Origin: Oceanicoccus sagamiensis
GTDB taxonomy: Bacteria > Pseudomonadota > Gammaproteobacteria > Pseudomonadales > Dasaniaceae
Direction of reading: 5' to 3'
DNA length: 64,000 nt
Assembly (NCBI RefSeq): GCF_002117105.1
Contig: NZ_CP019343.1
Location: 3,286,001 to 3,350,000 of the forward strand
The notes beneath the pieces were generated by a model. The model was given only the letters and a program-made list of their open reading frames with translations. It searched no databases and was not told where the DNA came from. Positions 1 to 64,000 of the stretch are shown one piece after another. A program made the position numbers and the translations under genes. Each line of letters opens with the position of its first letter. Within the stretch, counting starts at the first letter, position 1.

Positions 1-1
1 G

Positions 2-532
2 TTTGACTCGATTTTACACTTCAATCCTGAGTTAAAGCCGGAAGATATTAATACTCTGGAAAGTGCACGCAAGGTCGCTGAGAACCTGCATATCCCAATG
101 AAGGATATATATGGTTTGGGTAAGGTGCAGATTGAAATCTTTGAAAAGACGGTTGAAGAGCGTTTGGACCAGCCAACGTTTATTACGGAATATCCGACCG
201 AAGTATCACCTTTGGCGCGCCGCAGTGATGATAATCCTTTTGTCACTGATCGTTTTGAGTTTTTTGTCGGTGGTCGTGAGATTGCCAATGGCTTCTCAGA
301 GCTTAACGATGCGGAAGACCAGGCTGAGCGTTTCCAGGCTCAAGTAGCTGAGAAAGATGCTGGTGATGATGAAGCGATGCACTATGATGCTGACTATGTG
401 GCGGCCCTAGAGTACGGACTGCCTCCTACGGCGGGCGAGGGTATTGGTATTGACCGCTTGGTGATGTTGTTTACTGATTCGCCATCTATTCGTGATGTAT
501 TGCTGTTTCCACATATGCGGCCACAAGGTTAA
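2..532 (+). CDS. lysS: Lysyl-tRNA synthetase, C-terminal part (partial at window start)
   Basis: This is the 3' part of a class II lysyl-tRNA synthetase, which charges tRNA-Lys with lysine in the cytoplasm. The reading frame is open from base 2, so the gene begins outside the window. Visible family hallmarks are the motif 2/3 region of the catalytic core: [20 protein letters not shown], then [18 protein letters not shown], and motif 3 as [14 protein letters not shown] close to the end, with the usual ending [10 protein letters not shown]. About 176 residues are present out of roughly 500 in the family. The next gene runs in the opposite direction, so lysS ends its transcription unit here. Identity is secure; only the N-terminal two thirds are missing. 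Confidence 0.97.
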
Positions 533-544
533 GCTGGTAGTAAT

Positions 545-560
545 CCCCGTGAAAGCGGGG
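545..560. terminator. Weak hairpin between convergent genes
   Basis: CCCCG (545-549) can pair with CGGGG (556-560) around a 6-nt loop, between the lysS stop and the end of the leftward kinase gene. There is no T-run on either strand, so intrinsic termination is only a guess from its position. Confidence 0.3.
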
Positions 561-565
561 GTGCT

Positions 566-2869
566 CTAGCTGTTAGCTCTGGCCTGCTCGTTAAGCGTGG
601 CAATAATATCGTTAGTATTAAACCCTTGTCGCAGTAAATAAGTAATATCCTCGGTACGCCCTTTAAGCTCCGGTTCATTATTGGCAATCACAATAATGGG
701 CGTGCCGTCAGCTATCTCCGATTTAATATTTTCAAGCCACTTATCAATATCCGGTTGATCGTCTTGCTGAAAAATAGCTGCCGATAGTAGTAAACCGCTT
801 ACCGTTTCCTGTTCAAAAAAGAGGGCTGCACTGTCAGCGCTGTCGCAGGTGTTAACCTGCCAGCCATTTCTATTGAGGGTATTGATCAGTACGTCCCGTT
901 GGGTGGATTTTTTATCGATAAGTACAATGCTGCCCTGTTGTGTTTCTGGTGTGAGCTGCTCCAGTGCATCGGATAACTTATCCCAATCTACAGGTTTTCG
1001 CAGATAGTCTACTGCACCCATTTCCAGCCCCAGATTCTGCTCGTCGAGCATAGAGAGTAAAATAATCGGAATATTCTGGGTGTGAATATTTTCTTTCAGC
1101 ACTGACAGTACCGTCCAGCCATCAATGCCGGGCATCATTAAATCCAGCAGTATGATATCGGGGCTTTTTTGCTCGGCGAGTTGAATACCTTCCTTACCAC
1201 TGTCGGATAAAATAATATTGAAGTCACCCCGGTGCAGAAAACGCTCGGTTAGTGCCAGTGCAACAGGGTCGTCGTCAATAACAAGAATAGTGGTTTTTGC
1301 TGAGCCTTTTTGCAGTGGCAGTGAATCCACGATCTCTTCCTGAGTATCACTGCTAGTACTGTCAGCAATAAACTCAACCGTAAAGCGGGTGCCTGTCTTG
1401 ATCGAGCTGACAACATTAATGGTTGCCCCCATTAAATCACAGTACTGTTTACACAGCGCCAGACCTAATCCTGTACCTCCAAAGCGTCGTGTCGTGGATG
1501 AGTCAGCCTGAGTAAAGGCGTCAAAAACAATTTTTGCCTGATCCTCTGTCATACCGATACCGTTATCGGCAACCGTAAATCGAATAAGCGGCGGGGTACT
1601 ACTGGTATCATATTCTGCGTTAAGGCTGATATGGCCGCTCTGGGTGAACTTACAGGCGTTGCTCAGCAGGTTAAAAAATATTTGCCGGAATTTAGTGATA
1701 TCGTTATTGAGCAGTGGCAGGTTGCCGCCAGTATCGAATGACAGGCTGTTATTGCCTTTTTGGGCAAGTGGAGAAATGGTAGAAATCACTTCTTTTAAAA
1801 TAGCCGCGCTATCAAACTCTTCGTTATAGATGGTCATTTTCCCCGTTTCAATTTTGGAGAAATCCAGTACGTCGTTAATTTGGTTGAGTAGATGGCGGCC
1901 CGCAGTGAGGATTTTTTGCAGGTCTTTGTTTTGATCTTCGATACTGATATCTTCCAGTTCGATATCTTCCAGCATCATTTCACTGTAACCAATTATAGCG
2001 TTAAGCGGTGTGCGTAATTCATGGCTCATATTAGCCAGAAAACTACTCTTAGCCCGGTTGGCCTGGTCGGCATTTTCTTTGGCTTGATGTACTTCGGCAA
2101 CAGCGTTCTGCAATTTTGCGGACATGGCATTAAAGGCTTCCGCGACTTCACCAACCTCATCGCGGTTTTTGAGTGGGATACGATAATCGAGATCGCCACC
2201 ACCAATAATAATGGTTCCTTTTTTAAGTTGCTTAAAGGCATTGCCAGTATAGCGAATCAGGAAAAAGCCCAGACCAATAGTCAGGATGATAGACGAAAAG
2301 AAAACGGTAAAAGTAATGTTGTTGGTGAGTGATTCAATTTCTTCAATTTCTATCGCCTGCCGGTCGGCAACCTGGATCTGCTTTTTCTTTAAATATTCCA
2401 GGTCATTTATTACCTGTTTAAAAACCAGCTCCCGGTAGTCGCTATCTTCATAGTGATTGTAACTGTCGTTGTTATAGCTCCGGTAAAAATCTTTCCATAA
2501 AGGTATCAGTTCAAGAAAACTGCTATTCAGGACCTTGTATGGGTTTAGTGTGGGGTCTTGGGTGGTCAGCCCCAGTTGCTTCATTTCAGCTTGCAGGGCA
2601 GTGATTTCACTCAGTGCCTGCGCAGTTTCCTGTGGGGTTAATTTTTCATTCAGGGTGGAGCGCAATGAGCTTAATAATAAAATCGCTTTATGCAGGTCGT
2701 CGAGGTTTTGTTTGACTGCAGAGGCTTGAAGTTGGCCGGTCACCGCCTGACGTAATTGCAGCAGGCTGGCATTGCGGGTGCTATTGCTCCACGAATCTGT
2801 GCCCACATTGATTGAGAATAAAATCAATATAATGATAATGGAGAGTGTCAGTCGTTCACGTAAGCTCAT
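566..2869 (-). CDS. Hybrid sensor histidine kinase (TM-sensor-TM-HAMP-HisKA-HATPase-REC-degenerate REC)
   Basis: A 767-residue membrane-bound hybrid kinase. A first membrane helix lies at about residues 8-24, followed by a periplasmic segment of about 160 residues with no family I recognise and a second helix at about 187-206. A HAMP linker (about 207-262) leads to the phospho-acceptor domain, with the H box SHELRTPLN and His283. The ATPase domain has an N box ([10 protein letters not shown]), G1 (DNGIGM) and G2 ([10 protein letters not shown]). A receiver follows at about 526-640 with Asp576 in [13 protein letters not shown] second receiver-like segment (about 646-760) lacks the phospho-aspartate (GLLLSAAIF instead) and is probably only structural. 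It is the last gene of a leftward three-gene signalling operon, 3 bases after the receiver gene. The signal sensed is unknown. Confidence 0.92.
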
Positions 2870-2872
2870 GAT

Positions 2873-3229
2873 TTATTTAGCCAAGTGTTTTTCAATAATG
2901 GCGATCAGGCCAGGAAAGTCGATAGGCTTGGTGGCGTAATCATCGCAGCCTGCGGCCATGGCTTTTTCTTTGTCGCCAGACAGTGCATGGGCAGTGAGGG
3001 CAATTATCGGTGTGCTTTGTTGTTGTTTGACTTCCCTGCTGGCGGTCCAGCCATCTTTTACCGGTAATTCCATATCCATCAGAATCAGGTCTGGCTGTTC
3101 GTTGATGGCTTTTTCAACCGCGGTGCCACCATTGTCAGCCGTGATCACATCATAGTCCCTGCGCTTGAGTCGGCGCGATAACATATCGCGGTTCATCTCA
3201 TTATCTTCAACTAATAATATCTTAGCCAT
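2873..3229 (-). CDS. Stand-alone CheY-like receiver protein
   Basis: A 118-residue single-domain response regulator. The receiver fold is complete: the acidic pocket VEDNEMN near the N terminus, phospho-acceptor Asp52 in LILMDMELPVKDGW, the switch Thr in IIALTAHALSGD and the conserved Lys in YATKPIDF. The MELPVKDGW style is typical of receivers that work with large hybrid kinases. It has no output domain, so it would act as a phosphate shuttle or through protein contacts. It lies between the cyclase gene (2 bases upstream) and the hybrid kinase gene (3 bases downstream) and is surely co-transcribed with them. That it relays phosphate from the kinase to the cyclase protein is inference from neighbourhood only. 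Confidence 0.93.
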   Translation of the reverse strand: MAKILLVEDNEMNRDMLSRRLKRRDYDVITADNGGTAVEKAINEQPDLILMDMELPVKDGWTASREVKQQQSTPIIALTAHALSGDKEKAMAAGCDDYATKPIDFPGLIAIIEKHLAK

Positions 3230-3231
3230 GC

Positions 3232-4749
3232 TTATTCCCTGGATGTTTCTGGGCTGGTTTCTTTGTGGGGCCTGGTTTCAGGTGCAATACCTTTTAGTTC
3301 AAAAATATTAATTTCTTTTAAAATTCCTTTGGCTTGAATGGCACGGCTTTCTCCAATCGAAAGTACCGCCTGACAGTCATTAACGGTGGCCTCTGATAGC
3401 AGGATTGAACCTGCTTCGCAGTGCTCTTCGATACGGGCTGTTTGGTTAACCGTATGGCCAACTACGCCATATTTGGCGCGTTTTTCGGAGCCAATATTAC
3501 CGGCGACAACGGTGCCGGTATTGATACTGATACCCATTGAAATTTCTGGCAGGTCTTCACTCTTGTTGCGGCGATTGATGTCATCCATGGCTGCCTGCAT
3601 TTCCAACGCACAGCGGATGGCTCTGTCACTGTCATCTTCTCGAGTAATCGGTGCGCCGAAGATAGCGAGAATGGCATCACCAATAAATTCATCCACGGTG
3701 CCGTTATACTTCATGATGATTTCGCTCATGGTACCCAAATAATTATTCAGCAAGCGGACTACCCGGTGGGGCGGTAGTTGTTCGGCAATGGTGGTAAAGC
3801 CACGAATATCCGCCATCAGTACACTGACCTTGCGCTGCACACCACCGAGGTCAAGACCGTCGGGATCTTCAAGTAATGTGGAGACAATCTCTTCTGATAG
3901 ATAGCGACCAAATACATTACGAATAAAGCGCTGGTTGCGCTCCAGTTCGTCACGGTACAATTGTTCTTTGTCGTGCCAGCGTTTGCGTTCGACACCGGCA
4001 CTGATTCTGGCTTGCAGTAAAACGTGGTTAAAGGGCTTGAATAAATAATCTTCGGCGCCCGCTTCAATACATAAAATAACTCGCTCGGTATCTTTATTGC
4101 CCGATACAACTATGACTGGAATTGCTCTGAGGCTTTCGTCCATTTTAAGTTGCTGTAGCAGTTCATCGCCATCCATTTCTGGAAGGATTAAATCCAGTAG
4201 TATCAGGTCGACATCATTGCTGGCTAAAATTTCAAACATTTGTTGACCACCATTGGCCTCCAGAACCTGATGCTGGCCCTGTTGCAAATAGCGGCGCAAA
4301 ATCTCGCGGCTTTCGGCCTGGTCGTCAACAATCAGGATGGTGCCAGTGGCCTTGTTGGTGGGAAGGTATTGGGCGGTACTGATATCAGCAATATCTTCAT
4401 CTTTGGCGAGCAGTTGTTCGCAAAGCTCATGCAGTTGCAGCAGTGATTGGTGCAGAGGCAGGCGATTGGCTTCGAGTTCCTCTTCCATCAATTCGCAGTA
4501 GCCCATGATGGTACCGACCAGATTTCTCAGGTCATGCCAGATTTTACTGTAGCTGACAATTTCGCCAGCCAGCACCGCCAGAGTGAACTCGTCCAGCTTA
4601 ACGCTAACGGCTTGTAATTTACTCAAGTCATCGGCCAGATCTGGCCACTGCTCGCTACAGAGTTTTTCCAGGCCATGAATCTCGGTCACCAGCTGTCGGG
4701 ACAGTGGTATCCAGTTGTGGGCATCGAGGACGGCGTTTGGGTTTTCCAT
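3232..4749 (-). CDS. Receiver-linked class III adenylate/guanylate cyclase
   Basis: A 505-residue soluble signalling protein. An N-terminal helical part contains a segment resembling the H box of histidine kinases (WHDLRNLVGTIMGYCEL, His72), possibly a dimerisation or phosphotransfer helix. A receiver domain lies at about 137-250 with Asp186 in LLDLILPEMDG, followed by a coiled linker and a class III cyclase domain at about 303-490. The two metal-binding aspartates (Asp314 in MADIRGFT, Asp358 in FIGDAILAIFG) and the transition-state residues Asn435 and Arg439 (VNQTAR) are present, so it should be active. The two positions that select the base carry Glu354 and Gly428 rather than the Lys/Asp pair of typical adenylate cyclases, so GTP is a possible substrate. 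First gene of the operon, divergent from a Crp/Fnr regulator. Confidence 0.9.
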   Translation of the reverse strand: MENPNAVLDAHNWIPLSRQLVTEIHGLEKLCSEQWPDLADDLSKLQAVSVKLDEFTLAVLAGEIVSYSKIWHDLRNLVGTIMGYCELMEEELEANRLPLHQSLLQLHELCEQLLAKDEDIADISTAQYLPTNKATGTILIVDDQAESREILRRYLQQGQHQVLEANGGQQMFEILASNDVDLILLDLILPEMDGDELLQQLKMDESLRAIPVIVVSGNKDTERVILCIEAGAEDYLFKPFNHVLLQARISAGVERKRWHDKEQLYRDELERNQRFIRNVFGRYLSEEIVSTLLEDPDGLDLGGVQRKVSVLMADIRGFTTIAEQLPPHRVVRLLNNYLGTMSEIIMKYNGTVDEFIGDAILAIFGAPITREDDSDRAIRCALEMQAAMDDINRRNKSEDLPEISMGISINTGTVVAGNIGSEKRAKYGVVGHTVNQTARIEEHCEAGSILLSEATVNDCQAVLSIGESRAIQAKGILKEINIFELKGIAPETRPHKETSPETSRE

Positions 4750-4984
4750 TGCAGTACTTTGTTATTTGTGTCGCCTAAGTATATATCAGACATAGAGAAA
4801 TTGTTGGCTTGTCAACTGGAAAAGTACCATTCCTGTGCTATATTCCAAGACTAAATGGGCTTTATGCTGGCCATTAAACCTCAGTACGGATGTTCTCCCG
4901 CCAATAGGATGTTGCAGCGGCAGATAGAGGGCTGGTTTGGCAACCCCAGTGTCTGACAATAATTAAATAGATGGCAAAAACACT
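4750..4984. promoter_or_regulatory. Divergent control region between cyclase operon and Crp/Fnr gene
   Basis: This 235-base stretch holds no gene and must carry the start signals of both the leftward signalling operon and the rightward regulator gene. I could not place convincing -35/-10 pairs or a canonical Crp palindrome. A short inverted repeat, GTTG-N6-CAAC, is present near 4804-4817. The call rests on the divergent gene arrangement. Confidence 0.4.
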
Positions 4985-5635
4985 ATGATACTCGATAAAG
5001 TAGAAATCTTTGATGGGCTTTCAGAGCAGGAACTGGAGGCGCTTTCCGCCAGTAGTGTGGTACGTAGCTACCCCAAAAATACGGTTATCATCAATGAAAA
5101 TGACCATGCCGATTCGCTCTATATTATCGAGTCTGGCCGGGTAAAGGTTTACTGTAGCGACAAAAATGGCAAGGAGTTTATTATGAACACCTTGACCGCT
5201 GAAGACTATTTTGGCGAGCTGGCCCTGCTGGATGATGATAAGCGCTCAGCCTCAGTGCGTACCATGGAGAAGTCCAGCTTCTGCATTATCTATAAGGAAG
5301 ACTTTAATAAGGTACTGGAGCAGCAGCCTAATATTGCCAAGACCTTAATCCGCAACCTGACCCGCCGCGTGCGCAAACTGACTAAAGATGTTAAGGCGTT
5401 GGCTTTGCAGGATGTTTATGGTCGCGTGACCAATGTATTGACCACTCTGGCCGATGAGCGAGAAGATGGCTCAGCGATTATCCCCGAGAAGTTAACCCAG
5501 CAGGATATTGCCGACCGGGTAGGTGCCTCCCGCGAGATGGTTGCGCGTATTTTAAAAGACCTGACTATTGGTGAATATATCAGCTTTGAAGGCCGTAACA
5601 TTATCCTCAACGGTAAGTTGCCTGATAATTACTAA
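4985..5635 (+). CDS. Crp/Fnr-family transcription regulator
   Basis: A 216-residue regulator with an N-terminal cyclic-nucleotide-binding beta roll (about 10-110), a dimerisation helix (about 115-145) and a C-terminal winged helix (about 165-210). The phosphate-binding cassette is well preserved: FGELALLDDDKRSASV, with Glu78, Arg87 and Ser88 matching the Crp residues that bind the cyclic phosphate and ribose. The recognition helix VGASREMVARILKDL is close to that of Crp. On the dimer helix, the residues matching Crp Thr127/Ser128 appear to be Leu132/Thr133, which could change base preference. There is no cysteine cluster for an Fnr-type iron-sulphur centre. It is divergently transcribed from a nucleotide cyclase gene, suggesting a ligand-source/receptor pair (inference). 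A strong terminator follows. Confidence 0.9.
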   Translation: MILDKVEIFDGLSEQELEALSASSVVRSYPKNTVIINENDHADSLYIIESGRVKVYCSDKNGKEFIMNTLTAEDYFGELALLDDDKRSASVRTMEKSSFCIIYKEDFNKVLEQQPNIAKTLIRNLTRRVRKLTKDVKALALQDVYGRVTNVLTTLADEREDGSAIIPEKLTQQDIADRVGASREMVARILKDLTIGEYISFEGRNIILNGKLPDNY

Positions 5636-5661
5636 CTATAGGCCGTTACCGGCTGGTTAAA

Positions 5662-5692
5662 AAATCCTCGCTTTTCAGCGGGGATTTTTTTT
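5662..5692 (+). terminator. Rho-independent terminator after the Crp/Fnr gene
   Basis: AAATCCTCGC (5662-5671) pairs with GCGGGGATTT (5678-5687) with one G-T wobble around a 6-base loop, and runs into eight T residues. It lies 27 bases after the stop codon. Confidence 0.9.
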
Positions 5693-5742
5693 GCCTCGGC
5701 AACGTAGGGTGAGTTCTACGCCTGAGTCGGAATATATTTTAA

Positions 5743-5794
5743 ATAACTCTGGAGTTATACATAAGTTGACAAAAAATAACTCCAGAGTTATCTT
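5743..5794 (+). promoter_or_regulatory. hicAB promoter with two palindromic operators
   Basis: Two 16-base near-palindromes, ATAACTCTGGAGTTAT (5743-5758) and its exact reverse complement ATAACTCCAGAGTTAT (5776-5791), flank a consensus -35 box TTGACA (5766-5771). A -10 box TATCTT (5789-5794) lies after a 17-base spacer and overlaps the second palindrome. The first palindrome sits just upstream of the -35 box. This is the expected arrangement for autorepression by the antitoxin HicB, whose C-terminal DNA-binding domain is encoded downstream. Sequence features are seen directly; the binding protein is inferred. Confidence 0.8.
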
Positions 5795-5834
5795 TTCTGC
5801 TTGGGTTAGCCAAGGATGAATAGGAGGGATTACT

Positions 5835-6060
5835 GTGAAAAGCAAGGAGCTGATTAAAGATGCCAACCGGGCATGGTTGGCGGCGGGTTTCTATGACTGG
5901 CAGCCACCACCACTTTAAGTATCCAGCCCAGCCAGGGTTAGTGGCTGTGCTCCACCCGAAGAAAGATCTACCGGCTGGAACAGTGAAAAGCATTATAAAG
6001 CAGGCAGGCCTGTTTCTACCTCAACGATATTTAACGACGCCCAGGAGGCGCTTATCATGA
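5835..6060 (+). pseudogene. hicA: HicA-type mRNA interferase toxin, frameshifted
   Basis: HicA toxins are small dsRBD-like ribonucleases that cut mRNA. A GTG at 5835, preceded by an AGGAGG ribosome site at 5822, opens a typical HicA start (MKSKELIKDANR). The frame then fails and stops about 28 codons in. The rest of HicA continues in the +1 frame: HGWRRVSMTGSHHHFKYP, with the catalytic His in GSHHHF, then LHPKKDLPAGTVKSIIKQAGL. One extra base in the GGG at about 5869-5871 explains the break. The second frame ends in TGA overlapping the hicB ATG (ATGA), so the original operon coupling is preserved. It could be a true inactivating mutation or a sequencing error; the rest of the protein looks intact. 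Confidence 0.82.
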
Positions 6061-6437
6061 AATACCCGGTAGTCATACACCATGAAGAAGGTTCAGCCTT
6101 TGGTCTGACTGTGCCAGATATCCCCGGGTGTTTTTCTACGGGGGACTCCTTTGATGAGGCCTTTGATAATGCCCAGGAAGCGATCAAAGACCATTTGGCG
6201 ATTTTGGCTGAAGAGGGGGCAAGTATTCCTGCGGCTTCACCCATTGCTGAGCATATGGATAACCAGGATTTTGCCGATGGTGTCTGGGGCTTTGTGGTGA
6301 TTGATATCTCCCCTTATTTGGGTAAAACCGAGAAAATCAATGTAACCCTGCCCACCGCAATGATTCATAAAATCGATGCCAAATACCAAAACCGTTCGAA
6401 ATTTTTAGCGGAGGCAGCTTTGGCAGCGCTGGCTTAG
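6057..6437 (+). CDS. hicB: HicB-type antitoxin
   Basis: A 126-residue HicB antitoxin that should neutralise HicA and repress its own promoter. The N-terminal half is the degenerate RNase H-like HicB fold (MKYPVVIHHEEGSAFGLTVP, DIPGCFSTGDSFDEAFDNAQEA). The C-terminal end (about 93-126, INVTLPTAMIHKIDAKY then NRSKFLAEAAL) looks like a ribbon-helix-helix DNA-binding unit. The start overlaps the toxin frame by four bases and an AGGAGG (6042-6047) precedes it. The antitoxin is intact although the toxin is frameshifted. Its likely operators are the two 16-base palindromes at 5743-5791. Confidence 0.92.
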   Translation: MKYPVVIHHEEGSAFGLTVPDIPGCFSTGDSFDEAFDNAQEAIKDHLAILAEEGASIPAASPIAEHMDNQDFADGVWGFVVIDISPYLGKTEKINVTLPTAMIHKIDAKYQNRSKFLAEAALAALA

Positions 6438-6439
6438 GC

Positions 6440-6829
6440 CTATAACCAGGGCGTGGGGCTGCGACTCAGGGCCACGGCCACAATATAGGCAAAACAAACC
6501 AGAGCTAAGCCAAAAGCGATGATGCGTTGCTGCTGGTTTTTTGCCAGGCGCATAACAACCATTCCCAGACCGATATAGGCAAACAGCGCTAGCAGTTTGG
6601 CTGATACCCAATCTGTTGTCAGGGGGTATTGTCGGCTTTGGGTCGCCAGATAAATAGCGCAACTCAGTAGCACGGTATCATTGATATGAGGAACAATACG
6701 TAACCATTTCGCTGGGCGATAATGGCCGTCATTCACCTTTCTTGCGCCACGGTAGGTGAAGCACAGAATAGTAATAACGGCTGTGGTGATATGAAGCAGT
6801 TTAATCGTGGGATAAAGCTGCATCTCCAT
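6440..6829 (-). CDS. SirB2-family integral membrane protein
   Basis: A 129-residue hydrophobic protein with about four membrane helices, beginning at LYPTIKLLHITTAVITILCF. The charged segment RGARKV followed by RIVPHINDTVLLSCAIYLA matches the SirB2 family, named after a Salmonella locus that influences invasion gene expression but without a known biochemical activity. The ATG at 6829 is two bases after the xseA stop, so it is probably co-transcribed with xseA. Its end abuts the end of hicB on the other strand with only two bases between, so no separate terminator is visible. Function should be regarded as unknown. Confidence 0.8.
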   Translation of the reverse strand: MEMQLYPTIKLLHITTAVITILCFTYRGARKVNDGHYRPAKWLRIVPHINDTVLLSCAIYLATQSRQYPLTTDWVSAKLLALFAYIGLGMVVMRLAKNQQQRIIAFGLALVCFAYIVAVALSRSPTPWL

Positions 6830-6831
6830 GC

Positions 6832-8178
6832 TTAGCTTACCTTGCTTTTAACAGTGCCTTTGGCAAACCGGGTAGTGATAGTTTGGCCTTGGCTTAAGTC
6901 GCCAGCATCGGTAATCACTTGCCCTTCATCATCACTGACAATGGCATAGCCTCGGTCAAGGGTGGCCAAAGGGCTAACCGCATCCAGTAGTTGCATACTG
7001 TTCTTAAGCCGTTGTTGCTGTTGCTCCAATAAGCGTTGTACCTGTTTCTCCAGACGCTGATATAAGCCGGCGGAAGCCAGTTTGAGTTGCTGGATTTTGT
7101 GGCCCGGGGTTTGCTGCTGTAATCGTGAGCCCAATAGTTGTAGGCCGAGTTTTTGTTGATGAGACTGGTTTTTCCAGCCATTAAGCAGACGCATTTCCAG
7201 CTCATCCAGCCGCTGGCTATGTTCCTGCAAGCGACTACCCGGGTGGCGTAAGCGGGACTGAAGCCAGCCCAGTTGTTGTTTATTGTTGTCCAGCGTCAAT
7301 AGCATCTGGCGCGTAAGCAGTTGCTCAAAGCCCATAAAGCTGGCCATCATCTCCTGGCCATCGGGGCTGATCAATTCAGCGGCAGCTGATGGGGTAGGGG
7401 CCCTTATATCGGCTACAAAGTCTGCAATCGTAAAATCCACTTCATGACCCACGGCACTGACCACCGGTAAACCACTCTGGTATATCGCCCTGGCAACCAC
7501 CTCTTCATTAAAGGCCCAGAGGTCTTCCATAGAGCCGCCACCGCGGCCGGTAAGTATCAGGTCAAATTCCCGCTTGCCGGCCTCGTGCAGGCCATTGGCG
7601 GTATTGATAGCACGAGCGATTTCCTGAGCGGCATTCTGCCCTTGCACAGCCGTGGGGAAAATAGTGACTTTAATACTGGGAAAGCGTCGGGCAAGAACGG
7701 TCAGTATATCTCTAATAGCAGCCCCGGTTGCCGAGGTCACTACGGCAATACTTTTAGGCTGCTCCGGAAGAGCTTGTTTGCTATCGTTATCGAACAGCCC
7801 CTCAGCTTGTAGCTTGTTTTTAAGCGCTTCAAATGCCTTGGCCAAGGCGCCATCACCGGCGGGTTCCATATGCTCAACAATCAGCTGATAGTCACCGCGG
7901 GCTTCATAGAGGCTCAGCTTGGCCCTGGCCATCACCTGTTGTCCGGCTTCAACCTGAAACCGCAGGCGGGCATTGCTGGAGCGGAACATCGCACAGCGCA
8001 CTTGCGCGCTATTATCTTTCAGGGAGAAGTACCAGTGACCGGAAGAGGGGCGTGACAGGTTGGATATTTCACCCTCAACCCATACCGAAGGGAAGTTCCC
8101 CTCTAGCAGGCGCTTGGCCTGACGGTTAAGTTGGCTGATGCTTAAAGTATCGCGTTTGGGGTTTGGGCTGTTTGGCAT
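6832..8178 (-). CDS. xseA: Exodeoxyribonuclease VII large subunit
   Basis: XseA is the catalytic subunit of exonuclease VII, which degrades single-stranded DNA to oligonucleotides and acts in repair. The N-terminal OB fold is clear (SISQLNRQAKRLLEG, SGHWYFSLKDNSAQVRCAMFR), followed by the catalytic core with VVTSATGAAIRDIL, RGGGSMEDLWAFNEE and SAVGHEVDFTIADFVADIRA. A long coiled-coil C-terminal part, rich in Gln and Leu, then ends in LDRGYAIVSDDEG. The start at 8178 gives 448 residues and puts 12 residues before SISQLN, as in E. coli. The frame stays open to 8238, but the extra 20 residues look non-native. It is divergent from guaB, and the small subunit gene xseB is not in the window. Confidence 0.96.
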   Translation of the reverse strand: MPNSPNPKRDTLSISQLNRQAKRLLEGNFPSVWVEGEISNLSRPSSGHWYFSLKDNSAQVRCAMFRSSNARLRFQVEAGQQVMARAKLSLYEARGDYQLIVEHMEPAGDGALAKAFEALKNKLQAEGLFDNDSKQALPEQPKSIAVVTSATGAAIRDILTVLARRFPSIKVTIFPTAVQGQNAAQEIARAINTANGLHEAGKREFDLILTGRGGGSMEDLWAFNEEVVARAIYQSGLPVVSAVGHEVDFTIADFVADIRAPTPSAAAELISPDGQEMMASFMGFEQLLTRQMLLTLDNNKQQLGWLQSRLRHPGSRLQEHSQRLDELEMRLLNGWKNQSHQQKLGLQLLGSRLQQQTPGHKIQQLKLASAGLYQRLEKQVQRLLEQQQQRLKNSMQLLDAVSPLATLDRGYAIVSDDEGQVITDAGDLSQGQTITTRFAKGTVKSKVS

Positions 8179-8298
8179 GGGACCGTAGTGTAGGGCAAAG
8201 TGGCCTTTGAGAGAATAAATTATCCCTGTTTGGGTCATTGTTATTGATTCTGGGCGGTTTAATCGTAGTTATTGATTTACGGAATAAAAACAATAGCT

Positions 8299-8304
8299 TA
8301 AAAT
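8299..8304 (+). promoter_or_regulatory. Possible guaB promoter (-10 element)
   Basis: TAAAAT (8299-8304) is a good -10 match. TTTACG (8276-8281), 17 bases upstream, is a weak -35. It would give a leader of about 120 bases before guaB. Low confidence because only one box is strong. Confidence 0.35.
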
Positions 8305-8351
8305 GCGCGGTTTTAAGTCTTGCAGGGTTTTACCGTTGTTCTCGTTTAGGG

Positions 8352-8417
8352 GGGATGGTCTTGCAGGGCTTGGGTCCCACTGGCTGCACAACCATCCCTT
8401 CTTCTGATGGTTGTTTT
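8352..8417 (+). promoter_or_regulatory. guaB leader with two mutually exclusive hairpins
   Basis: ACAACCATC (8388-8396) pairs perfectly with GATGGTTGT (8406-8414), followed by a short T-run, only 8 bases before the guaB Shine-Dalgarno AGGA (8422). The same ACCATCCC (8391-8398) can instead pair with GGGATGGT (8352-8359) upstream. The two pairings share bases and cannot coexist. The layout resembles an attenuator or translational switch. I do not recognise a known riboswitch class. Confidence 0.45.
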
Positions 8418-8432
8418 ACACAGGAAAAACTT

Positions 8433-9902
8433 ATGCTGCGAATTGCCGAAGAAGCCCTTACATTTGACGATGTACTCCTATTGCCCGGTTATTCTGAAAT
8501 AACCGCCAAGGATGTCTCCCTCAAAACCAAGCTCACCCGAGGTATTGAACTCAATATCCCGCTGGTCTCTGCCGCCATGGATACTGTGACCGAGTCTCGC
8601 CTGGCTGTGGCTATTGCCCAGGAAGGTGGTATCGGGATTATCCATAAGAGTATGACCATTGAGCAACAAGCCTATCAGGTGCGTACTGTTAAAAAGCACG
8701 AAAGTGGTGTGGTTAAAGACCCTATTACTATTCAGGCTTCAGAGCCTATTTTGCGCCTGTTTGAAATCCGCGAGGAACACAATATATCGGGTGTTCCGGT
8801 ATTAGATGGCGAAGACCTGGTTGGTATTGTTACCAGCCGCGATGTGCGCTTTGAAACCCATATGGATGACCCCGTTTCTAATATCATGACCCGTAAGGAA
8901 GATCTGGTCACAGTAAAAGAAGGGGCTGACCTGGAGTCAGTTAAAGAGCTATTGCATAAAAACCGTATCGAGAAAGTACTGGTCGTTAACGATGACTTTG
9001 ATCTCTGCGGCATGATTACAGTAAAGGATATTAACAAAGCACAAACCTATCCTAATGCCTGTAAAGACTCTTCAGGCCAGCTATTGGTGGGAGCCTCGGT
9101 GGGCACCAGTGCCGATACCGATGATCGTGTGGCCGCTTTAATTGAAGCGGGTGTTGATGTGTTAGTCGTGGATACAGCCCATGGACACTCCAAAAATGTG
9201 ATTGAGCGAGTGCGTTTAATCAAGCAGTCCTACCCGGACATTCAAGTGATTGGCGGCAATATCGCTACTGCTGATGCGGCTTTGGCATTGGTTGAAGCGG
9301 GCGCTGATGCGGTTAAGGTCGGTATTGGACCGGGTTCTATTTGTACCACGCGTATTGTCACGGGTATTGGTGTGCCGCAAATTTCCGCGATTGGCAATGT
9401 AGCAGCAGCGCTAAAAGATACGGATGTGCCATTAATCGCCGACGGTGGTATCCGTTTCTCCGGGGATATTTCCAAGGCGGTAGCCGCAGGGGCCAGTGCT
9501 ATTATGATGGGCAGCATGTTTGCCGGTACTGAAGAAGCTCCCGGTGAGGTCGAGCTTTATCAAGGCCGTACTTATAAGTCTTACCGTGGCATGGGCTCCT
9601 TGGGTGCTATGGCGCAAACCCAGGGCTCCAGTGACCGTTACTTCCAAAGTGCTGATGCCGGTGTTGAAAAACTGGTCCCGGAAGGTATTGAAGGCCGGGT
9701 ACCTTACAAAGGACCATTGGCTGCCATTATCCATCAAATGTTGGGCGGCTTGCGCTCAGCGATGGGCTATACCGGCAGCATTGATATGCTGACCATGCGT
9801 ACCAAGCCACAGTTTGTGAAGGTGACTTCAGCGGGTATGAGCGAAAGCCATGTCCACGATGTCAGCATTACTAAAGAAGCGCCGAACTACCCACGCGCTT
9901 AA
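8433..9902 (+). CDS. guaB: Inosine-5'-monophosphate dehydrogenase
   Basis: IMP dehydrogenase oxidises IMP to XMP with NAD+, the first committed step to guanine nucleotides. The TIM barrel is interrupted by two CBS domains (about 95-200: [20 protein letters not shown] and [20 protein letters not shown]). The catalytic loop [13 protein letters not shown] carries the active-site Cys at about residue 304, and the flap has [10 protein letters not shown]. The ATG at 8433, 8 bases after AGGA, gives 489 residues, the normal family length. The frame is open further upstream to 8238, but that part is leader sequence. guaA follows 23 bases downstream, giving the usual guaBA operon. Confidence 0.98.
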
Positions 9903-9925
9903 GATTGATTATTTGAGAACCTGTT

Positions 9926-11503
9926 ATGTCAGTTGATATCCACGCTCAACGAATTCTAATTTTAGATTTCGGCTCCCAGTACACTCAGCTTATTGCTCGT
10001 AGGGTGCGTGAGATTGGCGTCTTTTCAGAAATTCGTGCCTTTGATATGGAGGCCGAAGAAATTAAAGCCTTTAATCCCAAGGGTATTATTCTTGCTGGCG
10101 GACCTGAGTCTGTTACTGAGGGTGAATCTCCCCGGGCACCGGGCATTGTCTTTGAGCTGGGTATTCCTGTGTTGGGTATTTGCTACGGCATGCAAACCAT
10201 GGCTGAACAGTTAGGTGGCAGCGTTGAAACCTCAGACCTGCGTGAATTTGGCTATGCACAAATCAAAGTGCAGGGTGAGTCGGCTTTGCTGCATGATATC
10301 AAAGACCATGTGGCGGATGATGGTGCAGCACTGTTAGATGTCTGGATGAGCCATGGCGATAAAGTCGGTTCCATGCCCGCGGGTTTTGAGCTTATGGCAT
10401 CCACCGATTCCTGCCCTATTGCCGGCATGTACCATGCAGAGAAAAACTTTTACGGTATTCAGTTTCACCCGGAAGTGACGCATACGCTGCAAGGCCAGCG
10501 TATTTTTGAACACTTTATTTTAGAGCTTTGTCACTGTGATGCGTTGTGGACTCCGGCTCATATTGTTGAAGATGCTATTGCCACCGTCAAGAAAACGGTG
10601 GGTAGCGATAAAGTGCTATTAGGTTTATCCGGTGGTGTAGATTCTTCTGTAGTGGCCGCTTTATTGCATCGTGCCATCGGCGATCAGCTCACCTGTGTCT
10701 TCGTTGACAATGGTTTACTGCGTAAAAACGAAGGCGATCAGGTCATGGATATGTTCGCCAAAAATATGGGTGTTAAAGTGATCCGTGCCGATGCTGAAGA
10801 AGAATTTCTAGGTAAGTTGGCTGGCGAAGCTGACCCTGAGAAAAAGCGTAAGATTATTGGTAATACCTTTATTGATATCTTTGATGCAGAGGCCTCAAAA
10901 ATCCAGAATGTTAAATGGTTGGCGCAGGGAACAATTTACCCGGATGTGATTGAATCCGCCGCTGCCAAAACCGGTAAAGCCCATGTGATTAAATCCCATC
11001 ACAATGTTGGTGGCTTGCCTGAAGATATGCAGTTTGAACTGGTAGAACCTTTACGTGAACTGTTCAAAGATGAAGTCCGAAAAATCGGTTTGGAGTTGGG
11101 TTTACCCTACGATATGGTTTACCGCCATCCATTCCCCGGCCCGGGTTTAGGGGTTCGTATTCTGGGTGAAGTCAAAAAGAAATATGCCGATATTTTGCGC
11201 GAAGCCGATGCTATCTTTTTGGAAGAGCTGCATAACGCCGATTGGTACCACAAAACCAGCCAGTCTTTTGCTGTGTTCTTGCCGGTTAAGTCAGTTGGTG
11301 TAGTGGGTGATGCACGGCGCTATGAATATGTTATCGCCTTACGCGCTGTAGAAACTATCGACTTTATGACCGCACGCTGGGCGCATCTGCCCTATGAATT
11401 ACTGGAAAAAGTATCCAACCGGATTATTAATGAAATAAGTGGTGTATCCAGAGTTACTTATGATGTGTCCAGTAAGCCCCCGGCGACGATTGAGTGGGAA
11501 TAA
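9926..11503 (+). CDS. guaA: GMP synthase (glutamine-hydrolysing)
   Basis: GuaA converts XMP to GMP using ATP and glutamine-derived ammonia. The N-terminal class I glutamine amidotransferase domain starts with [20 protein letters not shown] and has the nucleophile Cys86 in GICYGMQTM; His and Glu of the triad lie in FHPEVTHT. The ATP-pyrophosphatase domain has the P-loop [17 protein letters not shown] at about residue 232. The dimerisation domain closes with the typical PPATIEWE ending. At 525 residues it matches the family length exactly. It is the second gene of the guaBA operon, and tadA follows 39 bases later on the same strand. Confidence 0.98.
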
Positions 11504-11542
11504 AGTCCCGCTCCAATAACCCGCCAAGGTTGTAAAAAAACC

Positions 11543-12031
11543 ATGCCTACCGATCAAGACTATATGCAAAGAGCGCTGGAGTTGGCAGGTGTAGCCGCCC
11601 AGCATGGTGAAGTCCCGGTAGGTGCTGTTGTTGTACTTAATGAGAGAATTGTTGGTGAGGGCTGGAATCAGCCCATCCTAAGCAATGACCCAACCGCCCA
11701 TGCCGAAGTGGTTGCCCTGCGCAATGCTGCCATCGCTCTGGCCAACTACCGCCTCAACGAAGCCATCCTCTATGTCACCATTGAGCCCTGTACTATGTGT
11801 GCTGGCGCTCTGATTCACTCCCGTATCGCCAAAGTGGTTTATGGCGCCACTGAGCCAAAATCCGGGGTTGCGCAAAGCAATGGCTGTTTATTTGATGAAG
11901 GCCACTTTAATCATCGAGTAGCGGTGCAGGGTGGGGTGATGGCTGAGCAATGCGCTGGCATTATGTCGGATTTCTTTGCCTCCAGACGGTTGCAGAAAAA
12001 GGCGCAGAAGGCCGATCAGTCGGGGCTTTGA
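11543..12031 (+). CDS. tadA: tRNA-specific adenosine deaminase
   Basis: TadA deaminates adenosine 34 to inosine in tRNA-Arg(ACG), an essential decoding step. The 162-residue protein has the full zinc deaminase signature: His53-Ala-Glu55 (HAEVVALR) and PCTMC with Cys83 and Cys86 (EPCTMCAGALIHSRI). The C-terminal part ends in SDFFASRRLQKKAQK, as usual for TadA rather than guanine or cytosine deaminases. It lies 39 bases after guaA, most likely in the same transcription unit. The region up to 12271 is non-coding apart from the minus-strand terminator. Confidence 0.96.
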   Translation: MPTDQDYMQRALELAGVAAQHGEVPVGAVVVLNERIVGEGWNQPILSNDPTAHAEVVALRNAAIALANYRLNEAILYVTIEPCTMCAGALIHSRIAKVVYGATEPKSGVAQSNGCLFDEGHFNHRVAVQGGVMAEQCAGIMSDFFASRRLQKKAQKADQSGL

Positions 12032-12055
12032 CCGCTGGGTTATCAATTGACGGGC

Positions 12056-12090
12056 AAAAAAAAGCGGAGATGGATATACACCCTCTCCGC
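12056..12090 (-). terminator. Rho-independent terminator of the GGDEF-EAL gene
   Basis: Read on the minus strand, GCGGAGA (12090-12084) pairs with TCTCCGC (12070-12064), extendable by a CC/GG pair after one mismatch, and is followed by eight T residues (12063-12056). It lies about 180 bases beyond the stop of the minus-strand gene. The intervening 12091-12271 holds nothing I recognise. The hairpin may also slow transcription from tadA on the other strand. Confidence 0.8.
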
Positions 12091-12271
12091 AGTAGTTAAA
12101 GCTAACACTTACATCATTTGACCTGGACAGCTCTCCCTTGGATTGACTAATTATTGAAGTTAATCCAGTTGGCTTAATTAAAGCATAGCAGTCATTTATA
12201 ACTATTCCATTGGATTCTACGAATAAAAAGTAATAAGGGAGTCATTCCTATATTGCCAATCGCTGTTGAAA

Positions 12272-15200
12272 TTAGCTGTTTTGGGCCAGATTATCCGCAA
12301 TATCTGCCAATAGACGGGGCTTGGAGACCGCAAAGCCTTGCAGGTAGTCAACGCCTATTTCCTGTAAAAGGGCGATAACCTCCTTGGACTCCGCATACTC
12401 TGCAATCGTTTGCTTGCCCATTAAATGGGCAATTTCATGGATGGATTTTACCAGCGCAAAGTCATCAGCATTGGTGTGGATATCTTTGACAAACATACCG
12501 TCAATCTTCAAGTAATCAACGGGTAAGTGTTTCAGGTATTGGTAGGAGGCGTTGCCACTGCCAAAGTCATCCAGTGAAGACTTGCAGCCCAGTTTTTTAA
12601 TCTCCCGGATAAAATCAGCAGCTTCCGACAGATTATTAATCGTCGCGGTTTCCGTGACCTCAAAGCAGATTTTATTGGTGGGTACTTTAAACTGGGCAAA
12701 CTTTTCCAGAATATAATCCATAAATTGATCATCGTTCATGCTGTTGCCAGACAGATTGATCGAGATGGAGGGCAGGGTAATATTATTTTCCGCTAAACTA
12801 CTCAGCCAACGAAAAGCTTGTTCAATCACCCAGCGGTCAACCCGTTGCATACGGTTATAGCATTCAGCGGCTTCAATAAATTCTATCGGCGATGTTAAGT
12901 TTCCGTTGTCGTCTTTAATGGCGAGTAGAATTTCGTAATGGGGCTCTTTATCCTGACCCGAGCTGGCGCTGATTTGTTGCCCGCGCAAACAGAGTTTGTC
13001 ACTTTCCAATACGTTGCTGAGTTGATCAATCCAGCTAAGCAGTTTTTCCCGTCGTTCATGCTGTTCTGCATCCTGACGGAAATCGTGAGTACGGTTACCT
13101 CCCTGGTCTTTTGCTGTTTGTGCGGCGGTGACCGCACTGCGCAACAAATCCACAACATTCTCGGTATATTTATTAATTACCATCATACCAATGCTGCTGG
13201 TTATCTGTAGCGGGTGCTCCTGCCAGTGAAAGGTGTGTTGTTCAATTTCGTGGCGAATGTTCTCCGCCAGAGACTTTCCCTGGGCCTGATCGGTATTGTT
13301 TAGCAGGATAACAAATTCATTACCTGCCATACGTGCCACCACCGTATCCTGCGGCAGCTTGTTGATTAAAAACTGACTGAGGTCTACCAATAATTGATCG
13401 CCAGCAACATGGCCATAGAGGTTATTGATCAGGGAGAATTTATCGATATCAAGATAGAGCAAGTGGTGGGTGTTCAGGTTATTTTTGGCATCCAGTAGCG
13501 TGGTGCCTAAAACCCGTTCTGACTCTTTGCGATTGATTAAACCGGTGAGTTCATCATGGCAGCTATTAAAAGCCAATTTTTCATAGGCGTCTTGCACTGA
13601 TGAATACAGACTGCGTTCAACCAACGGCCATTCGGAGTTCTCCCCCGAGGGGGAGAGGCCTTTGGCAAGCTCTGAGGCGAGATCCACCAGATCAAAGTCC
13701 AGTACTTTTTGACCGCGGTTATTCACAAACACAAAATTCTGTTGGTTGTCGCTAATCCAGGCCAGTTTAATATTACGCTGGCCAGTGTCATCCCCAAGAT
13801 AAGAAAACTCATCGCCGACTTTTAAGCTTTTAGCCCGTTTAAACCAGCGACTAAGTTGCGGGTTGGCAGCTTCCAGTTCCTTATGTAATTCTGAGTGATT
13901 GCTATTGCTAATTTCCACATCACTGCTGAGTGGGACATTGACTATAGGTTGCAGGCCTTTCAGAATATCGCGAATATTTTCTACTGTCGATTGATAGCGG
14001 TAGTCCCCCGGGAAGATATTATGTAGCTGCTGGCCAATCAGGTCGGCAAAGGAGTCCGCCTCCAGTTCGCGCTCAATATCCGGCGCGTTAGGGGATTCAT
14101 CACTTTCGTTATCCGTGATCCATTGCAATAGTTGGTCTAGCGTCGCTAATTGCTCTTGCCAGGCATCACTATTTTTACCTTCCTTAATAAAGGTGAGTTT
14201 CAATAATTCTCGCCAACCATTTTCAATGAGGTCGATAATAACGGCAGGTGCCTGCGGGGGTGATACCCGTCGTTGCAGTTCTCGCTCTACGGCATCCTGG
14301 GCTTGTTTGACCCGTTGACGGCCATCATAGGTTTGAATAATCCGGTCAGTATTGCGTTGATAGGCGTTCTGCTGCTGTTTCTCTATAGTGGTCAGTTCGT
14401 CGATAGCCTGGGTAAATACCTGCGGGTCTTGCTGGAAATTATTCGTCACATCGGAGATAACGGAATTAAATTTTCTCTCCAGTGATTGGTTGGGCATATC
14501 GCTGTTCAGGCATAAATTAATCAGTTGGTTGAGTAATTGCTGTGCGGGGTGCGATGAGCCAGAGAAAAAATCATTATCCATCAGTGCTGCCTTGGCAACA
14601 GGGATCTCAAGCCGTTTCATCTGTGAAATTAATGGCTGAGATATCTGTGAATAATGAGTGATATTCTGGAATATAGATTCCACCAGAGACATAAGTTCCT
14701 GAGTCTCATTAGCCAGCACTAAACCGGCATCCTGTTGTAGCCATTGGCTAAGTGTTGCATTGGCGGGTAGGGCCTGGCTGGCGGTGCTATCCTGTTGCAG
14801 GGATGATAAATTTTCAATCAGGGTTGAGGTAGATGTTGCTGCTGTGGTATTGCTCGGGGCATTGACCGTATTTTGTTGAGGTTGCAATAAGCTTAAAATA
14901 TTTTTTGCGGAAGCAAATAGTTCGGACTCTGTCTGTACCTCTACAGGCTGTTGGTTTTCGTCGGTGTTGCTATCTTCGGGTGCTGCTATACGTGGGCTAT
15001 CAGTTGTTCTTCTGCTGGGGTTCTTTCTTGGTTGTTGCAGAATGTGAGACTCAATATTCGGTAGCACACCATAGCTTTTTAGTTTACTGTTTAAGATGTC
15101 ATAAAGATTACCAAGCCGATCAATAACCGTTTCTTCAAATATTTTATAGGTTAGTGGCAGTAGCTCCGGTGAAATTTTGTGCTGTTTAAAGGTGTCTTGC

Positions 15201-16057
15201 AAAGCATTACAAATATTATGGACGCCCGGTGGTAGGGTGTCTGTATCCACGGATTTTTTTAGTAGCTTGGCATAACGTTTTTCCAGACAGGCCAGTGACT
15301 GGTAATTTTTTTCATTACCGCGTCTGATAATGGTATCTATTGACAACCAGTCCTCAAATTCTTCTAAATCGATAAGTTCCATTTCTTCATAAAGATTGCT
15401 ATCGCTATCGGCCGCATCACCAGGCTTATTGTCGATAAAATTTTCAATCCTGAATTTTAGTAATTGATTGTGCAATAAATTAATGCGGTCGCCCTTTTGC
15501 CGGAGCAATGACTTGGCCTCAAACAGCTTATTTTGTTGATCGTTGTTATCGACCACCTCTGCCATGCTTAGCAAGCTACTGTCAGCCTCTTGCAGAAACA
15601 CATCAAACAGCTCAGTGATATGTTTGAGTATAATTTCCGTTAGCTCATTAATAATAACGCCTTCAGTTGGCGGGATGGAGACCGTAGTAGTTGCTGCTTT
15701 TTGACCAAACCAACTAACCAGTTGCCGTACGCTGGAGTCTTTGGCATTGATAAAGTTCAGTTGAAGTGCCTTGCTGCTAATCGTATCGATGGCGGTGCGA
15801 ATTTTCAGGTGAGCAAAGCTGCTGACATGAACTTCGGCTAAATCGCCGCGGTTCAGTGCTGGTAAAGGGGTTGCCGGGTCAACCGTGACCGCGATGCCGG
15901 TGGGGGAGATGCTGATAATGGTGCAGTTCAGCGCTGCTTGCCCTAATAAATATAATGAGGCGGGCTGGGCGGTAACTGGATGCTGTTCTACGTCGACCAA
16001 GAGTACTTCCTTTGACAAACTGTTTCTATAAATGCGGCGATTGAGTGAATACCTCAA
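12272..16057 (-). CDS. DUF1631 protein with degenerate GGDEF and EAL domains
   Basis: A 1261-residue cytoplasmic protein. The N-terminal ~120 residues look like a PilZ-type beta barrel. A long helical region carrying DUF1631 follows, then GGDEF (about 830-990) and EAL (about 1020-1255). The GGDEF core begins DELTGLINRKESERVL, but the signature reads AGNEF (about residue 910), so diguanylate cyclase activity is doubtful. The EAL domain keeps a Glu in YEILLA, Asn in INLSGNSM, Glu in EVTETA, the DDFGSG pair, Lys in LKIDG and Gln in LQGF, so c-di-GMP hydrolysis is plausible. GGDEF may have become a regulatory GTP-binding unit. Transcribed alone; divergent from a hybrid kinase across 290 bases. 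Confidence 0.9.
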   Translation of the reverse strand: MRYSLNRRIYRNSLSKEVLLVDVEQHPVTAQPASLYLLGQAALNCTIISISPTGIAVTVDPATPLPALNRGDLAEVHVSSFAHLKIRTAIDTISSKALQLNFINAKDSSVRQLVSWFGQKAATTTVSIPPTEGVIINELTEIILKHITELFDVFLQEADSSLLSMAEVVDNNDQQNKLFEAKSLLRQKGDRINLLHNQLLKFRIENFIDNKPGDAADSDSNLYEEMELIDLEEFEDWLSIDTIIRRGNEKNYQSLACLEKRYAKLLKKSVDTDTLPPGVHNICNALQDTFKQHKISPELLPLTYKIFEETVIDRLGNLYDILNSKLKSYGVLPNIESHILQQPRKNPSRRTTDSPRIAAPEDSNTDENQQPVEVQTESELFASAKNILSLLQPQQNTVNAPSNTTAATSTSTLIENLSSLQQDSTASQALPANATLSQWLQQDAGLVLANETQELMSLVESIFQNITHYSQISQPLISQMKRLEIPVAKAALMDNDFFSGSSHPAQQLLNQLINLCLNSDMPNQSLERKFNSVISDVTNNFQQDPQVFTQAIDELTTIEKQQQNAYQRNTDRIIQTYDGRQRVKQAQDAVERELQRRVSPPQAPAVIIDLIENGWRELLKLTFIKEGKNSDAWQEQLATLDQLLQWITDNESDESPNAPDIERELEADSFADLIGQQLHNIFPGDYRYQSTVENIRDILKGLQPIVNVPLSSDVEISNSNHSELHKELEAANPQLSRWFKRAKSLKVGDEFSYLGDDTGQRNIKLAWISDNQQNFVFVNNRGQKVLDFDLVDLASELAKGLSPSGENSEWPLVERSLYSSVQDAYEKLAFNSCHDELTGLINRKESERVLGTTLLDAKNNLNTHHLLYLDIDKFSLINNLYGHVAGDQLLVDLSQFLINKLPQDTVVARMAGNEFVILLNNTDQAQGKSLAENIRHEIEQHTFHWQEHPLQITSSIGMMVINKYTENVVDLLRSAVTAAQTAKDQGGNRTHDFRQDAEQHERREKLLSWIDQLSNVLESDKLCLRGQQISASSGQDKEPHYEILLAIKDDNGNLTSPIEFIEAAECYNRMQRVDRWVIEQAFRWLSSLAENNITLPSISINLSGNSMNDDQFMDYILEKFAQFKVPTNKICFEVTETATINNLSEAADFIREIKKLGCKSSLDDFGSGNASYQYLKHLPVDYLKIDGMFVKDIHTNADDFALVKSIHEIAHLMGKQTIAEYAESKEVIALLQEIGVDYLQGFAVSKPRLLADIADNLAQNS

Positions 16058-16347
16058 TCGCCAGCTGCTTATATGGTTCCTTTGCCTATTAAGAATAGCT
16101 AAAACCCGTCGTTTGTATGTGTGAATATGTCAAAAAATAATCGATTAAATGCCTATTTTGAGTAGTGGGTCGACAATGTTGGGTGATTTTTGCACAATTA
16201 TTGGTCTGACACAGTTTTTCAGCGGCGCACAGCGGGAAATTTTCCAGTAAAACCAGTTGTTTGCGTCAGTAGGCTATACTGTTAGTCTATGTCTAATTTA
16301 CCGGGTTAGGGCACCTGGAATACCGTGCTATGGGGATCGGTTAGTCA

Positions 16348-18720
16348 ATGAATATTTGGGGAAACCAACTCACAGTTGCTGCCAAGCTAAATCAGCTGAT
16401 TTTGCTGACCACCGGTATTGCCGTTATTGTGGTGACAGCAACCGGTATGTTTACCGATTTCCAGCAAAACCGCAGTGAAGTCGTATCCTTGATGGATAGT
16501 CACGCCAAAGTGATTGGCAGCAATAATACCGCCGCCATTGTCTTTGATGAGCCTTTTAGCGCCAGAGAGTCCTTAAAATCCCTGGAAGTGGTTTCGGGTA
16601 TTGTTGTTGCTGCCATTTACAGCGATACCGGCACCTTATTTGCCAGTTATGCCGGTGACGACGAACTGGCTATTCCCGATGTGGCCGATGAAGGCTACTA
16701 CTTCAATGCCGAGCATGTTGACCTCTACCAGGCCATTATTCTGGATGGCGATAATATTGGTACCATCTTCCTTCGCTATGATATGTCGGAAGCTTATCAG
16801 GCTCTTCTACAAGAGCTATTTATGGATTTAGGGGTGGGCTTGCTGGCGATGCTATTGGCGGTATTTCTCGCCCATAGAGTGCAGCGCAGTATCACCGAGC
16901 CGATTCAGGCGCTCTCCAGCACTGCCCAGCAGGTTTCTGATTACGGCGATTACAGTGTTCGTGCACCGGTCACCAATAATGATGATATCGGTCAGCTAAC
17001 CAGTGTTCTCAATACCATGCTACAGCAGGTGCAGGACCGGGATAGAGAACTGGCGAATTCCAGAGATTTACTCGAGCAGCGTGTTATCGAGCGGACCGCA
17101 GAGCTTACCGTGGCCAAAGACCAGGCTGAGGCCGCCGCCCGTTCCAAGTCTCAGTTTTTAGCTGCCATGAGCCATGAGATCAGGACACCGCTCAACGGTG
17201 TGATTGGTATGGCCTCATTGGTCGCGGGCAGTGACCTTGATGAACAACAGCGAGACAGTATTGATACCATCCAGAGTTCCGCCGATGCCTTATTGGGGAT
17301 TATCAACGATATTCTTGATTTCTCTAAAATTGAAGCGGGGAAAATGGACCTGGAGTTTATTCCCTTTAACCTGAGAAGCAGCTTTGAAGACCTCGCCGAG
17401 GTAATGAAGCTAAAAGCAGCAGAAAAGAATATCTACCTGCAATTGCGTTTCGCCAAAGACCTTGCGGAAAACGTCAAAGGTGACCCAGGTCGAATCCGCC
17501 AGGTTATGATGAACTTTGTCAGCAATGCGGTGAAGTTTACCTCGGTGGGTGGCGTCATGATTGATGTGTCATCAACACCCATGGCGAATGGCAACCAGCT
17601 ATACCGCTTTGCGGTAGAAGATACCGGTATCGGTATATCAACCACCAAACTGGAACATGTCTTTGAAGAGTTTGCTCAGGCAGATAGTTCTACCACCCGA
17701 AAATATGGCGGCACCGGTCTGGGCCTGAGTATTTGTGCACTGCTGGCTAATTTGATGAACGGCAAAGTCGAAGTGCTGAGTCGAGAAGGTGAGGGTTCAA
17801 TATTCAGCTTGCTGCTGGAGCTTGAAACGGTTGAGTTGCCGGTGCTTGATAGCCCGGCTATGGATGAGCAAAACGCTGCCCTAAATATCCTTATTGTGGG
17901 TGATATCACCGGTCGTCACCAGCTAACCGCTGAATGGTGCCAACGCTGGGGAATGAATGCCCATGTTGTCACTAAGGCTGATGAAGCCATTCCTTTAATG
18001 CTTGAGGCTCATAAAGCCGGTAAACCCTTTGATACCGTCATCGCAGATGAGGCCATAGAACTACTCAACTGCCTTAGCCTGGCGAAGAATATTCGGCAGG
18101 AACCGCTCATTGCCGAGACCGCCTTATTATTAATTGCGATTGGTTCGCTGGGTGATAAAGGTCGTATTGTTGAAGATGCAGGCTTTAATGGATATTTATC
18201 AAGGCCGGTTAAAGAGAGTCATTTCCTAAAAACCCTGTTACAAATTAATCAGCAGTCCGCTGCCAGTTCTAAAGATTTTGTTACTCCCTTTACCTTTGCC
18301 GAGCACAAAGAGAATAAAATTACCGTTACCGATGGGCGGGTCAGTATCCTGCTGGCAGAGGACAATATCGTCAACCAGAAAGTGGCGGTACGGATGCTGG
18401 AAAAACTCGGTTGTAATGTGGATATCGCTGTTAATGGTAGCGAGGCCGTGGATATGTGGCAGGCCCAGCCCTACGATATGATCTTTATGGATTGCCATAT
18501 GCCGGTGCTGGATGGCTATCAGGCCACCGAAGAAATCCGCCGTATTGAGAATGGCGAGCGCCATATACCCATTGTGGCCTTAACCGCCAATGCTCTGGAA
18601 GGTGAGGCTCAGGTCTGTGCCGATGTGGGTATGGATGGTTTTATCGCCAAGCCCGTCAAAGTCAGTGATCTGGAAACGGTGATTATTGACTTTACCCAGA
18701 ACGATAAGCAGTCCGCTTAA
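16348..18720 (+). CDS. Hybrid sensor histidine kinase with periplasmic CHASE8-like sensor
   Basis: A 790-residue hybrid kinase. Membrane helices at about 15-35 and 150-172 enclose a periplasmic domain of about 115 residues ([20 protein letters not shown]), which resembles CHASE8. HAMP (about 175-245) and a short coil lead to HisKA with His276 in [13 protein letters not shown]. The ATPase domain has [18 protein letters not shown] and [11 protein letters not shown] first receiver-like domain (about 510-640) lacks a proper acceptor and is degenerate. The final receiver (about 665-785) is complete, with Asp715 in [15 protein letters not shown]. The architecture recalls BarA without the Hpt domain, so phosphate must pass to a separate Hpt or regulator outside the window. 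Confidence 0.93.
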
Positions 18721-18743
18721 GCCCCTTCGGCTTTAAGCTTCCT

Positions 18744-18760
18744 AAGGGGTTAAGCCCCTT
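18744..18760 (+). terminator. Hairpin after the hybrid kinase gene
   Basis: AAGGGG (18744-18749) pairs with CCCCTT (18755-18760). An alternative partner GCCCCTT lies at 18721-18727, directly after the stop. No T-run follows, so this may be a processing or pausing hairpin rather than a full terminator. Confidence 0.35.
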
Positions 18761-18898
18761 CCTTGTTGCATGGCTTTGCTGCACAATGCCGTTGGCCGTT
18801 TTTGCCTTTAGCGGTTGGCTGATTTGGCCATTGTTCCAACAAGGCCCGGCAACGTTAAATTGGCATCCTTTTTTTTCAGCATTTTCAGAGATTTTAAA

Positions 18899-19576
18899 AT
18901 GAGTGAAGCATTACCTGTTATAGCAATTCTTGGTGGTACCGGTGATTTAGGTACTGGTTTGGCACGCCGTTGGGCGCAGGCCGGTTATCAGGTGATTATT
19001 GGCTCACGCACCGCCGATAAGGCTGAGACCGCCGCCGCCGATTTGCGGGGCATTATGAATGAGCGTGGTATCGAGGGCGTTAATGTACAGGCCATGGAAA
19101 ATCTGGCCGCCGCCGAAGCCGCTGATATCTGTGCTATGACCGTGCCTTTTGCCCATCAGCAGGGTACCCTGGAGCTGGTTAAAGACGCCTTAAAAGGCAA
19201 GATTCTGATTGATGTGACTGTGCCGCTAGTGCCGCCAAAAGTGGCCCGTGTACAGCTGCCGGAGCAGGGTTCTGCTGGCCAAATCGCCCAGAATATCCTC
19301 GGTGAAGAGGTGAATGTAGTCTCGGCATTTCAGAATGTAGCGGCTCACCATCTGCAAGAAGGCCAGGGCCTTAACTGTGATGTGATTGTTTGTGGCGATA
19401 AAAAAGCCGCCCGTGCTGCAGTGATTAGCCTGGTAGAAGCCGCCGGTATGCGCGGTTTCCATGGTGGCAGTATTGCCAATTCTGCGGCGACAGAAGCCCT
19501 GACCTCAGTACTGATTTTTATCAACAAACAGTACGGTTGTCATGCCGGTATCAGTATTACGGGTCTGGAAGACTAA
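18899..19576 (+). CDS. npdG: NADPH-dependent F420 reductase (F420:NADP oxidoreductase)
   Basis: Family members transfer hydride between NADP(H) and the deazaflavin F420. The 225-residue protein opens with a Rossmann motif of the NpdG type, AILGGTGDLGTGLARRWAQAG, followed by the phosphate-binding turn IGSRTADKAE, which favours NADP. Later family segments include MTVPFAHQQGTLELV, KILIDVTVPLVPPK and VVSAFQNVAAHHLQ. The ATG at 18899 fits; the frame is open to 18815, but the added 28 residues do not belong to the fold. It lies 21 bases before cofE and heads the F420 operon. With a biosynthetic set beside it, its likely role is loading F420 with electrons from NADPH. No F420H2-using enzyme is nearby. 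Confidence 0.93.
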   Translation: MSEALPVIAILGGTGDLGTGLARRWAQAGYQVIIGSRTADKAETAAADLRGIMNERGIEGVNVQAMENLAAAEAADICAMTVPFAHQQGTLELVKDALKGKILIDVTVPLVPPKVARVQLPEQGSAGQIAQNILGEEVNVVSAFQNVAAHHLQEGQGLNCDVIVCGDKKAARAAVISLVEAAGMRGFHGGSIANSAATEALTSVLIFINKQYGCHAGISITGLED

Positions 19577-19597
19577 ACCTCAGCGCAGCCTTATCCC

Positions 19598-20362
19598 ATG
19601 TCGCAAATGACACTAACAGCTCTGCCAAATTATCCCATGGTTGAACCCGGTGATGATCTGGCAGCGCAAATTCTCTCTTCTCTTAATGATGCAACACTGT
19701 CCCTGGCGGATGGTGATGTATTGGTATTGGCGCAAAAAATTGTGTCTAAAGCCGAGAACCGCTATGGCTATTACAATGCGGTGGAGCCCAGCGAAGAAGC
19801 AAAAAAGCTGGCTGTTGAGATTGATAAAGATCCCCGTTTGGTGGAGCTGATTTTATCCGAATCTAAAGAAGTGGTTCGCAAAAGGCCGGGCGTGGTGGTG
19901 GTTGAGCATCGCCTCGGCTATGTCCACGCCAATGCGGGTATCGATAAATCCAATATTAGTTCTGATGACGACAACCCCCGGGTGTTGTTATTACCACTGG
20001 ATTCCGATGCCAGTGCCAGAGGCTTGCAGCAGGCAATAGCGACACTGACGGGTAAGACCGTCTATATCATTATCAACGATAGTGCCGGCCGAGCATGGCG
20101 TAACGGTACTGCCGGCATGGCTATCGGTACCGCCGGTTTTGAACCGCTGGAAAATTTAATAGGCAGTAACGATTTATTTGAGCGCCCTATGGAAGTGACC
20201 GAAGTGGCTGTGGCCGATGAGTTGGCGGCGGCGGCCTCCTTTATGATGGGGCAGGCGGCAGAAGGCGCACCGGTGGTCCATATTCGCGGTGCCAAATTAC
20301 AAGCTGCCGATTGTGGCTCACGCAGTTTGATTCGTGAAAAAGCCAAAGACTTGTTCCGATGA
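19598..20362 (+). CDS. cofE: Coenzyme F420-0:L-glutamate ligase
   Basis: CofE adds L-glutamate to F420-0 in a GTP-dependent, non-ribosomal ligation. The 254-residue protein matches single-domain CofE or the N-terminal half of FbiB: GDDLAAQILSSL, GDVLVLAQKIVSKAENR, LILSESKEVVRKRPGVVVVE, HANAGIDKSNIS and the INDSAGRAWRNGTAGMAIG segment. It lacks the C-terminal FMN/nitroreductase-like domain of actinobacterial FbiB, which drives long poly-glutamate tails, so a short tail is expected (inference). A second possible start (ATG at 19607) lies three codons in. Its stop overlaps the cofD start as ATGA, implying translational coupling. Confidence 0.95.
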   Translation: MSQMTLTALPNYPMVEPGDDLAAQILSSLNDATLSLADGDVLVLAQKIVSKAENRYGYYNAVEPSEEAKKLAVEIDKDPRLVELILSESKEVVRKRPGVVVVEHRLGYVHANAGIDKSNISSDDDNPRVLLLPLDSDASARGLQQAIATLTGKTVYIIINDSAGRAWRNGTAGMAIGTAGFEPLENLIGSNDLFERPMEVTEVAVADELAAAASFMMGQAAEGAPVVHIRGAKLQAADCGSRSLIREKAKDLFR

Positions 20363-21393
20363 AATCGTATTCACTGCCTGCCGGTAAAAAAATTCTCGCT
20401 CTGTCCGGCGGTGTTGGTGGGGCTAAGCTGGCATTGGGTTTATCCAAAATACTGTCCCCGGAACAGCTGATAATTGCGGCTAATACTGCCGATGATTTTG
20501 AGCACTTGGGTCTATCGATTTCTCCCGACCTTGATACTGTGATGTATACCCTGGCAGATATCAATAATAAAGCATTGGGCTGGGGCCTTGCCGGCGAAAG
20601 TTGGAATGCTATGGATGCCCTTGAGACCTTGGGTGGCGATACCTGGTTTCGTCTGGGCGATAGAGATTTAGCCACGCACCTTGAGCGTAGCCAGCGCTTG
20701 GCCAAGGGTGAAAGCCTGAGCGCCGTTACTGCCCATCTATGCCGGCGTTTAGGTGTTAGTCACCGTATTATTCCCATGAGTGATGACGCTGTGCGTACTA
20801 AAGTCACTACGGCCGATGGCGAGTTAGCTTTTCAGGAATATTTTGTTCGCGAGCAATGCCAGCCAGCGATCAGTGATTTTTATTTTGACGGTATAGAGCA
20901 AGCTGCACCCCAGCAAGCTTTGATGGATTTACTCGCCAGTGACGAATTGGCGGCTATTATTATTTGCCCATCTAACCCTTTTGTCAGCGTTGAGCCCATC
21001 TTGCGTTTGGCCGGTGTAAGGGATGCGATGCGTAATAGTGCTGCCCCGGTTATTGCCATCTCACCCATTGTTGCCGGTATTGCCATTAAAGGGCCTGCGG
21101 CAAAAATGATGACAGAATTAAATATCCCTGCCACCGCCATCGGTGTTGCGGATTACTATGGGGATTTATTGGACGGCTTTATGATCGATAATAGTGATCA
21201 GTCACTGCTGCCCTCTATTGAGCAGTTAGGTCTTGATGTTTGCTCTGAACAGACCGTGATGAAAACCCTGGATGATCGCATTGCATTAGCGCAGGCAACC
21301 CTGGCTTATGCTAATCGGCTAACACAAAAAACAACACAAAAAACAACACAACAAACACTATCAGCCGTTGCTGATACAAGTGGTGAGCACTAA
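20359..21393 (+). CDS. cofD: 2-phospho-L-lactate (or related) transferase
   Basis: CofD transfers the phospho-acid moiety from its guanylyl-activated form (made by CofC) onto FO, giving F420-0 or a variant. The 344-residue protein starts with the nucleotide-binding loop ILALSGGVGGAKLALGLSKI. It continues with the family blocks NTADDFEHLGLSISPDLDTV, GGDTWFRLGDRDLATHLERS, MSDDAVRTKV and IICPSNPFVSVEPIL. The last ~25 residues are a low-complexity Gln/Thr/Lys tail from a short DNA repeat (21321-21357) and are probably dispensable. It overlaps cofE by four bases, and the next gene starts on the last base of its stop codon (TAATG). The exact acid used (phospholactate, PEP or phosphoglycerate) cannot be read from the sequence. 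Confidence 0.95.
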   Translation: MKSYSLPAGKKILALSGGVGGAKLALGLSKILSPEQLIIAANTADDFEHLGLSISPDLDTVMYTLADINNKALGWGLAGESWNAMDALETLGGDTWFRLGDRDLATHLERSQRLAKGESLSAVTAHLCRRLGVSHRIIPMSDDAVRTKVTTADGELAFQEYFVREQCQPAISDFYFDGIEQAAPQQALMDLLASDELAAIIICPSNPFVSVEPILRLAGVRDAMRNSAAPVIAISPIVAGIAIKGPAAKMMTELNIPATAIGVADYYGDLLDGFMIDNSDQSLLPSIEQLGLDVCSEQTVMKTLDDRIALAQATLAYANRLTQKTTQKTTQQTLSAVADTSGEH

Positions 21394-24300
21394 TGGTTTG
21401 GGCCTTACTTCCATTAAAAGATTTTGTAAATGCCAAGCAGCGTTTGTCCGGTGTGTTGGCAGCCCACGAGCGCCGGCATTTATTTCATACCATGGTTGAG
21501 GATGTGTTGGATATATTAGCCAACCATCCCATGATTGATAATACGGTGATTGTGTCTGATGATCCCAGTGCTGAGCTATTAGCGGATCGTTATCAATTAA
21601 GCTGTTGGGCTGAATCATCTTTAGCCCTTGCACCGGACGTTAAAGGCTTAACCGCTGTTGTTGATGCGGCGGCGGCAAAGTTGGCAGAGCAGGGCGTTGA
21701 TTCCATGTTGGTGGTCCACGGTGATTTACCGCTATTAGATGCGGCCGATATCCAGCGCTTATTGGAAGTTCATCAAGAGCAGGTTTTACCGGGTATTACC
21801 ATCGCCCCCGATGCCGTCAAAGATGGCAGTAACTGTGTGGTGGCAACACCACCTAATGCTATTCAATTTCAGTATGGCAAGGGTAGCTTTGAAAAGCATA
21901 TGGCCGCGGCGGCTGAGGAAAAAGTGTCAGCGGCGATGGTTGCTTTGCCCTCTGCCGCGATGGATATCGATAACCCCTCTGACTTACAGGGCTTATTAAC
22001 GATTGAGCAAGTGGGTATCGCTAAACATACCCTGACTTATTTACAAGAAAGCGGGTTAAAGGAACGCTTAAATACCATGCTGGATAATCAGTTTGCCCCC
22101 TTGGGTGATGAAGTGGATGCGCTATTAGAAAAATCTTTGGCCGGTGAATTACTCACCAATACTCAGGCATTGATATTGGCGGAGGATCGGTTTTCTTCAC
22201 AGCAGTATACTGAAAAATTAATGCTGGCAGCGAGTCAGCTCCGCGACCAGGGCTTTCGCAATGTGGTCACTTATTCGCGCAAAGTGTTTATTCCGCTAAC
22301 TCATCTATGCAGAGATGTTTGCCATTACTGCACCTTTGCTCAAACGCCGAAAAAAATTCCCGCACCCTATATGTCGGTTGACGAGGTGTTGGCGTCGGTG
22401 CGCGCTGGTGTGGCGCAGGGTTGTAAAGAAGCCTTATTTACCTTGGGTGAAAAGCCGGAGCTGCGTTATAGCGCCGCTAGAAATGCGTTGGCGGACATGG
22501 GTTTTGAAACCACGCTTGAATATGTGGCTCATGTTGCCAAAAGGGTGTTTGAGGAAACCGGTATTCTGCCCCATATTAATGCCGGCTGTATGACTGCCGA
22601 TGAAATCGAATTATTGCGCCCGGTTTCCGCCTCTATGGGTATTATGCTGGAATCAGCTTCAAGTCGTTTATGTGAAAAGGGGATGCCGCATTATGGTTCT
22701 CCGGATAAAGACCCCGCGGTTCGTTTAGAAACGATTGAATTGGCTGGTCAAGCCAGTGTGCCGTTTACTTCAGGTATTTTAATCGGTATTGGTGAAACCA
22801 GAGCCGAGCGAATTGAATCCCTGTTAGCCTTGCGAGCCAGCCATCTAAAGCATGGCCATCTGCAAGAAATTATTGTGCAGAACTTCCGGGCCAAAGAGCA
22901 AACAAAAATGGCTCAGGCTCCCGAGCCTGATCTCAATGAATTGCTGTGGACGATTGCCGCAACACGTATTATTTTTGGTGATGGCATTAGCATTCAGGCG
23001 CCGCCCAATCTTAGCCCTGGTGTCTTACCCAAAATTGTTAATTCCGGTATTAATGACTGGGGCGGAGTGTCGCCGATCACGCCTGACTTTGTTAACCCAG
23101 AAGCCCCTTGGCCCCATGTGGAAAAACTGGCTAAAGAAACCGCAGTGGCCGGTAAATATTTGCATGAGCGTTTAACGATTTACCCGAATTTTGCTCTGGA
23201 CGGTAAAAAGTGGCTGCACGAAGACTTACAAACCCCTGTGTTAAGGATGATTGATGCGGAAGGCTTTCCCCGCGTTGATGAGTGGGCACCGGGTGAGTCG
23301 GTTGATCCTCCGGCTAGCATCATGCAGCAGCTCAAGGCGCAATCGCTATCCCATATTTCTGTGGATATTCAACAGATTGTCGCCAAGGCCAGGGCGGGTA
23401 GCGCTTTGACCGAAGCTAATTTAGTGCGCTTGTTTCAGGCTCGGGGCGATGACTTTTCTTATGTCTGCCAGCAGGCCGATCAATTTCGCCAGCAACTGAA
23501 TGGCGATACGGTGTCCTATGTGGTTAATCGCAATATTAACTATACCAATATCTGTTATTTTAAATGCCAGTTCTGTGCCTTTTCAAAAGGGAAGCTGAGC
23601 GAAAACCTGCGTGGCCGTCCCTATGATTTAGGCCATGAAGAAATTACTCGCCGCTGCAATGAGGCCTGGCAGCGCGGCGCTACAGAAGTGTGTATGCAAG
23701 GGGGTATTCACCCTGAGTATACCGGTGATACCTATCTTGAAATCTTAAAAACGGTTAAAGCCGCCACGCCGGATATGCATATCCATGCCTTCTCTCCGCT
23801 AGAGGTTTGGCAGGGTGCGGCGACGTTGGGTATTTCCCTGCACGCTTTTCTCAAGCAATTAAAAGAGGCCGGTTTAAATACCTTGCCCGGCACAGCGGCG
23901 GAAGTTTTGGACGATGAAGTCAGGGCCGATCTCTGTCCCGATAAAATCAATACCGAGCAGTGGTTGGAGGTGATGGAGACCGCCCACGGTTTAGGCTTTA
24001 AAACCACCGCCACCATTATGTATGGTCATATTGAAAAGCATCAGCACTGGGCCCGACATTTATTAAGAGTCAGCCAGCTACAGCAAAAAACCGGCGGCTT
24101 TACCGAGTTTGTACCCTTGCCCTTTGTTCATATGGAAGCGCCGCTCTATCTAAAAGGTAAGGCCCGCACCGGCCCAACCTTTAGAGAAGCCTTGCTAATG
24201 CATGCCGTTGCTCGTCTGGCCTTATCGCCCCATATCCCCAATATCCAAACGTCCTGGGTCAAAATGGGAGAGCAGGGCATTGTGGCTTGCCTGGAGGCGG

Positions 24301-24575
24301 GTGCCAATGATCTGGGGGGGACGCTGATGAATGAGACGATTACTCGTGCTGCGGGCTCTGAACATGGCCAGGAGTGCTCGCCTGAGACGATGGAGGCTCT
24401 CATTGGCTTGGCTGGGCGGGAGGCCAAACGCCGCTCTACGGTTTATGGTGAGGTTTCAACAGAGCGAATTGAAACGGCTTTACGTGCAGAGCCTTTGGTT
24501 GACGTGGTTAATACGCCGGTAAAAAAATATGATCGCAAGTCATCAGGCAAAGTGCAGCTGATTGCCAACGCCTAA
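21393..24575 (+). CDS. fbiC: CofC-CofG-CofH fusion: side-chain guanylyltransferase plus FO synthase
   Basis: A 1060-residue three-enzyme protein. Residues 1 to about 210 are a CofC guanylyltransferase (LLPLKDFVNAKQRLSGVL, VHGDLPLLDAADIQRLL, MDIDNPSDLQGL), which activates the side-chain acid with GTP. Residues about 240-600 are CofG, a radical SAM enzyme with its 4Fe-4S ligands at Cys306, Cys310 and Cys313 (CRDVCHYC). Residues about 645-1050 are CofH, also radical SAM, with Cys721, Cys725 and Cys728 (CYFKCQFC). CofG and CofH together form the deazaflavin FO from tyrosine and a pyrimidine intermediate. CofG-CofH fusion alone is the known FbiC; the added CofC is unusual. The start overlaps the cofD stop (TAATG). 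A mosaic repeat begins 5 bases after the stop. Confidence 0.96.
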   Translation: MVWALLPLKDFVNAKQRLSGVLAAHERRHLFHTMVEDVLDILANHPMIDNTVIVSDDPSAELLADRYQLSCWAESSLALAPDVKGLTAVVDAAAAKLAEQGVDSMLVVHGDLPLLDAADIQRLLEVHQEQVLPGITIAPDAVKDGSNCVVATPPNAIQFQYGKGSFEKHMAAAAEEKVSAAMVALPSAAMDIDNPSDLQGLLTIEQVGIAKHTLTYLQESGLKERLNTMLDNQFAPLGDEVDALLEKSLAGELLTNTQALILAEDRFSSQQYTEKLMLAASQLRDQGFRNVVTYSRKVFIPLTHLCRDVCHYCTFAQTPKKIPAPYMSVDEVLASVRAGVAQGCKEALFTLGEKPELRYSAARNALADMGFETTLEYVAHVAKRVFEETGILPHINAGCMTADEIELLRPVSASMGIMLESASSRLCEKGMPHYGSPDKDPAVRLETIELAGQASVPFTSGILIGIGETRAERIESLLALRASHLKHGHLQEIIVQNFRAKEQTKMAQAPEPDLNELLWTIAATRIIFGDGISIQAPPNLSPGVLPKIVNSGINDWGGVSPITPDFVNPEAPWPHVEKLAKETAVAGKYLHERLTIYPNFALDGKKWLHEDLQTPVLRMIDAEGFPRVDEWAPGESVDPPASIMQQLKAQSLSHISVDIQQIVAKARAGSALTEANLVRLFQARGDDFSYVCQQADQFRQQLNGDTVSYVVNRNINYTNICYFKCQFCAFSKGKLSENLRGRPYDLGHEEITRRCNEAWQRGATEVCMQGGIHPEYTGDTYLEILKTVKAATPDMHIHAFSPLEVWQGAATLGISLHAFLKQLKEAGLNTLPGTAAEVLDDEVRADLCPDKINTEQWLEVMETAHGLGFKTTATIMYGHIEKHQHWARHLLRVSQLQQKTGGFTEFVPLPFVHMEAPLYLKGKARTGPTFREALLMHAVARLALSPHIPNIQTSWVKMGEQGIVACLEAGANDLGGTLMNETITRAAGSEHGQECSPETMEALIGLAGREAKRRSTVYGEVSTERIETALRAEPLVDVVNTPVKKYDRKSSGKVQLIANA

Positions 24576-24579
24576 AGCT

Positions 24580-24943
24580 GTCATTCCTGTTTCTGCGCAT
24601 TGCTGTCCCCAATAAAGTCATGCGTCGTTTTCTTGCTTTTTGGGTTGTTGATTTGCTGAGTGTGGCTGGCCAGCTCCGCACTTGGCACGTTTACGCTTTC
24701 TTTCTGTAGGGTGGATTATAATCCACCGATGATGGCGGTTTCTGGCTGGGCTTGGTGGATTATAATCCACCCTACAGGCTGTGAGGGCTTTGGTTTCACG
24801 AGTCTTTAGGGACTGTTCCCTGAAACCCCGGCCCGTGCGTCACTTCCAATGTAGGCCATCATCCCTTCAAGGCTCGGCACTGGCATACCTCTAGCCAGAT
24901 ACAGATATTGGCCCCGGGCAGCAATGCGCCTGCGCGGGAATAT
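24580..24943. repeat. Mosaic repeat element, copy A, filling the gap after the F420 operon
   Basis: This non-coding gap (24576-25034) is built of repeat pieces shared with 45526-45863: an opening GTCATTCC, a GTCGTTTTcTTGCTTT block, the paired-palindrome core at 24706-24775, then GTGAGGGCTTtGGTTTCACGAG, CATACCTCTA and a closing CGCGGGAAT. No gene is visible. The sequence from about 24944 to 25034 should hold the promoter of the lipoprotein gene, but I could not place its boxes. Confidence 0.65.
24706..24775. repeat. Paired-palindrome repeat, copy 1
   Basis: Two copies of the perfect 18-base palindrome GGTGGATTATAATCCACC, extended outward by GTAG and CTAC, form a 70-base inverted repeat. Other copies are at 27723, 45604 and 62515. 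Confidence 0.9.
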
Positions 24944-25034
24944 CGTGGCTGTTTGTGAGAGTGAATCCATATTGCCTATTTCTTCGTACAAACGTGTATA
25001 GTTAGAACCGTTACTTACTGAGTAAAGACTTCTT

Positions 25035-25931
25035 ATGAATTTACAGCGTCTGTCATCATCGATTAGGTTCTTAAGGCTGCGTTCGGTATTACTCGTTCTG
25101 GTGGCTGCCTTTTTCCTAACGTCCTGTACCGCCAAGGTGTCCTACCGCTTTCTCGACTGGGTCATTGCATGGTCGGTGGATGACTATGTCGACTGGGATA
25201 GAAACCAGCAAGTAGAGTTTGACCAGCGCCTTGAGGCGATCTTGCTGTGGCATCAACAGACTCAGTTACCCGAATACAGCCGTTTAATCAGACAGACCCA
25301 AGCTGACTTCCAGCAACCCTTAAGCGAAGCCTTGCTGCGCCAGCGGCTGGATGAAATGACGGTGCTATGGTCAGACTTGCAGCAGCGTTTGGAGCCAGAC
25401 GTAATTGCCCTGATGTCTTCTCTAAGTGATAAACAGGTGAGAGGAATAGAAAAGCAATTAAATAAAGTGACTGAGAAAATGGAGAAGAAATATTTGCTCA
25501 GTAACCGGGACAAAGTCACCAAGGATCGTATCAAAGGTGTGGAGAAATTTTTAAGTGGCCTGATTGGCCGTTTAAATGATCAGCAGGAACAGGCGATCGA
25601 CAATTGGAGTGATAATCTGGCTGACTCCAGCGGTGCCTGGATTGAGAGCCGCAAGCGCTGGGCCAGCCATTTTGTTGCTGCGCTGGATGACCGGGCTGAG
25701 CCGGAGTTTGCTGACCGAATTAACCTGTTATTTGTCGAGCCCCAGAAATTATGGGATGACGAGTATGTTCGTTTAACGGAGGCGAATTTTACTAACGGCA
25801 TCAATTTAGTCTTGGCGCTACAGCCGACATTAACCGAAAAGCAATGGTCTAAACTGAATAAAGAAATGGACCAGTGGGCAGAGGTCTTTGATGAGTTAGC
25901 TGCCGAGGTTAACCAGCAGCCTGTCGAGTAA
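25035..25931 (+). CDS. DUF6279-type lipoprotein
   Basis: A 298-residue predicted outer-membrane or periplasmic lipoprotein. The N terminus carries a lipoprotein signal: basic residues, the hydrophobic stretch SVLLVLVAAFF and a lipobox LTSC with the acylated Cys at about residue 31. The mature part is helical and charged. It opens with KVSYRFLDWVIAWSVDDYVD and has LLWHQQTQLPEYSRLI, the conserved blocks of the DUF6279 family, whose function is not known. It lies alone between a repeat-filled gap and a convergent globin gene four bases beyond its stop. Nothing links it to the F420 operon upstream. Confidence 0.85.
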   Translation: MNLQRLSSSIRFLRLRSVLLVLVAAFFLTSCTAKVSYRFLDWVIAWSVDDYVDWDRNQQVEFDQRLEAILLWHQQTQLPEYSRLIRQTQADFQQPLSEALLRQRLDEMTVLWSDLQQRLEPDVIALMSSLSDKQVRGIEKQLNKVTEKMEKKYLLSNRDKVTKDRIKGVEKFLSGLIGRLNDQQEQAIDNWSDNLADSSGAWIESRKRWASHFVAALDDRAEPEFADRINLLFVEPQKLWDDEYVRLTEANFTNGINLVLALQPTLTEKQWSKLNKEMDQWAEVFDELAAEVNQQPVE

Positions 25932-25935
25932 GCGG

Positions 25936-26367
25936 TTACAGATTGGTTAGCGGGATACTGTTAGGGTCTTGAACAATGGGCTCAGACGTATCGCGGTTAC
26001 GAATAATATCGGCCACTTGATACATCGGGCCTTTTAACATCTCTTTGAGTTCTTCGCTCGCATCAATTCGCTCCAGTGCACCATCCATGCAGGCCAACCA
26101 TTGATCCCGTTCGTCCGGTCCAATCGGGTAGGGCTTATGGGGATCCGTTAGGCAAACCGTGCCGTATTTTTCAGAGTAAATCGGTGGGCCACCCATCCAG
26201 CCACTTAAGTATTCGTAGAGTTTATCTTTGATCAAGTCCAGATTGGCGGCGTGCATGGCACGGATGGTTTCAGCCTGAGGCTGGGCATCCATTTCTTCGT
26301 AAAAAGCGTCCGCCAGTTTGCGAATACCTGCATCGCCCAGTAGTTGGTAAGGTGTTTGTTGTGACAT
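25936..26367 (-). CDS. glbO: Group II truncated haemoglobin
   Basis: A 143-residue trHbO-type globin that binds haem and oxygen or other gaseous ligands. Family features are PYQLLGDAGIRKLADAFYEEM at the start, the loop YLSGWMGGPPIYSEKYG, the proximal-histidine segment DPHKPYPIGPDERDQWLACM with the conserved Trp, and helix H near the end. The ATG at 26367 is chosen because GGAAA precedes it at good spacing; the frame also offers an upstream ATG at 26397. It is divergent from ung. Proposed roles for this family include oxygen or NO chemistry; which applies here cannot be told. Confidence 0.92.
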   Translation of the reverse strand: MSQQTPYQLLGDAGIRKLADAFYEEMDAQPQAETIRAMHAANLDLIKDKLYEYLSGWMGGPPIYSEKYGTVCLTDPHKPYPIGPDERDQWLACMDGALERIDASEELKEMLKGPMYQVADIIRNRDTSEPIVQDPNSIPLTNL

Positions 26368-26465
26368 AGTGTTTCCAGTAATATTTGTTCTGTACACAGT
26401 TTATCTTTTCAATCTTCCGATGTTAATGGTTTATATCAAAAACGGAGCAGAAAATAGGGATTATT

Positions 26466-27152
26466 ATGAGCAACAATTCACCCAATATTAAGATGGACCC
26501 CTCATGGCTCAACGTGATGGGGGATGAGTTTGAGCAGCCTTATATGCAGGCGCTGAAAAATTTTCTACAGGCAGAAAAACAGGCAGGCAAGGTGATCTAC
26601 CCGCCCTGTAAGGATTGGTTTAATGCCTTTAATACCACACCTTTTGATCAGGTAAAGATAGTGGTATTGGGGCAGGACCCTTATCACGGCCCGGGTCAGG
26701 CCCATGGCTTATGTTTTTCGGTATTGCCGGGTATTCGTATTCCACCGTCGCTATTAAATATTTATAAAGAGATTCATGCTGATATGGGGTTGCCCATACC
26801 TGCCCATGGTTGTTTACAGTCTTGGGCGGAGCAGGGGGTATTGTTACTGAATGCAACGCTAACCGTAGAACAGGCCAATGCCGGTGCGCATCAACATCAA
26901 GGTTGGGAGCAATTTACCGACCGTGCTATTGCCCAGCTTAATGCGATGCGCGAAGGGCTGGTATTTTTATTGTGGGGCAGTTACGCACAAAAGAAAGGCC
27001 AGTTAATTGATAGCAATAAGCACTTGGTGTTAAAAGCGCCGCACCCATCGCCGTTATCAGCCCATCGTGGCTTTTTGGGCTGTAGGCATTTTTCCCAAGC
27101 CAATGCTTATTTACAGCAGCAGGGTAAGCCGGCCATCGATTGGTCGGTTTAA
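26466..27152 (+). CDS. ung: Uracil-DNA glycosylase
   Basis: Ung removes uracil from DNA to start base-excision repair. The 228-residue family 1 enzyme has the water-activating loop [20 protein letters not shown] with catalytic Asp, the [11 protein letters not shown] segment, and the minor-groove loop [20 protein letters not shown] with catalytic His. AGGGATT lies before the ATG. The length matches the family. It is divergent from the truncated globin gene across about 98 bases and is followed by a small STAS/SpoIIAA-like gene on the same strand. Confidence 0.98.
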
Positions 27153-27225
27153 TGCTGGTTTTCATTTGAAGTTATGGCTTTTTGCAGCCATGCTTAAGCT
27201 TAAACCACCAAAATTAGTTGTATTA

Positions 27226-27600
27226 ATGAGCATTAAGTCTGTCTGGGAAAGCAAACATCAGTTATATAACCTCTATCTGGGTAAGGTGGGGGTGGATGAC
27301 CTGATTGAGGCGACGCTGCATTTTAGCGGCAGCGCTAAAGCAGATGATCTGCATACCATTATCTGTGACTGGACACTGGCGGATATTGCCGATATGACGG
27401 TGGCAGACCTCGATCGGCTGGTTGCCCATGTCGGTGCGTGGGCAAAGACCTCTCCAGATGTAAAGCAGGCTGTCGTTATGCCAGGGGATGAATCGCGGCA
27501 GGGGCTGGCTTCTATGTATGGTTTTCTTTCCGATAATTTGCCCTGGCAGGTGGAAGTATTTGCTTCGCTTGAAGAGGCTCGGGCCTGGCTAGATGCCTGA
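27226..27600 (+). CDS. Small SpoIIAA/STAS-like protein
   Basis: A protein of about 124 residues. The fold pattern, with alternating strands and helices (LYNLYLGKVGVDDLIEATL, DMTVADLDRLVAHVGAWA, PWQVEVFASLEEARAWL), resembles the SpoIIAA-like STAS/Sec14 group of small proteins. These have no defined enzymatic role and may bind lipids or ligands. The start is uncertain: the frame runs back to 27067 inside ung, and ATG codons at 27190 and 27226 are both possible, neither with a strong ribosome site. I prefer 27226 (MSIKSVWES) because the fold starts there. It is probably co-transcribed with ung. Confidence 0.6.
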   Translation: MSIKSVWESKHQLYNLYLGKVGVDDLIEATLHFSGSAKADDLHTIICDWTLADIADMTVADLDRLVAHVGAWAKTSPDVKQAVVMPGDESRQGLASMYGFLSDNLPWQVEVFASLEEARAWLDA

Positions 27601-27722
27601 CTACTATTTCCACGTTTCCTTTCTACTCGTCATTTCTGTGCAGTCGGGACCCCAGACTGCTGGCAAAGCGTCGGTGTTTTAAGTCAGTCAGAGCTTTCGG
27701 AAATCAACTAAGGGTGGACTTT

Positions 27723-27793
27723 GCAGGGTGGATTATAATCCACCAAGGCCCTGCTCAGAGTAGCCATATCCGGTGGATTATAATCCACCCTAC
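27723..27793. repeat. Paired-palindrome repeat, copy 2
   Basis: Two GGTGGATTATAATCCACC palindromes, 71 bases in all, in the gap 27601-27877 that holds only repeats. The left end is GCAG instead of GTAG; the right end is CTAC. Confidence 0.9.
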
Positions 27794-27810
27794 GGGCTGT
27801 CTCTCTATTT

Positions 27811-27836
27811 GTCATTCCCGCCTGCGCGGGAATGAC
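27811..27836. repeat. REP-like palindrome
   Basis: GTCATTCCCGC (27811-27821) and GCGGGAATGAC (27826-27836) form a perfect 11-base-pair stem with a CTGC loop. Fragments of the same motif bound the mosaic elements at 24580 and 45526. Its place between convergent genes could also allow it to act as a terminator hairpin. Confidence 0.85.
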
Positions 27837-27877
27837 GATGATATGCATAGGTTGAGAGGGTACATTAAGCTGGAAGG

Positions 27878-28714
27878 TTATTGCAGCAAAGCCATTGCCG
27901 CTTCCATATCCTCGGACAAATCCTCAACCTCATGGGAATTCACCTCGTGGGATAGGCCCAATCGATCAAAGGCGCTGATCGCACTCCAGTCCATATGGGT
28001 TAGTGGATGGTCGGTGCCAATATAGCTTTGCAAATTCGCAACCATGACCACATCCGCATAATCCACCGCATCGACCTCGCGGTCAAAGTGCACATGCTCT
28101 TCGGGCACCAGTTTCAGTAAATCCGGGAAGTCCCAGGCTTCGAGAATCTTGCGGCCAATTTCCGGGTAAGCCATTTCGATCAGCTGTTCCAGCATAGGAA
28201 TATCTTTTAGCAGTTTGCGGTTATCTTCAGCGTAGGTCAGTACAGGCAGTACCCCAATTTTATGCACCAGACCGGCCAGAGTGGCCTGATCTGGTTTAAG
28301 GTTGGTGTAGTGGCGAGTTAATACGTGGCTAATCCCTGCAACTTCGGTACTGCGGTTCCAGACATCGCGCATTTTCTCATCAATAATATCCGAGGTGGCC
28401 TGGAACATTTGCTCCATCGCCAGGCCTGTTGCCAGATTGGCGGTGTAATCCACGCCGAGGCGGCCTACCGCCATCTTCAGGTCTTCTATTTCACGGTTGG
28501 CGCGCAATAGCGGGCTATTGGCTACCTTGATAATTCGAGCCGAGAGGGCGGCATCATTGGTGATAACGCCGGATAGCTTTTGAATGTCGATATCCTCATC
28601 CGCCGCTGCCTCCCTGACTTGCAGGGCTACCTCAGGCAGGGTGGGCAAAACCAATTGGTCGGTTTCAATAGCCTTGATAATCTCATCTTTGATCGGGAGG
28701 ATTAGTTCGTTCAT
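27878..28714 (-). CDS. HDOD-domain protein
   Basis: A 278-residue cytoplasmic protein. The HDOD domain, a catalytically dead relative of HD phosphohydrolases found in signalling proteins, spans about residues 20-220. It has LPTLPEVALQVREAAADEDI, ITNDAALSARIIKVANSP, LGVDYTANLATGLAM and ATLAGLVHKIGVLPVL. The ATG at 28714, with AGGA 8 bases before it, is preferred. The frame also starts at 28759, overlapping the end of ygfZ, but those 15 residues are poorly supported. It is downstream of ygfZ on the same strand and probably shares its transcript. HDOD proteins often act in regulation of motility or c-di-GMP pathways; no output domain is present here. Confidence 0.88.
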   Translation of the reverse strand: MNELILPIKDEIIKAIETDQLVLPTLPEVALQVREAAADEDIDIQKLSGVITNDAALSARIIKVANSPLLRANREIEDLKMAVGRLGVDYTANLATGLAMEQMFQATSDIIDEKMRDVWNRSTEVAGISHVLTRHYTNLKPDQATLAGLVHKIGVLPVLTYAEDNRKLLKDIPMLEQLIEMAYPEIGRKILEAWDFPDLLKLVPEEHVHFDREVDAVDYADVVMVANLQSYIGTDHPLTHMDWSAISAFDRLGLSHEVNSHEVEDLSEDMEAAMALLQ

Positions 28715-28755
28715 TCTGGGTCCTGAGTGATTTAGCGGTGGTTTTTGTTCTGCTA

Positions 28756-29763
28756 TCAATTAGTTATAGCATAAGGTAGCGAGAGTACCTCAATAGTTGC
28801 TTTATCTGTGCCAACCACCACAGTTCCCTGATCGACGGCTTTGCTGGTGATCACCGCAAGGGCTTCGCTGTGTTGATCATCGATCGTCACACTATTAACG
28901 ATATTGCCAATGCTTTGTTCGCCCTCTGTGCTGTAAAGGTCGGTGCCCGCTTCCAGTTCGATAGCAGCCACTTTAATTCTGTACATGGGGCGCTTAAGTT
29001 TGCCTTTGTACTCCATGCGCGCAACCACTTCCTGGCCGGTATAGCAGCCTTTGGTAAAGCTAACCGCGCCGGTCAGCTGGTAATTAAGCATTTGCGGAAT
29101 AAAGCTATCCACCGTATTGGCGCTGACCTCACCCAGGCCCCGCTGAATAAGCTGTAATTCCCAGTGCTGTGAGCTTTGCGGTATAAGCTTCTCACTTAAG
29201 AGCGGCCAAAAACTGGCGATATCGGCAGCTTTTACCCAGCATTCGTAAAGCTTGCCGTCCTGATCGATTTGGATAGCCAGATTACCTTGCTGATTAACGC
29301 TTTCACCGGCTTGGCTGGGGCAGCGTTGAAACGCTGCGCTAACCGCAGCTTTAGCCTGTTCCCCATAAAGCCCCAGCGCGATATAGGTGTCGCTAACATT
29401 TTCCTGCTCGGCTTTAGAGAACACAATATACTTGGCAAACACTGCCTGAGTAGAGTCCACGATATCGGCACGCATTCTTAACAGATAGGACTCTGCATCG
29501 GTACGGGCTAATTGAAAGCTGCTGACTATACGGCCCTTGGGAGTGGTGTAAGCACCGGCACAACTCAACTGATCATCTACCTTAGTCACATCACAGGTGG
29601 TTTGACCTTGAAGAAATTTGGCGGTATCCGGCCCTGTGATGGCCAAAAAACCATAATGGCTCAGTGGCGCAATAAAATTATCGGCGGTACCTATATTGCT
29701 GTGTTCAAAAGAAATACTCAGCGCTGCCAATGCCGGGTGGAGAGGGGTGGGATGGTCGTCCAT
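28756..29763 (-). CDS. ygfZ: tRNA-modifying / Fe-S assembly protein YgfZ
   Basis: YgfZ is a folate-binding GcvT-like protein needed for proper function of some Fe-S enzymes such as MiaB. The 335-residue protein has the diagnostic motif KGCYTGQEVVARMEYKGKLKR at about residues 238-258, with the essential Cys, and the upstream ITGPDTAKFLQGQTTCDV block. It is divergent from sdhE across 152 bases, the same neighbourhood as in other gammaproteobacteria, where ygfZ and sdhE (ygfY) lie back to back. The HDOD gene follows on the same strand. Confidence 0.95.
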   Translation of the reverse strand: MDDHPTPLHPALAALSISFEHSNIGTADNFIAPLSHYGFLAITGPDTAKFLQGQTTCDVTKVDDQLSCAGAYTTPKGRIVSSFQLARTDAESYLLRMRADIVDSTQAVFAKYIVFSKAEQENVSDTYIALGLYGEQAKAAVSAAFQRCPSQAGESVNQQGNLAIQIDQDGKLYECWVKAADIASFWPLLSEKLIPQSSQHWELQLIQRGLGEVSANTVDSFIPQMLNYQLTGAVSFTKGCYTGQEVVARMEYKGKLKRPMYRIKVAAIELEAGTDLYSTEGEQSIGNIVNSVTIDDQHSEALAVITSKAVDQGTVVVGTDKATIEVLSLPYAITN

Positions 29764-29873
29764 TGTCGCTTGATTACCTAAGATGGGAATATGGGAGCCT
29801 ATAGTATGTGTTTGCTTGGCGGCTGTCAGCTATTGGCAGGCAGTTTCGCGTATCGGCGGCGCATTAATCTCGC

Positions 29874-29879
29874 TATAAT
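29874..29879 (+). promoter_or_regulatory. Possible -10 box for sdhE
   Basis: A perfect TATAAT stands 36 bases before the sdhE ATG in the divergent ygfZ/sdhE gap. No matching -35 box was found at normal spacing, so the call is tentative. Confidence 0.35.
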
Positions 29880-29915
29880 ACCCGCTTCAAAATAAACTCT
29901 GGAAGCTTTGCCTTA

Positions 29916-30176
29916 ATGATTTCTGATAGTGACTACAACCGCCTGCTATGGGCTAGCCGTCGAGGGATGTTAGAACTCGATTTAATTATGGTGCCTTTTG
30001 TGGAGAACTGTTTTAAATCATTGGATGAATTAAACCAGCAGCGTTTTATCAATCTGCTGGAGAGTGAAGACAATGACCTGTTTGCCTGGTTTTTAGGCCG
30101 CGGTTTACCTGAGGATCCTGAGCTGGCGGCGATAGTGCAACAGATCATTGATTATTCCCGTTCAAAAGCCCAGTAG
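29916..30176 (+). CDS. sdhE: FAD assembly factor SdhE
   Basis: SdhE helps attach FAD covalently to flavoproteins such as succinate dehydrogenase. The 86-residue acidic helical protein carries the functional motif RRGMLELDLIMVPF (the conserved RGxxE) at residues 15-28, and NLLESEDNDLFAWFLGR in the middle, both characteristic. It is followed 34 bases later by ygfX, its usual partner (the pair is also described as cptBA). A succinate dehydrogenase operon is not in the window. Confidence 0.95.
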   Translation: MISDSDYNRLLWASRRGMLELDLIMVPFVENCFKSLDELNQQRFINLLESEDNDLFAWFLGRGLPEDPELAAIVQQIIDYSRSKAQ

Positions 30177-30210
30177 TTAACCTGTTCCAATAGCGGCAAA
30201 GGATGGCCCT

Positions 30211-30654
30211 ATGAAAACTCCAGTCTTAAGTCTAGCAATAGTGCCCTCTAAATACGTCGCCAGCTATCTGATTAGCCTGCATGCTTTGATAGTTCTCTCC
30301 CTGTGTTATTTGGCGTTGCCCACCTTGGCGATTAGCTTGCTGGTGATGGTCATTATTAGTCATGGTGTTTATTGTCTTTGGCGCTTTTGCTATGCCGGCC
30401 ACAAGGCTTGGGTGGATAGCATTCAGTACAGTCAGCAGGCTTGGTTGCTCTATCGAGCAGGCTATTCAGAGTGGGTAGATTTGCGCTCGGCCACCGTATG
30501 GCGTTGGCTGATAGTGCTAAATTTTCGTTCAGAAACGGGTCGCTGTTGTCCTGTCGTACTGCTGCCGGATAGCAGTAGTCCAGAGCTGCTGCGGCAGTTG
30601 CGGGTGCTGCTTAAACATAAGCCCGTGTATAAGACCGGGGGCATTAATCCTTGA
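30211..30654 (+). CDS. ygfX: YgfX-family membrane protein
   Basis: A 147-residue protein with two membrane helices near the N terminus (about residues 18-55) and a C-terminal soluble part rich in Trp, Arg and Leu (SGYSEWVDL-like and [19 protein letters not shown]). Position directly after sdhE and overall form match YgfX/CptA, reported as a cytoskeleton-targeting toxin in E. coli, though other work sees the pair as not a true toxin-antitoxin system. The end overlaps the end of the convergent nadB gene by 11 bases. Confidence 0.78.
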
Positions 30655-32224
30655 TTGCCGGGTCCAGAATAGTGTCGATAGCTTTACTATCGGTTTCCGG
30701 ATAGTCCAGCGTGTAGTGCAGTCCGCGGCTTTCTTTGCGGGAAATGGCTGAGCGGATAATTAATTCCGCCACCATGGCCAGATTGCGCAACTCGATCAAG
30801 TCGTTAGAAACTTTGTAATTACGGTAATACTCGTTAATTTCTTTTTGCAGTAATTTGGCTCTGCGCAGGGCTCGTTGCAAGCGCTTATCGGTACGCACAA
30901 TACCCACATAGTCCCACATAAACCGGCGTACTTCGTCCCAGTTGTGGGAGATCACTACATCCTCATCGGAGTTGGTCACCTGTGATTCATCCCACACTGC
31001 AGCGGTAGTAGGTTCTGGTGCGGACGCATGCTGTGCCGCAATATCGGCAGCGGCGGATTGACCATAGACCATACATTCCAGCAGAGAATTACTGGCCATA
31101 CGGTTAGCGCCATGCAAGCCGGTAAAGGAGGTTTCGCCAATAGCATAGAGATTGGCGACATCGGTACGGCCGCGGCTATCGACCATTACACCACCGCAGG
31201 TGTAGTGGGCAGCAGGAACGACCGGGATGGGGTCACGGGTGATATCAATGCCTAGCTCCAGACAGCGGGCTTTTACTGTGGGGAAGTGATGCAGCAAAAA
31301 CTCCGGTGACTTATGGCTGATATCCAGATAGACACAATCGCTGCCCAAACGCTTCATCTCATGGTCAATTGCTCTGGCCACAATATCTCTGGGGGCTAAT
31401 TCACCGCGCTTATCAAAGCGTTCCATAAACCGTTCGCCATTAGGCAATAGCAACCTGCCACCTTCGCCACGAATTGCTTCGGTGATTAAAAATGACTTGG
31501 CCTGAGAGTGATAGAGGCAGGTGGGGTGAAACTGGTTAAATTCCATATTAGCGACTCGGCAACCGGCCCGCCAGGCCATAGCAATACCGTCGCCGCTGGC
31601 GCCATCGGGGTTGCTGGTATAGAGGTAGGCCTTGCTGGCACCACCGGTAGCCAGTGCCACAAATTTAGCCTGGAATACGTCAACATGGTCAGTATTGCGG
31701 TTGAGTACATAGGCGCCCTGGCAGCGCTCATTATCCATAATCAGGTTAATGGCGACTCGCTGGTTATAAATATGCACATTCGGGGCTTCAAGGGCCCGTT
31801 GGCTAAGGGTTTCAGAGACAGCCCGGCCAGTGGCATCGGCGGCGTGGATAATACGCCGCTGGCTATGGCCGCCTTCTTTGGTCAGGTGGAATGACTGCTG
31901 CTCATCGGTATTGCGGCTAAATTGCACACCCTGGTCTACCAGCCATTGTATGGTGTTACGGCTGTTTTCAACGGTGAATTTCACGGCATCGCTATGGCAG
32001 AGGTTGGCACCGGCAGCGATGGTGTCATCGACATGGGAGTCCACACTATCCTGATTATCTAATACGGCTGCAATACCACCCTGAGCATAGAAGGTTGAGC
32101 CCTCATTGAGCTCACTTTTGCAGATAACGGCAACTTGTAAGTGCTTAGGAAGCTGCAAAGCCATGGTTAAACCGGCGGCGCCGCTGCCGATAATCAGCAC
32201 ATCGTGTTGAAAGTGTTTGTTCAT
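30644..32224 (-). CDS. nadB: L-aspartate oxidase
   Basis: NadB oxidises L-aspartate to iminoaspartate with FAD, the first step of de novo NAD synthesis. The 526-residue protein opens with the FAD-binding motif [18 protein letters not shown]. It carries [22 protein letters not shown], the active-site region [18 protein letters not shown] and [17 protein letters not shown], and the second FAD motif [20 protein letters not shown]. The family length is about 530. It is transcribed alone leftwards. On its 5' side lies a short tandem repeat (32226-32278), and a possible minus-strand -10 TATACT sits at 32309-32314. Confidence 0.96.
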
Positions 32225-32225
32225 A

Positions 32226-32278
32226 GTGGCTTAAGGGTTGATTATAAGGTGGCTTAAGGGTTGATTAAGGGTTGACTA
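32226..32278. repeat. Short tandem repeat in the nadB leader
   Basis: GTGGCTTAAGGGTTGATTA occurs at 32226-32244 and again at 32249-32267 (23-base period), followed by a partial third copy AAGGGTTGACTA ending at 32278. It lies directly upstream of the nadB start. The remaining gap to 32596 has no gene I can support. Confidence 0.8.
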
Positions 32279-32463
32279 AATATTGAGCGCAGCTGCTAAA
32301 AAGCGGGTAGTATAAACCCCCATAGCCAGTTTGTGGCAAGCAGAAGATATTTTTTTGAAGATTATCGGGTACTTAGCTGAACTAATTGCCCATCTGGCAC
32401 TCATAGATCCCAACAAGACAGAACCGATGACAGTACAATCAAAACAACAAGCGCTTCAGCATC

Positions 32464-32492
32464 GAACGGTGCTACTACAAGCGATGGTCTAT
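32464..32492 (+). promoter_or_regulatory. Tentative sigma-E-type promoter for rpoE
   Basis: GAACGG (32464-32469) and GTCTAT (32487-32492), 17 bases apart, loosely match the GAACTT / TCTAA pattern used by RpoE/AlgU, which normally activates its own operon. GAACTA at about 32374 is another weak candidate. Neither is a good match. Confidence 0.25.
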
Positions 32493-32596
32493 CTTATATG
32501 GGACTACCTAACAGACAATATGAGCAGAAAACGCCGGTTGCCAATAATGGGATTGACAACGCTAAGCCACAACCCCGCAGGCTATCGGAGGGGTTA

Positions 32597-33220
32597 ATGG
32601 CAACGTCACAGCAATCAGACCAGCAGTTGGTCGAGCGTGTGCAAAAGGGCGATAACCGCGCTTTTGACTTATTGGTGCTGAAATATCAGCACAAAATCTT
32701 TGGCCTTATCTCGCGCTATATTCGCGATCATGATGAGATCAAAGATGTGGCTCAGGAGGCTTTTATCAAAGCCTTCAGGGCTCTGCCCAAATTTCGAGGT
32801 GATAGTGCTTTTTATACCTGGCTTTATCGCATCGCTATTAATACGGCAAAAAATTATCTGGTCGCCAGGAATCGTCGGCCACCGGCTACTGATGTCGATG
32901 TAGAAGATGCTGAATATTACGAGTCGGCTTCATCGCTGCGGGATATTGAAAACCCGGAAAATGCGCTCTACGGTGAAGAGCTAAAGGCCGTCGTAGAGAA
33001 GGCGATGAAAGCGTTGCCTGAAGACTTGAGAGCCGCGGTAACTTTGCGTGAATTTGAGGGTCTGAGTTATGAAGATATTGCTGATGTGATGGAGTGCCCG
33101 GTGGGTACGGTGCGTTCCAGAATCTTCCGTGCCCGGGAAGCCATCGACAAGCAAGTACAAAGCCAGATTTTTGGTGGTGATGAAGCCGCCGCCGAGCGTT
33201 TGTCGCTAGTGAAAACTTAA
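32597..33220 (+). CDS. rpoE: RNA polymerase sigma factor RpoE/AlgU
   Basis: An ECF sigma factor that directs RNA polymerase to envelope-stress promoters. The 207-residue protein has region 2 (DLLVLKYQHKIFGLISRYIR, DVAQEAFIKAFRALPKFRGD, FYTWLYRIAINTAKNYL) and region 4 (LPEDLRAAVTLREFEGLSYE, DIADVMECPVGTVRSRIFRA). It is nearly identical in form to AlgU of Pseudomonas. The ATG at 32597 follows a strong GGAGGGG site at 32587. The frame extends upstream to 32498, but that part lacks sigma-factor character. It heads the rpoE-rseA-rseB-rseC operon and is presumably held inactive by RseA. Confidence 0.97.
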   Translation: MATSQQSDQQLVERVQKGDNRAFDLLVLKYQHKIFGLISRYIRDHDEIKDVAQEAFIKAFRALPKFRGDSAFYTWLYRIAINTAKNYLVARNRRPPATDVDVEDAEYYESASSLRDIENPENALYGEELKAVVEKAMKALPEDLRAAVTLREFEGLSYEDIADVMECPVGTVRSRIFRAREAIDKQVQSQIFGGDEAAAERLSLVKT

Positions 33221-33289
33221 TTGACAGGGCAGTATTTCAACCCTGTAAACATTGATTAAACCGCTATAGAAAAGATTGAGGAATGTTAA

Positions 33290-33937
33290 ATGAGTGAGCA
33301 TCTACGAGAATCAGTATCCGCATTAATGGATGGGGAGGCTGATGAGCTGGAGTTGCGCAGACTACTGGCTGCTGAAAATGCTGATACGGTTAACCGTTCC
33401 TGGTCAAACTACCATTTAGTCCGAGATAGTTTACACAGTACCGAGCAAAGCTCTGAATTTCGCCATCTGGATATTTCCCAACAAGTGAGCATGGCGATTG
33501 CCGAAGAGAGTGCTGCTGCAGGCGCAGCCACAGATACCGTAGAAAAACCAGCTCGCTGGTGGCAGCCGGCAGCGGGTTTTGCCGTCGCCGCTTCAGTTGC
33601 CGTAGTCGTTGTCTTTGGTGTACAAACTGTTGATCAATCCAGCCAGGGTTTAAACAGCAGCCCTGCGGTTGCCACGACTGTTAGCAGTTCTCAGGCTGCT
33701 GTGGCCAGCCGGGTTTACCCAGTGCAAGCTGCCAGCATGCAGGCTTCATCGACCGGTACCGTAAGCTTATCCTCAGGCGAACTACCCGGTGATAACGCGG
33801 CCACTAAAGCGGCGGCTGATATAGAAGCGCAAAAGCGTTTGGAAAAGTATATTCTGCGCCATACTGAACGTGCCGCATTAAATAATGGCCAGGGTGTGAT
33901 TTCGTTTGCCCGTGTGCCCAGTTTTGAAGAGCAGTAA
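33290..33937 (+). CDS. rseA: Anti-sigma factor RseA/MucA
   Basis: RseA is an inner-membrane protein that binds RpoE until regulated proteolysis frees it. The 215-residue protein has an N-terminal sigma-binding domain (ESVSALMDGEADELELRRLL, WSNYHLVRDSL), a single membrane helix at about 93-111 (AAGFAVAASVAVVVVFGV) and a periplasmic part rich in Ser, Ala and Val where RseB should bind. It lies 69 bases after rpoE. The small C-terminal residues are compatible with a DegS-type cleavage site, which is inference. Confidence 0.94.
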   Translation: MSEHLRESVSALMDGEADELELRRLLAAENADTVNRSWSNYHLVRDSLHSTEQSSEFRHLDISQQVSMAIAEESAAAGAATDTVEKPARWWQPAAGFAVAASVAVVVVFGVQTVDQSSQGLNSSPAVATTVSSSQAAVASRVYPVQAASMQASSTGTVSLSSGELPGDNAATKAAADIEAQKRLEKYILRHTERAALNNGQGVISFARVPSFEEQ

Positions 33938-33989
33938 GCGGTCGGCAAACTAATTTGTTGATGTTGGTTTTTTTACAGGATTAACCGTT

Positions 33990-34955
33990 TTGTCTTTATT
34001 CTCCCTGCTAACGATATTACTGCTGCTGATATCCCCGGCTTTAAGTCTGGCTGCCGAATCTGATCCGCGCTTATTGCTGGATAAAATGTCCCATAGTTTT
34101 ATGGAGCGCAATTATCAGGGCACCTTCAGTTTTCAGCGCGGAGACTCCATCGAATCACTGCGTATTGCCCATGCTGTTATAGACGGCAAAGAATATGAGC
34201 GACTGGAGTATATGGATGGTGACAAGCGAGAAATTATTCGCCGTGGTCACAAACTGGACTGTATTCACCCCGGTCATCAATTAGTTCGTTTTTACCAGCA
34301 CCAACAAAACCTTAAAACCACCACGCAAAACGCTAGCCTCGATGACTACTACACGTTTACCGTAACGGGCATGGATAGAGTGGCAGGCCGTGCCACTATT
34401 AATCTTACGATTAGCCCAAAGGATACCCATCGCTTTGGCTATCGCCTCTCTCTGGATAAAGCCTCTGGTCTGTTGCTGCGCTCGGAGTTGATTGGCCCCA
34501 AGGATAAAGTGTTGGAGCGTTTTCAGTACGTAGAAATTCATCTGAATGCCAAGCTGACCAAGCAAGACTTTGCTGGTGCACAGGAGGCCTATCACCCCGA
34601 CCACGCAGCGCCGGTTGCCGCTCGGAAAGCGATGGCAGCGGGTGATCAGCATTGGAAAGTGCAGTGGCTACCCGGTGGTTTTACCTCAACCGTGGCCAAC
34701 CAGAACTTTGTTACTGAAGACGATATGGCCACCTTTACCGACGGTATGACCGTATTTTCAGTCTTTCTGGAGCGTGAGTCGGGCAACAAAACCCCCTCAC
34801 AACATATCGAAGGCCATGCCCAGAAGGGCGCTACCACGGCTTATTCCAGGGCTATTGACCTTTCGGGTAGCCCCCACCGGGTTACCGTCGTGGGTGAGAT
34901 CCCCGCCAAAACCGCGCAGCAGATTGCGCGATCCATCGCTTTAGTAAAACCTTAG
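33990..34955 (+). CDS. rseB: Sigma-E regulatory protein RseB/MucB
   Basis: A periplasmic protein that binds RseA and senses mislocalised envelope components. The 321-residue product starts with a signal peptide (SLLTILLLLISPALSLAAES, cut near residue 22). It continues with the lipoprotein-like N-terminal domain (NYQGTFSFQRGDSIESLRIA) and the C-terminal domain (WLPGGFT, MTVFSVFLE, VTVVGEIPAKTAQQIARSI). The start is a TTG at 33990, with ACAGGA 9 bases upstream; no ATG suits the signal peptide better. It lies between rseA and rseC in the canonical order. Confidence 0.94.
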   Translation: MSLFSLLTILLLLISPALSLAAESDPRLLLDKMSHSFMERNYQGTFSFQRGDSIESLRIAHAVIDGKEYERLEYMDGDKREIIRRGHKLDCIHPGHQLVRFYQHQQNLKTTTQNASLDDYYTFTVTGMDRVAGRATINLTISPKDTHRFGYRLSLDKASGLLLRSELIGPKDKVLERFQYVEIHLNAKLTKQDFAGAQEAYHPDHAAPVAARKAMAAGDQHWKVQWLPGGFTSTVANQNFVTEDDMATFTDGMTVFSVFLERESGNKTPSQHIEGHAQKGATTAYSRAIDLSGSPHRVTVVGEIPAKTAQQIARSIALVKP

Positions 34956-34992
34956 CTAATAAAACACCGCTAGATCGGTTAAGATTAGCCCC

Positions 34993-35475
34993 ATGATTAA
35001 AGAGACCGGCCGCGTTGTCGCCATTGAAACGGATTGCTTATGGGTTGAAACCATAAGGCAGAGCACCTGCAATAGCTGCAGTGCGCAAAAGGGCTGTGGT
35101 CACGGTATTCTCAATAAGGCCACTGCTGGCCGCCTCAACCATATGCGAGTCTTACTGCGAGATCAGCCCGCCAGCGATTTTGCCGTGGATGATGAAGTGG
35201 ATATCAGTATTCCAGAACAGGTTTTGGTGACTGGCGCTCTACTGGTTTACCTGCTGCCCCTGATCAGCTTATTAGCGGGTACCTTGCTGGTTTCTGCGTT
35301 CTGGCAGGGCGATCTTGCCGCGTTTTTGGGGGCTGTGCTTGGCTTTATCGCGGGTTTGGCAGGGGTCAAATACCATGCTTCGATCAACCGCAACAATATG
35401 GATTTACAGCCCATTGTCTTGCCCAAAAAACCTAATCCCGCTATTGCCCCGGTTAACTTTGTCGAACCGGCCTAA
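34993..35475 (+). CDS. rseC: RseC/MucC family membrane protein
   Basis: A 160-residue inner-membrane protein of the RseC family, linked to sigma-E control and to reduction of SoxR. The N-terminal part has a cysteine cluster (Cys26, Cys29 and Cys35 in STCNSCSAQKGCGHGIL), which may hold a metal or cluster. Two membrane helices follow (about 78-100 and 104-125). It is the last gene of the sigma-E operon here. In Pseudomonas a mucD protease gene follows; in this window lepA comes next after 117 bases. Confidence 0.93.
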   Translation: MIKETGRVVAIETDCLWVETIRQSTCNSCSAQKGCGHGILNKATAGRLNHMRVLLRDQPASDFAVDDEVDISIPEQVLVTGALLVYLLPLISLLAGTLLVSAFWQGDLAAFLGAVLGFIAGLAGVKYHASINRNNMDLQPIVLPKKPNPAIAPVNFVEPA

Positions 35476-35592
35476 ATTGCGCTTTACCCCACTTATTTAC
35501 TGGCCTTAGATCGCCTCTCCCCATAGCGCCGAAAGGGGCTTTGCTGTAAAATCGCGCGCTTGCCTATTCTTGTCCCAGCGGTGTATTAGTTA

Positions 35593-37392
35593 GTGAGTGA
35601 TTTAGACTTAATTCGTAATTTTTCCATTATTGCCCATATCGACCATGGTAAATCGACCCTTGCCGATCGCTTTATCCAGATTTGCGGCGGCTTAAGCGCC
35701 CGTGAAATGGATGAGCAGGTGCTCGATTCTATGGATATTGAGCGTGAGCGCGGTATTACTATCAAAGCCCAGAGCGTCACGCTTAACTACAGTGCTCAGG
35801 ACGGTAAAACCTACCAGTTCAACTTTATCGATACCCCGGGGCATGTTGATTTCTCCTACGAGGTGTCACGTTCACTGGCCGCTTGTGAAGGTGCCTTGTT
35901 AGTGGTTGATGCTGCACAGGGGGTTGAAGCCCAGTCAGTTGCCAACTGTTATACGGCGATAGAGCAGGGGCTTGAAGTGTTGCCGGTGCTGAACAAAATG
36001 GACCTGCCACAGGCAGAGCCAGAGAATGTTAAAAAAGAGATTGAAGAAATTATCGGTCTTGATGCCACGGATGCCATACCCGTTAGTGCCAAATCCGGCA
36101 TGGGCCTGGAAGAGCTGCTGGAACAGTTAGTGGAATTAATTCCACCGCCAGAGGGCAATGTGGATGGCGATTTGCAGGCGTTGATTATCGATTCCTGGTT
36201 TGATAACTATCTGGGTGTGGTCTCTCTGGTTCGGGTTAAACATGGTGAGCTCAATAAGGGCGATAAAATCATTATGAAATCCCAGGGCAAACAACATATT
36301 GTTGATAGCGTGGGTATCTTTACGCCAAAACGTAAAGAAACCGGTTGCCTGAAAGCGGGCGAAGTTGGCTTTGTGGTTGCAGGTATTAAAGATATTCACG
36401 GTGCGCCTGTCGGTGACACCATTACCCATGCCAAAACCCCGGAAGTCGAACAGCTACCCGGTTTCCAAACTATAAAGCCGCAGGTCTATGCGGGGATGTT
36501 CACGGTATCCTCAGACGATTATGAAGATTTCCGCGATGCTCTAGCCAAGTTGACTCTTAATGATGCCTCATTGTTTTACGAACCTGAAAGCTCCGATGCG
36601 TTGGGCTTTGGTTTCCGTATTGGCTTCCTGGGTATGTTGCATATGGAGATTATTCAGGAGCGCTTAGAGCGTGAATATAATCTGGACCTGATTACCACCG
36701 CCCCCACCGTTATCTATGAAGTTGAAAAAAATAACGGCGATATAGTGATGGTTGATAACCCATCGGCACTGCCGGATATTGGGGTGATTAATGAAATCCG
36801 CGAACCTATTGCTGACGTCAATATACTGGTGCCGCAGGATTATCTCGGCAATGTTATCTCCCTCTGTGTTGAAAAGCGTGGCGTGCAAAAAGATATGCAG
36901 TTTCTCGGTCATCAGGTTTCATTAAGCTATGAAATACCCATGAATGAAGTGGTGATGGATTTCTTTGATCGACTAAAGTCAGTGAGTCGTGGCTATGCGT
37001 CGTTGGATTACAGCTTTGATCGTTTTCAAGTGGCCAATCTGGTGCGTCTGGATGTATTAATTAATGGCGATAGGGTTGATGCCCTCGCTATGATTGTGCA
37101 CCGTGATCATGCCCAGTCGAAGGGGCGTGGCCTGACTGAAAAAATGAAAGAACTGATTCACCGGCAAATGTTTGATGTGGCTATACAGGCTGCTATTGGT
37201 GGTCAGGTAGTTGCCCGGCAAACGGTAAAAGCCTTGCGTAAAAATGTTACCGCCAAATGTTATGGGGGTGATGTCTCCCGTAAACGTAAACTGTTAGAGA
37301 AGCAAAAAGCCGGTAAAAAGCGTATGAAGCAAGTGGGCAGTGTTGAAATTCCACAGAGCGCCTTTTTAGCCGTACTAAAAATGGATAGTTGA
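35593..37392 (+). CDS. lepA: Elongation factor 4 (LepA)
   Basis: LepA is a ribosome-associated GTPase that acts on elongating or initiating ribosomes. The 599-residue protein has the G1 motif [14 protein letters not shown], switch [11 protein letters not shown]3 [13 protein letters not shown]4 NKMDLP, and the unique C-terminal domain ending in [20 protein letters not shown]. The GTG at 35593 is the start, giving the standard length. A TAAAAT at about 35546 may be the -10 of its own promoter. It leads into lepB 48 bases later, as in most proteobacteria. Confidence 0.98.
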
Positions 37393-37440
37393 TCCTGTAG
37401 CCCAATATAAACAATAAAAGAGTATTAAACGGAATTCCTT

Positions 37441-38520
37441 ATGGTCGATACAATTCTCATTATTATTTCCTGTGTGTCACTGGTGATTTGGTTCGTACAG
37501 GAAAAAATGGCGCGTCCACAACAGCAAGACAAACTTAACGAGTTAATTGCCAGTGGCAAACAATTACCCGCCGAACAACTGCAAGCGGACACCATGCCAG
37601 CCTGGAATGAATTGCTATTTAAATTTACTGCCGTGATATGGATAGCTTGGGCAGCCTCAGTGGTGTTGGTCAAAGATGGCGACTTTGCATTTGTGTTAGT
37701 GATGTTAACCTTGCTGTCGGGTGTGGTTAGCGGCTTGGATAAACTGATATTTGCCGGCGCTAGAAACGCTTATATTGAGTCGAAGGCGGTTGCCGATTAT
37801 CTGGCAAAATATACCCAGGAGCAGCGCGAGTCACTGTCCATGTACTTTGGTCAGGATATGGTGGTTGGTGAATATGCCAAATCCTTTTTCCCAGTGCTGG
37901 CCTTTGTTTTAGTGTTGCGCTCCTTTGTGATTGAGCCCTTCCAAATTCCATCGGGCTCAATGGTCCCCACCTTGCTGGTGGGTGACTATATTCTAGTGAA
38001 TAAATTTACCTACGGCCTGCGCCTGCCAGTTGTCGGCACTAAGATTGTTGAAGTTGGCGAACCAGAGCGCGGTGACTCCATGGTGTTTTTCCCACCCCAC
38101 AAAGATATCTATTTTATTAAGCGTGTTATCGGCTTGCCCGGAGACCAAATTACTTATAAAAATAAAGTGCTTACCATTAATGGCAAAGTGATGGAGCAAA
38201 CCCTGTTGGCAGAATTACCACCGATTAACCCACAGGTACGTATGTTTTCTGAAGACCTGGATGGGGTAGAGCATTTATCCCACAGCTCATTGCGCCGGCG
38301 GACCATTACGCCGATTACTGACCAGTATGGCGATTTTTCGATTACTGTTAAGCCCGGTTATTATTGGATGATGGGTGATAATCGTGACAATAGCGCCGAT
38401 AGCCGTTCCTGGGGACCAGTACCTGAAGAGCGTATTGTTGGTAAAGCCTTTGCCATTTGGCTGCATTGGCCCAGCTTTGGTGATATCCCTACCTTTAGTC
38501 GTATGGGGGCAATTCAGTAA
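37441..38520 (+). CDS. lepB: Signal peptidase I
   Basis: LepB cuts signal peptides from exported proteins at the outer face of the inner membrane. The 359-residue protein is longer than many homologues because of an N-terminal extension with about three or four hydrophobic helices before the catalytic domain. Catalytic Ser173 is in PSGSMVPTLL and Lys227 in FIKRVIGLPGD. The box GDNRDNSADSRSWGPVP is also present. It follows lepA in the usual lepA-lepB-rnc-era group. Confidence 0.96.
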   Translation: MVDTILIIISCVSLVIWFVQEKMARPQQQDKLNELIASGKQLPAEQLQADTMPAWNELLFKFTAVIWIAWAASVVLVKDGDFAFVLVMLTLLSGVVSGLDKLIFAGARNAYIESKAVADYLAKYTQEQRESLSMYFGQDMVVGEYAKSFFPVLAFVLVLRSFVIEPFQIPSGSMVPTLLVGDYILVNKFTYGLRLPVVGTKIVEVGEPERGDSMVFFPPHKDIYFIKRVIGLPGDQITYKNKVLTINGKVMEQTLLAELPPINPQVRMFSEDLDGVEHLSHSSLRRRTITPITDQYGDFSITVKPGYYWMMGDNRDNSADSRSWGPVPEERIVGKAFAIWLHWPSFGDIPTFSRMGAIQ

Positions 38521-38598
38521 ATTGTCGACTGATACTGAGCAAAAGCGTTAAAAAGCGCTAGACTCAAATGACTATAGAATAAAAGGGGATGGCTCGTA

Positions 38599-38976
38599 AT
38601 GAACAGTAAAAATCATCAGGCTGGTTGGACAGTAACAGGCTTGCTTGGCTTTATGGTACTAGGTGCTTTTGCATTAACCTGTGCTCTAAAGTTAATACCG
38701 GTTTATATGGAGCATTCATCGGTGGCGTCGGCTATTGAGCAAGCTATTGATGAGGACGCTTTTAAGGGTAAATCTACCGGTGAGATCCGTAGGAAAATCA
38801 GTAAATCTTTTGAAATGAATATGGTTGAAGATACCAATGCCAGGGCAGTATCCATCAGCCGTAAAAAAGGCATGACGACAATTAATGCCAATTACGAAAA
38901 ACGCATGCCATTTATAGCTAACATAGACATTGTGGTGAAGTTTGACGACCTGGCCTATGAATTCAGAACCGACTAA
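38599..38976 (+). CDS. DUF4845 membrane-anchored protein
   Basis: A 125-residue protein with one N-terminal membrane helix (about 11-31, TVTGLLGFMVLGAFALTCAL) and a periplasmic domain (VYMEHSSVASAIEQAIDEDA, INANYEKRMPFIANIDIVVK). It matches the DUF4845 family, which regularly sits between lepB and rnc in gammaproteobacteria. No biochemical role is known. AGGGGA precedes the ATG at about the right distance, and rnc starts 21 bases after its stop. Confidence 0.88.
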   Translation: MNSKNHQAGWTVTGLLGFMVLGAFALTCALKLIPVYMEHSSVASAIEQAIDEDAFKGKSTGEIRRKISKSFEMNMVEDTNARAVSISRKKGMTTINANYEKRMPFIANIDIVVKFDDLAYEFRTD

Positions 38977-38997
38977 CCTAAAGAGCATATATTCTTA

Positions 38998-39687
38998 GTG
39001 GCTGAGCATTCTCCCAGTATCGATATCCTTATTCGCCGTTTAGGCCACTCGTTCACTGATACCTCATTGGTTGATCTTGCCCTGACTCACCGCAGTGTGG
39101 GGGCTAAAAATAATGAGCGGCTGGAGTTTCTAGGTGACTCTATTGTTAACTACTTAATGGCGGAAGCGCTGTTCAAACAATTTCCCGATTGCCGTGAAGG
39201 TGATTTAAGCCGGATGCGAGCGCAACTGGTGAAGGGTAAAACCCTGGCTGAAATAGCTCTGGAATTTGAACTGGGTGATTTTTTGCGCTTAGGCCCGGGT
39301 GAAATGAAAAGTGGCGGTCATCGCCGTGAGTCAATTTTAGCGGATGCGGTAGAAGCCCTGATTGGAGCCATGTACCTTGATGGCGGGATGGATGTTTGCC
39401 GCGAGCATGTTGGGCGCTGGTATCAATCTCGGCTGGCATCCATGACCGTACAAGGCACCGTCAAAGACGCGAAGACCCGCTTGCAGGAATTATTACAGTC
39501 CAGAAAGCAGTCACTACCCCGTTATGAACTAGTAACGACAACGGGGAGTGATCATCAGCAGCAATTTACAGTAGAATGCCAAATAGAACATTTGCAACAA
39601 GGTTTTCAAGGCGTTGCCAGTAATCGCCGTGAAGCTGAGCAAATTGCTGCCAAGGCAGCTTTTGAGCTCTTGCAGCATCGCAAATAG
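38998..39687 (+). CDS. rnc: Ribonuclease III
   Basis: RNase III cuts double-stranded RNA, including rRNA precursors and structured mRNAs. The 229-residue protein has the catalytic signature ERLEFLGDSIVNYLMAEALF and the second metal-binding block DAVEALIGAMYLDGG in the RNase domain (about 1-155). A C-terminal double-stranded RNA-binding domain follows (about 160-227, AKTRLQELLQSRKQSLPRYE and REAEQIAAKAAFELL). The start is a GTG at 38998. Upstream lepB and downstream era give the conserved cluster. Confidence 0.97.
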   Translation: MAEHSPSIDILIRRLGHSFTDTSLVDLALTHRSVGAKNNERLEFLGDSIVNYLMAEALFKQFPDCREGDLSRMRAQLVKGKTLAEIALEFELGDFLRLGPGEMKSGGHRRESILADAVEALIGAMYLDGGMDVCREHVGRWYQSRLASMTVQGTVKDAKTRLQELLQSRKQSLPRYELVTTTGSDHQQQFTVECQIEHLQQGFQGVASNRREAEQIAAKAAFELLQHRK

Positions 39688-39714
39688 CCAAGCCCCTAAA
39701 TTTATAGAACGCTT

Positions 39715-40620
39715 ATGACAGATCAAACACGCTGTGGATATGTAGCCATTGTCGGCCGACCCAATGTCGGCAAATCGACGTTGCTCAACCATATCCTTGG
39801 GCAAAAAATCAGTATTACCTCCCGTAAACCGCAGACCACACGGCATCGTTTGCTGGGCATTAAAACCGAGGGTGATACTCAGGCAATCTTCGTTGATACA
39901 CCGGGTATCCACAAAGGCAGCGAATCCGATAAAGCCATTAACCGCTATATGAACCGTGCCGCCAGTTCGACCATTACCGATGTCGATGTGGTGGTCTTTG
40001 TGGTTGAGCGGGGAATATGGACCGATGAAGACGAATGGGTATTACAACAGGTCAAGCGGGCCGATTGCCCGGTGATACTGGTTATCAATAAAGTCGACCA
40101 GATTAAAGATAAATCCAAACTGTTGCCCTTTCTTGAAGAGTGCAATACCAAAATGGATTTTGCAGAAATCGTCCCGCTGTCAGCCCTGAATGGTACCAAT
40201 CTCGACAACCTTGAAAACAGTATCAATCAGCGCCTTCCTCAGGATATTCATTTTTACCCTGAAGACCAGGTGACAGACCGCAGCTCTCGTTTTATGGCCG
40301 CAGAAATGGTCAGGGAAAAAATCATGCGCCAACTGGGTGAAGAAATCCCCTATGCCATGACCGTGGAGATTGAAGACTTCAAAGACAGTGGTAAAAGCCT
40401 GCATATTCATGCGTTGATTCTAGTCGAGCGGGAAGGGCAAAAGCGTATTGTGATTGGCAATAAAGGCAGTCGCTTGAAATTGATCGGCCAGGAAGCACGG
40501 GTCGATATGGAAAAAATGTTTGATCGTAAAGTTATGCTGAAACTTTGGGTTAAGGTAAAATCCGGTTGGTCTGATGATGAACGTGCACTACAGAGTCTCG
40601 GCTATAACGATTTTGATTAG
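39715..40620 (+). CDS. era: GTPase Era
   Basis: Era is an essential GTPase that binds 16S rRNA and helps assemble the small ribosomal subunit. The 301-residue protein has the P-loop [20 protein letters not shown], the G2/G3 region [11 protein letters not shown] and [11 protein letters not shown], and NKVDQIKD as G4. A C-terminal KH RNA-binding domain ([20 protein letters not shown]) precedes the usual end [16 protein letters not shown]. It lies 27 bases after rnc and 14 bases before recO. Confidence 0.98.
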
Positions 40621-40634
40621 TCTGACTAGACTTT

Positions 40635-41357
40635 ATGCGTATTGAATCCCAGCCAGCGTATATTCTTCATACCCGCAACTACCGCGATAGCAGTTTAATT
40701 GTCGATTTTTTAACGCCGGATTATGGCCGAGTCAGTGGGGTGGTTAAAGGTGTGCGCTCCAATAGCAAAAGCGCCAAACAACGCCGCAGTATTCTCCAGC
40801 CCTTCGTTTCACTATTAATTAGTTGGAGCGGCAAAAGCGAATTAAAAACCATTACCCAATTTGAAAGCCGAGGCGTGCCCATCGCACTGCAAGGCAAACA
40901 GTTGTTTAGTGGTTTGTATGTCAACGAGTTGCTGAGCCGTTTATTGCAAGCCGATGAGCAGCATAGTGAGATCTACACGCTGTATGAATGGGTTAGCAAG
41001 AGCCTGTTAGATAATGCGACCATCGATGTGGTGTTACGGCATTTTGAATTAAGCCTGCTATCAGAATTGGGCTATGGTTTTGATTTATCAGCAGATAGCG
41101 AGAGTGGTGCAGCTCTGAAGGCTGATCAGCAATACCGTTTCTACCCAGATCGTGGTTTTGTCTTATTGGAGCCCAATGGGCCGATAACCGCTTCAGTATT
41201 TAGGGGCGAAGATATTCTTGCTATTGCCAGTGGTGATTTTAACGAGCCCGCTCGCCGAGCCGCAAAATTACTCTGTCGTCAGGCCCTTCAGGCCCATTTG
41301 GGCAACAAGCCCTTGCGCAGCCGCGAACTATTCAGTCCCACCCCCAAAAACCAGTAA
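40635..41357 (+). CDS. recO: DNA repair protein RecO
   Basis: RecO works with RecR and RecF to load RecA on SSB-coated DNA. The 240-residue protein has the N-terminal OB fold (PAYILHTRNYRDSSLIVDFL, GRVSGVVKGVR) and the helical C-terminal domain (GLYVNELLSRLL, FELSLLSELGYG). No zinc-finger cysteines are seen, as in many gammaproteobacterial forms. It closes the lepA-recO run. The pdxJ and acpS genes that often follow are absent. Confidence 0.95.
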   Translation: MRIESQPAYILHTRNYRDSSLIVDFLTPDYGRVSGVVKGVRSNSKSAKQRRSILQPFVSLLISWSGKSELKTITQFESRGVPIALQGKQLFSGLYVNELLSRLLQADEQHSEIYTLYEWVSKSLLDNATIDVVLRHFELSLLSELGYGFDLSADSESGAALKADQQYRFYPDRGFVLLEPNGPITASVFRGEDILAIASGDFNEPARRAAKLLCRQALQAHLGNKPLRSRELFSPTPKNQ

Positions 41358-41481
41358 TGCCGCTCTGGGGCATGATATCCAACTAGTCGCTAGCTCTCTG
41401 TCAGTGTATGATCAGCCCTCGATTTTATGGCTGTTGCATACGGCTAAAGTAGTTTATTTTTTGATCAGGTTGTAGTGATAT

Positions 41482-42381
41482 ATGGCATTTCCGACCATTG
41501 AAGATTATGTAGGGTCAACCCCCCTGGTGCGCTTGCAGCGACTGGCAGGTAATAGCAGCAATACCATCTTGTTAAAGCTGGAGGGCAATAACCCGGCGGG
41601 TTCGGTAAAAGATCGGCCAGCCTTAAGCATGATCAATCGCGCTGAGTCCCGCGGTGATATCAAACCGGGCGATACCCTGATTGAAGCGACCAGCGGCAAT
41701 ACCGGTATAGCATTGGCCATGGCTGCCGCTATTAAGGGCTATAAAATGACCCTGATTATGCCCAGTCATATGAGTATGGAGCGTAAATTGGCAATGGCCG
41801 CTTATGGGGCAGAGCTGATCGAGGTCTCTCAGGAGTCCGGTATGGAGGGAGCCCGGGATCTGGCATTAGATATGCAAAGAAAGGGTGAGGGTATTGTATT
41901 GGACCAATTTGCCAATAGTGATAACCCCGTTGCCCACTATGAGGGCACAGGCCCGGAAATTTGGCGCCAAAGTGAGCAGAAAATTACCCACTTTGTCAGC
42001 TCAATGGGAACCACCGGTACCATTATGGGCGTCTCCCGATATTTAAAGGAACAAAATCCTGATATCGAGATCGTAGGTCTACAGCCTCAGGATGGTTCAA
42101 GTATTCCCGGTATACGTCGTTGGCCAGAAGAGTATTTGCCCAGTATTTTTGATAGTGCCAGAGTCGATACCGTATTGGATATTGATCAGGAGCTGGCTGA
42201 ACAAACAATGAAGAGACTGGCTGCGGAAGAGGGTATCTTTTGTGGTGTGTCTTCGGGTGGTGCTGTAGCGGGGGCTTTGCAAGTTTCTGCTGAGGTTGAG
42301 AATGCTGTTATTGTCGCGATTATTTGTGACCGTGGCGATCGCTATTTATCAACTGGGGTATTTGATTCAGCACTGAAATAA
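41482..42381 (+). CDS. cysM: Cysteine synthase B
   Basis: CysM makes cysteine (or S-sulphocysteine) from O-acetylserine and sulphide or thiosulphate, using PLP. The 299-residue protein has the PLP lysine at about residue 43 in EGNNPAGSVKDRPAL, the substrate loop EATSGNTGIALAMAA, the phosphate-binding GTTGT motif (SSMGTTGTIMGVSRYL) and GVSSGGAVAGAL. The shorter length and RRWPEEYLPSIF segment fit CysM rather than CysK. In Pseudomonas it is followed by rlmD and relA; here relA follows directly after 90 bases. Confidence 0.95.
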   Translation: MAFPTIEDYVGSTPLVRLQRLAGNSSNTILLKLEGNNPAGSVKDRPALSMINRAESRGDIKPGDTLIEATSGNTGIALAMAAAIKGYKMTLIMPSHMSMERKLAMAAYGAELIEVSQESGMEGARDLALDMQRKGEGIVLDQFANSDNPVAHYEGTGPEIWRQSEQKITHFVSSMGTTGTIMGVSRYLKEQNPDIEIVGLQPQDGSSIPGIRRWPEEYLPSIFDSARVDTVLDIDQELAEQTMKRLAAEEGIFCGVSSGGAVAGALQVSAEVENAVIVAIICDRGDRYLSTGVFDSALK

Positions 42382-42471
42382 CCAACGTGTCTTTAACGGT
42401 ATACGCTGCCGTTTGAGATAACATTGCATAACTGTGTCAGGGTCGACCGGTAAAGAAGGATAATAAAAGCA

Positions 42472-44703
42472 ATGGTTACAGTTCGTAAACAACAGCCTGA
42501 AAAGGCCGATGGCTCCGTCGATATCGAGCAATGGCTGGCGCGGCTACCCGTGGATGCCGGCTTTGACGCTGAGCAATTAAAAACCGCTTGTGAAGTCAGC
42601 TACGATGCTGAGCAACAGGCTATGGCTATTTCCGATAAAGCCTGGGACGAAACTACCAGCAGCTTCCGTATTGGTCTGGAAATGGCAGAAATTCTTGCCG
42701 ATCTGCATCTGGATCAACCTACCTTAGTCGCCGCGATCTTATACCGCGCTGTGCGTGAAGAAAAACTCTCCCTTGAGACCGTTGAAGAGCAATTTGGTGA
42801 AGATATTGTTCGCATGATCAAAGGGGTTATGCGGATGGCGGCGATGAGCCGTGTTGTCTCTAGTGATAGCCCGGTGCTAGGACAGGCCGAGGCGCAAAAA
42901 GATAATATCCGCAAGATGCTAGTGGCTCTGGTAGATGATGTGCGTGTGGCGCTGATCAAATTGTCAGAGCGTACCTGTGCGATTCGAATTGTTAAAAATA
43001 ACCCCACCAAACGATATCGAGTTGCCAGAGAAGTTCATGATGTTTATGCCCCCCTGGCTCATCGTCTGGGTATTGGTCATATTAAGTGGGAGCTTGAAGA
43101 TTTATCTTTCCGTTATCTGCAACCGGTGGCTTACAAAAAAATTGCCAAGTTATTAGATGAAAAACGCCTATATCGGCAAAGCTATATTGACGAAGTCATT
43201 ACCTCTTTAACTGAAGTGATTAACCGTCAGGGTATAGAAGGCGAGTTAACTGGCCGGGCAAAACATATCTTTAGTATCTGGCGAAAAATGCAGCGCAAGG
43301 GAATTGGTTTTTCCCAGGTCTATGATATTCGCGCGGTGCGCATTTTAGTGCCAGAAATCAAAGACTGCTATGCCGTGCTGGGTTTGGTACACGGTCTGTG
43401 GCGCAATATTCCCAATGAATTTGATGACTATATTGCCAACCCTAAAGATAATGGTTATCGCTCATTGCATACCGCGGTTATTGGTCCTGAAGGTAAGGTG
43501 CTAGAGATACAAATCCGTACCTTCACCATGCATGAAGAAGCGGAGTTTGGCGTCTGTGCCCACTGGCGCTATAAAGGCAGTGATAATCAGGGTGGTAATA
43601 GCTACGAAGATAAAATAGCCTGGCTAAGACAGGTGCTGGACTGGCAGGAAGAAACCGACGGCGGTGCTACCGAAGTGATGGAGCATTTCTCCCGAGCCCA
43701 GGACCGGGTTTATGTCTTTACCCCGGAAGGCCATGTCGTCAATCTCGCCCAAGGTTCTACACCGTTAGACTTTGCCTACCATATTCATACCGAAGTGGGG
43801 CATCGCTGTCGCGGTGCCAAAGTCAACGGCCGCATTGTGCAGCTAACTTATCAACTAATGACCGGTGAGCAGGTTGAAATCCTGACGGGCAAAGAAAATG
43901 CCCCGCGCCGTGATTGGCTACAAACCTCTTTGGGCTATCTAAAGTCGACCCGGGCCAGAGCCAAAGTTCAGCATTGGTTTAAGCAGCAGGCACGGGAAGA
44001 TAATGTGGCAGCGGGCCGGGCCCTTATTGAAAAAATCTTTAAACGCCTTGCGGTTAGTAGTCTGGATTACAAAAGTATTTCTACCTACTTTGGTTATCAG
44101 GCGGTCGATGATATGTATGCCGCGGTGGGAGCAGGAGATATTACAGCGGCGCAAGTTATCAGCGCCACGCAACATCTCTTTGATGATGTGCCTGAGAAAG
44201 AACCTGAGCTAAAACCCACCAAAGAACAGTCTGCCAAAACCAACCCGGATGATATCAGTGTCCGTGGTGTGGGTAATATGCTGACGCAATTCGCCAGTTG
44301 CTGTAAGCCGCTACCGGGCGATGTGATTATTGGTTATGTCACCCTGGGGCGCGGTGTCAGTGTACACCGCCAGGATTGTGCCAACGTGCTTCAGCTTCAG
44401 TACACAGAACCCGATCGTATTATTGAAGTCAGCTGGGGTGATGCCCCACAGGATACTTACCCGGTTGAAATTGAGATTAAAGCCTTTGACCGCAGTGGTT
44501 TGCTGCGGGATATTACCACGATGCTGGCCAACGCCCGTATCGATGTGATCGCGGTGAATACCCTGTCGGACAAAGACACCCATACAGCGACCATGCGGCT
44601 GACAGTGGAAATTACCGGGTTGGAAGCTTTAGGTAATCTGCTGGCAAAAATTACCCGCTTACCCAATGTGCTATCGGCTGAGCGAGTCAGAGAGGGCAAT
44701 TAG
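42472..44703 (+). CDS. relA: GTP pyrophosphokinase (stringent response)
   Basis: RelA makes (p)ppGpp from GTP and ATP on stalled ribosomes. The 743-residue protein has a degenerate hydrolase domain: the usual HD pair is replaced (AAILYRAVREE), so hydrolysis is not expected, as in other RelA proteins. The synthetase domain contains YDIRAVRILVPEIKDCYAVL, NEFDDYIANPKDNGYRSLHT and EIQIRTFTMHEEAEFGVCAH. The TGS domain (VYVFTPEGHVVNLAQGSTPL), a zinc-finger-like segment (FASCCKPLPGD) and a C-terminal ACT domain complete it. AAGAAGGA precedes the start. mazG starts right after its stop. Confidence 0.97.
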   Translation: MVTVRKQQPEKADGSVDIEQWLARLPVDAGFDAEQLKTACEVSYDAEQQAMAISDKAWDETTSSFRIGLEMAEILADLHLDQPTLVAAILYRAVREEKLSLETVEEQFGEDIVRMIKGVMRMAAMSRVVSSDSPVLGQAEAQKDNIRKMLVALVDDVRVALIKLSERTCAIRIVKNNPTKRYRVAREVHDVYAPLAHRLGIGHIKWELEDLSFRYLQPVAYKKIAKLLDEKRLYRQSYIDEVITSLTEVINRQGIEGELTGRAKHIFSIWRKMQRKGIGFSQVYDIRAVRILVPEIKDCYAVLGLVHGLWRNIPNEFDDYIANPKDNGYRSLHTAVIGPEGKVLEIQIRTFTMHEEAEFGVCAHWRYKGSDNQGGNSYEDKIAWLRQVLDWQEETDGGATEVMEHFSRAQDRVYVFTPEGHVVNLAQGSTPLDFAYHIHTEVGHRCRGAKVNGRIVQLTYQLMTGEQVEILTGKENAPRRDWLQTSLGYLKSTRARAKVQHWFKQQAREDNVAAGRALIEKIFKRLAVSSLDYKSISTYFGYQAVDDMYAAVGAGDITAAQVISATQHLFDDVPEKEPELKPTKEQSAKTNPDDISVRGVGNMLTQFASCCKPLPGDVIIGYVTLGRGVSVHRQDCANVLQLQYTEPDRIIEVSWGDAPQDTYPVEIEIKAFDRSGLLRDITTMLANARIDVIAVNTLSDKDTHTATMRLTVEITGLEALGNLLAKITRLPNVLSAERVREGN

Positions 44704-45525
44704 GTGGCCGAGGAAAAGCCGGAATACTCACTGGATGATTTGTTATATCTAATGAGCCGTTTGCGCGACCCTGAAGACGGTTGTCCCTGGGATAGAGTGC
44801 AGGACTTTAGCACTATCGTTCCCCATACCATTGAAGAAAGCTATGAGCTTGCTGACGCGATTGAGCAGGGTGATATGCAGCATATCCGGGAAGAGTTGGG
44901 GGATGTACTGTTTCAGGTGGTGTTTTATTCCCAGCTAGGCAAGGAGCAAGAGCGTTTTGATTTTGCCTCAGTGACCTCTGATCTAGTGGCAAAGCTGGTG
45001 CGCCGTCACCCCCATGTATTTCCCGAAGGCACTTTAAGCAGCAGAGTCGGTGAGCAAACCAAAGATACCGAAGCCATTAAACAAACCTGGGAAGCCATTA
45101 AGTCCACAGAGCGAGCCGGCAAGCAGCAACAAAGCGTACTTGATGATGTGCCCGCTGCTTTCCCCGCGCTAATTCGCGCTACGAAATTACAAAAGCGTGC
45201 CGCTCAAACCGGCTTTGATTGGGAACATATCGATGGCGCTCTGGCCAAGCTTAAAGAAGAAGTGGATGAATTAATTGAAGCCCGTGAGCAACAGTCGCAA
45301 CAACAGATTGAAGCGGAGCTGGGCGATGTTTTATTTTCAGTGGTTAATTTATCCCGGTATCTAAACGTCGATGCAGAATCATCGTTGCGGGCAACCAATA
45401 AGAAATTTGAAAACCGTTTTAAATATATTGAAAGGGTTTTAGAGCGCAGGGGAGTAACACCAGAGCAGAGCTCCCTGGCGGAGATGGATGCGCTGTGGGA
45501 TGAGGCCAAGAAAAAAGGTATATAA
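44704..45525 (+). CDS. mazG: Nucleoside triphosphate pyrophosphohydrolase MazG
   Basis: MazG hydrolyses NTPs and dNTPs to monophosphates and has been linked to lowering ppGpp levels. The 273-residue protein has two MazG repeats: LMSRLRDPEDGCPWDRVQDF with EESYELADAIEQGD and EELGDVLFQVVFY in the first, and KEEVDELIEAREQ with EAELGDVLFSVVNL in the second. The start is a GTG at 44704 touching the relA stop codon, so the two are translationally coupled. A mosaic repeat begins immediately after its stop. Confidence 0.97.
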   Translation: MAEEKPEYSLDDLLYLMSRLRDPEDGCPWDRVQDFSTIVPHTIEESYELADAIEQGDMQHIREELGDVLFQVVFYSQLGKEQERFDFASVTSDLVAKLVRRHPHVFPEGTLSSRVGEQTKDTEAIKQTWEAIKSTERAGKQQQSVLDDVPAAFPALIRATKLQKRAAQTGFDWEHIDGALAKLKEEVDELIEAREQQSQQQIEAELGDVLFSVVNLSRYLNVDAESSLRATNKKFENRFKYIERVLERRGVTPEQSSLAEMDALWDEAKKKGI

Positions 45526-45863
45526 GTCATTCCCGCCTTCGTGCATGGCCGTACCGAATAAACGACTGTGTCGTTTTTTGCTTTCTTCCAAGACGTTTAG
45601 TTCGTAGGGTGGATTTTAATCCACCGGTGATAACGGCTCCTGGCTGGGCTTGGTGGATTTTAATCCACCCTACAGATGAATGGGTGAGGGCTTGGGTTTC
45701 ACGAGCCTTGGGCCTGCCCGCGACCGAAGGGAGTGCTTTGGGTAAAGGGGGCAACTTGTAGCGTCCCCTGACATACCTCTAACGACTAAAGATATTTATC
45801 CTCTACAGCGGAGGGACTCAGCGATTAAAAGGCGGTCCAGCTTCCCGCCTTCGCGGGAATAAC
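45526..45863. repeat. Mosaic repeat element, copy B
   Basis: It fills the whole gap between mazG and the next gene. It begins with GTCATTCCCGCC on the base after the mazG stop. It shares with copy A (24580-24943) the block GTCGTTTTtTTGCTTT, the paired-palindrome core, GTGAGGGCTTgGGTTTCACGAG and CATACCTCTA. It ends with TTCCCGCC-TT-CGCGGGAATAAC, a damaged REP palindrome. No gene is seen in it. Confidence 0.7.
45604..45673. repeat. Paired-palindrome repeat, copy 3
   Basis: Two copies of GGTGGATTTTAATCCACC, one base off the perfect palindrome and identical to each other, bounded by GTAG and CTAC over 70 bases. The spacer (GGCTGGGCT near its right end) is close to that of copy 1. Confidence 0.9.
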
Positions 45864-45872
45864 AGTGCTAGC

Positions 45873-46223
45873 TCAATGCGAGTCTTTCTGGGCCAACAAA
45901 TAATCGTTTAGATGCTTTTTGGTGAGCGACAGGTATTTGGGGGTTGGCCCCACATCCTCAAATAAAGGATCACCTTGCTCATCTCTGGCCACCACTGTCT
46001 TACCGCTGACATAGGGCATACTGGACTCAACATCATCCAGTGCCGCGGATAACAGATCAGTCACTATCTCGGTGACCGAGCGGCGAGGGTACATTTCTGC
46101 TAAGGCCTGCAGTTTGGCAGCGTCCTCAACCGGTAGTCGAATACTCTGCTCTTCACGAGTTAATTGACCACTGGCGGTGGTTTCCCACAATTGAAGTAAC
46201 TCTTTAACCTTCATGCTACTCAT
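45873..46223 (-). CDS. Conserved hypothetical protein with RHH-like middle
   Basis: A 116-residue protein I recognise only as a conserved gammaproteobacterial type. It starts KVKELLQLWETTASGQLTRE. The middle (IRLPVEDAAKLQALAEMYP, then TEIVTDLLSAALDDVE) could form a ribbon-helix-helix or helix pair, and the end has DEQGDPLFEDVGPTPKYLSL. Some databases attach a pilin-assembly label to similar proteins; nothing in the sequence (no signal peptide, no cysteines) supports that. It is alone on the minus strand, divergent from adk across 364 bases. Confidence 0.7.
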   Translation of the reverse strand: MSSMKVKELLQLWETTASGQLTREEQSIRLPVEDAAKLQALAEMYPRRSVTEIVTDLLSAALDDVESSMPYVSGKTVVARDEQGDPLFEDVGPTPKYLSLTKKHLNDYLLAQKDSH

Positions 46224-46482
46224 AGTGCTGTTTCCATTGTGATTAAAAACATGCTTCTTTCTAATAATAGAAGGATTGTGGCCTGACTGCTGAATAAATA
46301 GTGTTACTTTTGCTGCTTGTCACACTCAGCGGGTCAATAGATACCATTAACCGGCATAATTAAGCATTCAACGCTGTCGTGCTGGGAGTCTAATCCTGTT
46401 ATAAGTTATTGATAGTAAAGAACTAATGTTAAGATCAATGTCTTATTTTTGGCGTTAATAGCCAATATGGCCGTCTCTGAAC

Positions 46483-46511
46483 TTGAGCTTAGCCAGTGAC
46501 CTGTGTATTGT
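46483..46511 (+). promoter_or_regulatory. Possible adk promoter
   Basis: TTGAGC (46483-46488) and TATTGT (46506-46511) are 17 bases apart, about 75 bases before the adk ATG. The rest of the 46224-46587 gap is AT-rich and shows no gene. Confidence 0.4.
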
Positions 46512-46584
46512 GTGGCGCCACTTAAGGGTGTGGCAGGTCTCTCTATAGAACTACACCCAGAATTCGTTTTTGTCAGGAGCATGA

Positions 46585-47235
<651 letters not shown>

Positions 47236-47255
47236 GGCTAATCAAGCTTTCCGAT

Positions 47256-47283
47256 AAAGGCCTCCCAGTGAGGCTTTTATTTT
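47256..47283 (+). terminator. Rho-independent terminator after adk
   Basis: AAAGGCCTC (47256-47264) pairs with GAGGCTTT (47270-47277) with one bulged G, and runs on into CTTTTATTTT. Confidence 0.75.
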
Positions 47284-47409
47284 GTCTATAGAAAAGGGTT
47301 GCCATTAACCTATTGGCACTAATATCCCTTATAATTTCCAATCTATTGACGTTTGCTCAGCGTAAAATCAATAGTCTGTTTTAAAACCTGCAAAGAGTTG
47401 GATCAAACA

Positions 47410-48393
47410 ATGAAGTCAGCCGTTGTGCTAATGAACCTGGGAACACCCACTGAACCGACCAAAAAAGCGGTCAGGGCTTTTTTAAAAGAGTTCCTTAGTG
47501 ATCGCCGGGTTGTTGAGATCCCCAAAGTAATATGGATGGTTATCTTATACATGATTATTCTTAATTTTCGTGTACCTCGGGTGACCAAAGCCTATCAAAA
47601 AATCTGGGCAGGGAATGAATCACCGTTGCGTAAAATTACCCGCGGTCAGGCGAGTAAACTGCAACTATTATTCAATAACACCTATGCCAATGCAGAAATG
47701 GTGCCCCAGGCTCATTATGCGATGACCTATTCGGGCCCATCCCTGGCTGCCACAGTAAAACAATTAGAGCAGGACGGTTTTGAGCATATTCTGGTACTAC
47801 CGCTCTATCCCCAGTTCTCTGCCACCACTACCGGCAGCATCTACGATCAAATCAGCCAGATCAATCAGCAGCGTCGCAATATTCCACAGATCCATGTGGT
47901 TAAGCAGTACTTTGATCATCCTCTCTATATAGGTGCATTAGCGAATAGCATTCGCCAACAGTGGCAGACCACCGGTAAACCCGATAAATTATTAATGTCA
48001 TTCCACAGTATTCCGCAAAGTTACAGCGATGCTGGAGATCCTTACTATCAGCAGTGTTTAGCTACGGCGGATTTATTGGCAGAGGCTCTGGAATTACAAA
48101 AAGAAGATTGGAGCATCAGTTTTCAGTCCCGCTTGGGGTTTGCTAAATGGCTGTCCCCGTATACCAGTGAAACCTTAAAAAAGTGGGGCCAGGAAAATAT
48201 TAAGCATGTTGATGTGGTTTGCCCCGCTTTTGCTGCAGATTGCCTGGAGACATTGGAGGAAATCGAAGATGAAAACCGTGAGCTGTTTATGGCCTCTGGC
48301 GGTGAGAATTTTAATTTGATTCCCTGTTTAAATGAAGATGAACAGCATATTGCCATGATGGCTGCGATTGCGGATAAATATTTACCCAAATGA
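47410..48393 (+). CDS. hemH: Ferrochelatase
   Basis: HemH inserts ferrous iron into protoporphyrin IX, the last step to haem. The protein of 327 residues begins with KSAVVLMNLGTPTEPTKKAV. It contains PLRKITRGQASKLQ, the metal-site His in LMSFHSIPQSYSDAGDPYYQ, and the C-terminal block VVCPAFAADCLETLEEIEDE with GENFNLIPCLN. The ATG at 47410 is chosen because the family starts there; the frame reaches back to 47353 with a non-homologous extension. A hairpin (48404-48446) lies just after the stop. Confidence 0.96.
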   Translation: MKSAVVLMNLGTPTEPTKKAVRAFLKEFLSDRRVVEIPKVIWMVILYMIILNFRVPRVTKAYQKIWAGNESPLRKITRGQASKLQLLFNNTYANAEMVPQAHYAMTYSGPSLAATVKQLEQDGFEHILVLPLYPQFSATTTGSIYDQISQINQQRRNIPQIHVVKQYFDHPLYIGALANSIRQQWQTTGKPDKLLMSFHSIPQSYSDAGDPYYQQCLATADLLAEALELQKEDWSISFQSRLGFAKWLSPYTSETLKKWGQENIKHVDVVCPAFAADCLETLEEIEDENRELFMASGGENFNLIPCLNEDEQHIAMMAAIADKYLPK

Positions 48394-48719
48394 TTCCCTG
48401 ACAGCAAAATTCTATGAAAAATTCTGACATCTTCGTAGGATTTTGCCCCAAGCTAAAAAAATATCCCTTCTTAAGTTTTTTTGCCAAAAATTAAAAAAAA
48501 TTGCCGATTTACTCAAAATTGTCCATTTTTTTAAAAAAATGATAGAAAAATCTCAAAAAAACCACTTAAAGTCGTAAAAAACCTTTTTTATTTCCGGTTT
48601 TTGGTCTAAAAATTAAAATGATTTTTTAATAATCAGTGTTAGTTTTCTTATTTGTAGCAATGCAGTATCTATTTAAGGAACCGCGGTAGCACTACCTGGC
48701 CACTTTGAGGAGAAACCTA
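48394..48719. other. AT-rich leader before the histone-like gene
   Basis: A 326-base gap with many A and T runs (A6-A8 and T6-T8 blocks around 48455-48560). Near its start GCAAAATTCTA (48404-48414) can pair with TAGGATTTTGC (48436-48446), one mismatch, which may end hemH transcription. I could not place a clear promoter among the many AT-rich hexamers. No gene is seen. Confidence 0.6.
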
Positions 48720-49748
48720 ATGGCGAAAGCAAAAGCTAAAAAGAAAGCACCAGCTAAGAAGAAGGTGGCCAAGAAGGCACCGGCTAAGAAGGCTGTTGCA
48801 GCACCGGCAGTAGCAAAGGCTGAAGCGGCACTAGCCAAGCTTCAGAAATCCATTGCTGCTGAAAAGAAATCACAAGCAGGGCTTAAGAAGAAGTCTGCGG
48901 CTGCCAAGAAAAAGGCTGCCAAGTCTAAAAAAGCGGCTGATAAGAATGCTGCCAAGCGTGCTCGTGCAGCGGCTAGCAAGTCCGGCGCTAAAGTAGCAGC
49001 TTTACGTGGCAAGGTTTCAGCGGCCAACCTAAGACTGTCTAAAGCTTCAGTTGCAGCCAAGGCCAAAGCGGCTCAGGATGCGGTAAAAGATAAGATTGCG
49101 GCCCGTGCTGCGGCTCAAGCGGCTGCTGATGATGCGGCTCTGGCTAAAGCGACTGCTGCATTTGCTGCTAAGTGGAGTGCCAAGCGCGCCGCTGCCAACG
49201 CCAAGAAGTTAAAGGCTGCAGAGAAGAAAATGATGGCTAAAGCGAAAGCTGATGCCAAGAAAGCGGCTGCTAAAGTAGCTGCTGCCGAGAAGAAAGCGGC
49301 AGCTGCTGCCAAGAAAGCGGCTGCTAAAGCGGCTGCCAAAGCCAAAGCTGCGGAGAAGAAAGCCGCTGCCAAAGCCAAAGCTGCAGAGAAGAAAGCTGCT
49401 GCCAAAGCCAAAGCCGCTGCCAAAAAGGCCGCTGCCAAAGCTAAAAAGGCTAGCAAAAAGAAAGCTGCTCCAAAGAAAAAGGCCGCTAAGAAAAAGCCAG
49501 CGGCTAAAAAGGCCAAAAAGAAGGTAGCCAAGAAGAAGGCTGCCCCTAAGAAGAAGGCCGCCGCCAAGAAAAAGCCTGCCAAGAAGAAGGTAGCTAAGAA
49601 AAAGGTCGTTAAAAAAGCAGCTAAGAAAAAAGCAGCACCCAAGAAGAAGGCCGCGGCCAAGAAAAAGGCAGCACCTAAGAAAAAGGCAGCTCCTAAGAAA
49701 AAAGCCGCCAAGAAAAAGCCAGCCAAGCGTAAAGCGAAGAAGAAGTAA
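48720..49748 (+). CDS. algP: Histone H1/AlgP-like Lys-Ala-rich DNA-binding protein
   Basis: A 342-residue, strongly basic protein made almost entirely of Lys and Ala with some Pro. Residues 1-30 have AKAKAKKKAPAKKKVAKK; the middle (about 35-200) is a predicted long helix with regular K/A spacing. The C-terminal ~100 residues are KKAAPKKKAAAKKKPAKKK-type PAKK repeats, as in eukaryotic H1 tails and Pseudomonas AlgP (AlgR3). Such proteins bind DNA without sequence preference and may compact the chromosome. The ATG at 48720 follows GAGGAG. Repeat-rich coding DNA makes the length prone to change between strains. A strong terminator follows. Confidence 0.88.
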   Translation: MAKAKAKKKAPAKKKVAKKAPAKKAVAAPAVAKAEAALAKLQKSIAAEKKSQAGLKKKSAAAKKKAAKSKKAADKNAAKRARAAASKSGAKVAALRGKVSAANLRLSKASVAAKAKAAQDAVKDKIAARAAAQAAADDAALAKATAAFAAKWSAKRAAANAKKLKAAEKKMMAKAKADAKKAAAKVAAAEKKAAAAAKKAAAKAAAKAKAAEKKAAAKAKAAEKKAAAKAKAAAKKAAAKAKKASKKKAAPKKKAAKKKPAAKKAKKKVAKKKAAPKKKAAAKKKPAKKKVAKKKVVKKAAKKKAAPKKKAAAKKKAAPKKKAAPKKKAAKKKPAKRKAKKK

Positions 49749-49790
49749 TCGCTAAGTAGTCACGTTTGGTTCGATTTTTCGAACAAAAAA

Positions 49791-49821
49791 ACCGCCAATG
49801 TTAGCCGTTGGCGGTTTTTTT
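49791..49821. terminator. Bidirectional rho-independent terminator
   Basis: ACCGCCAA (49791-49798) pairs with TTGGCGGT (49808-49815), flanked by A7 on the left and T7 on the right. It can stop both the histone-like gene (+) and mobA (-). Confidence 0.93.
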
Positions 49822-49866
49822 ATGCCTGTCGATAAGGACATAGGGAGTAGGGCGGTGGAGAGTGCT

Positions 49867-50436
49867 TTAATCGAGTAGGTCTTCGCGGCAATTAAAGTTG
49901 CTAAAAACTCTGGCCGGGTTAGAAAAAGGCACGGCAATACTCTGGTTTAAGCGATACCAGCCTTTCATACTTCGATCTTCACCCAGTAAGTACTGGTTGA
50001 TTGAGGGTAACAGGGTCTTTTTTAACAGTACCGGTAAATAATGCTGCCTGCCCTCGCATTCGGGGTAGGCAATATCCGCGGATTGCTGTGCCATTGCCTC
50101 CTGCAGGCGTTCTACCAGATTGTCAGGCAGCAATGGGGTATCACAGGGGCTAATCAATACATAGTCATACTGTACCAAGGGTATTGCCGCCGCAATGCCC
50201 GCCAGTGGCCCTTGAAAGCCTTCAAGGGAGTCCTTGAATGTGGGGTAACCGAGTTCAGCATAGCGCGCTGTATGTTGATGACAGTTAATCAGTATTTCAT
50301 CGCTTTGGGGTGCTAATTTTGAAATAACATGGTTGATCAGTGGCATGCCTTGCCATTCCAGCAAGCCCTTGTCATCATAATCAAACCGGCGGCTTTGCCC
50401 TCCGGCTAAAATGACCGTGCTAATGCTGGCTTTCAC
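49867..50436 (-). CDS. mobA: Molybdenum cofactor guanylyltransferase
   Basis: MobA links GMP to molybdopterin to form the bis-MGD cofactor of enzymes such as nitrate or formate oxidoreductases. The 189-residue protein has the GTP-binding signature VILAGGQSRRF and DKGLLEWQGMPLINHV, then FQGPLAGIAAAIPL and the metal-binding LISPCDTPLLPDNLV. The GTG at 50436, with GGAG about 9 bases upstream, is preferred over an ATG at 50493, which would add 19 residues with no family match. No other molybdopterin gene lies in the window. Confidence 0.93.
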   Translation of the reverse strand: MKASISTVILAGGQSRRFDYDDKGLLEWQGMPLINHVISKLAPQSDEILINCHQHTARYAELGYPTFKDSLEGFQGPLAGIAAAIPLVQYDYVLISPCDTPLLPDNLVERLQEAMAQQSADIAYPECEGRQHYLPVLLKKTLLPSINQYLLGEDRSMKGWYRLNQSIAVPFSNPARVFSNFNCREDLLD

Positions 50437-50569
50437 TTGGCTAAGACTCCTTTGAACCGCTACCGTTCGTGTAATCGTAGTGATTATACTCACTGCTTTA
50501 AGGTCGAACAGCTTTTTACAGTAAATGTTGCAACAACAGGTTAAAGAAAAACGTTGAAGAAAAAGAATA

Positions 50570-52501
50570 ATGTCCCTTAGCCTGACCCCCAGTGCCGATT
50601 TATTATCCAGCGATGGTCTGTTTGAGCAGCAATGGCCAGCTTTTACTCCAAGGCCTGGTCAGCAGCAGATGGCTGGCCTTGTCGATAGTGCCATGGCCAA
50701 CAAAGACTCCGTAGTTATTGAGGCTGCATCCGGGTCAGGCAAAACCATTGCCTACCTGACACCGATTATTGCCCAGGGCCACAGGGCTATTATTTCCACG
50801 GCCAGCCGCTATTTGCAGCAGCAGCTATACCGTCAGGATATCCCGAGGGTGCAAAAGATAATGGGCACCAGCCATAGCGTGGCTTTATTGCAGGGACGCA
50901 ATCATTATCTATGCCCCTATTATTTAGAAAAAAACCTACAGGCCGATGCTGCTTTAGGCAAACAGCAGCAGGTGGCTTTGGCTCAGCTGGCGCAGCGATA
51001 TCGACAAACCGGTAGCGGTGATTTAGACACCCTGGCTCCAGATCTGAGTAGTGCTATGCGCCGCTATGTCACCAGCAGCCGCGATGACTGCCTGGCAAAG
51101 CAGTGTCCGCATTACGCCCGCTGCCCGCTAATGAGTGTTCGGCAAAAGGCCCAAACAGCGGATATTGTGGTGGTGAATCACAGTGTTTTGTTTACCGATG
51201 CCGTGATGCGGCGCGAGCAGTTGGGAGACTTACTGCCGGAGGCTGATATTGTTGTGGTCGATGAGGCTCACCGGGTCGCTGATTTTGCCCAGGGCATCGT
51301 AGGTCAGCGTCTATCCAGCCGAAAGCTCAAACAATTTTTAGTGGATGCCAGCAAGGCGGTGCATGACCATGCTCCCGAGCAGCGGCAGTTACTCGCTTTT
51401 ATTCAACAACTCGAAAGCGCTCTGGTGGCCTTATCAAGCCAGCTGCCCTCAATGGAAAATTACCGGCCTGAACAGCACAGCCAGATTATCGAACAGTTAA
51501 TAACTGCCTTTGAACGTGTAGGGAAAAATCTATTACCGTTTAAGGATCGTCACCAGCATTTATCAGATGTGTTAGTGAGGTGTCAGCTGTTGCGCGACAA
51601 ACTGCGAGTCATGTCGTCAACGGAGCAATTATGTTGCGTACACGGCAATCAACACGGGTTTATGTTGCAGACTATTCCGTCCCATCTGGCGATGGCATTA
51701 AAGCCCCTGTTTAAAGAAGCCGCGGGTAGCTGGGTTTTTACCTCGGCAACATTATCAGTGGCGGGCAGCGCACAACGTTTTTTGCAATCCCTGGGGCTGG
51801 AAGACACTCACTTCCAACAGGTGGATAGCGCGATTGATTATCAGCGACAAGCACGTTTATTTACCCCACAGATAACCGTGACGCCGGACCATGCTGAGTA
51901 TTGTTTGCAACTGCTTGAACAATTAATGCCGTTGCTGGCAGCCGTCGATGGTCGAGTATTATGTCTGTTTACCAGCTACCGCAATTTAAACGAGGTGGGG
52001 CAGGGCTTACGGGGTTTTATTGACCGCCCTTTGTTGATACAACGTTCGGCCAATGATCAGTCGGCGGGGGACAACTACCGCTTGATAGAGCGCTTTAAGG
52101 CTGTCCCTAACAGTGTCTTGCTGGGGACTGGCAGTTTTTGGGAGGGCCTGGACTTATCCGGCATACCTCTGGCGGCAGTGGTGATCGATAAACTCCCTTT
52201 TGCCCCACCTAGCGACCCCTTTATCGAGTGGCGCACCAATGAATTGGAAAAGCATGGCATTAATAGTTTTGAGCAAGCGATATTACCGGATGCGGTGATT
52301 CGACTAAGACAAGGCTGTGGCCGACTATTGCGGCGTATTTCTGACCGAGGGGTTATAATGATTGCCGACCCGAGGCTTCGCAGCAAAGCCTATGGTGACG
52401 TCTTTATGCAAAGTTTGCCTGCGATGGAACCGCTAAGTAATCTGGCAGAGCTTAAACCCTTTTTACAACACAGTAATAACAGCACAAGTGAGAGTGAATG
52501 A
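50570..52501 (+). CDS. DinG/YoaA-type Fe-S superfamily 2 helicase
   Basis: A 643-residue XPD-like DNA helicase probably acting in repair or in resolving R-loops. The Walker A motif is EAASGSGKTIAYLTP (Lys58). The Fe-S domain has cysteines in LCPYY and CLAKQCPHYARCPLM, giving the four ligands. The DEAH box is VVVDEAHRVADF. C-terminal motifs include GTGSFWEGLDLSGIPL and VIRLRQGCGRLLRRISDRGV. The length and motif set fit E. coli YoaA better than DinG. tsaB overlaps its stop by four bases (ATGA). Confidence 0.94.
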   Translation: MSLSLTPSADLLSSDGLFEQQWPAFTPRPGQQQMAGLVDSAMANKDSVVIEAASGSGKTIAYLTPIIAQGHRAIISTASRYLQQQLYRQDIPRVQKIMGTSHSVALLQGRNHYLCPYYLEKNLQADAALGKQQQVALAQLAQRYRQTGSGDLDTLAPDLSSAMRRYVTSSRDDCLAKQCPHYARCPLMSVRQKAQTADIVVVNHSVLFTDAVMRREQLGDLLPEADIVVVDEAHRVADFAQGIVGQRLSSRKLKQFLVDASKAVHDHAPEQRQLLAFIQQLESALVALSSQLPSMENYRPEQHSQIIEQLITAFERVGKNLLPFKDRHQHLSDVLVRCQLLRDKLRVMSSTEQLCCVHGNQHGFMLQTIPSHLAMALKPLFKEAAGSWVFTSATLSVAGSAQRFLQSLGLEDTHFQQVDSAIDYQRQARLFTPQITVTPDHAEYCLQLLEQLMPLLAAVDGRVLCLFTSYRNLNEVGQGLRGFIDRPLLIQRSANDQSAGDNYRLIERFKAVPNSVLLGTGSFWEGLDLSGIPLAAVVIDKLPFAPPSDPFIEWRTNELEKHGINSFEQAILPDAVIRLRQGCGRLLRRISDRGVIMIADPRLRSKAYGDVFMQSLPAMEPLSNLAELKPFLQHSNNSTSESE

Positions 52502-53193
52502 AATTATTAGCCCTGGATTGTTCCACCGAAGCCTGTTCGGTCGCCTTGCTGGATACTAGTGCAGGTATTGAGCTGGTTGAAAAAACGGAACCAGCCGCTC
52601 GTCAACATACCCAGCGCCTGCTGCCTCTAGTGGATGACTTATTGACAGAGACTGGTGTGTCATTGGCGCAGTTGGACGCGATTGCTTTTGGCCGTGGCCC
52701 TGGTTCCTTTACGGGTTTGAGAATTTGCCTGGGCGCAGTACAAGGTTTGGCCTTTGGCGCTGATGTGCCGGTAGTACCAGTATCGACACTGGCCGCATTG
52801 GCGCAAACCGCAGTCAATGCTGGCCATAGCAGCCCAACGATTTTAAGTACGCTGGATGCACGCATGGATGAAATTTACTGGGCACTTTACCGTGTTCAGG
52901 AGCAGGGCGTTGAGCTACTGGGCCAAGAGCGTCTAAGCGCACCGGAGCAGCTATTGGATCGCCACTCTGCTGACCTTGGCGCAACCATCGCAGTAGGCAG
53001 CGGTTATCACTACCGTGACAGGATTGCCGTCGCGAGCCAATTTAAGCTCTGGGATGGCGCGCTATTGCCCAGTGCGGCGGCCATCGCTCAATTGGCCCAG
53101 CGGGACTATCTGCAGGGCAAGACGTGCCAGGCTGATGAGGCCCTGCCTACCTACCTCCGTGATGAGGTGGCCTGGCAAAAGCAACCACTGTAA
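52498..53193 (+). CDS. tsaB: tRNA threonylcarbamoyladenosine synthesis protein TsaB
   Basis: TsaB partners TsaD and TsaE in making t6A37 in ANN-decoding tRNAs. The 231-residue ASKHA-fold protein starts KLLALDCSTEACSVALLDTS and has FGRGPGSFTGLRICLGAVQG, LAFGADVPVVPVSTLAALAQ and STLDARMDEIYWALY. The ATG overlaps the helicase stop, so the two are translationally coupled, a common arrangement in this group. Confidence 0.96.
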   Translation: MKLLALDCSTEACSVALLDTSAGIELVEKTEPAARQHTQRLLPLVDDLLTETGVSLAQLDAIAFGRGPGSFTGLRICLGAVQGLAFGADVPVVPVSTLAALAQTAVNAGHSSPTILSTLDARMDEIYWALYRVQEQGVELLGQERLSAPEQLLDRHSADLGATIAVGSGYHYRDRIAVASQFKLWDGALLPSAAAIAQLAQRDYLQGKTCQADEALPTYLRDEVAWQKQPL

Positions 53194-53300
53194 AAGGCTG
53201 CTGGATTAATAGGCAGATTCTCTAAAATGGCTATTCACTAAGCGGCTTTAGCTGCTTATAATGGGCCAGCAACTTACCGGGTGAATACAGAGCATACTCC

Positions 53301-53633
53301 GTGCAAATATCCAGTCTACCTATCATTTCGCAGCCTCCAGCGCAGACCCAGCGGCCTGATATTACTGAGCGCGTGCAAAAAGATGTGCAGCGTGACCCCA
53401 CCCGCAACGATGATAACGATTCCCTGGAAGAACTGCGGGCACGCAGTGAAGAAATCCTGCAACAGCGTATAGAATCCAGTGGCGCCAGTAGTGGCGTGCA
53501 GGCCCGGCAACAGGCCCAGGAAGATGGCTTACCGCTAAATACGCAGCGAGCCTTGCAGACCTTTGCTGAGAATAGCCCCTCACCCGAGCAGCAACTGGGC
53601 ATTGAATTGGTGGGTGTTGATACCTTCGCCTAA
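53301..53633 (+). CDS. Small hypothetical hydrophilic protein
   Basis: A 110-residue charged, Gln/Glu-rich protein without membrane segments or cysteines. The start would be a GTG (53301) with a poor ribosome site. It opens with [18 protein letters not shown], has an acidic helix ([20 protein letters not shown]) and ends [16 protein letters not shown]. The composition and its place between tsaB and apeB, with the stop 40 bases before apeB, suggest a real gene. I do not recognise a family. Confidence 0.6.
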
Positions 53634-53673
53634 CCGCCCCCCGACTATATCCGCCTCAAAGGAACCCCCATCG

Positions 53674-54981
53674 ATGGATTTGCAGCAGTTTAATACCGAT
53701 CTATTAACGTTTTTACAATCATCCCCCACACCTTTTCACGCCGTTGAAACCATGACCAAGCACTTGCAGGCGGCAGGCTTTAGCCCATTGCAGGAGGGAG
53801 ATGATTGGCCGGTACCGCAGGCTGGCAGTGCCTATAAATATTATATTGTGCGCAATGATTCATCCATTGTGGCGGTCAATGGCGGTGGCCAATCACCGGT
53901 AAGCAGTGGTTTTAGAATGGTGGGTGCCCATACCGACAGCCCCTGTTTAAAAGTAAAGCCCCAGCCAGAGCTCAATAATAAGGGTTACTTCCAACTAGGA
54001 GTTGAAGTTTATGGCGGTGCTTTGCTGAACCCGTGGTTTGATCGTGATCTCTCACTGGCAGGAAGAGTGAGTTACCAGAATGACCAGGGGCAGCTATGTA
54101 GTGCCCTGATTGATTTTGAGCGGGCGATTGCCGTTATCCCCAGTTTGGCGATTCATCTGGACCGGGAAGCTAATAGTAAGCGTGCAGTCAATGCGCAAAA
54201 AGATATCCCCCCGTTATTAATGCGTAGCGATGAGCCATCGACCGACTTTCGGGAATTATTGCTGGCGCAACTGACGTTGCAGCATCCGGCCGTAAAGGCA
54301 ACAAAAATACTCGACTACGAATTAAGCTTTTACGATGTGCAGCCACCGGCGGTGATTGGCTTAAAAGACGAATTTATTGCCAGCGCACGGTTGGATAATT
54401 TACTGTCCTGCTATATCGGCTTACAGGCCTTGCTGACAGCGGGTGAGCAAAACTGTGTATTAGTCTGCAATGACCATGAAGAAGTCGGTAGCCAGTCATC
54501 GGCGGGAGCGCAGGGCCCGATGTTAAAATCGGTGTTGCGTCGCCTATTGGCTTCAGAGTCCGATTTTGTCCGTGCCATGGATAGCTCCGTGATGATTTCA
54601 GTGGATAATGCCCATGGTGTACATCCGAATTTTTCTGATAAGCACGATGGTAATCATGGCCCCATACTCAACCAGGGGGCAGTGATTAAAATCAATGCCA
54701 ATCAACGCTATGCCAGCAATAGCGAGACCTCGTCGCTATTTCGCCACTGGTCCGAAGCGGCAGGTCAACCGGTACAAGCTTTTGTGGTGAGGTCAGATAT
54801 GGGCTGCGGCAGCACCATTGGCCCGATCACCGCCGGTGAATTAGGTGTAAAAACCGTGGATATTGGGGTGCCGACTTTTGCGATGCATTCGATCAGGGAG
54901 TTGGCGGGTAGCCAGGATGCGTATAGTTTGTTTCGCGTGTTAGAGGTATTTAATCAAGCTGGGGATATGACGGTTAGCTAA
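53674..54981 (+). CDS. apeB: M18-family aspartyl aminopeptidase
   Basis: A 435-residue metallopeptidase that removes N-terminal acidic residues and works as a large tetrahedral complex in the cytoplasm. Metal and catalytic motifs are [69 protein letters not shown] and, near the end, [20 protein letters not shown]. The ATG at 53674 lies after AAAGGAA; the frame is open upstream to 53563, overlapping the preceding gene, but that part is not homologous. Confidence 0.96.
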
Positions 54982-54991
54982 TGTTGCCTTA

Positions 54992-55031
54992 CCCCCGCGG
55001 AAGCGGGGGCCAAGCATGCCGCCTTAGCGGC
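54992..55031. terminator. Two GC hairpins between convergent genes
   Basis: CCCCCGC (54992-54998) pairs with GCGGGGG (55003-55009), and GCCGC (55018-55022) with GCGGC (55027-55031). They lie between apeB and the convergent cold-shock gene. There is no T-run, so the termination role is only suggested. Confidence 0.45.
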
Positions 55032-55041
55032 AACAACGTGT

Positions 55042-55488
55042 TTATAGTGCTTCTACATCTTCAGCCTGTGGACCTTTATCACCGTCAGTGACGGTAAATT
55101 CAACTTGCTGGCCTTCACGTAATACTCTGCGGCCTTCGCCACGGATAGAGCGAAAGTGAACAAATATATCTTCACCGTTTGAGCGGGTCACAAAACCATA
55201 GCCTTTGCTGACGTTAAACCATTTAACCTCACCCTGTTCACGCCCCTTTGCTGATGGCTTGCTTTTCTTGGCTGCAGGCGCTGATTTTTTGCCTTTGTTT
55301 GCAGGGGAAGGGGCAGAGCTTGTCATGGCTGGGCTGGCCAATGCGACGATAACGCAGCCGATAAAAATAATAACGAAAGCTGTAGGGTTAATAACGCCGT
55401 TCTCTTGTGAGCCGGTAACGCTAGTCAGTATCGCTGCGGTAGCTGCGGCAACGACGGCACTTAAAATGATTCGATATAGTAGGTTCAT
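55042..55488 (-). CDS. Membrane-tethered cold-shock-domain protein
   Basis: A 148-residue protein with two hydrophobic helices at the N terminus (about 4-22 and 36-54), a basic, Pro/Ala/Lys linker (about 58-82) and a full cold-shock domain (about 86-148). The RNA-binding motifs are intact: [15 protein letters not shown] (RNP1), [10 protein letters not shown] (RNP2), then [20 protein letters not shown]. It should anchor a single-stranded nucleic-acid-binding domain to the inner membrane. The nearby soluble cold-shock protein at 58806 shares the FVHFRSI-GEG segment. A known membrane CSD group carries DUF1294; that domain is not seen here. Confidence 0.88.
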
Positions 55489-55740
55489 TGTTGTCTTCTT
55501 TTTGTAAGGTGGAAGAAATCATAAATTAAAGCCAGCTGTTTGCGGTACTGGCCGTCGGCAAGTTTAGCACTAATCGCAGTGATAAGTGGCGATATTCAAT
55601 CTCTGTTGCTAAGCTGCTTAAGGATTAACGCTGGGTGGAGACCTGGTAAGAATAAAATACCGATGGAGAACCCGCTGGCAACGAGCTTGTAGCGGCGCTT
55701 AGATGAATGGATAGCCAGAGACTGGATTGAAATCACAGCT

Positions 55741-56721
55741 ATGATCAATATTATCGGAGCCACGCATCCAGGTCAGCGTGAACACAATGAAGACTGCTTT
55801 GCTGTGGATATGCAGCTGGGGCTCGGTCTGGTTGCCGATGGTATGGGCGGTTATGCATGTGGCGAAGTGGCGAGTGAACTGGTTAAAACCACCGTAGAGG
55901 CCGCTGCAGCAAATAATGAAGGCCTGCGAGAAGCGCTGGCAAGAGCTCATGCCGTTGTTAAAGCAACAGCAGAGGCGGACCCTGACAAACAGGGTATGGG
56001 CTCAACGGCCATCGCCTTTAAATTACAGGGGCTGGATTATGATATCGCCTGGGTTGGCGATAGCCGTGCTTATCTTTGGGATGGCAAGGCGATGCTAAAG
56101 CAAATAACCCGTGATCACTCCTATGTAGAAAACCTGTTGGCTTCTGGCACGATCAGCTATGAAGAGGCCATAAATCACCCCAACCGTAATCTGATTACTC
56201 AAGCTGTGGGTGTTTCCGGCGAAGATGGTCTTGAGATTGGTGTTGCCAGTGGTCGCCTGGCTCCGGGTCAGCAACTTATGATTTGCAGCGATGGTTTAGT
56301 TGATGAAGTGCTGGATTATGATATCGCTAAACTCATGGCTCAGGCGCAAACCCCTGATGAGGCCTTGAATAGCTTAGTTAGAGCCGCCGTGGTTGCCGGT
56401 GGGCATGACAATATCACTGTGGTTATTGCCACCGTGCAAGAGGATGCCGATGGCAGTCAGCCAGCTATTGAGCCTGAGGTTATCCGAACCACCAACCTTA
56501 ACCAGCAGCCAGAGCAACCGACGCAGCCACGTCCGGCTCCCAGTGCTGATATCACCCGTATGGGCGGCTCAGCCCCTCTCTATGATGACACTGATGAGAC
56601 TCTGAATGCTCAGGGCTTATGGGAATCTGTTGTCGATTTTGTGGTACTTAATATCCCCGCTCTTTCAATCGCGGTTATGCTGATTGTGGCAATGGTAGTG
56701 GGTTTATTTTATCTGGCTTAG
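55741..56721 (+). CDS. PP2C-type serine/threonine phosphatase with C-terminal membrane anchor
   Basis: A 326-residue PPM phosphatase. The metal-binding and catalytic motifs are THPGQREHNEDCF, GLVADGMGGYACGEVASE, MGSTAIAF, WVGDSRAYLWDG, RDHSYVENLL, and GGHDNITVVIATV. A Pro/Gln-rich linker follows at about 245-275, then a C-terminal membrane helix (about 300-325, LSIAVMLIVAMVVGLFYLA), which would hold the catalytic domain on the cytoplasmic face. Usually such phosphatases partner a Hanks-type kinase or a type VI secretion cluster; neither is in the window. Confidence 0.93.
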   Translation: MINIIGATHPGQREHNEDCFAVDMQLGLGLVADGMGGYACGEVASELVKTTVEAAAANNEGLREALARAHAVVKATAEADPDKQGMGSTAIAFKLQGLDYDIAWVGDSRAYLWDGKAMLKQITRDHSYVENLLASGTISYEEAINHPNRNLITQAVGVSGEDGLEIGVASGRLAPGQQLMICSDGLVDEVLDYDIAKLMAQAQTPDEALNSLVRAAVVAGGHDNITVVIATVQEDADGSQPAIEPEVIRTTNLNQQPEQPTQPRPAPSADITRMGGSAPLYDDTDETLNAQGLWESVVDFVVLNIPALSIAVMLIVAMVVGLFYLA

Positions 56722-56851
56722 GAAGCTAAGATAAGTTTTTCCTTTCGCTATTGGGGCTCTGCCTGATCTAAAAGCTTTTATGTGTTTGTTTTAAGTTTTT
56801 TGACTACACTGCCGATATGTCCTCTACTGGATTACTCATTTGGGGTTTTTA

Positions 56852-58720
56852 ATGAATTTATTTAACTTGTCGATTAAGCGTCGTCTGTTATTACTGGCTG
56901 CTATTGCTGTGGTTGGCTTGATTTTTGTGGGTGTTATGGTTGCAAGTGGCATGGCCAATTTGCAGCACTTACAGAGCAGTGATACCCAGCTGAGTAATAT
57001 TAACAGCGGCATGTTGACATTGCGCCGGCATGAAAAGGACTTTTTGGCCCGTAAAGATGATAAATATGTGGAGCGTTTTAATAACGCATTAAAGCAAAAT
57101 CTGGCGGATGTGAAGGCGCTCTCTACCGAGCTGGATATCGCCGGGCTTGACCACACAGACCTTGATAAGATGGGCGGGCACTTAACGGAGTATGGTAGCC
57201 GTTTTAATACGGTGGTTGAGTTGCAACGTGAGATTGGCTATGACCCCAAATCCGGTCTCTATGGCGCACTGCGATCGACCGTACATTCAGTCGAAGAAAA
57301 ACTATCTGATGCTCCCGAATTAAAAGCCTCGATGTTAATGCTACGCCGCCATGAAAAAGATTTTATGTTGCGCCGGGATACCAAATATTTAGCTCGATTT
57401 AACAACGAGGTTGAGAATTTTACTGCACTAAGTTCTGCCTTTATGGGTGCCGATGAAAGCGATGCGATTAATCGCTCAATCAATAGCTATGCCAGTCAGT
57501 TTAAATCACTGGTGAGTGCAGAGAAAAATATCGGTCTGGGTCCAAACTCCGGAGCACTGGGAGAATTGAGAGCCACCGTGCATGAAGCAGAAAAACTGTT
57601 TAAGGGCTTAAAGTCGCAATTAAATACCACGATTGCCGCATCAACCAAAAGCAATCAGCAATTTTTAATTGGCGCTATTGCTATTGTCGGTTTGGTGATT
57701 ACTGTTTTGGCTCTGTTAGTCGCTTTCTCCATTTTCAAACCGTTGGAAACCTTTACCGAAGAAATCACCAATATTATCACCGATAAAGATTTGTCGGTGC
57801 GTCTCACTGTCAGCGGCAATGATGAGATCACTGCGGTGGCTACTGCCTTTAATAGTTTGCTGGAAGCCCTGCATGAAATGATCGGCAAGATAAACGATGC
57901 TTCAATGATGGTGGCCAGCTCGGCTGAAGAAATGTCGATGGTAACGCTGGAAGTCAAGCAGTCATCAGATACCCAAACCAGTGAAGTCCAACATGCCGCC
58001 GTAGCGGTGAATGAAATGAGTGCCACCGCCCATGAAATTGCCCGCAATGCGTCATCCGCTGCTGACAGTGTTAGCGAAGTCGATGTACAGTTAAAAGAAG
58101 GGGTTGAGGTTTCGCAGGAAGCCAGAGAGGAAATTGAACAGTTGACCCATGAAGTGCAAGATGCGGCCAATGCGATTAAAGAGCTGGAGAAAAACAGTGA
58201 AAATATTGGTCAGGTGTTAGATGCGATTCAAAATGTGGCCGAGCAAACCAATCTGTTAGCCTTAAATGCTGCCATTGAGGCGGCCCGTGCGGGAGAGCAG
58301 GGTAGGGGCTTTGCCGTGGTAGCTGATGAGGTTAGGACTCTGGCACAGCGCACCCAGGAATCGACTGAGACGATTCGTAAAACGATTACTGAGTTCCAGC
58401 AAGGCACCAATCAGGTGGTAGCTACGGTTAGTAACTCTAATCAGCGTGCTGAATCAGGTATTGCCAAAGTGACGCGCTCTTCAGAGATATTAACCGATAT
58501 CTCGACGATGGTTAGCCAGATTAATGATATGAATATTCAAATTGCTGCGGCGGCAGAAGAGCAAGGTGCCACAGCGGAAGAAATAAGTAGCAACGTCACC
58601 CGGGTATCTGATTTATCGGAAGGCACTAAGGCTCAAACCGAGCAGACTTCGGAGGCCAGTGCCGAGTTGGCTCAGCTGGGAGCCTCGCTGCGGGATATGG
58701 TAAAAGCCTTTAAGTTGTAA
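56852..58720 (+). CDS. Methyl-accepting chemotaxis protein with HBM sensor
   Basis: A 622-residue chemoreceptor. Helix 1 lies at about 11-32; a periplasmic helical-bimodular (HBM) sensor domain follows with two copies of the signature LRRHEKDF (about residues 54 and 164), then membrane helix 2 (about 270-292) and HAMP. The cytoplasmic signalling hairpin is highly conserved: [20 protein letters not shown] and [23 protein letters not shown] receptors such as McpS of Pseudomonas bind small organic acids. ATG 56852 is chosen; a TTG four codons upstream is possible. There is no chemotaxis gene next to it. A strong terminator follows. Confidence 0.94.
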
Positions 58721-58760
58721 AGCCGAAATTGTGATATCAGCGCACTGTATAACGGAAAAA

Positions 58761-58784
58761 GGCCAACACTAGTTGGCCTTTTTT
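58761..58784 (+). terminator. Rho-independent terminator after the chemoreceptor gene
   Basis: GGCCAAC (58761-58767) pairs with GTTGGCC (58772-58778) around ACTA, followed by T6. A5 before the stem makes it usable from the minus strand for the cold-shock gene as well. Confidence 0.92.
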
Positions 58785-58805
58785 ATAGTCGCTGGCAGAC
58801 GTTGC

Positions 58806-59015
58806 TTATACCTTGCACACTTCTTCAGCCTGAAAACCTTTTGGCCCTTCTGATAGAGCAAATTCTACTTGCTGGCCTTCATCCAATGTCTTATAACCTT
58901 CGCCAGTAATTGAGCGAAAGTGAACAAAAACATCGTCGCCTTGCTCCTGAGTGATAAACCCAAAGCCTTTAGCGTTGTTAAACCATTTTACCGTCCCGGT
59001 TACACGATCTGACAT
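58806..59015 (-). CDS. Cold-shock protein, CspA family
   Basis: A 69-residue OB-fold RNA chaperone. RNP1 is [16 protein letters not shown]2 is [10 protein letters not shown], and the C-terminal strand has [20 protein letters not shown]. The ATG at 59015 after AAGAGGA gives the usual 68-70 residues; the frame runs nine codons further upstream. Its leader (59016-59120) is long for so small a gene, as in other cold-inducible csp genes, which could allow temperature-dependent translation. Confidence 0.95.
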
Positions 59016-59313
59016 TAAATTAATCCTCTTTGCAGTATTCAATTTTTATTGTTAGTTGCTAATAACAGTACTGCTATTGTTCTGCGACAATATTGCGCCG
59101 TACTGATGTTGGGGCAAGCTTTGTAAACGAAAAGCGTGTCCCGAGGGAAAGCAGGCAGTTATACTACCTTCTATAAGCAAACAGGGCGGTTGCTAGCAAG
59201 CGAGTACGCTGGCTTAACAAACCCGGTTTGAATATTCTTTGGCTATTGGGTATTAAAAGAAAAACGGCCTTATTGGGGTTTGGGTCGAGTTGTTTTCTTT
59301 GTCAGCCATAGCC

Positions 59314-59358
59314 TGTTGTTATTGTTGTTATTGTTGTTATTGTTGCTACTGTTGACGA
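59314..59358. repeat. 9-base tandem repeat
   Basis: The unit TGTTGTTAT occurs three times perfectly and once imperfectly (TGTTGCTAC) plus a half unit, in the 538-base gap (59016-59553) between the cold-shock gene and the end of valS. I see no gene in this gap; a weak open frame at 59389-59577 overlaps valS and has no protein character. Confidence 0.85.
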
Positions 59359-59553
59359 CTACTGTTTACAACATGACTTAAATCACTTGTGCTAATCAGT
59401 CTGGATTTAATTATTGTTATTAGTCTATTAATCAACTGCAAAAAACTTGAGTCAAATAGTACCGCCAGACAATCAGACTTGTCTAGCTATTTGCTGAAAA
59501 ACTTTCCCGTAAGCCTTGCGAGACAGTTGTCTAGCAAAGCTTGGGAAGAACAA

Positions 59554-62331
59554 TTAAAGCGCATTGATCTGCTCTAACTGCTGTTGTAACTTATCCAGAG
59601 ATTGCTGCTGGGCCGCTTGTTTTTCTTTCTCTTTATTGACGACATCTGCGGGTGCTTTATCGACAAACTTGGGGTTGCTCAACTTGCCGGTGATGCGGTC
59701 CAGATCCTTCTGCAATTTTTCAATCTCTTTGCCGAGACGAGCTGTTTCCGCAGCTTTATCAATCAGCCCGGCCATCGGTACCAAAATTTCCATTTGCTCG
59801 ACCAGCGATGTAGCGGACATAGGCGCTTGATCACCGTCGGCTAGCCAGGTGATCGTTTCCAATTTGGCCAGAGTCATGAGGAACTGGCGGTTTTCTTCTA
59901 ATCTTCTCTGGTCTTCATCGTTACCATTGTTGATTAAAATGGGAATGGCTTTGGCGGGGGAGATATTCATCTCACCGCGAATATTACGCACGCCTTCAAT
60001 CACGCCTTTGACCCATTCAATATCGGCTTCTGCCTGAGGGTCAACATAGTTTTCGTTTAGCTCAGGGTAGGGTTGCAACATCACAGTGGCGTCATCGCCG
60101 CTGTTGGTTTTACCTGCCAAGGGTGCAACACGCTGCCAGATTTCTTCAGTGATAAATGGCATAAAAGGGTGCAACAGGCGCAGCGTGGTTTCTAATACTC
60201 TGATTAATGTGCGGCGTGTGCCTTTTTTCAGTGCCGCAGAGGCATTGTCGTCCCATAGCACGGGTTTAGACAGCTCAAGGTACCAATCACAGTACTCGTT
60301 CCAGATAAACTCGTAGAGCGCCTGTGAGGCCAAATCAAAGCGGTATTGTGCAATCGCTTCCGCTACTTCCTGCTCGGTACGTTGTAAGCGGGAAATAATC
60401 CAGCGATCAGCCAGTGTGACTTCGTGATCGCTGCTGCCATCCTGACCACAATCCTGATCTTCAGTATTCATCAGCACATAGCGGGCGGCGTTCCAGATTT
60501 TATTACAAAAGTTGCGGTAGCCTTCAATACGGCCCATATCAAACTTAATATCGCGGCCGGTAGAAGCCAACGAGTAGTAGGTAAAACGCAGGGCATCGGT
60601 ACCATAAGCGGCAATACCTTCAGGAAACTGCTTGCGCGTTGATTTTTCAACTTTTTTGGCCAGTTGCGGTTGCATCATGCCGCTGGTGCGTTTGCTAACC
60701 AGTTGTTCAAGGTCGATACCATCAATCAGATCGATGGGGTCTAACACGTTACCTTTGGACTTGGACATTTTCTGCCCTTCGGCATCCCTGACCAAACCGT
60801 GAACATAAACCTGCTTAAAGGGCACTTCTTCTTTAAAGTGCAGTGTCATCATAATCATTCTGGCGACCCAGAAGAAAATAATATCAAAGCCGGTCACTAA
60901 CACATTGGTTGGGTGGAAAGTGGCGAGTTCTTTGGTGTCTTCTGGCCAGCCCAGAGTGGAGAATGTCCACAGTGCGGAAGAAAACCAGGTATCCAGTACA
61001 TCATCATCCTGACGCAGAGTTTGATCGCCCAGGCCATGTTTGGCCCGCACTTCTGCTTCATTGCGGCCCACATAGACTTTACCGTCTTCGTCATACCAGG
61101 CTGGGATACGGTGGCCCCACCACAGTTGCCGTGAAATACACCAATCCTGAATATCCCGCATCCAGGAGAAGTAGATATTTTCATACTGCTTGGGCACAAA
61201 TTCGATATCGCCATTTTCAACTGCGGCAATGGCTGGTTTAGCCAGTGTCTTGGCATCGACATACCATTGATCTGTCAGATAAGGCTCGATAACAACACCC
61301 GAGCGATCACCGCGGGGTACTTTGAGTTTATGGTCATCAATTTTGTCCAGCAGCCCCTGAGCGTCTAAATCCGCTACCACTTGTTTGCGGCAATCAAAAC
61401 GGTCCATGCCCTGATAGGCTTCGGGAACGTTTTTATTCATGGCGGCATTGTCGGTCAGGACGTTAATCATCGGCAGGTTGTGGCGCTTACCCATTTCGTA
61501 GTCATTGAAGTCATGGGCGGGGGTGATTTTGACGCAGCCGGTGCCAAATTCCATATCGACATAGTCATCGGCGATAATGGGAATTTCACGGTCTGTTAAG
61601 GGCAGTTTGATCATTTTGCCGATCAGGCCCTGATAACGCTCATCATTGGGGTTAACCGCTACAGCGGAGTCGCCCAACATGGTTTCGGGGCGTGTGGTTG
61701 CGACGGTTAATTGGCCAGAGCCGTCAGCTAGTGGGTAATGCAGGTGCCAGAGGAAGCCATTCTCTTCTTCGGAGATGACTTCAAGATCTGAGACGGCGGT
61801 ATGCAGTACCGGGTCCCAGTTAACCAGCCGGGTGCCACGGTAAATCAGGTCTTCTTCATAGAGGCGCACAAACACTTCCTGTACGGCGTTAGACAGGCCT
61901 TCGTCCATGGTGAAGCGTTCCCGTGACCAATCCGCTGAGGCGGCCATACGGCGCAGCTGCTGGGTGATATTGCCGCCGCTTTCTTCCTTCCACTCCCAAA
62001 CTTTCTCAATAAACTTATCCCGGCCCAGTTCTTTGCGTTTGATGCCCTGTGCTTCCAGTTGGCGTTCTACCACCATTTGGGTGGCAATACCGGCATGGTC
62101 GGTGCCTACCTGCCAGAGGGTGTTGTTGCCTTTCATCCGGTTGTAACGGATTAACACATCCATAATGGTTTCTTGAAAACCATGCCCCATATGCAGGCTG
62201 CCGGTGACATTCGGCGGCGGGATCATAATGCAGTAGGGCTCACCTTCACCGCTGGGGGCAAAATAGCCTTTTTGTTCCCAGTTTTGGTACCACTTGGTTT
62301 CGATATCAGAGGGTTGGAATGTTTTATCCAT
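59554..62331 (-). CDS. valS: Valyl-tRNA synthetase
   Basis: ValS charges tRNA-Val and edits threonine. The 925-residue class I enzyme has the HIGH motif as [15 protein letters not shown] and KMSKS as [14 protein letters not shown]. The CP1 editing domain is inserted between them ([19 protein letters not shown]), followed by the anticodon-binding domain and the C-terminal coiled coil ([20 protein letters not shown]). The length is typical. It follows the holC region on the same strand, as in Pseudomonas, with a repeat element between. Confidence 0.98.
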
Positions 62332-62514
62332 CAGTGTCGGGCTTCTTCGTATAAAAAGGGGACGCTAGTATAAAGAGTTATCGCTAGTCAGAAAACCGCC
62401 AGAGGGTGGGAATACGCACTAAAGGGGGAATTAAGGTGGATATGGGGTGGAAGAAGTGGCTGAGTATTGGTGGCAGGATACGCTCAAGCCGCCACTCTTC
62501 AAGTTCTCGTCATC

Positions 62515-62584
62515 GTAGGGTGGATTACAATCCACCAAACCCAGCCATGGGCTGCTATAAACGGTGGATTATAATCCACCCTAC
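62515..62584. repeat. Paired-palindrome repeat, copy 4
   Basis: GGTGGATTACAATCCACC (one change) and GGTGGATTATAATCCACC, bounded by GTAG and CTAC over 70 bases, between the valS start and the end of the frameshifted gene. The rest of 62332-62612 shows no gene. Confidence 0.9.
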
Positions 62585-62612
62585 GGGCTGTAATTGTTAC
62601 TGGGTTCTGTAC

Positions 62613-63208
62613 TTATTCACTCAGATGCTTCTGTGCGAGGCTTTTAATAACGGCGGGGGAGCATTGTGACAAACGCTGGCGTAATTCATCCTCAATCGCG
62701 GGGATAAATTCATCAACGATCTCCTGTATCAGAAGATCTATATCCACCTCGTTAGAGGCTTCCTCAGTGTGAGCCGGTGCCGGGCCATTTCAAACTCGGC
62801 AAACATTTCTTCCTGTTCTTCCTCGTAGTCGGGGTCTTCAGGGTTTAGCGGCTCAGTGGTTGGTGCAGTGTTTTCTGTGTCATCGACAGTGCTGGTTTCC
62901 AATTTAAAGTCGGGGATGGTGATATTTGGGTTGAGTTGGTCCAGGTTTAAACTGCCGGCCAGGGTGGCCTCCTGGTTATGCTCAAGTCCGTCATCAAAGA
63001 TACGGTCGATATCCAGCAGGCCGGTGTCTGCGTCTGTTTGGCTGGCCTCAGTGTGCAGTTGGCTGTCGTCATTCACCACATCATCAAGGATGGGGATATC
63101 AATATCCAGATCGTCATCCAGCAAGCCTTTAATCGATTCCAGCTCGTCGAGTAAATCGCCTTTTGAGGTTTTTGCAGAGGATGACTGTGGGTCTTTGTTA
63201 CTACTCAT
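62613..63208 (-). pseudogene. Acidic protein between holC and valS, frameshifted near its 3' end
   Basis: The first frame (from ATG 63208) gives 156 residues of very acidic protein (LLDELESIKGLLDDDLDIDI, EEEQEEMFAEFEMA) that ends abruptly in a basic, unrelated tail at 62738. The continuation of the acidic protein is open in another frame through 62613: TEEASNEVDIDLLIQEIVDE, then FIPAIEDELRQRLSQCSPAV and a stop after KHLSE. Together they would make a protein of about 197 residues, as found at this place in related genomes. A one-base loss near 62785-62795 explains the break. Function unknown. Confidence 0.72.
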
Positions 63209-63263
63209 GTTGCGGTCCGGTACTGATGGCTACTGTTGATGGTCATGGATTAATAAGCATAGA

Positions 63264-63704
63264 TTATTGTCGCATATCGTGGTTTTCCAAAGGGTAACCC
63301 CGATCCCGGTAGAAACGGTAATGGCTGCGGGTGGCCTCGGTAACGGCGGGGGATTGCACCACAATTTCCGAGACCGTCTCAAAGCGACTAAAAAAATCAG
63401 GCACGGTCTGGGATAGATTGATCAGCAAGCCATTTAATTGCGCAGAAGAGCCCTGGCCCTGTTGATAACCGATATTGACCACCGGGTGAGCGCTGGCCTG
63501 TTCGGCTTCAAGTTGGTGTGGCATAAAACTGCTATTGCGCCAGGACCACATTAATTGATCGATAGCCTCAGCCTCGGCCTTGTCGCTGCTATGGATATAA
63601 ATGGAGTGGCCCATCTTAAAGGCTTTTTCAGCCAGGCGGCAGGCAAACAGCTGTCGCTGTTCGCTACTGTCTCCGGGCAAGATATAAAACTTGACCTTGG
63701 TCAT
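63264..63704 (-). CDS. holC: DNA polymerase III chi subunit
   Basis: HolC links the clamp loader to SSB during replication. The 146-residue protein has the family start KVKFYILPGDSSEQRQLFAC, the central HSIYIHSSDKAEAEAIDQLM and WRNSSFMPHQLEAEQASAHP, and NGLLINLSQTVPDFFSRFE. It sits six bases after pepA, the usual partner, and is followed by the acidic protein gene and valS, as in Pseudomonas. Confidence 0.95.
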   Translation of the reverse strand: MTKVKFYILPGDSSEQRQLFACRLAEKAFKMGHSIYIHSSDKAEAEAIDQLMWSWRNSSFMPHQLEAEQASAHPVVNIGYQQGQGSSAQLNGLLINLSQTVPDFFSRFETVSEIVVQSPAVTEATRSHYRFYRDRGYPLENHDMRQ

Positions 63705-63709
63705 CCGCC

Positions 63710-64000
<291 letters not shown>

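Follow-up and report, generated by a model that had tools for sequence, protein, structure and literature searches.

F420 is a redox cofactor best known from methanogens and mycobacteria, its usual context being the archaea and actinobacteria. Four described systems invite comparison with an operon in our window—the whole 64,000-nucleotide stretch of Oceanicoccus sagamiensis DNA that was analyzed. The proteobacterial pathway, as given in the available portion of PMC8498797, uses the same enzymes (CofC, CofD, CofE, and an FbiC-type CofGH), and the proteobacterial and actinobacterial FbiC proteins are CofG–CofH fusions, as is the protein here. The window operon differs in that CofC is fused ahead of CofGH and the host is gammaproteobacterial; the word stem "gammaproteo" occurs nowhere in that review's main text, the organisms of its Table 4 left aside. 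The mycobacterial Fbi pathway (FbiA, B, C, and D) shares an FbiC-like CofGH and CofC residues of the 2-phospholactate (2-PL) or phosphoenolpyruvate (PEP) type. Here, however, one protein combines the FbiD-like domain with the FbiC-like part, and CofE stands alone without the C-terminal reductase domain of FbiB: it is 254 aa long and has the ligase domain only, with no nitroreductase domain in Pfam or NCBIfam, and so is not of the mycobacterial type in which the two are fused. The 3-phosphoglycerate (3PG)-F420 pathway of Mycetohabitans is likewise Gram-negative and likewise runs through CofC, CofD, and CofE with no reductase step known, whereas the CofC here lacks its diagnostic Ser/Thr. Finally, Chloroflexi (Anaerolineales) operons (e.g., L049, L052, and L077) also carry npdG-cofE upstream of cofD-cofC but have nitroreductase and PNPOx-like genes between cofE and cofD (12 and 11 loci, respectively; Pfam on L049 members), and the gammaproteobacterial operon in the window has neither in that position.

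What does the operon encode? The first-pass annotation had read npdG, cofE, cofD, and a cofC-cofG-cofH fusion at 18899–24575, and coordinates, frames, and overlaps proved to be as claimed, with each domain of the operon proteins scoring above its own NCBIfam cut-off (Table 1). The genes are tightly packed: 21 bases separate npdG from cofE, cofE and cofD overlap by 4 bases, and cofD and the fusion overlap by 1. The npdG start is the ATG at 18899, although the frame is readable from a TTG at 18815. NpdG matches the solved F420:NADP oxidoreductases 5n2i (E = 5.1e-40) and 1jax and passes the NCBIfam equivalog cut-off for NADPH:F420 oxidoreductase (NpdG/FNO), in line with the earlier proposal that NADPH would be the electron source for F420 reduction. 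Orthologues of CofC, CofD, and CofE are present, as is an FO synthase with both the CofG and CofH radical-SAM domains; the structural relatives of CofD are 3c3d (CofD) and 6uvx (a phosphoenolpyruvate transferase). A scan gave no more promoter-like sites than chance would (9, with 8.1 expected), and the 12 terminator-like sites (7.6 expected) were not used as evidence.

Table 1. Features of the F420 operon and its surroundings (positions in the window; scores are NCBIfam bits against cut-off)
Feature	Position	Strand	Basis
Hybrid histidine kinase, upstream neighbor outside the pathway	16348-18720	+	Pfam
npdG, NADPH:F420 reductase	18899-19576	+	TIGR01915 194.3 vs 149.8; PF03807; matches 5n2i, 1jax
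cofE, F420-0:L-glutamate ligase, stand-alone	19598-20362	+	TIGR01916 250.9 vs 180.65; matches solved CofE 2phn, 7uld, 2g9i
cofD, moves 3-carbon phospho-acid onto FO (predicted)	20359-21393	+	TIGR01819 287.2 vs 257.45; matches 3c3d, 6uvx
cofC-cofG-cofH fusion, 1060 aa	21393-24575	+	NF006687 (CofGH) 1141.3 vs 1018; TIGR03552, TIGR03550, TIGR03551 above cut-off; single open frame
CofC domain, about residues 1-222	21393-22058	+	TIGR03552 129.6 vs 105; PF01983 residues 4-222; phmmer to 7p97, 6bwg, 2i5e
Codon of Gly162 in CofC domain (position of Mycetohabitans CofC Ser162)	21876-21878	+	Two alignments
CofG domain, residues 293-614	22269-23234	+	TIGR03550 492.8 vs 213.35; CRDVCHYC (CX3CX2C)
CofH domain, residues 673-1021	23409-24455	+	TIGR03551 557.7 vs 374.1; CYFKCQFC (CX3CX2C)
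ung, uracil-DNA glycosylase, downstream neighbor outside the pathway, site marker	26466-27152	+	PF03167

Family-model identity, gene order, conservation, and co-occurrence with F420-linked families together make it very probable that the operon is functional in F420 biosynthesis and that its product, once reduced to F420H2, is used by luciferase-like (LLM) oxidoreductases encoded elsewhere in the genome; from these observations we infer each catalytic step, the exact cofactor form, and the cofactor's role. The CofG and CofH domains would form the deazaflavin FO, while the CofC domain would use GTP to activate a 3-carbon phospho-acid (judging by its residues 2-PL or PEP, not 3PG). CofD would couple the activated unit to FO, CofE would attach glutamates, and NpdG would reduce F420 with NADPH. 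F420H2 would then pass to the LLM oxidoreductases, several of which adjoin acyl-CoA or Rieske oxygenase genes.

The fusion joins, by its domain scores, a putative guanylyltransferase (CofC) and two radical-SAM FO synthase domains in one protein. Its translation has two CX3CX2C motifs, one each in the CofG and CofH domains, which we take to be the radical-SAM signature. Has this arrangement arisen once? An approximately-unbiased (AU) test rejected a single clade for CofC-CofG-CofH fusions (P = 0.0002), so the fusion probably has more than one origin. It goes unmentioned in the available portions of PMC8498797 and of one further paper, which does not prove its absence from print.

Which enzymes might use the cofactor? 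The first-pass annotation had expected F420-dependent enzymes elsewhere in the genome and had named LLM-type and PNPOx-like families to search for. At the level of sequence families the expectation was borne out: six of the nine scanned LLM proteins passed the cut-off of an F420-named family (L105, TIGR03841; L106 and L107, TIGR03559; L109, TIGR03564; L111, TIGR03619; L112, TIGR03621). These family names are annotations, and the proteins are users predicted by family score. None of the eight scanned PNPOx-like proteins reached an F420-family cut-off, and PF04075 (Ddn-like F420H2 quinone reductase) had no match in the host genome (G000). Within the host family, PF04075 was present in all four other cofD-positive genomes and in none of the five cofD-negative ones, a contrast drawn from ten genomes of which two are incomplete. 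Across the host order, where 66 of 245 sampled genomes carry cofD, PF04075 came together with cofD in 49 of the 50 genomes that have it, and TIGR03559 above cut-off did so in 53 of 54, co-occurrences for which the Fisher test ignores kinship among genomes. One or the other family was found in 15 of the 20 families holding cofD. Neither exceeded its cut-off in any of 14 control genomes, which therefore supply no positive control. In the 11 cofD genomes with neither family above cut-off, PNPOx-like candidates (1–4 matches) overlapped in number with those of 13 cofD-less relatives (1–3) and thus offer no clear contrast. Among 10 hand-picked neighbors, some LLM genes adjoin acyl-CoA dehydrogenase, AMP-binding, thiolase-like, or Rieske oxygenase genes; because several do so, the cofactor probably serves to transfer hydride during the breakdown of lipids or aromatics.

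Which 3-carbon linker does the pathway use, and does the product need a further reduction? In the available portion of PMC8764529, Ser162 of Mycetohabitans CofC marks 3PG use, Ser or Thr at that position is the criterion for 3PG-F420, and the Met91 and Cys95 positions also influence 3PG use. Aligned to solved relatives, the CofC domain here has Gly, Leu, and Val at the Ser162, Met91, and Cys95 positions. Because glycine replaces the marker residue, 2-PL or PEP is the predicted substrate. If PEP is the precursor, completeness of the pathway is unproven, since no dehydro-F420 reductase was recognized with the FbiB C-terminal and Chloroflexi-operon nitroreductase profiles; the earlier description of the operon as complete thus stands for the CofC/D/E/G/H core and not for this step. 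Unreduced dehydro-F420 made from PEP is, in our view, an unlikely end product, though the most serious of the alternatives. The FbiB C-terminal cut-off was exceeded in none of the ten host-family genomes, and the Chloroflexi-operon profile (A1) had as its best host match BluB (E = 4e-20), while G004 and G005, congeners that lack cofD, score at least as well (about 3e-21). Against this, a 2-PL route would require no reductase—and, according to the same portion of PMC8764529, CofC assays do not reveal which of 2-PL and PEP is used in vivo—an unrelated enzyme may carry out the reduction, and dehydro-F420 is described there as the less stable form. Two reductase candidates were rejected. The A1 profile matched 146 of 245 genomes at E ≤ 1e-12 and, with BluB as its best host match, singles out no reductase. 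Relatives of nitroreductase L126 (E ≤ 1e-25) occurred in 17 of 245 genomes, all 17 of them among the 66 with cofD, but were missing from the other 49, so L126 is not the general dehydro-F420 reductase.

A 3PG-F420 product, as in the betaproteobacterial endosymbiont Mycetohabitans, would also need no reductase. The host is Gram-negative, and among solved proteins phmmer ranks the 3PG enzyme 7p97 closest to the CofC domain (67.1 bits). Yet all three influential positions differ, and we rejected this product on the glycine at position 162, rating it very improbable.

How widespread is the operon, and how was it acquired? The gene order npdG, cofE, cofD, cofC, cofG, cofH, all on a single strand, recurs at 34 of 80 related loci, which excludes chance; these include loci of Spongiibacteraceae, Halieaceae, Microbulbifer, and Porticoccaceae. 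Named strains among the cofD loci are Microbulbifer agarilyticus, Spongiibacter marinus, Litorivivens lipolytica, and Kineobactrum sediminis. A GGDEF-EAL flank is found at 13 of 83 loci and ung beside or near the operon at 17 of 83, the window included in both counts; the recurrence of ung suggests that the operon was passed on vertically. Recent horizontal import, without a settled role, would fit the patchiness within the host family (of 10 genomes, 5 have cofD; two, G009 at 64% and G003 at 83%, are incomplete) and the view, in the available portion of PMC8764529, that Gram-negatives most likely obtained F420 genes from actinobacteria. However, gene order is identical and the site partly identical to those of Halieaceae, the F420-linked families track cofD, and the host CofGH joins same-genus and Spongiibacteraceae rows in trees drawn without actinobacterial rows; we give recent import slightly less credence even than a 3PG-F420 product. 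Least probable of all is that FO serves mainly as a light-harvesting (photolyase) chromophore with F420 incidental: the same CofG/CofH make FO, and 11 of 66 cofD relatives lack both PF04075 and TIGR03559, but the operon also encodes CofC, CofD, CofE, and NpdG, which recur as a set, and the genome encodes F420-type LLM proteins.

We tentatively raise a further possibility, which we do not regard as probable: a pathway without the known kinds of reductase—through an unrecognized dehydro-F420 reductase, a supply of 2-PL, or dehydro-F420 as the working cofactor—combined with a multiply evolved CofC-CofG-CofH enzyme that would couple FO synthesis to linker activation.

The F420 operon is real and belongs to a broader group that has been little studied; its occurrence in a gammaproteobacterium is thus less exceptional than had first been implied. 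In the available records, papers containing both "F420 biosynthesis" and "Gammaproteobacteria" had neither term in title or abstract, which does not prove absence from print. About a quarter of the sampled host-order genomes carry cofD, mostly with F420-linked enzyme families, some of which lie beside catabolic genes. With named strains carrying the genes, the 3-carbon linker and reductase question in proteobacteria is now testable, and CofC-CofG-CofH offers a natural three-part enzyme for F420 production in E. coli.

The F420 operon in the window is real and conserved and is probably functional. Its open reading frames placed npdG, cofE, cofD and a CofC-CofG-CofH fusion where, and in the order, that the first-pass annotation had them; the tight packing it described also stands, with a 4-base cofE/cofD overlap, a 1-base cofD/fusion overlap and a 21-base gap between npdG and cofE. 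The fusion exceeds four NCBIfam cut-offs (CofC, CofG, CofH and bifunctional CofGH). A hybrid histidine kinase (Pfam) lies upstream; downstream are genes for a DUF6279 protein, a globin, uracil-DNA glycosylase (ung), an HDOD protein and a GCV_T-domain protein, the last presumably YgfZ-like. The 18-base palindrome GGTGGATTATAATCCACC occurs eight times in the window at two or fewer mismatches (0.01 expected), as four pairs whose members lie 44-45 bases apart, one directly downstream of the operon; the pairs are a small dispersed repeat element.

Coordinates of features (window positions unless a locus is named)
Feature	Position	Strand	Evidence
npdG	18899-19576		NCBIfam cut-off exceeded; solved relatives 5n2i/1jax (F420:NADP oxidoreductase)
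cofE	19598-20362		NCBIfam cut-off exceeded; solved relatives 2phn/7uld (CofE)
cofD	20359-21393		NCBIfam cut-off exceeded; solved relatives 3c3d (CofD), 6uvx (phosphoenolpyruvate transferase)
CofC-CofG-CofH fusion	21393-24575 (1060 aa)		NCBIfam cut-offs exceeded; CofC/FbiD structures 7p97/6bwg/2i5e related to its CofC
GGTGGATTATAATCCACC pair	24710-24771		
GGTGGATTATAATCCACC pair	27727-27789		
GGTGGATTATAATCCACC pair	45608-45669		
GGTGGATTATAATCCACC pair	62519-62580		
Nitroreductase gene	L126:4397-5050	-	
MsnO8-type luciferase-like gene, source genome	L113:5964-6943	+	

How widespread is the operon? The source genome is a single 4.47-Mb contig. In its family, cofD was found, always over cut-off, in 5 of 10 genomes, a sample that includes two incomplete ones (G009, 64%; G003, 83%). 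Across 245 genomes of the order (requested completeness at least 90%), TIGR01819 matched 74 at E<=0.001; eight were discarded as distant relatives (E 1.6e-5 to 7.1e-4, 19.5-25.1 bits), leaving 66 with cofD: 64 over cut-off, one slightly under and one split across two contigs. Six of 14 controls matched, three over cut-off. A scan of genome contigs gave 234 CofD relatives; among the best 80, 34 loci have npdG, cofE, cofD, cofC, cofG and cofH in that sequence, all on the same strand and within 7.5 kb, and these include Spongiibacteraceae, Halieaceae, Microbulbifer and Porticoccaceae. Of the remaining 46, some lie on short contigs and others, from Chloroflexi and alphaproteobacteria, differ in gene order. 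One operon, on a MAG contig titled Klebsiella pneumoniae (L066), hardly differs from the operon at L061, of an uncultured gammaproteobacterium, and probably comes from a mislabelled bin.

Comparing 83 loci (part of the window, two congeners and those best 80), we found flanking clusters of ung at 17, ygfZ-like genes at 15 and GGDEF-EAL genes at 13, window counted. The site is common to the window and Halieaceae, an argument that inheritance within these families is vertical and old.

An unusual feature of the window operon is its fusion. CofC and CofG were both seen at 50 of the best 80 loci and share a single frame at eight (L002, L023, L026, L033, L034, L043, L055 and L057); the window and congeners G007 and G008 also carry the fusion. 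The CofGH tree has 37 rows, none actinobacterial or archaeal, and 11 are fused. In it the window groups with loci L114, L115 and L002 in a clade with support of 98/90, while the seven remaining fused rows sit among Halieaceae-like rows. The same relatives are nearest the window, without starred support, in a quick CofD tree of 83 rows, again without actinobacteria or archaea. The CofGH tree needs at least three changes, a single clade of all fused rows is rejected (AU p=0.0002) and linkers are unlike between the groups. More than one origin of the fusion is therefore probable, and a single gain followed by several losses is the less likely reading.

Are there enzymes to use the cofactor? The first-pass annotation expected F420H2-dependent reductases elsewhere in the genome, and candidates are present: of ten luciferase-like (LLM, PF00296) matches, nine were scanned by subfamily, the tenth being the later of two pieces of a gene with a broken frame, and six exceed cut-offs of F420-named families. 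L108 falls below (153.9 vs 166.9), L110 reaches none, and L113, the first piece of the broken gene, is of MsnO8 type; that gene, split over two reading frames, is either broken or a sequencing error. Family-wide, PF00296 counts are 10 (source), 2 (G006), 19 (G007), 23 (G008) and 17 (G003) with cofD vs 6 (G001), 1 (G002) and 0 (G004, G005, G009) without. None of eight scanned PF01243 proteins (nine matches) reaches an F420-family cut-off (top 55.0 vs 79.05); one is HutZ-like, under the HutZ cut-off. PF04075 is absent from the source genome and present in all four other cofD-positive family genomes vs none of five cofD-negative ones.

Order-wide, 50 genomes have PF04075, 49 of them with cofD, and 54 have TIGR03559 over cut-off, 53 of them with cofD (Fisher p=1e-35 and 5e-40, relatedness ignored); no control among 14 exceeded either cut-off, hence these searches have no positive control. 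Loose TIGR03559 matches (E<=0.001; 166/245) include other LLM proteins. The lone exception in both is G183, a draft of 220 contigs with the genus code of two cofD genomes. At family level, one or both occur in 15 of the 20 families that have cofD. Eleven cofD genomes from five families, six of them in f24, have neither over cut-off (G035, G067, G094, G099, G129, G139, G158, G177, G227, G231 and G245), and PNPOx-like proteins do not clearly replace them there.

Ten genes chosen from the neighbours of six LLM genes, all outside the L111 neighbourhood, were run through Pfam. They include, beside L105, acyl-CoA dehydrogenases and an AMP-binding enzyme; beside L106, RraA-like and isocitrate-lyase-family genes; beside L107, SnoaL-like, thiolase-like and AMP-binding genes; beside L109, a Rieske ring-hydroxylating oxygenase; and beside L112, a molybdopterin oxidoreductase. 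From these families we infer a catabolic role.

Which three-carbon linker would the operon use? PMC8764529 identifies Ser162 as the residue in Mycetohabitans CofC that marks use of 3-phosphoglycerate, with contributions from Met91 and Cys95, and states that its CofC assays cannot separate PEP from 2-PL as in vivo substrate. The window CofC aligns Gly162, Leu and Val at these positions, from which PEP or 2-PL is predicted; Gly also appears in the wider CofC alignment. A two-residue insertion with Ala, Ser or Thr near the specificity position marks the CofC proteins of ten mostly alphaproteobacterial loci (L025, L030, L032, L036-L039, L042, L046 and L050), some of which could use 3-phosphoglycerate.

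PEP as source would require a reductase. The FbiB C-terminal domain exceeds its cut-off in none of ten family genomes, sub-cut-off matches occurring in nine of them and in 11 of 14 controls; the best in the source genome, L125, is BluB, over the BluB cut-off. In Chloroflexi operons a nitroreductase gene sits between cofE and cofD (12 loci by cluster; Pfam on L049), but its profile's top match in the source genome is again BluB, scoring no higher than in cofD-negative congeners. Of the 245 order genomes, 17 have the L126 nitroreductase or a relative of it. All 17 carry cofD, yet they are just 17 of the 66 that do, too few for a general reductase; these nitroreductases are possibly linked to F420-dependent catabolism.

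A literature search covering few subscription papers returned no description of the operon in gammaproteobacteria or of the three-part fusion. The point of interest is not the mere presence of the operon; it is that no reductase was recognised for the operon and that F420 genes are widespread in gammaproteobacteria together with their likely users.
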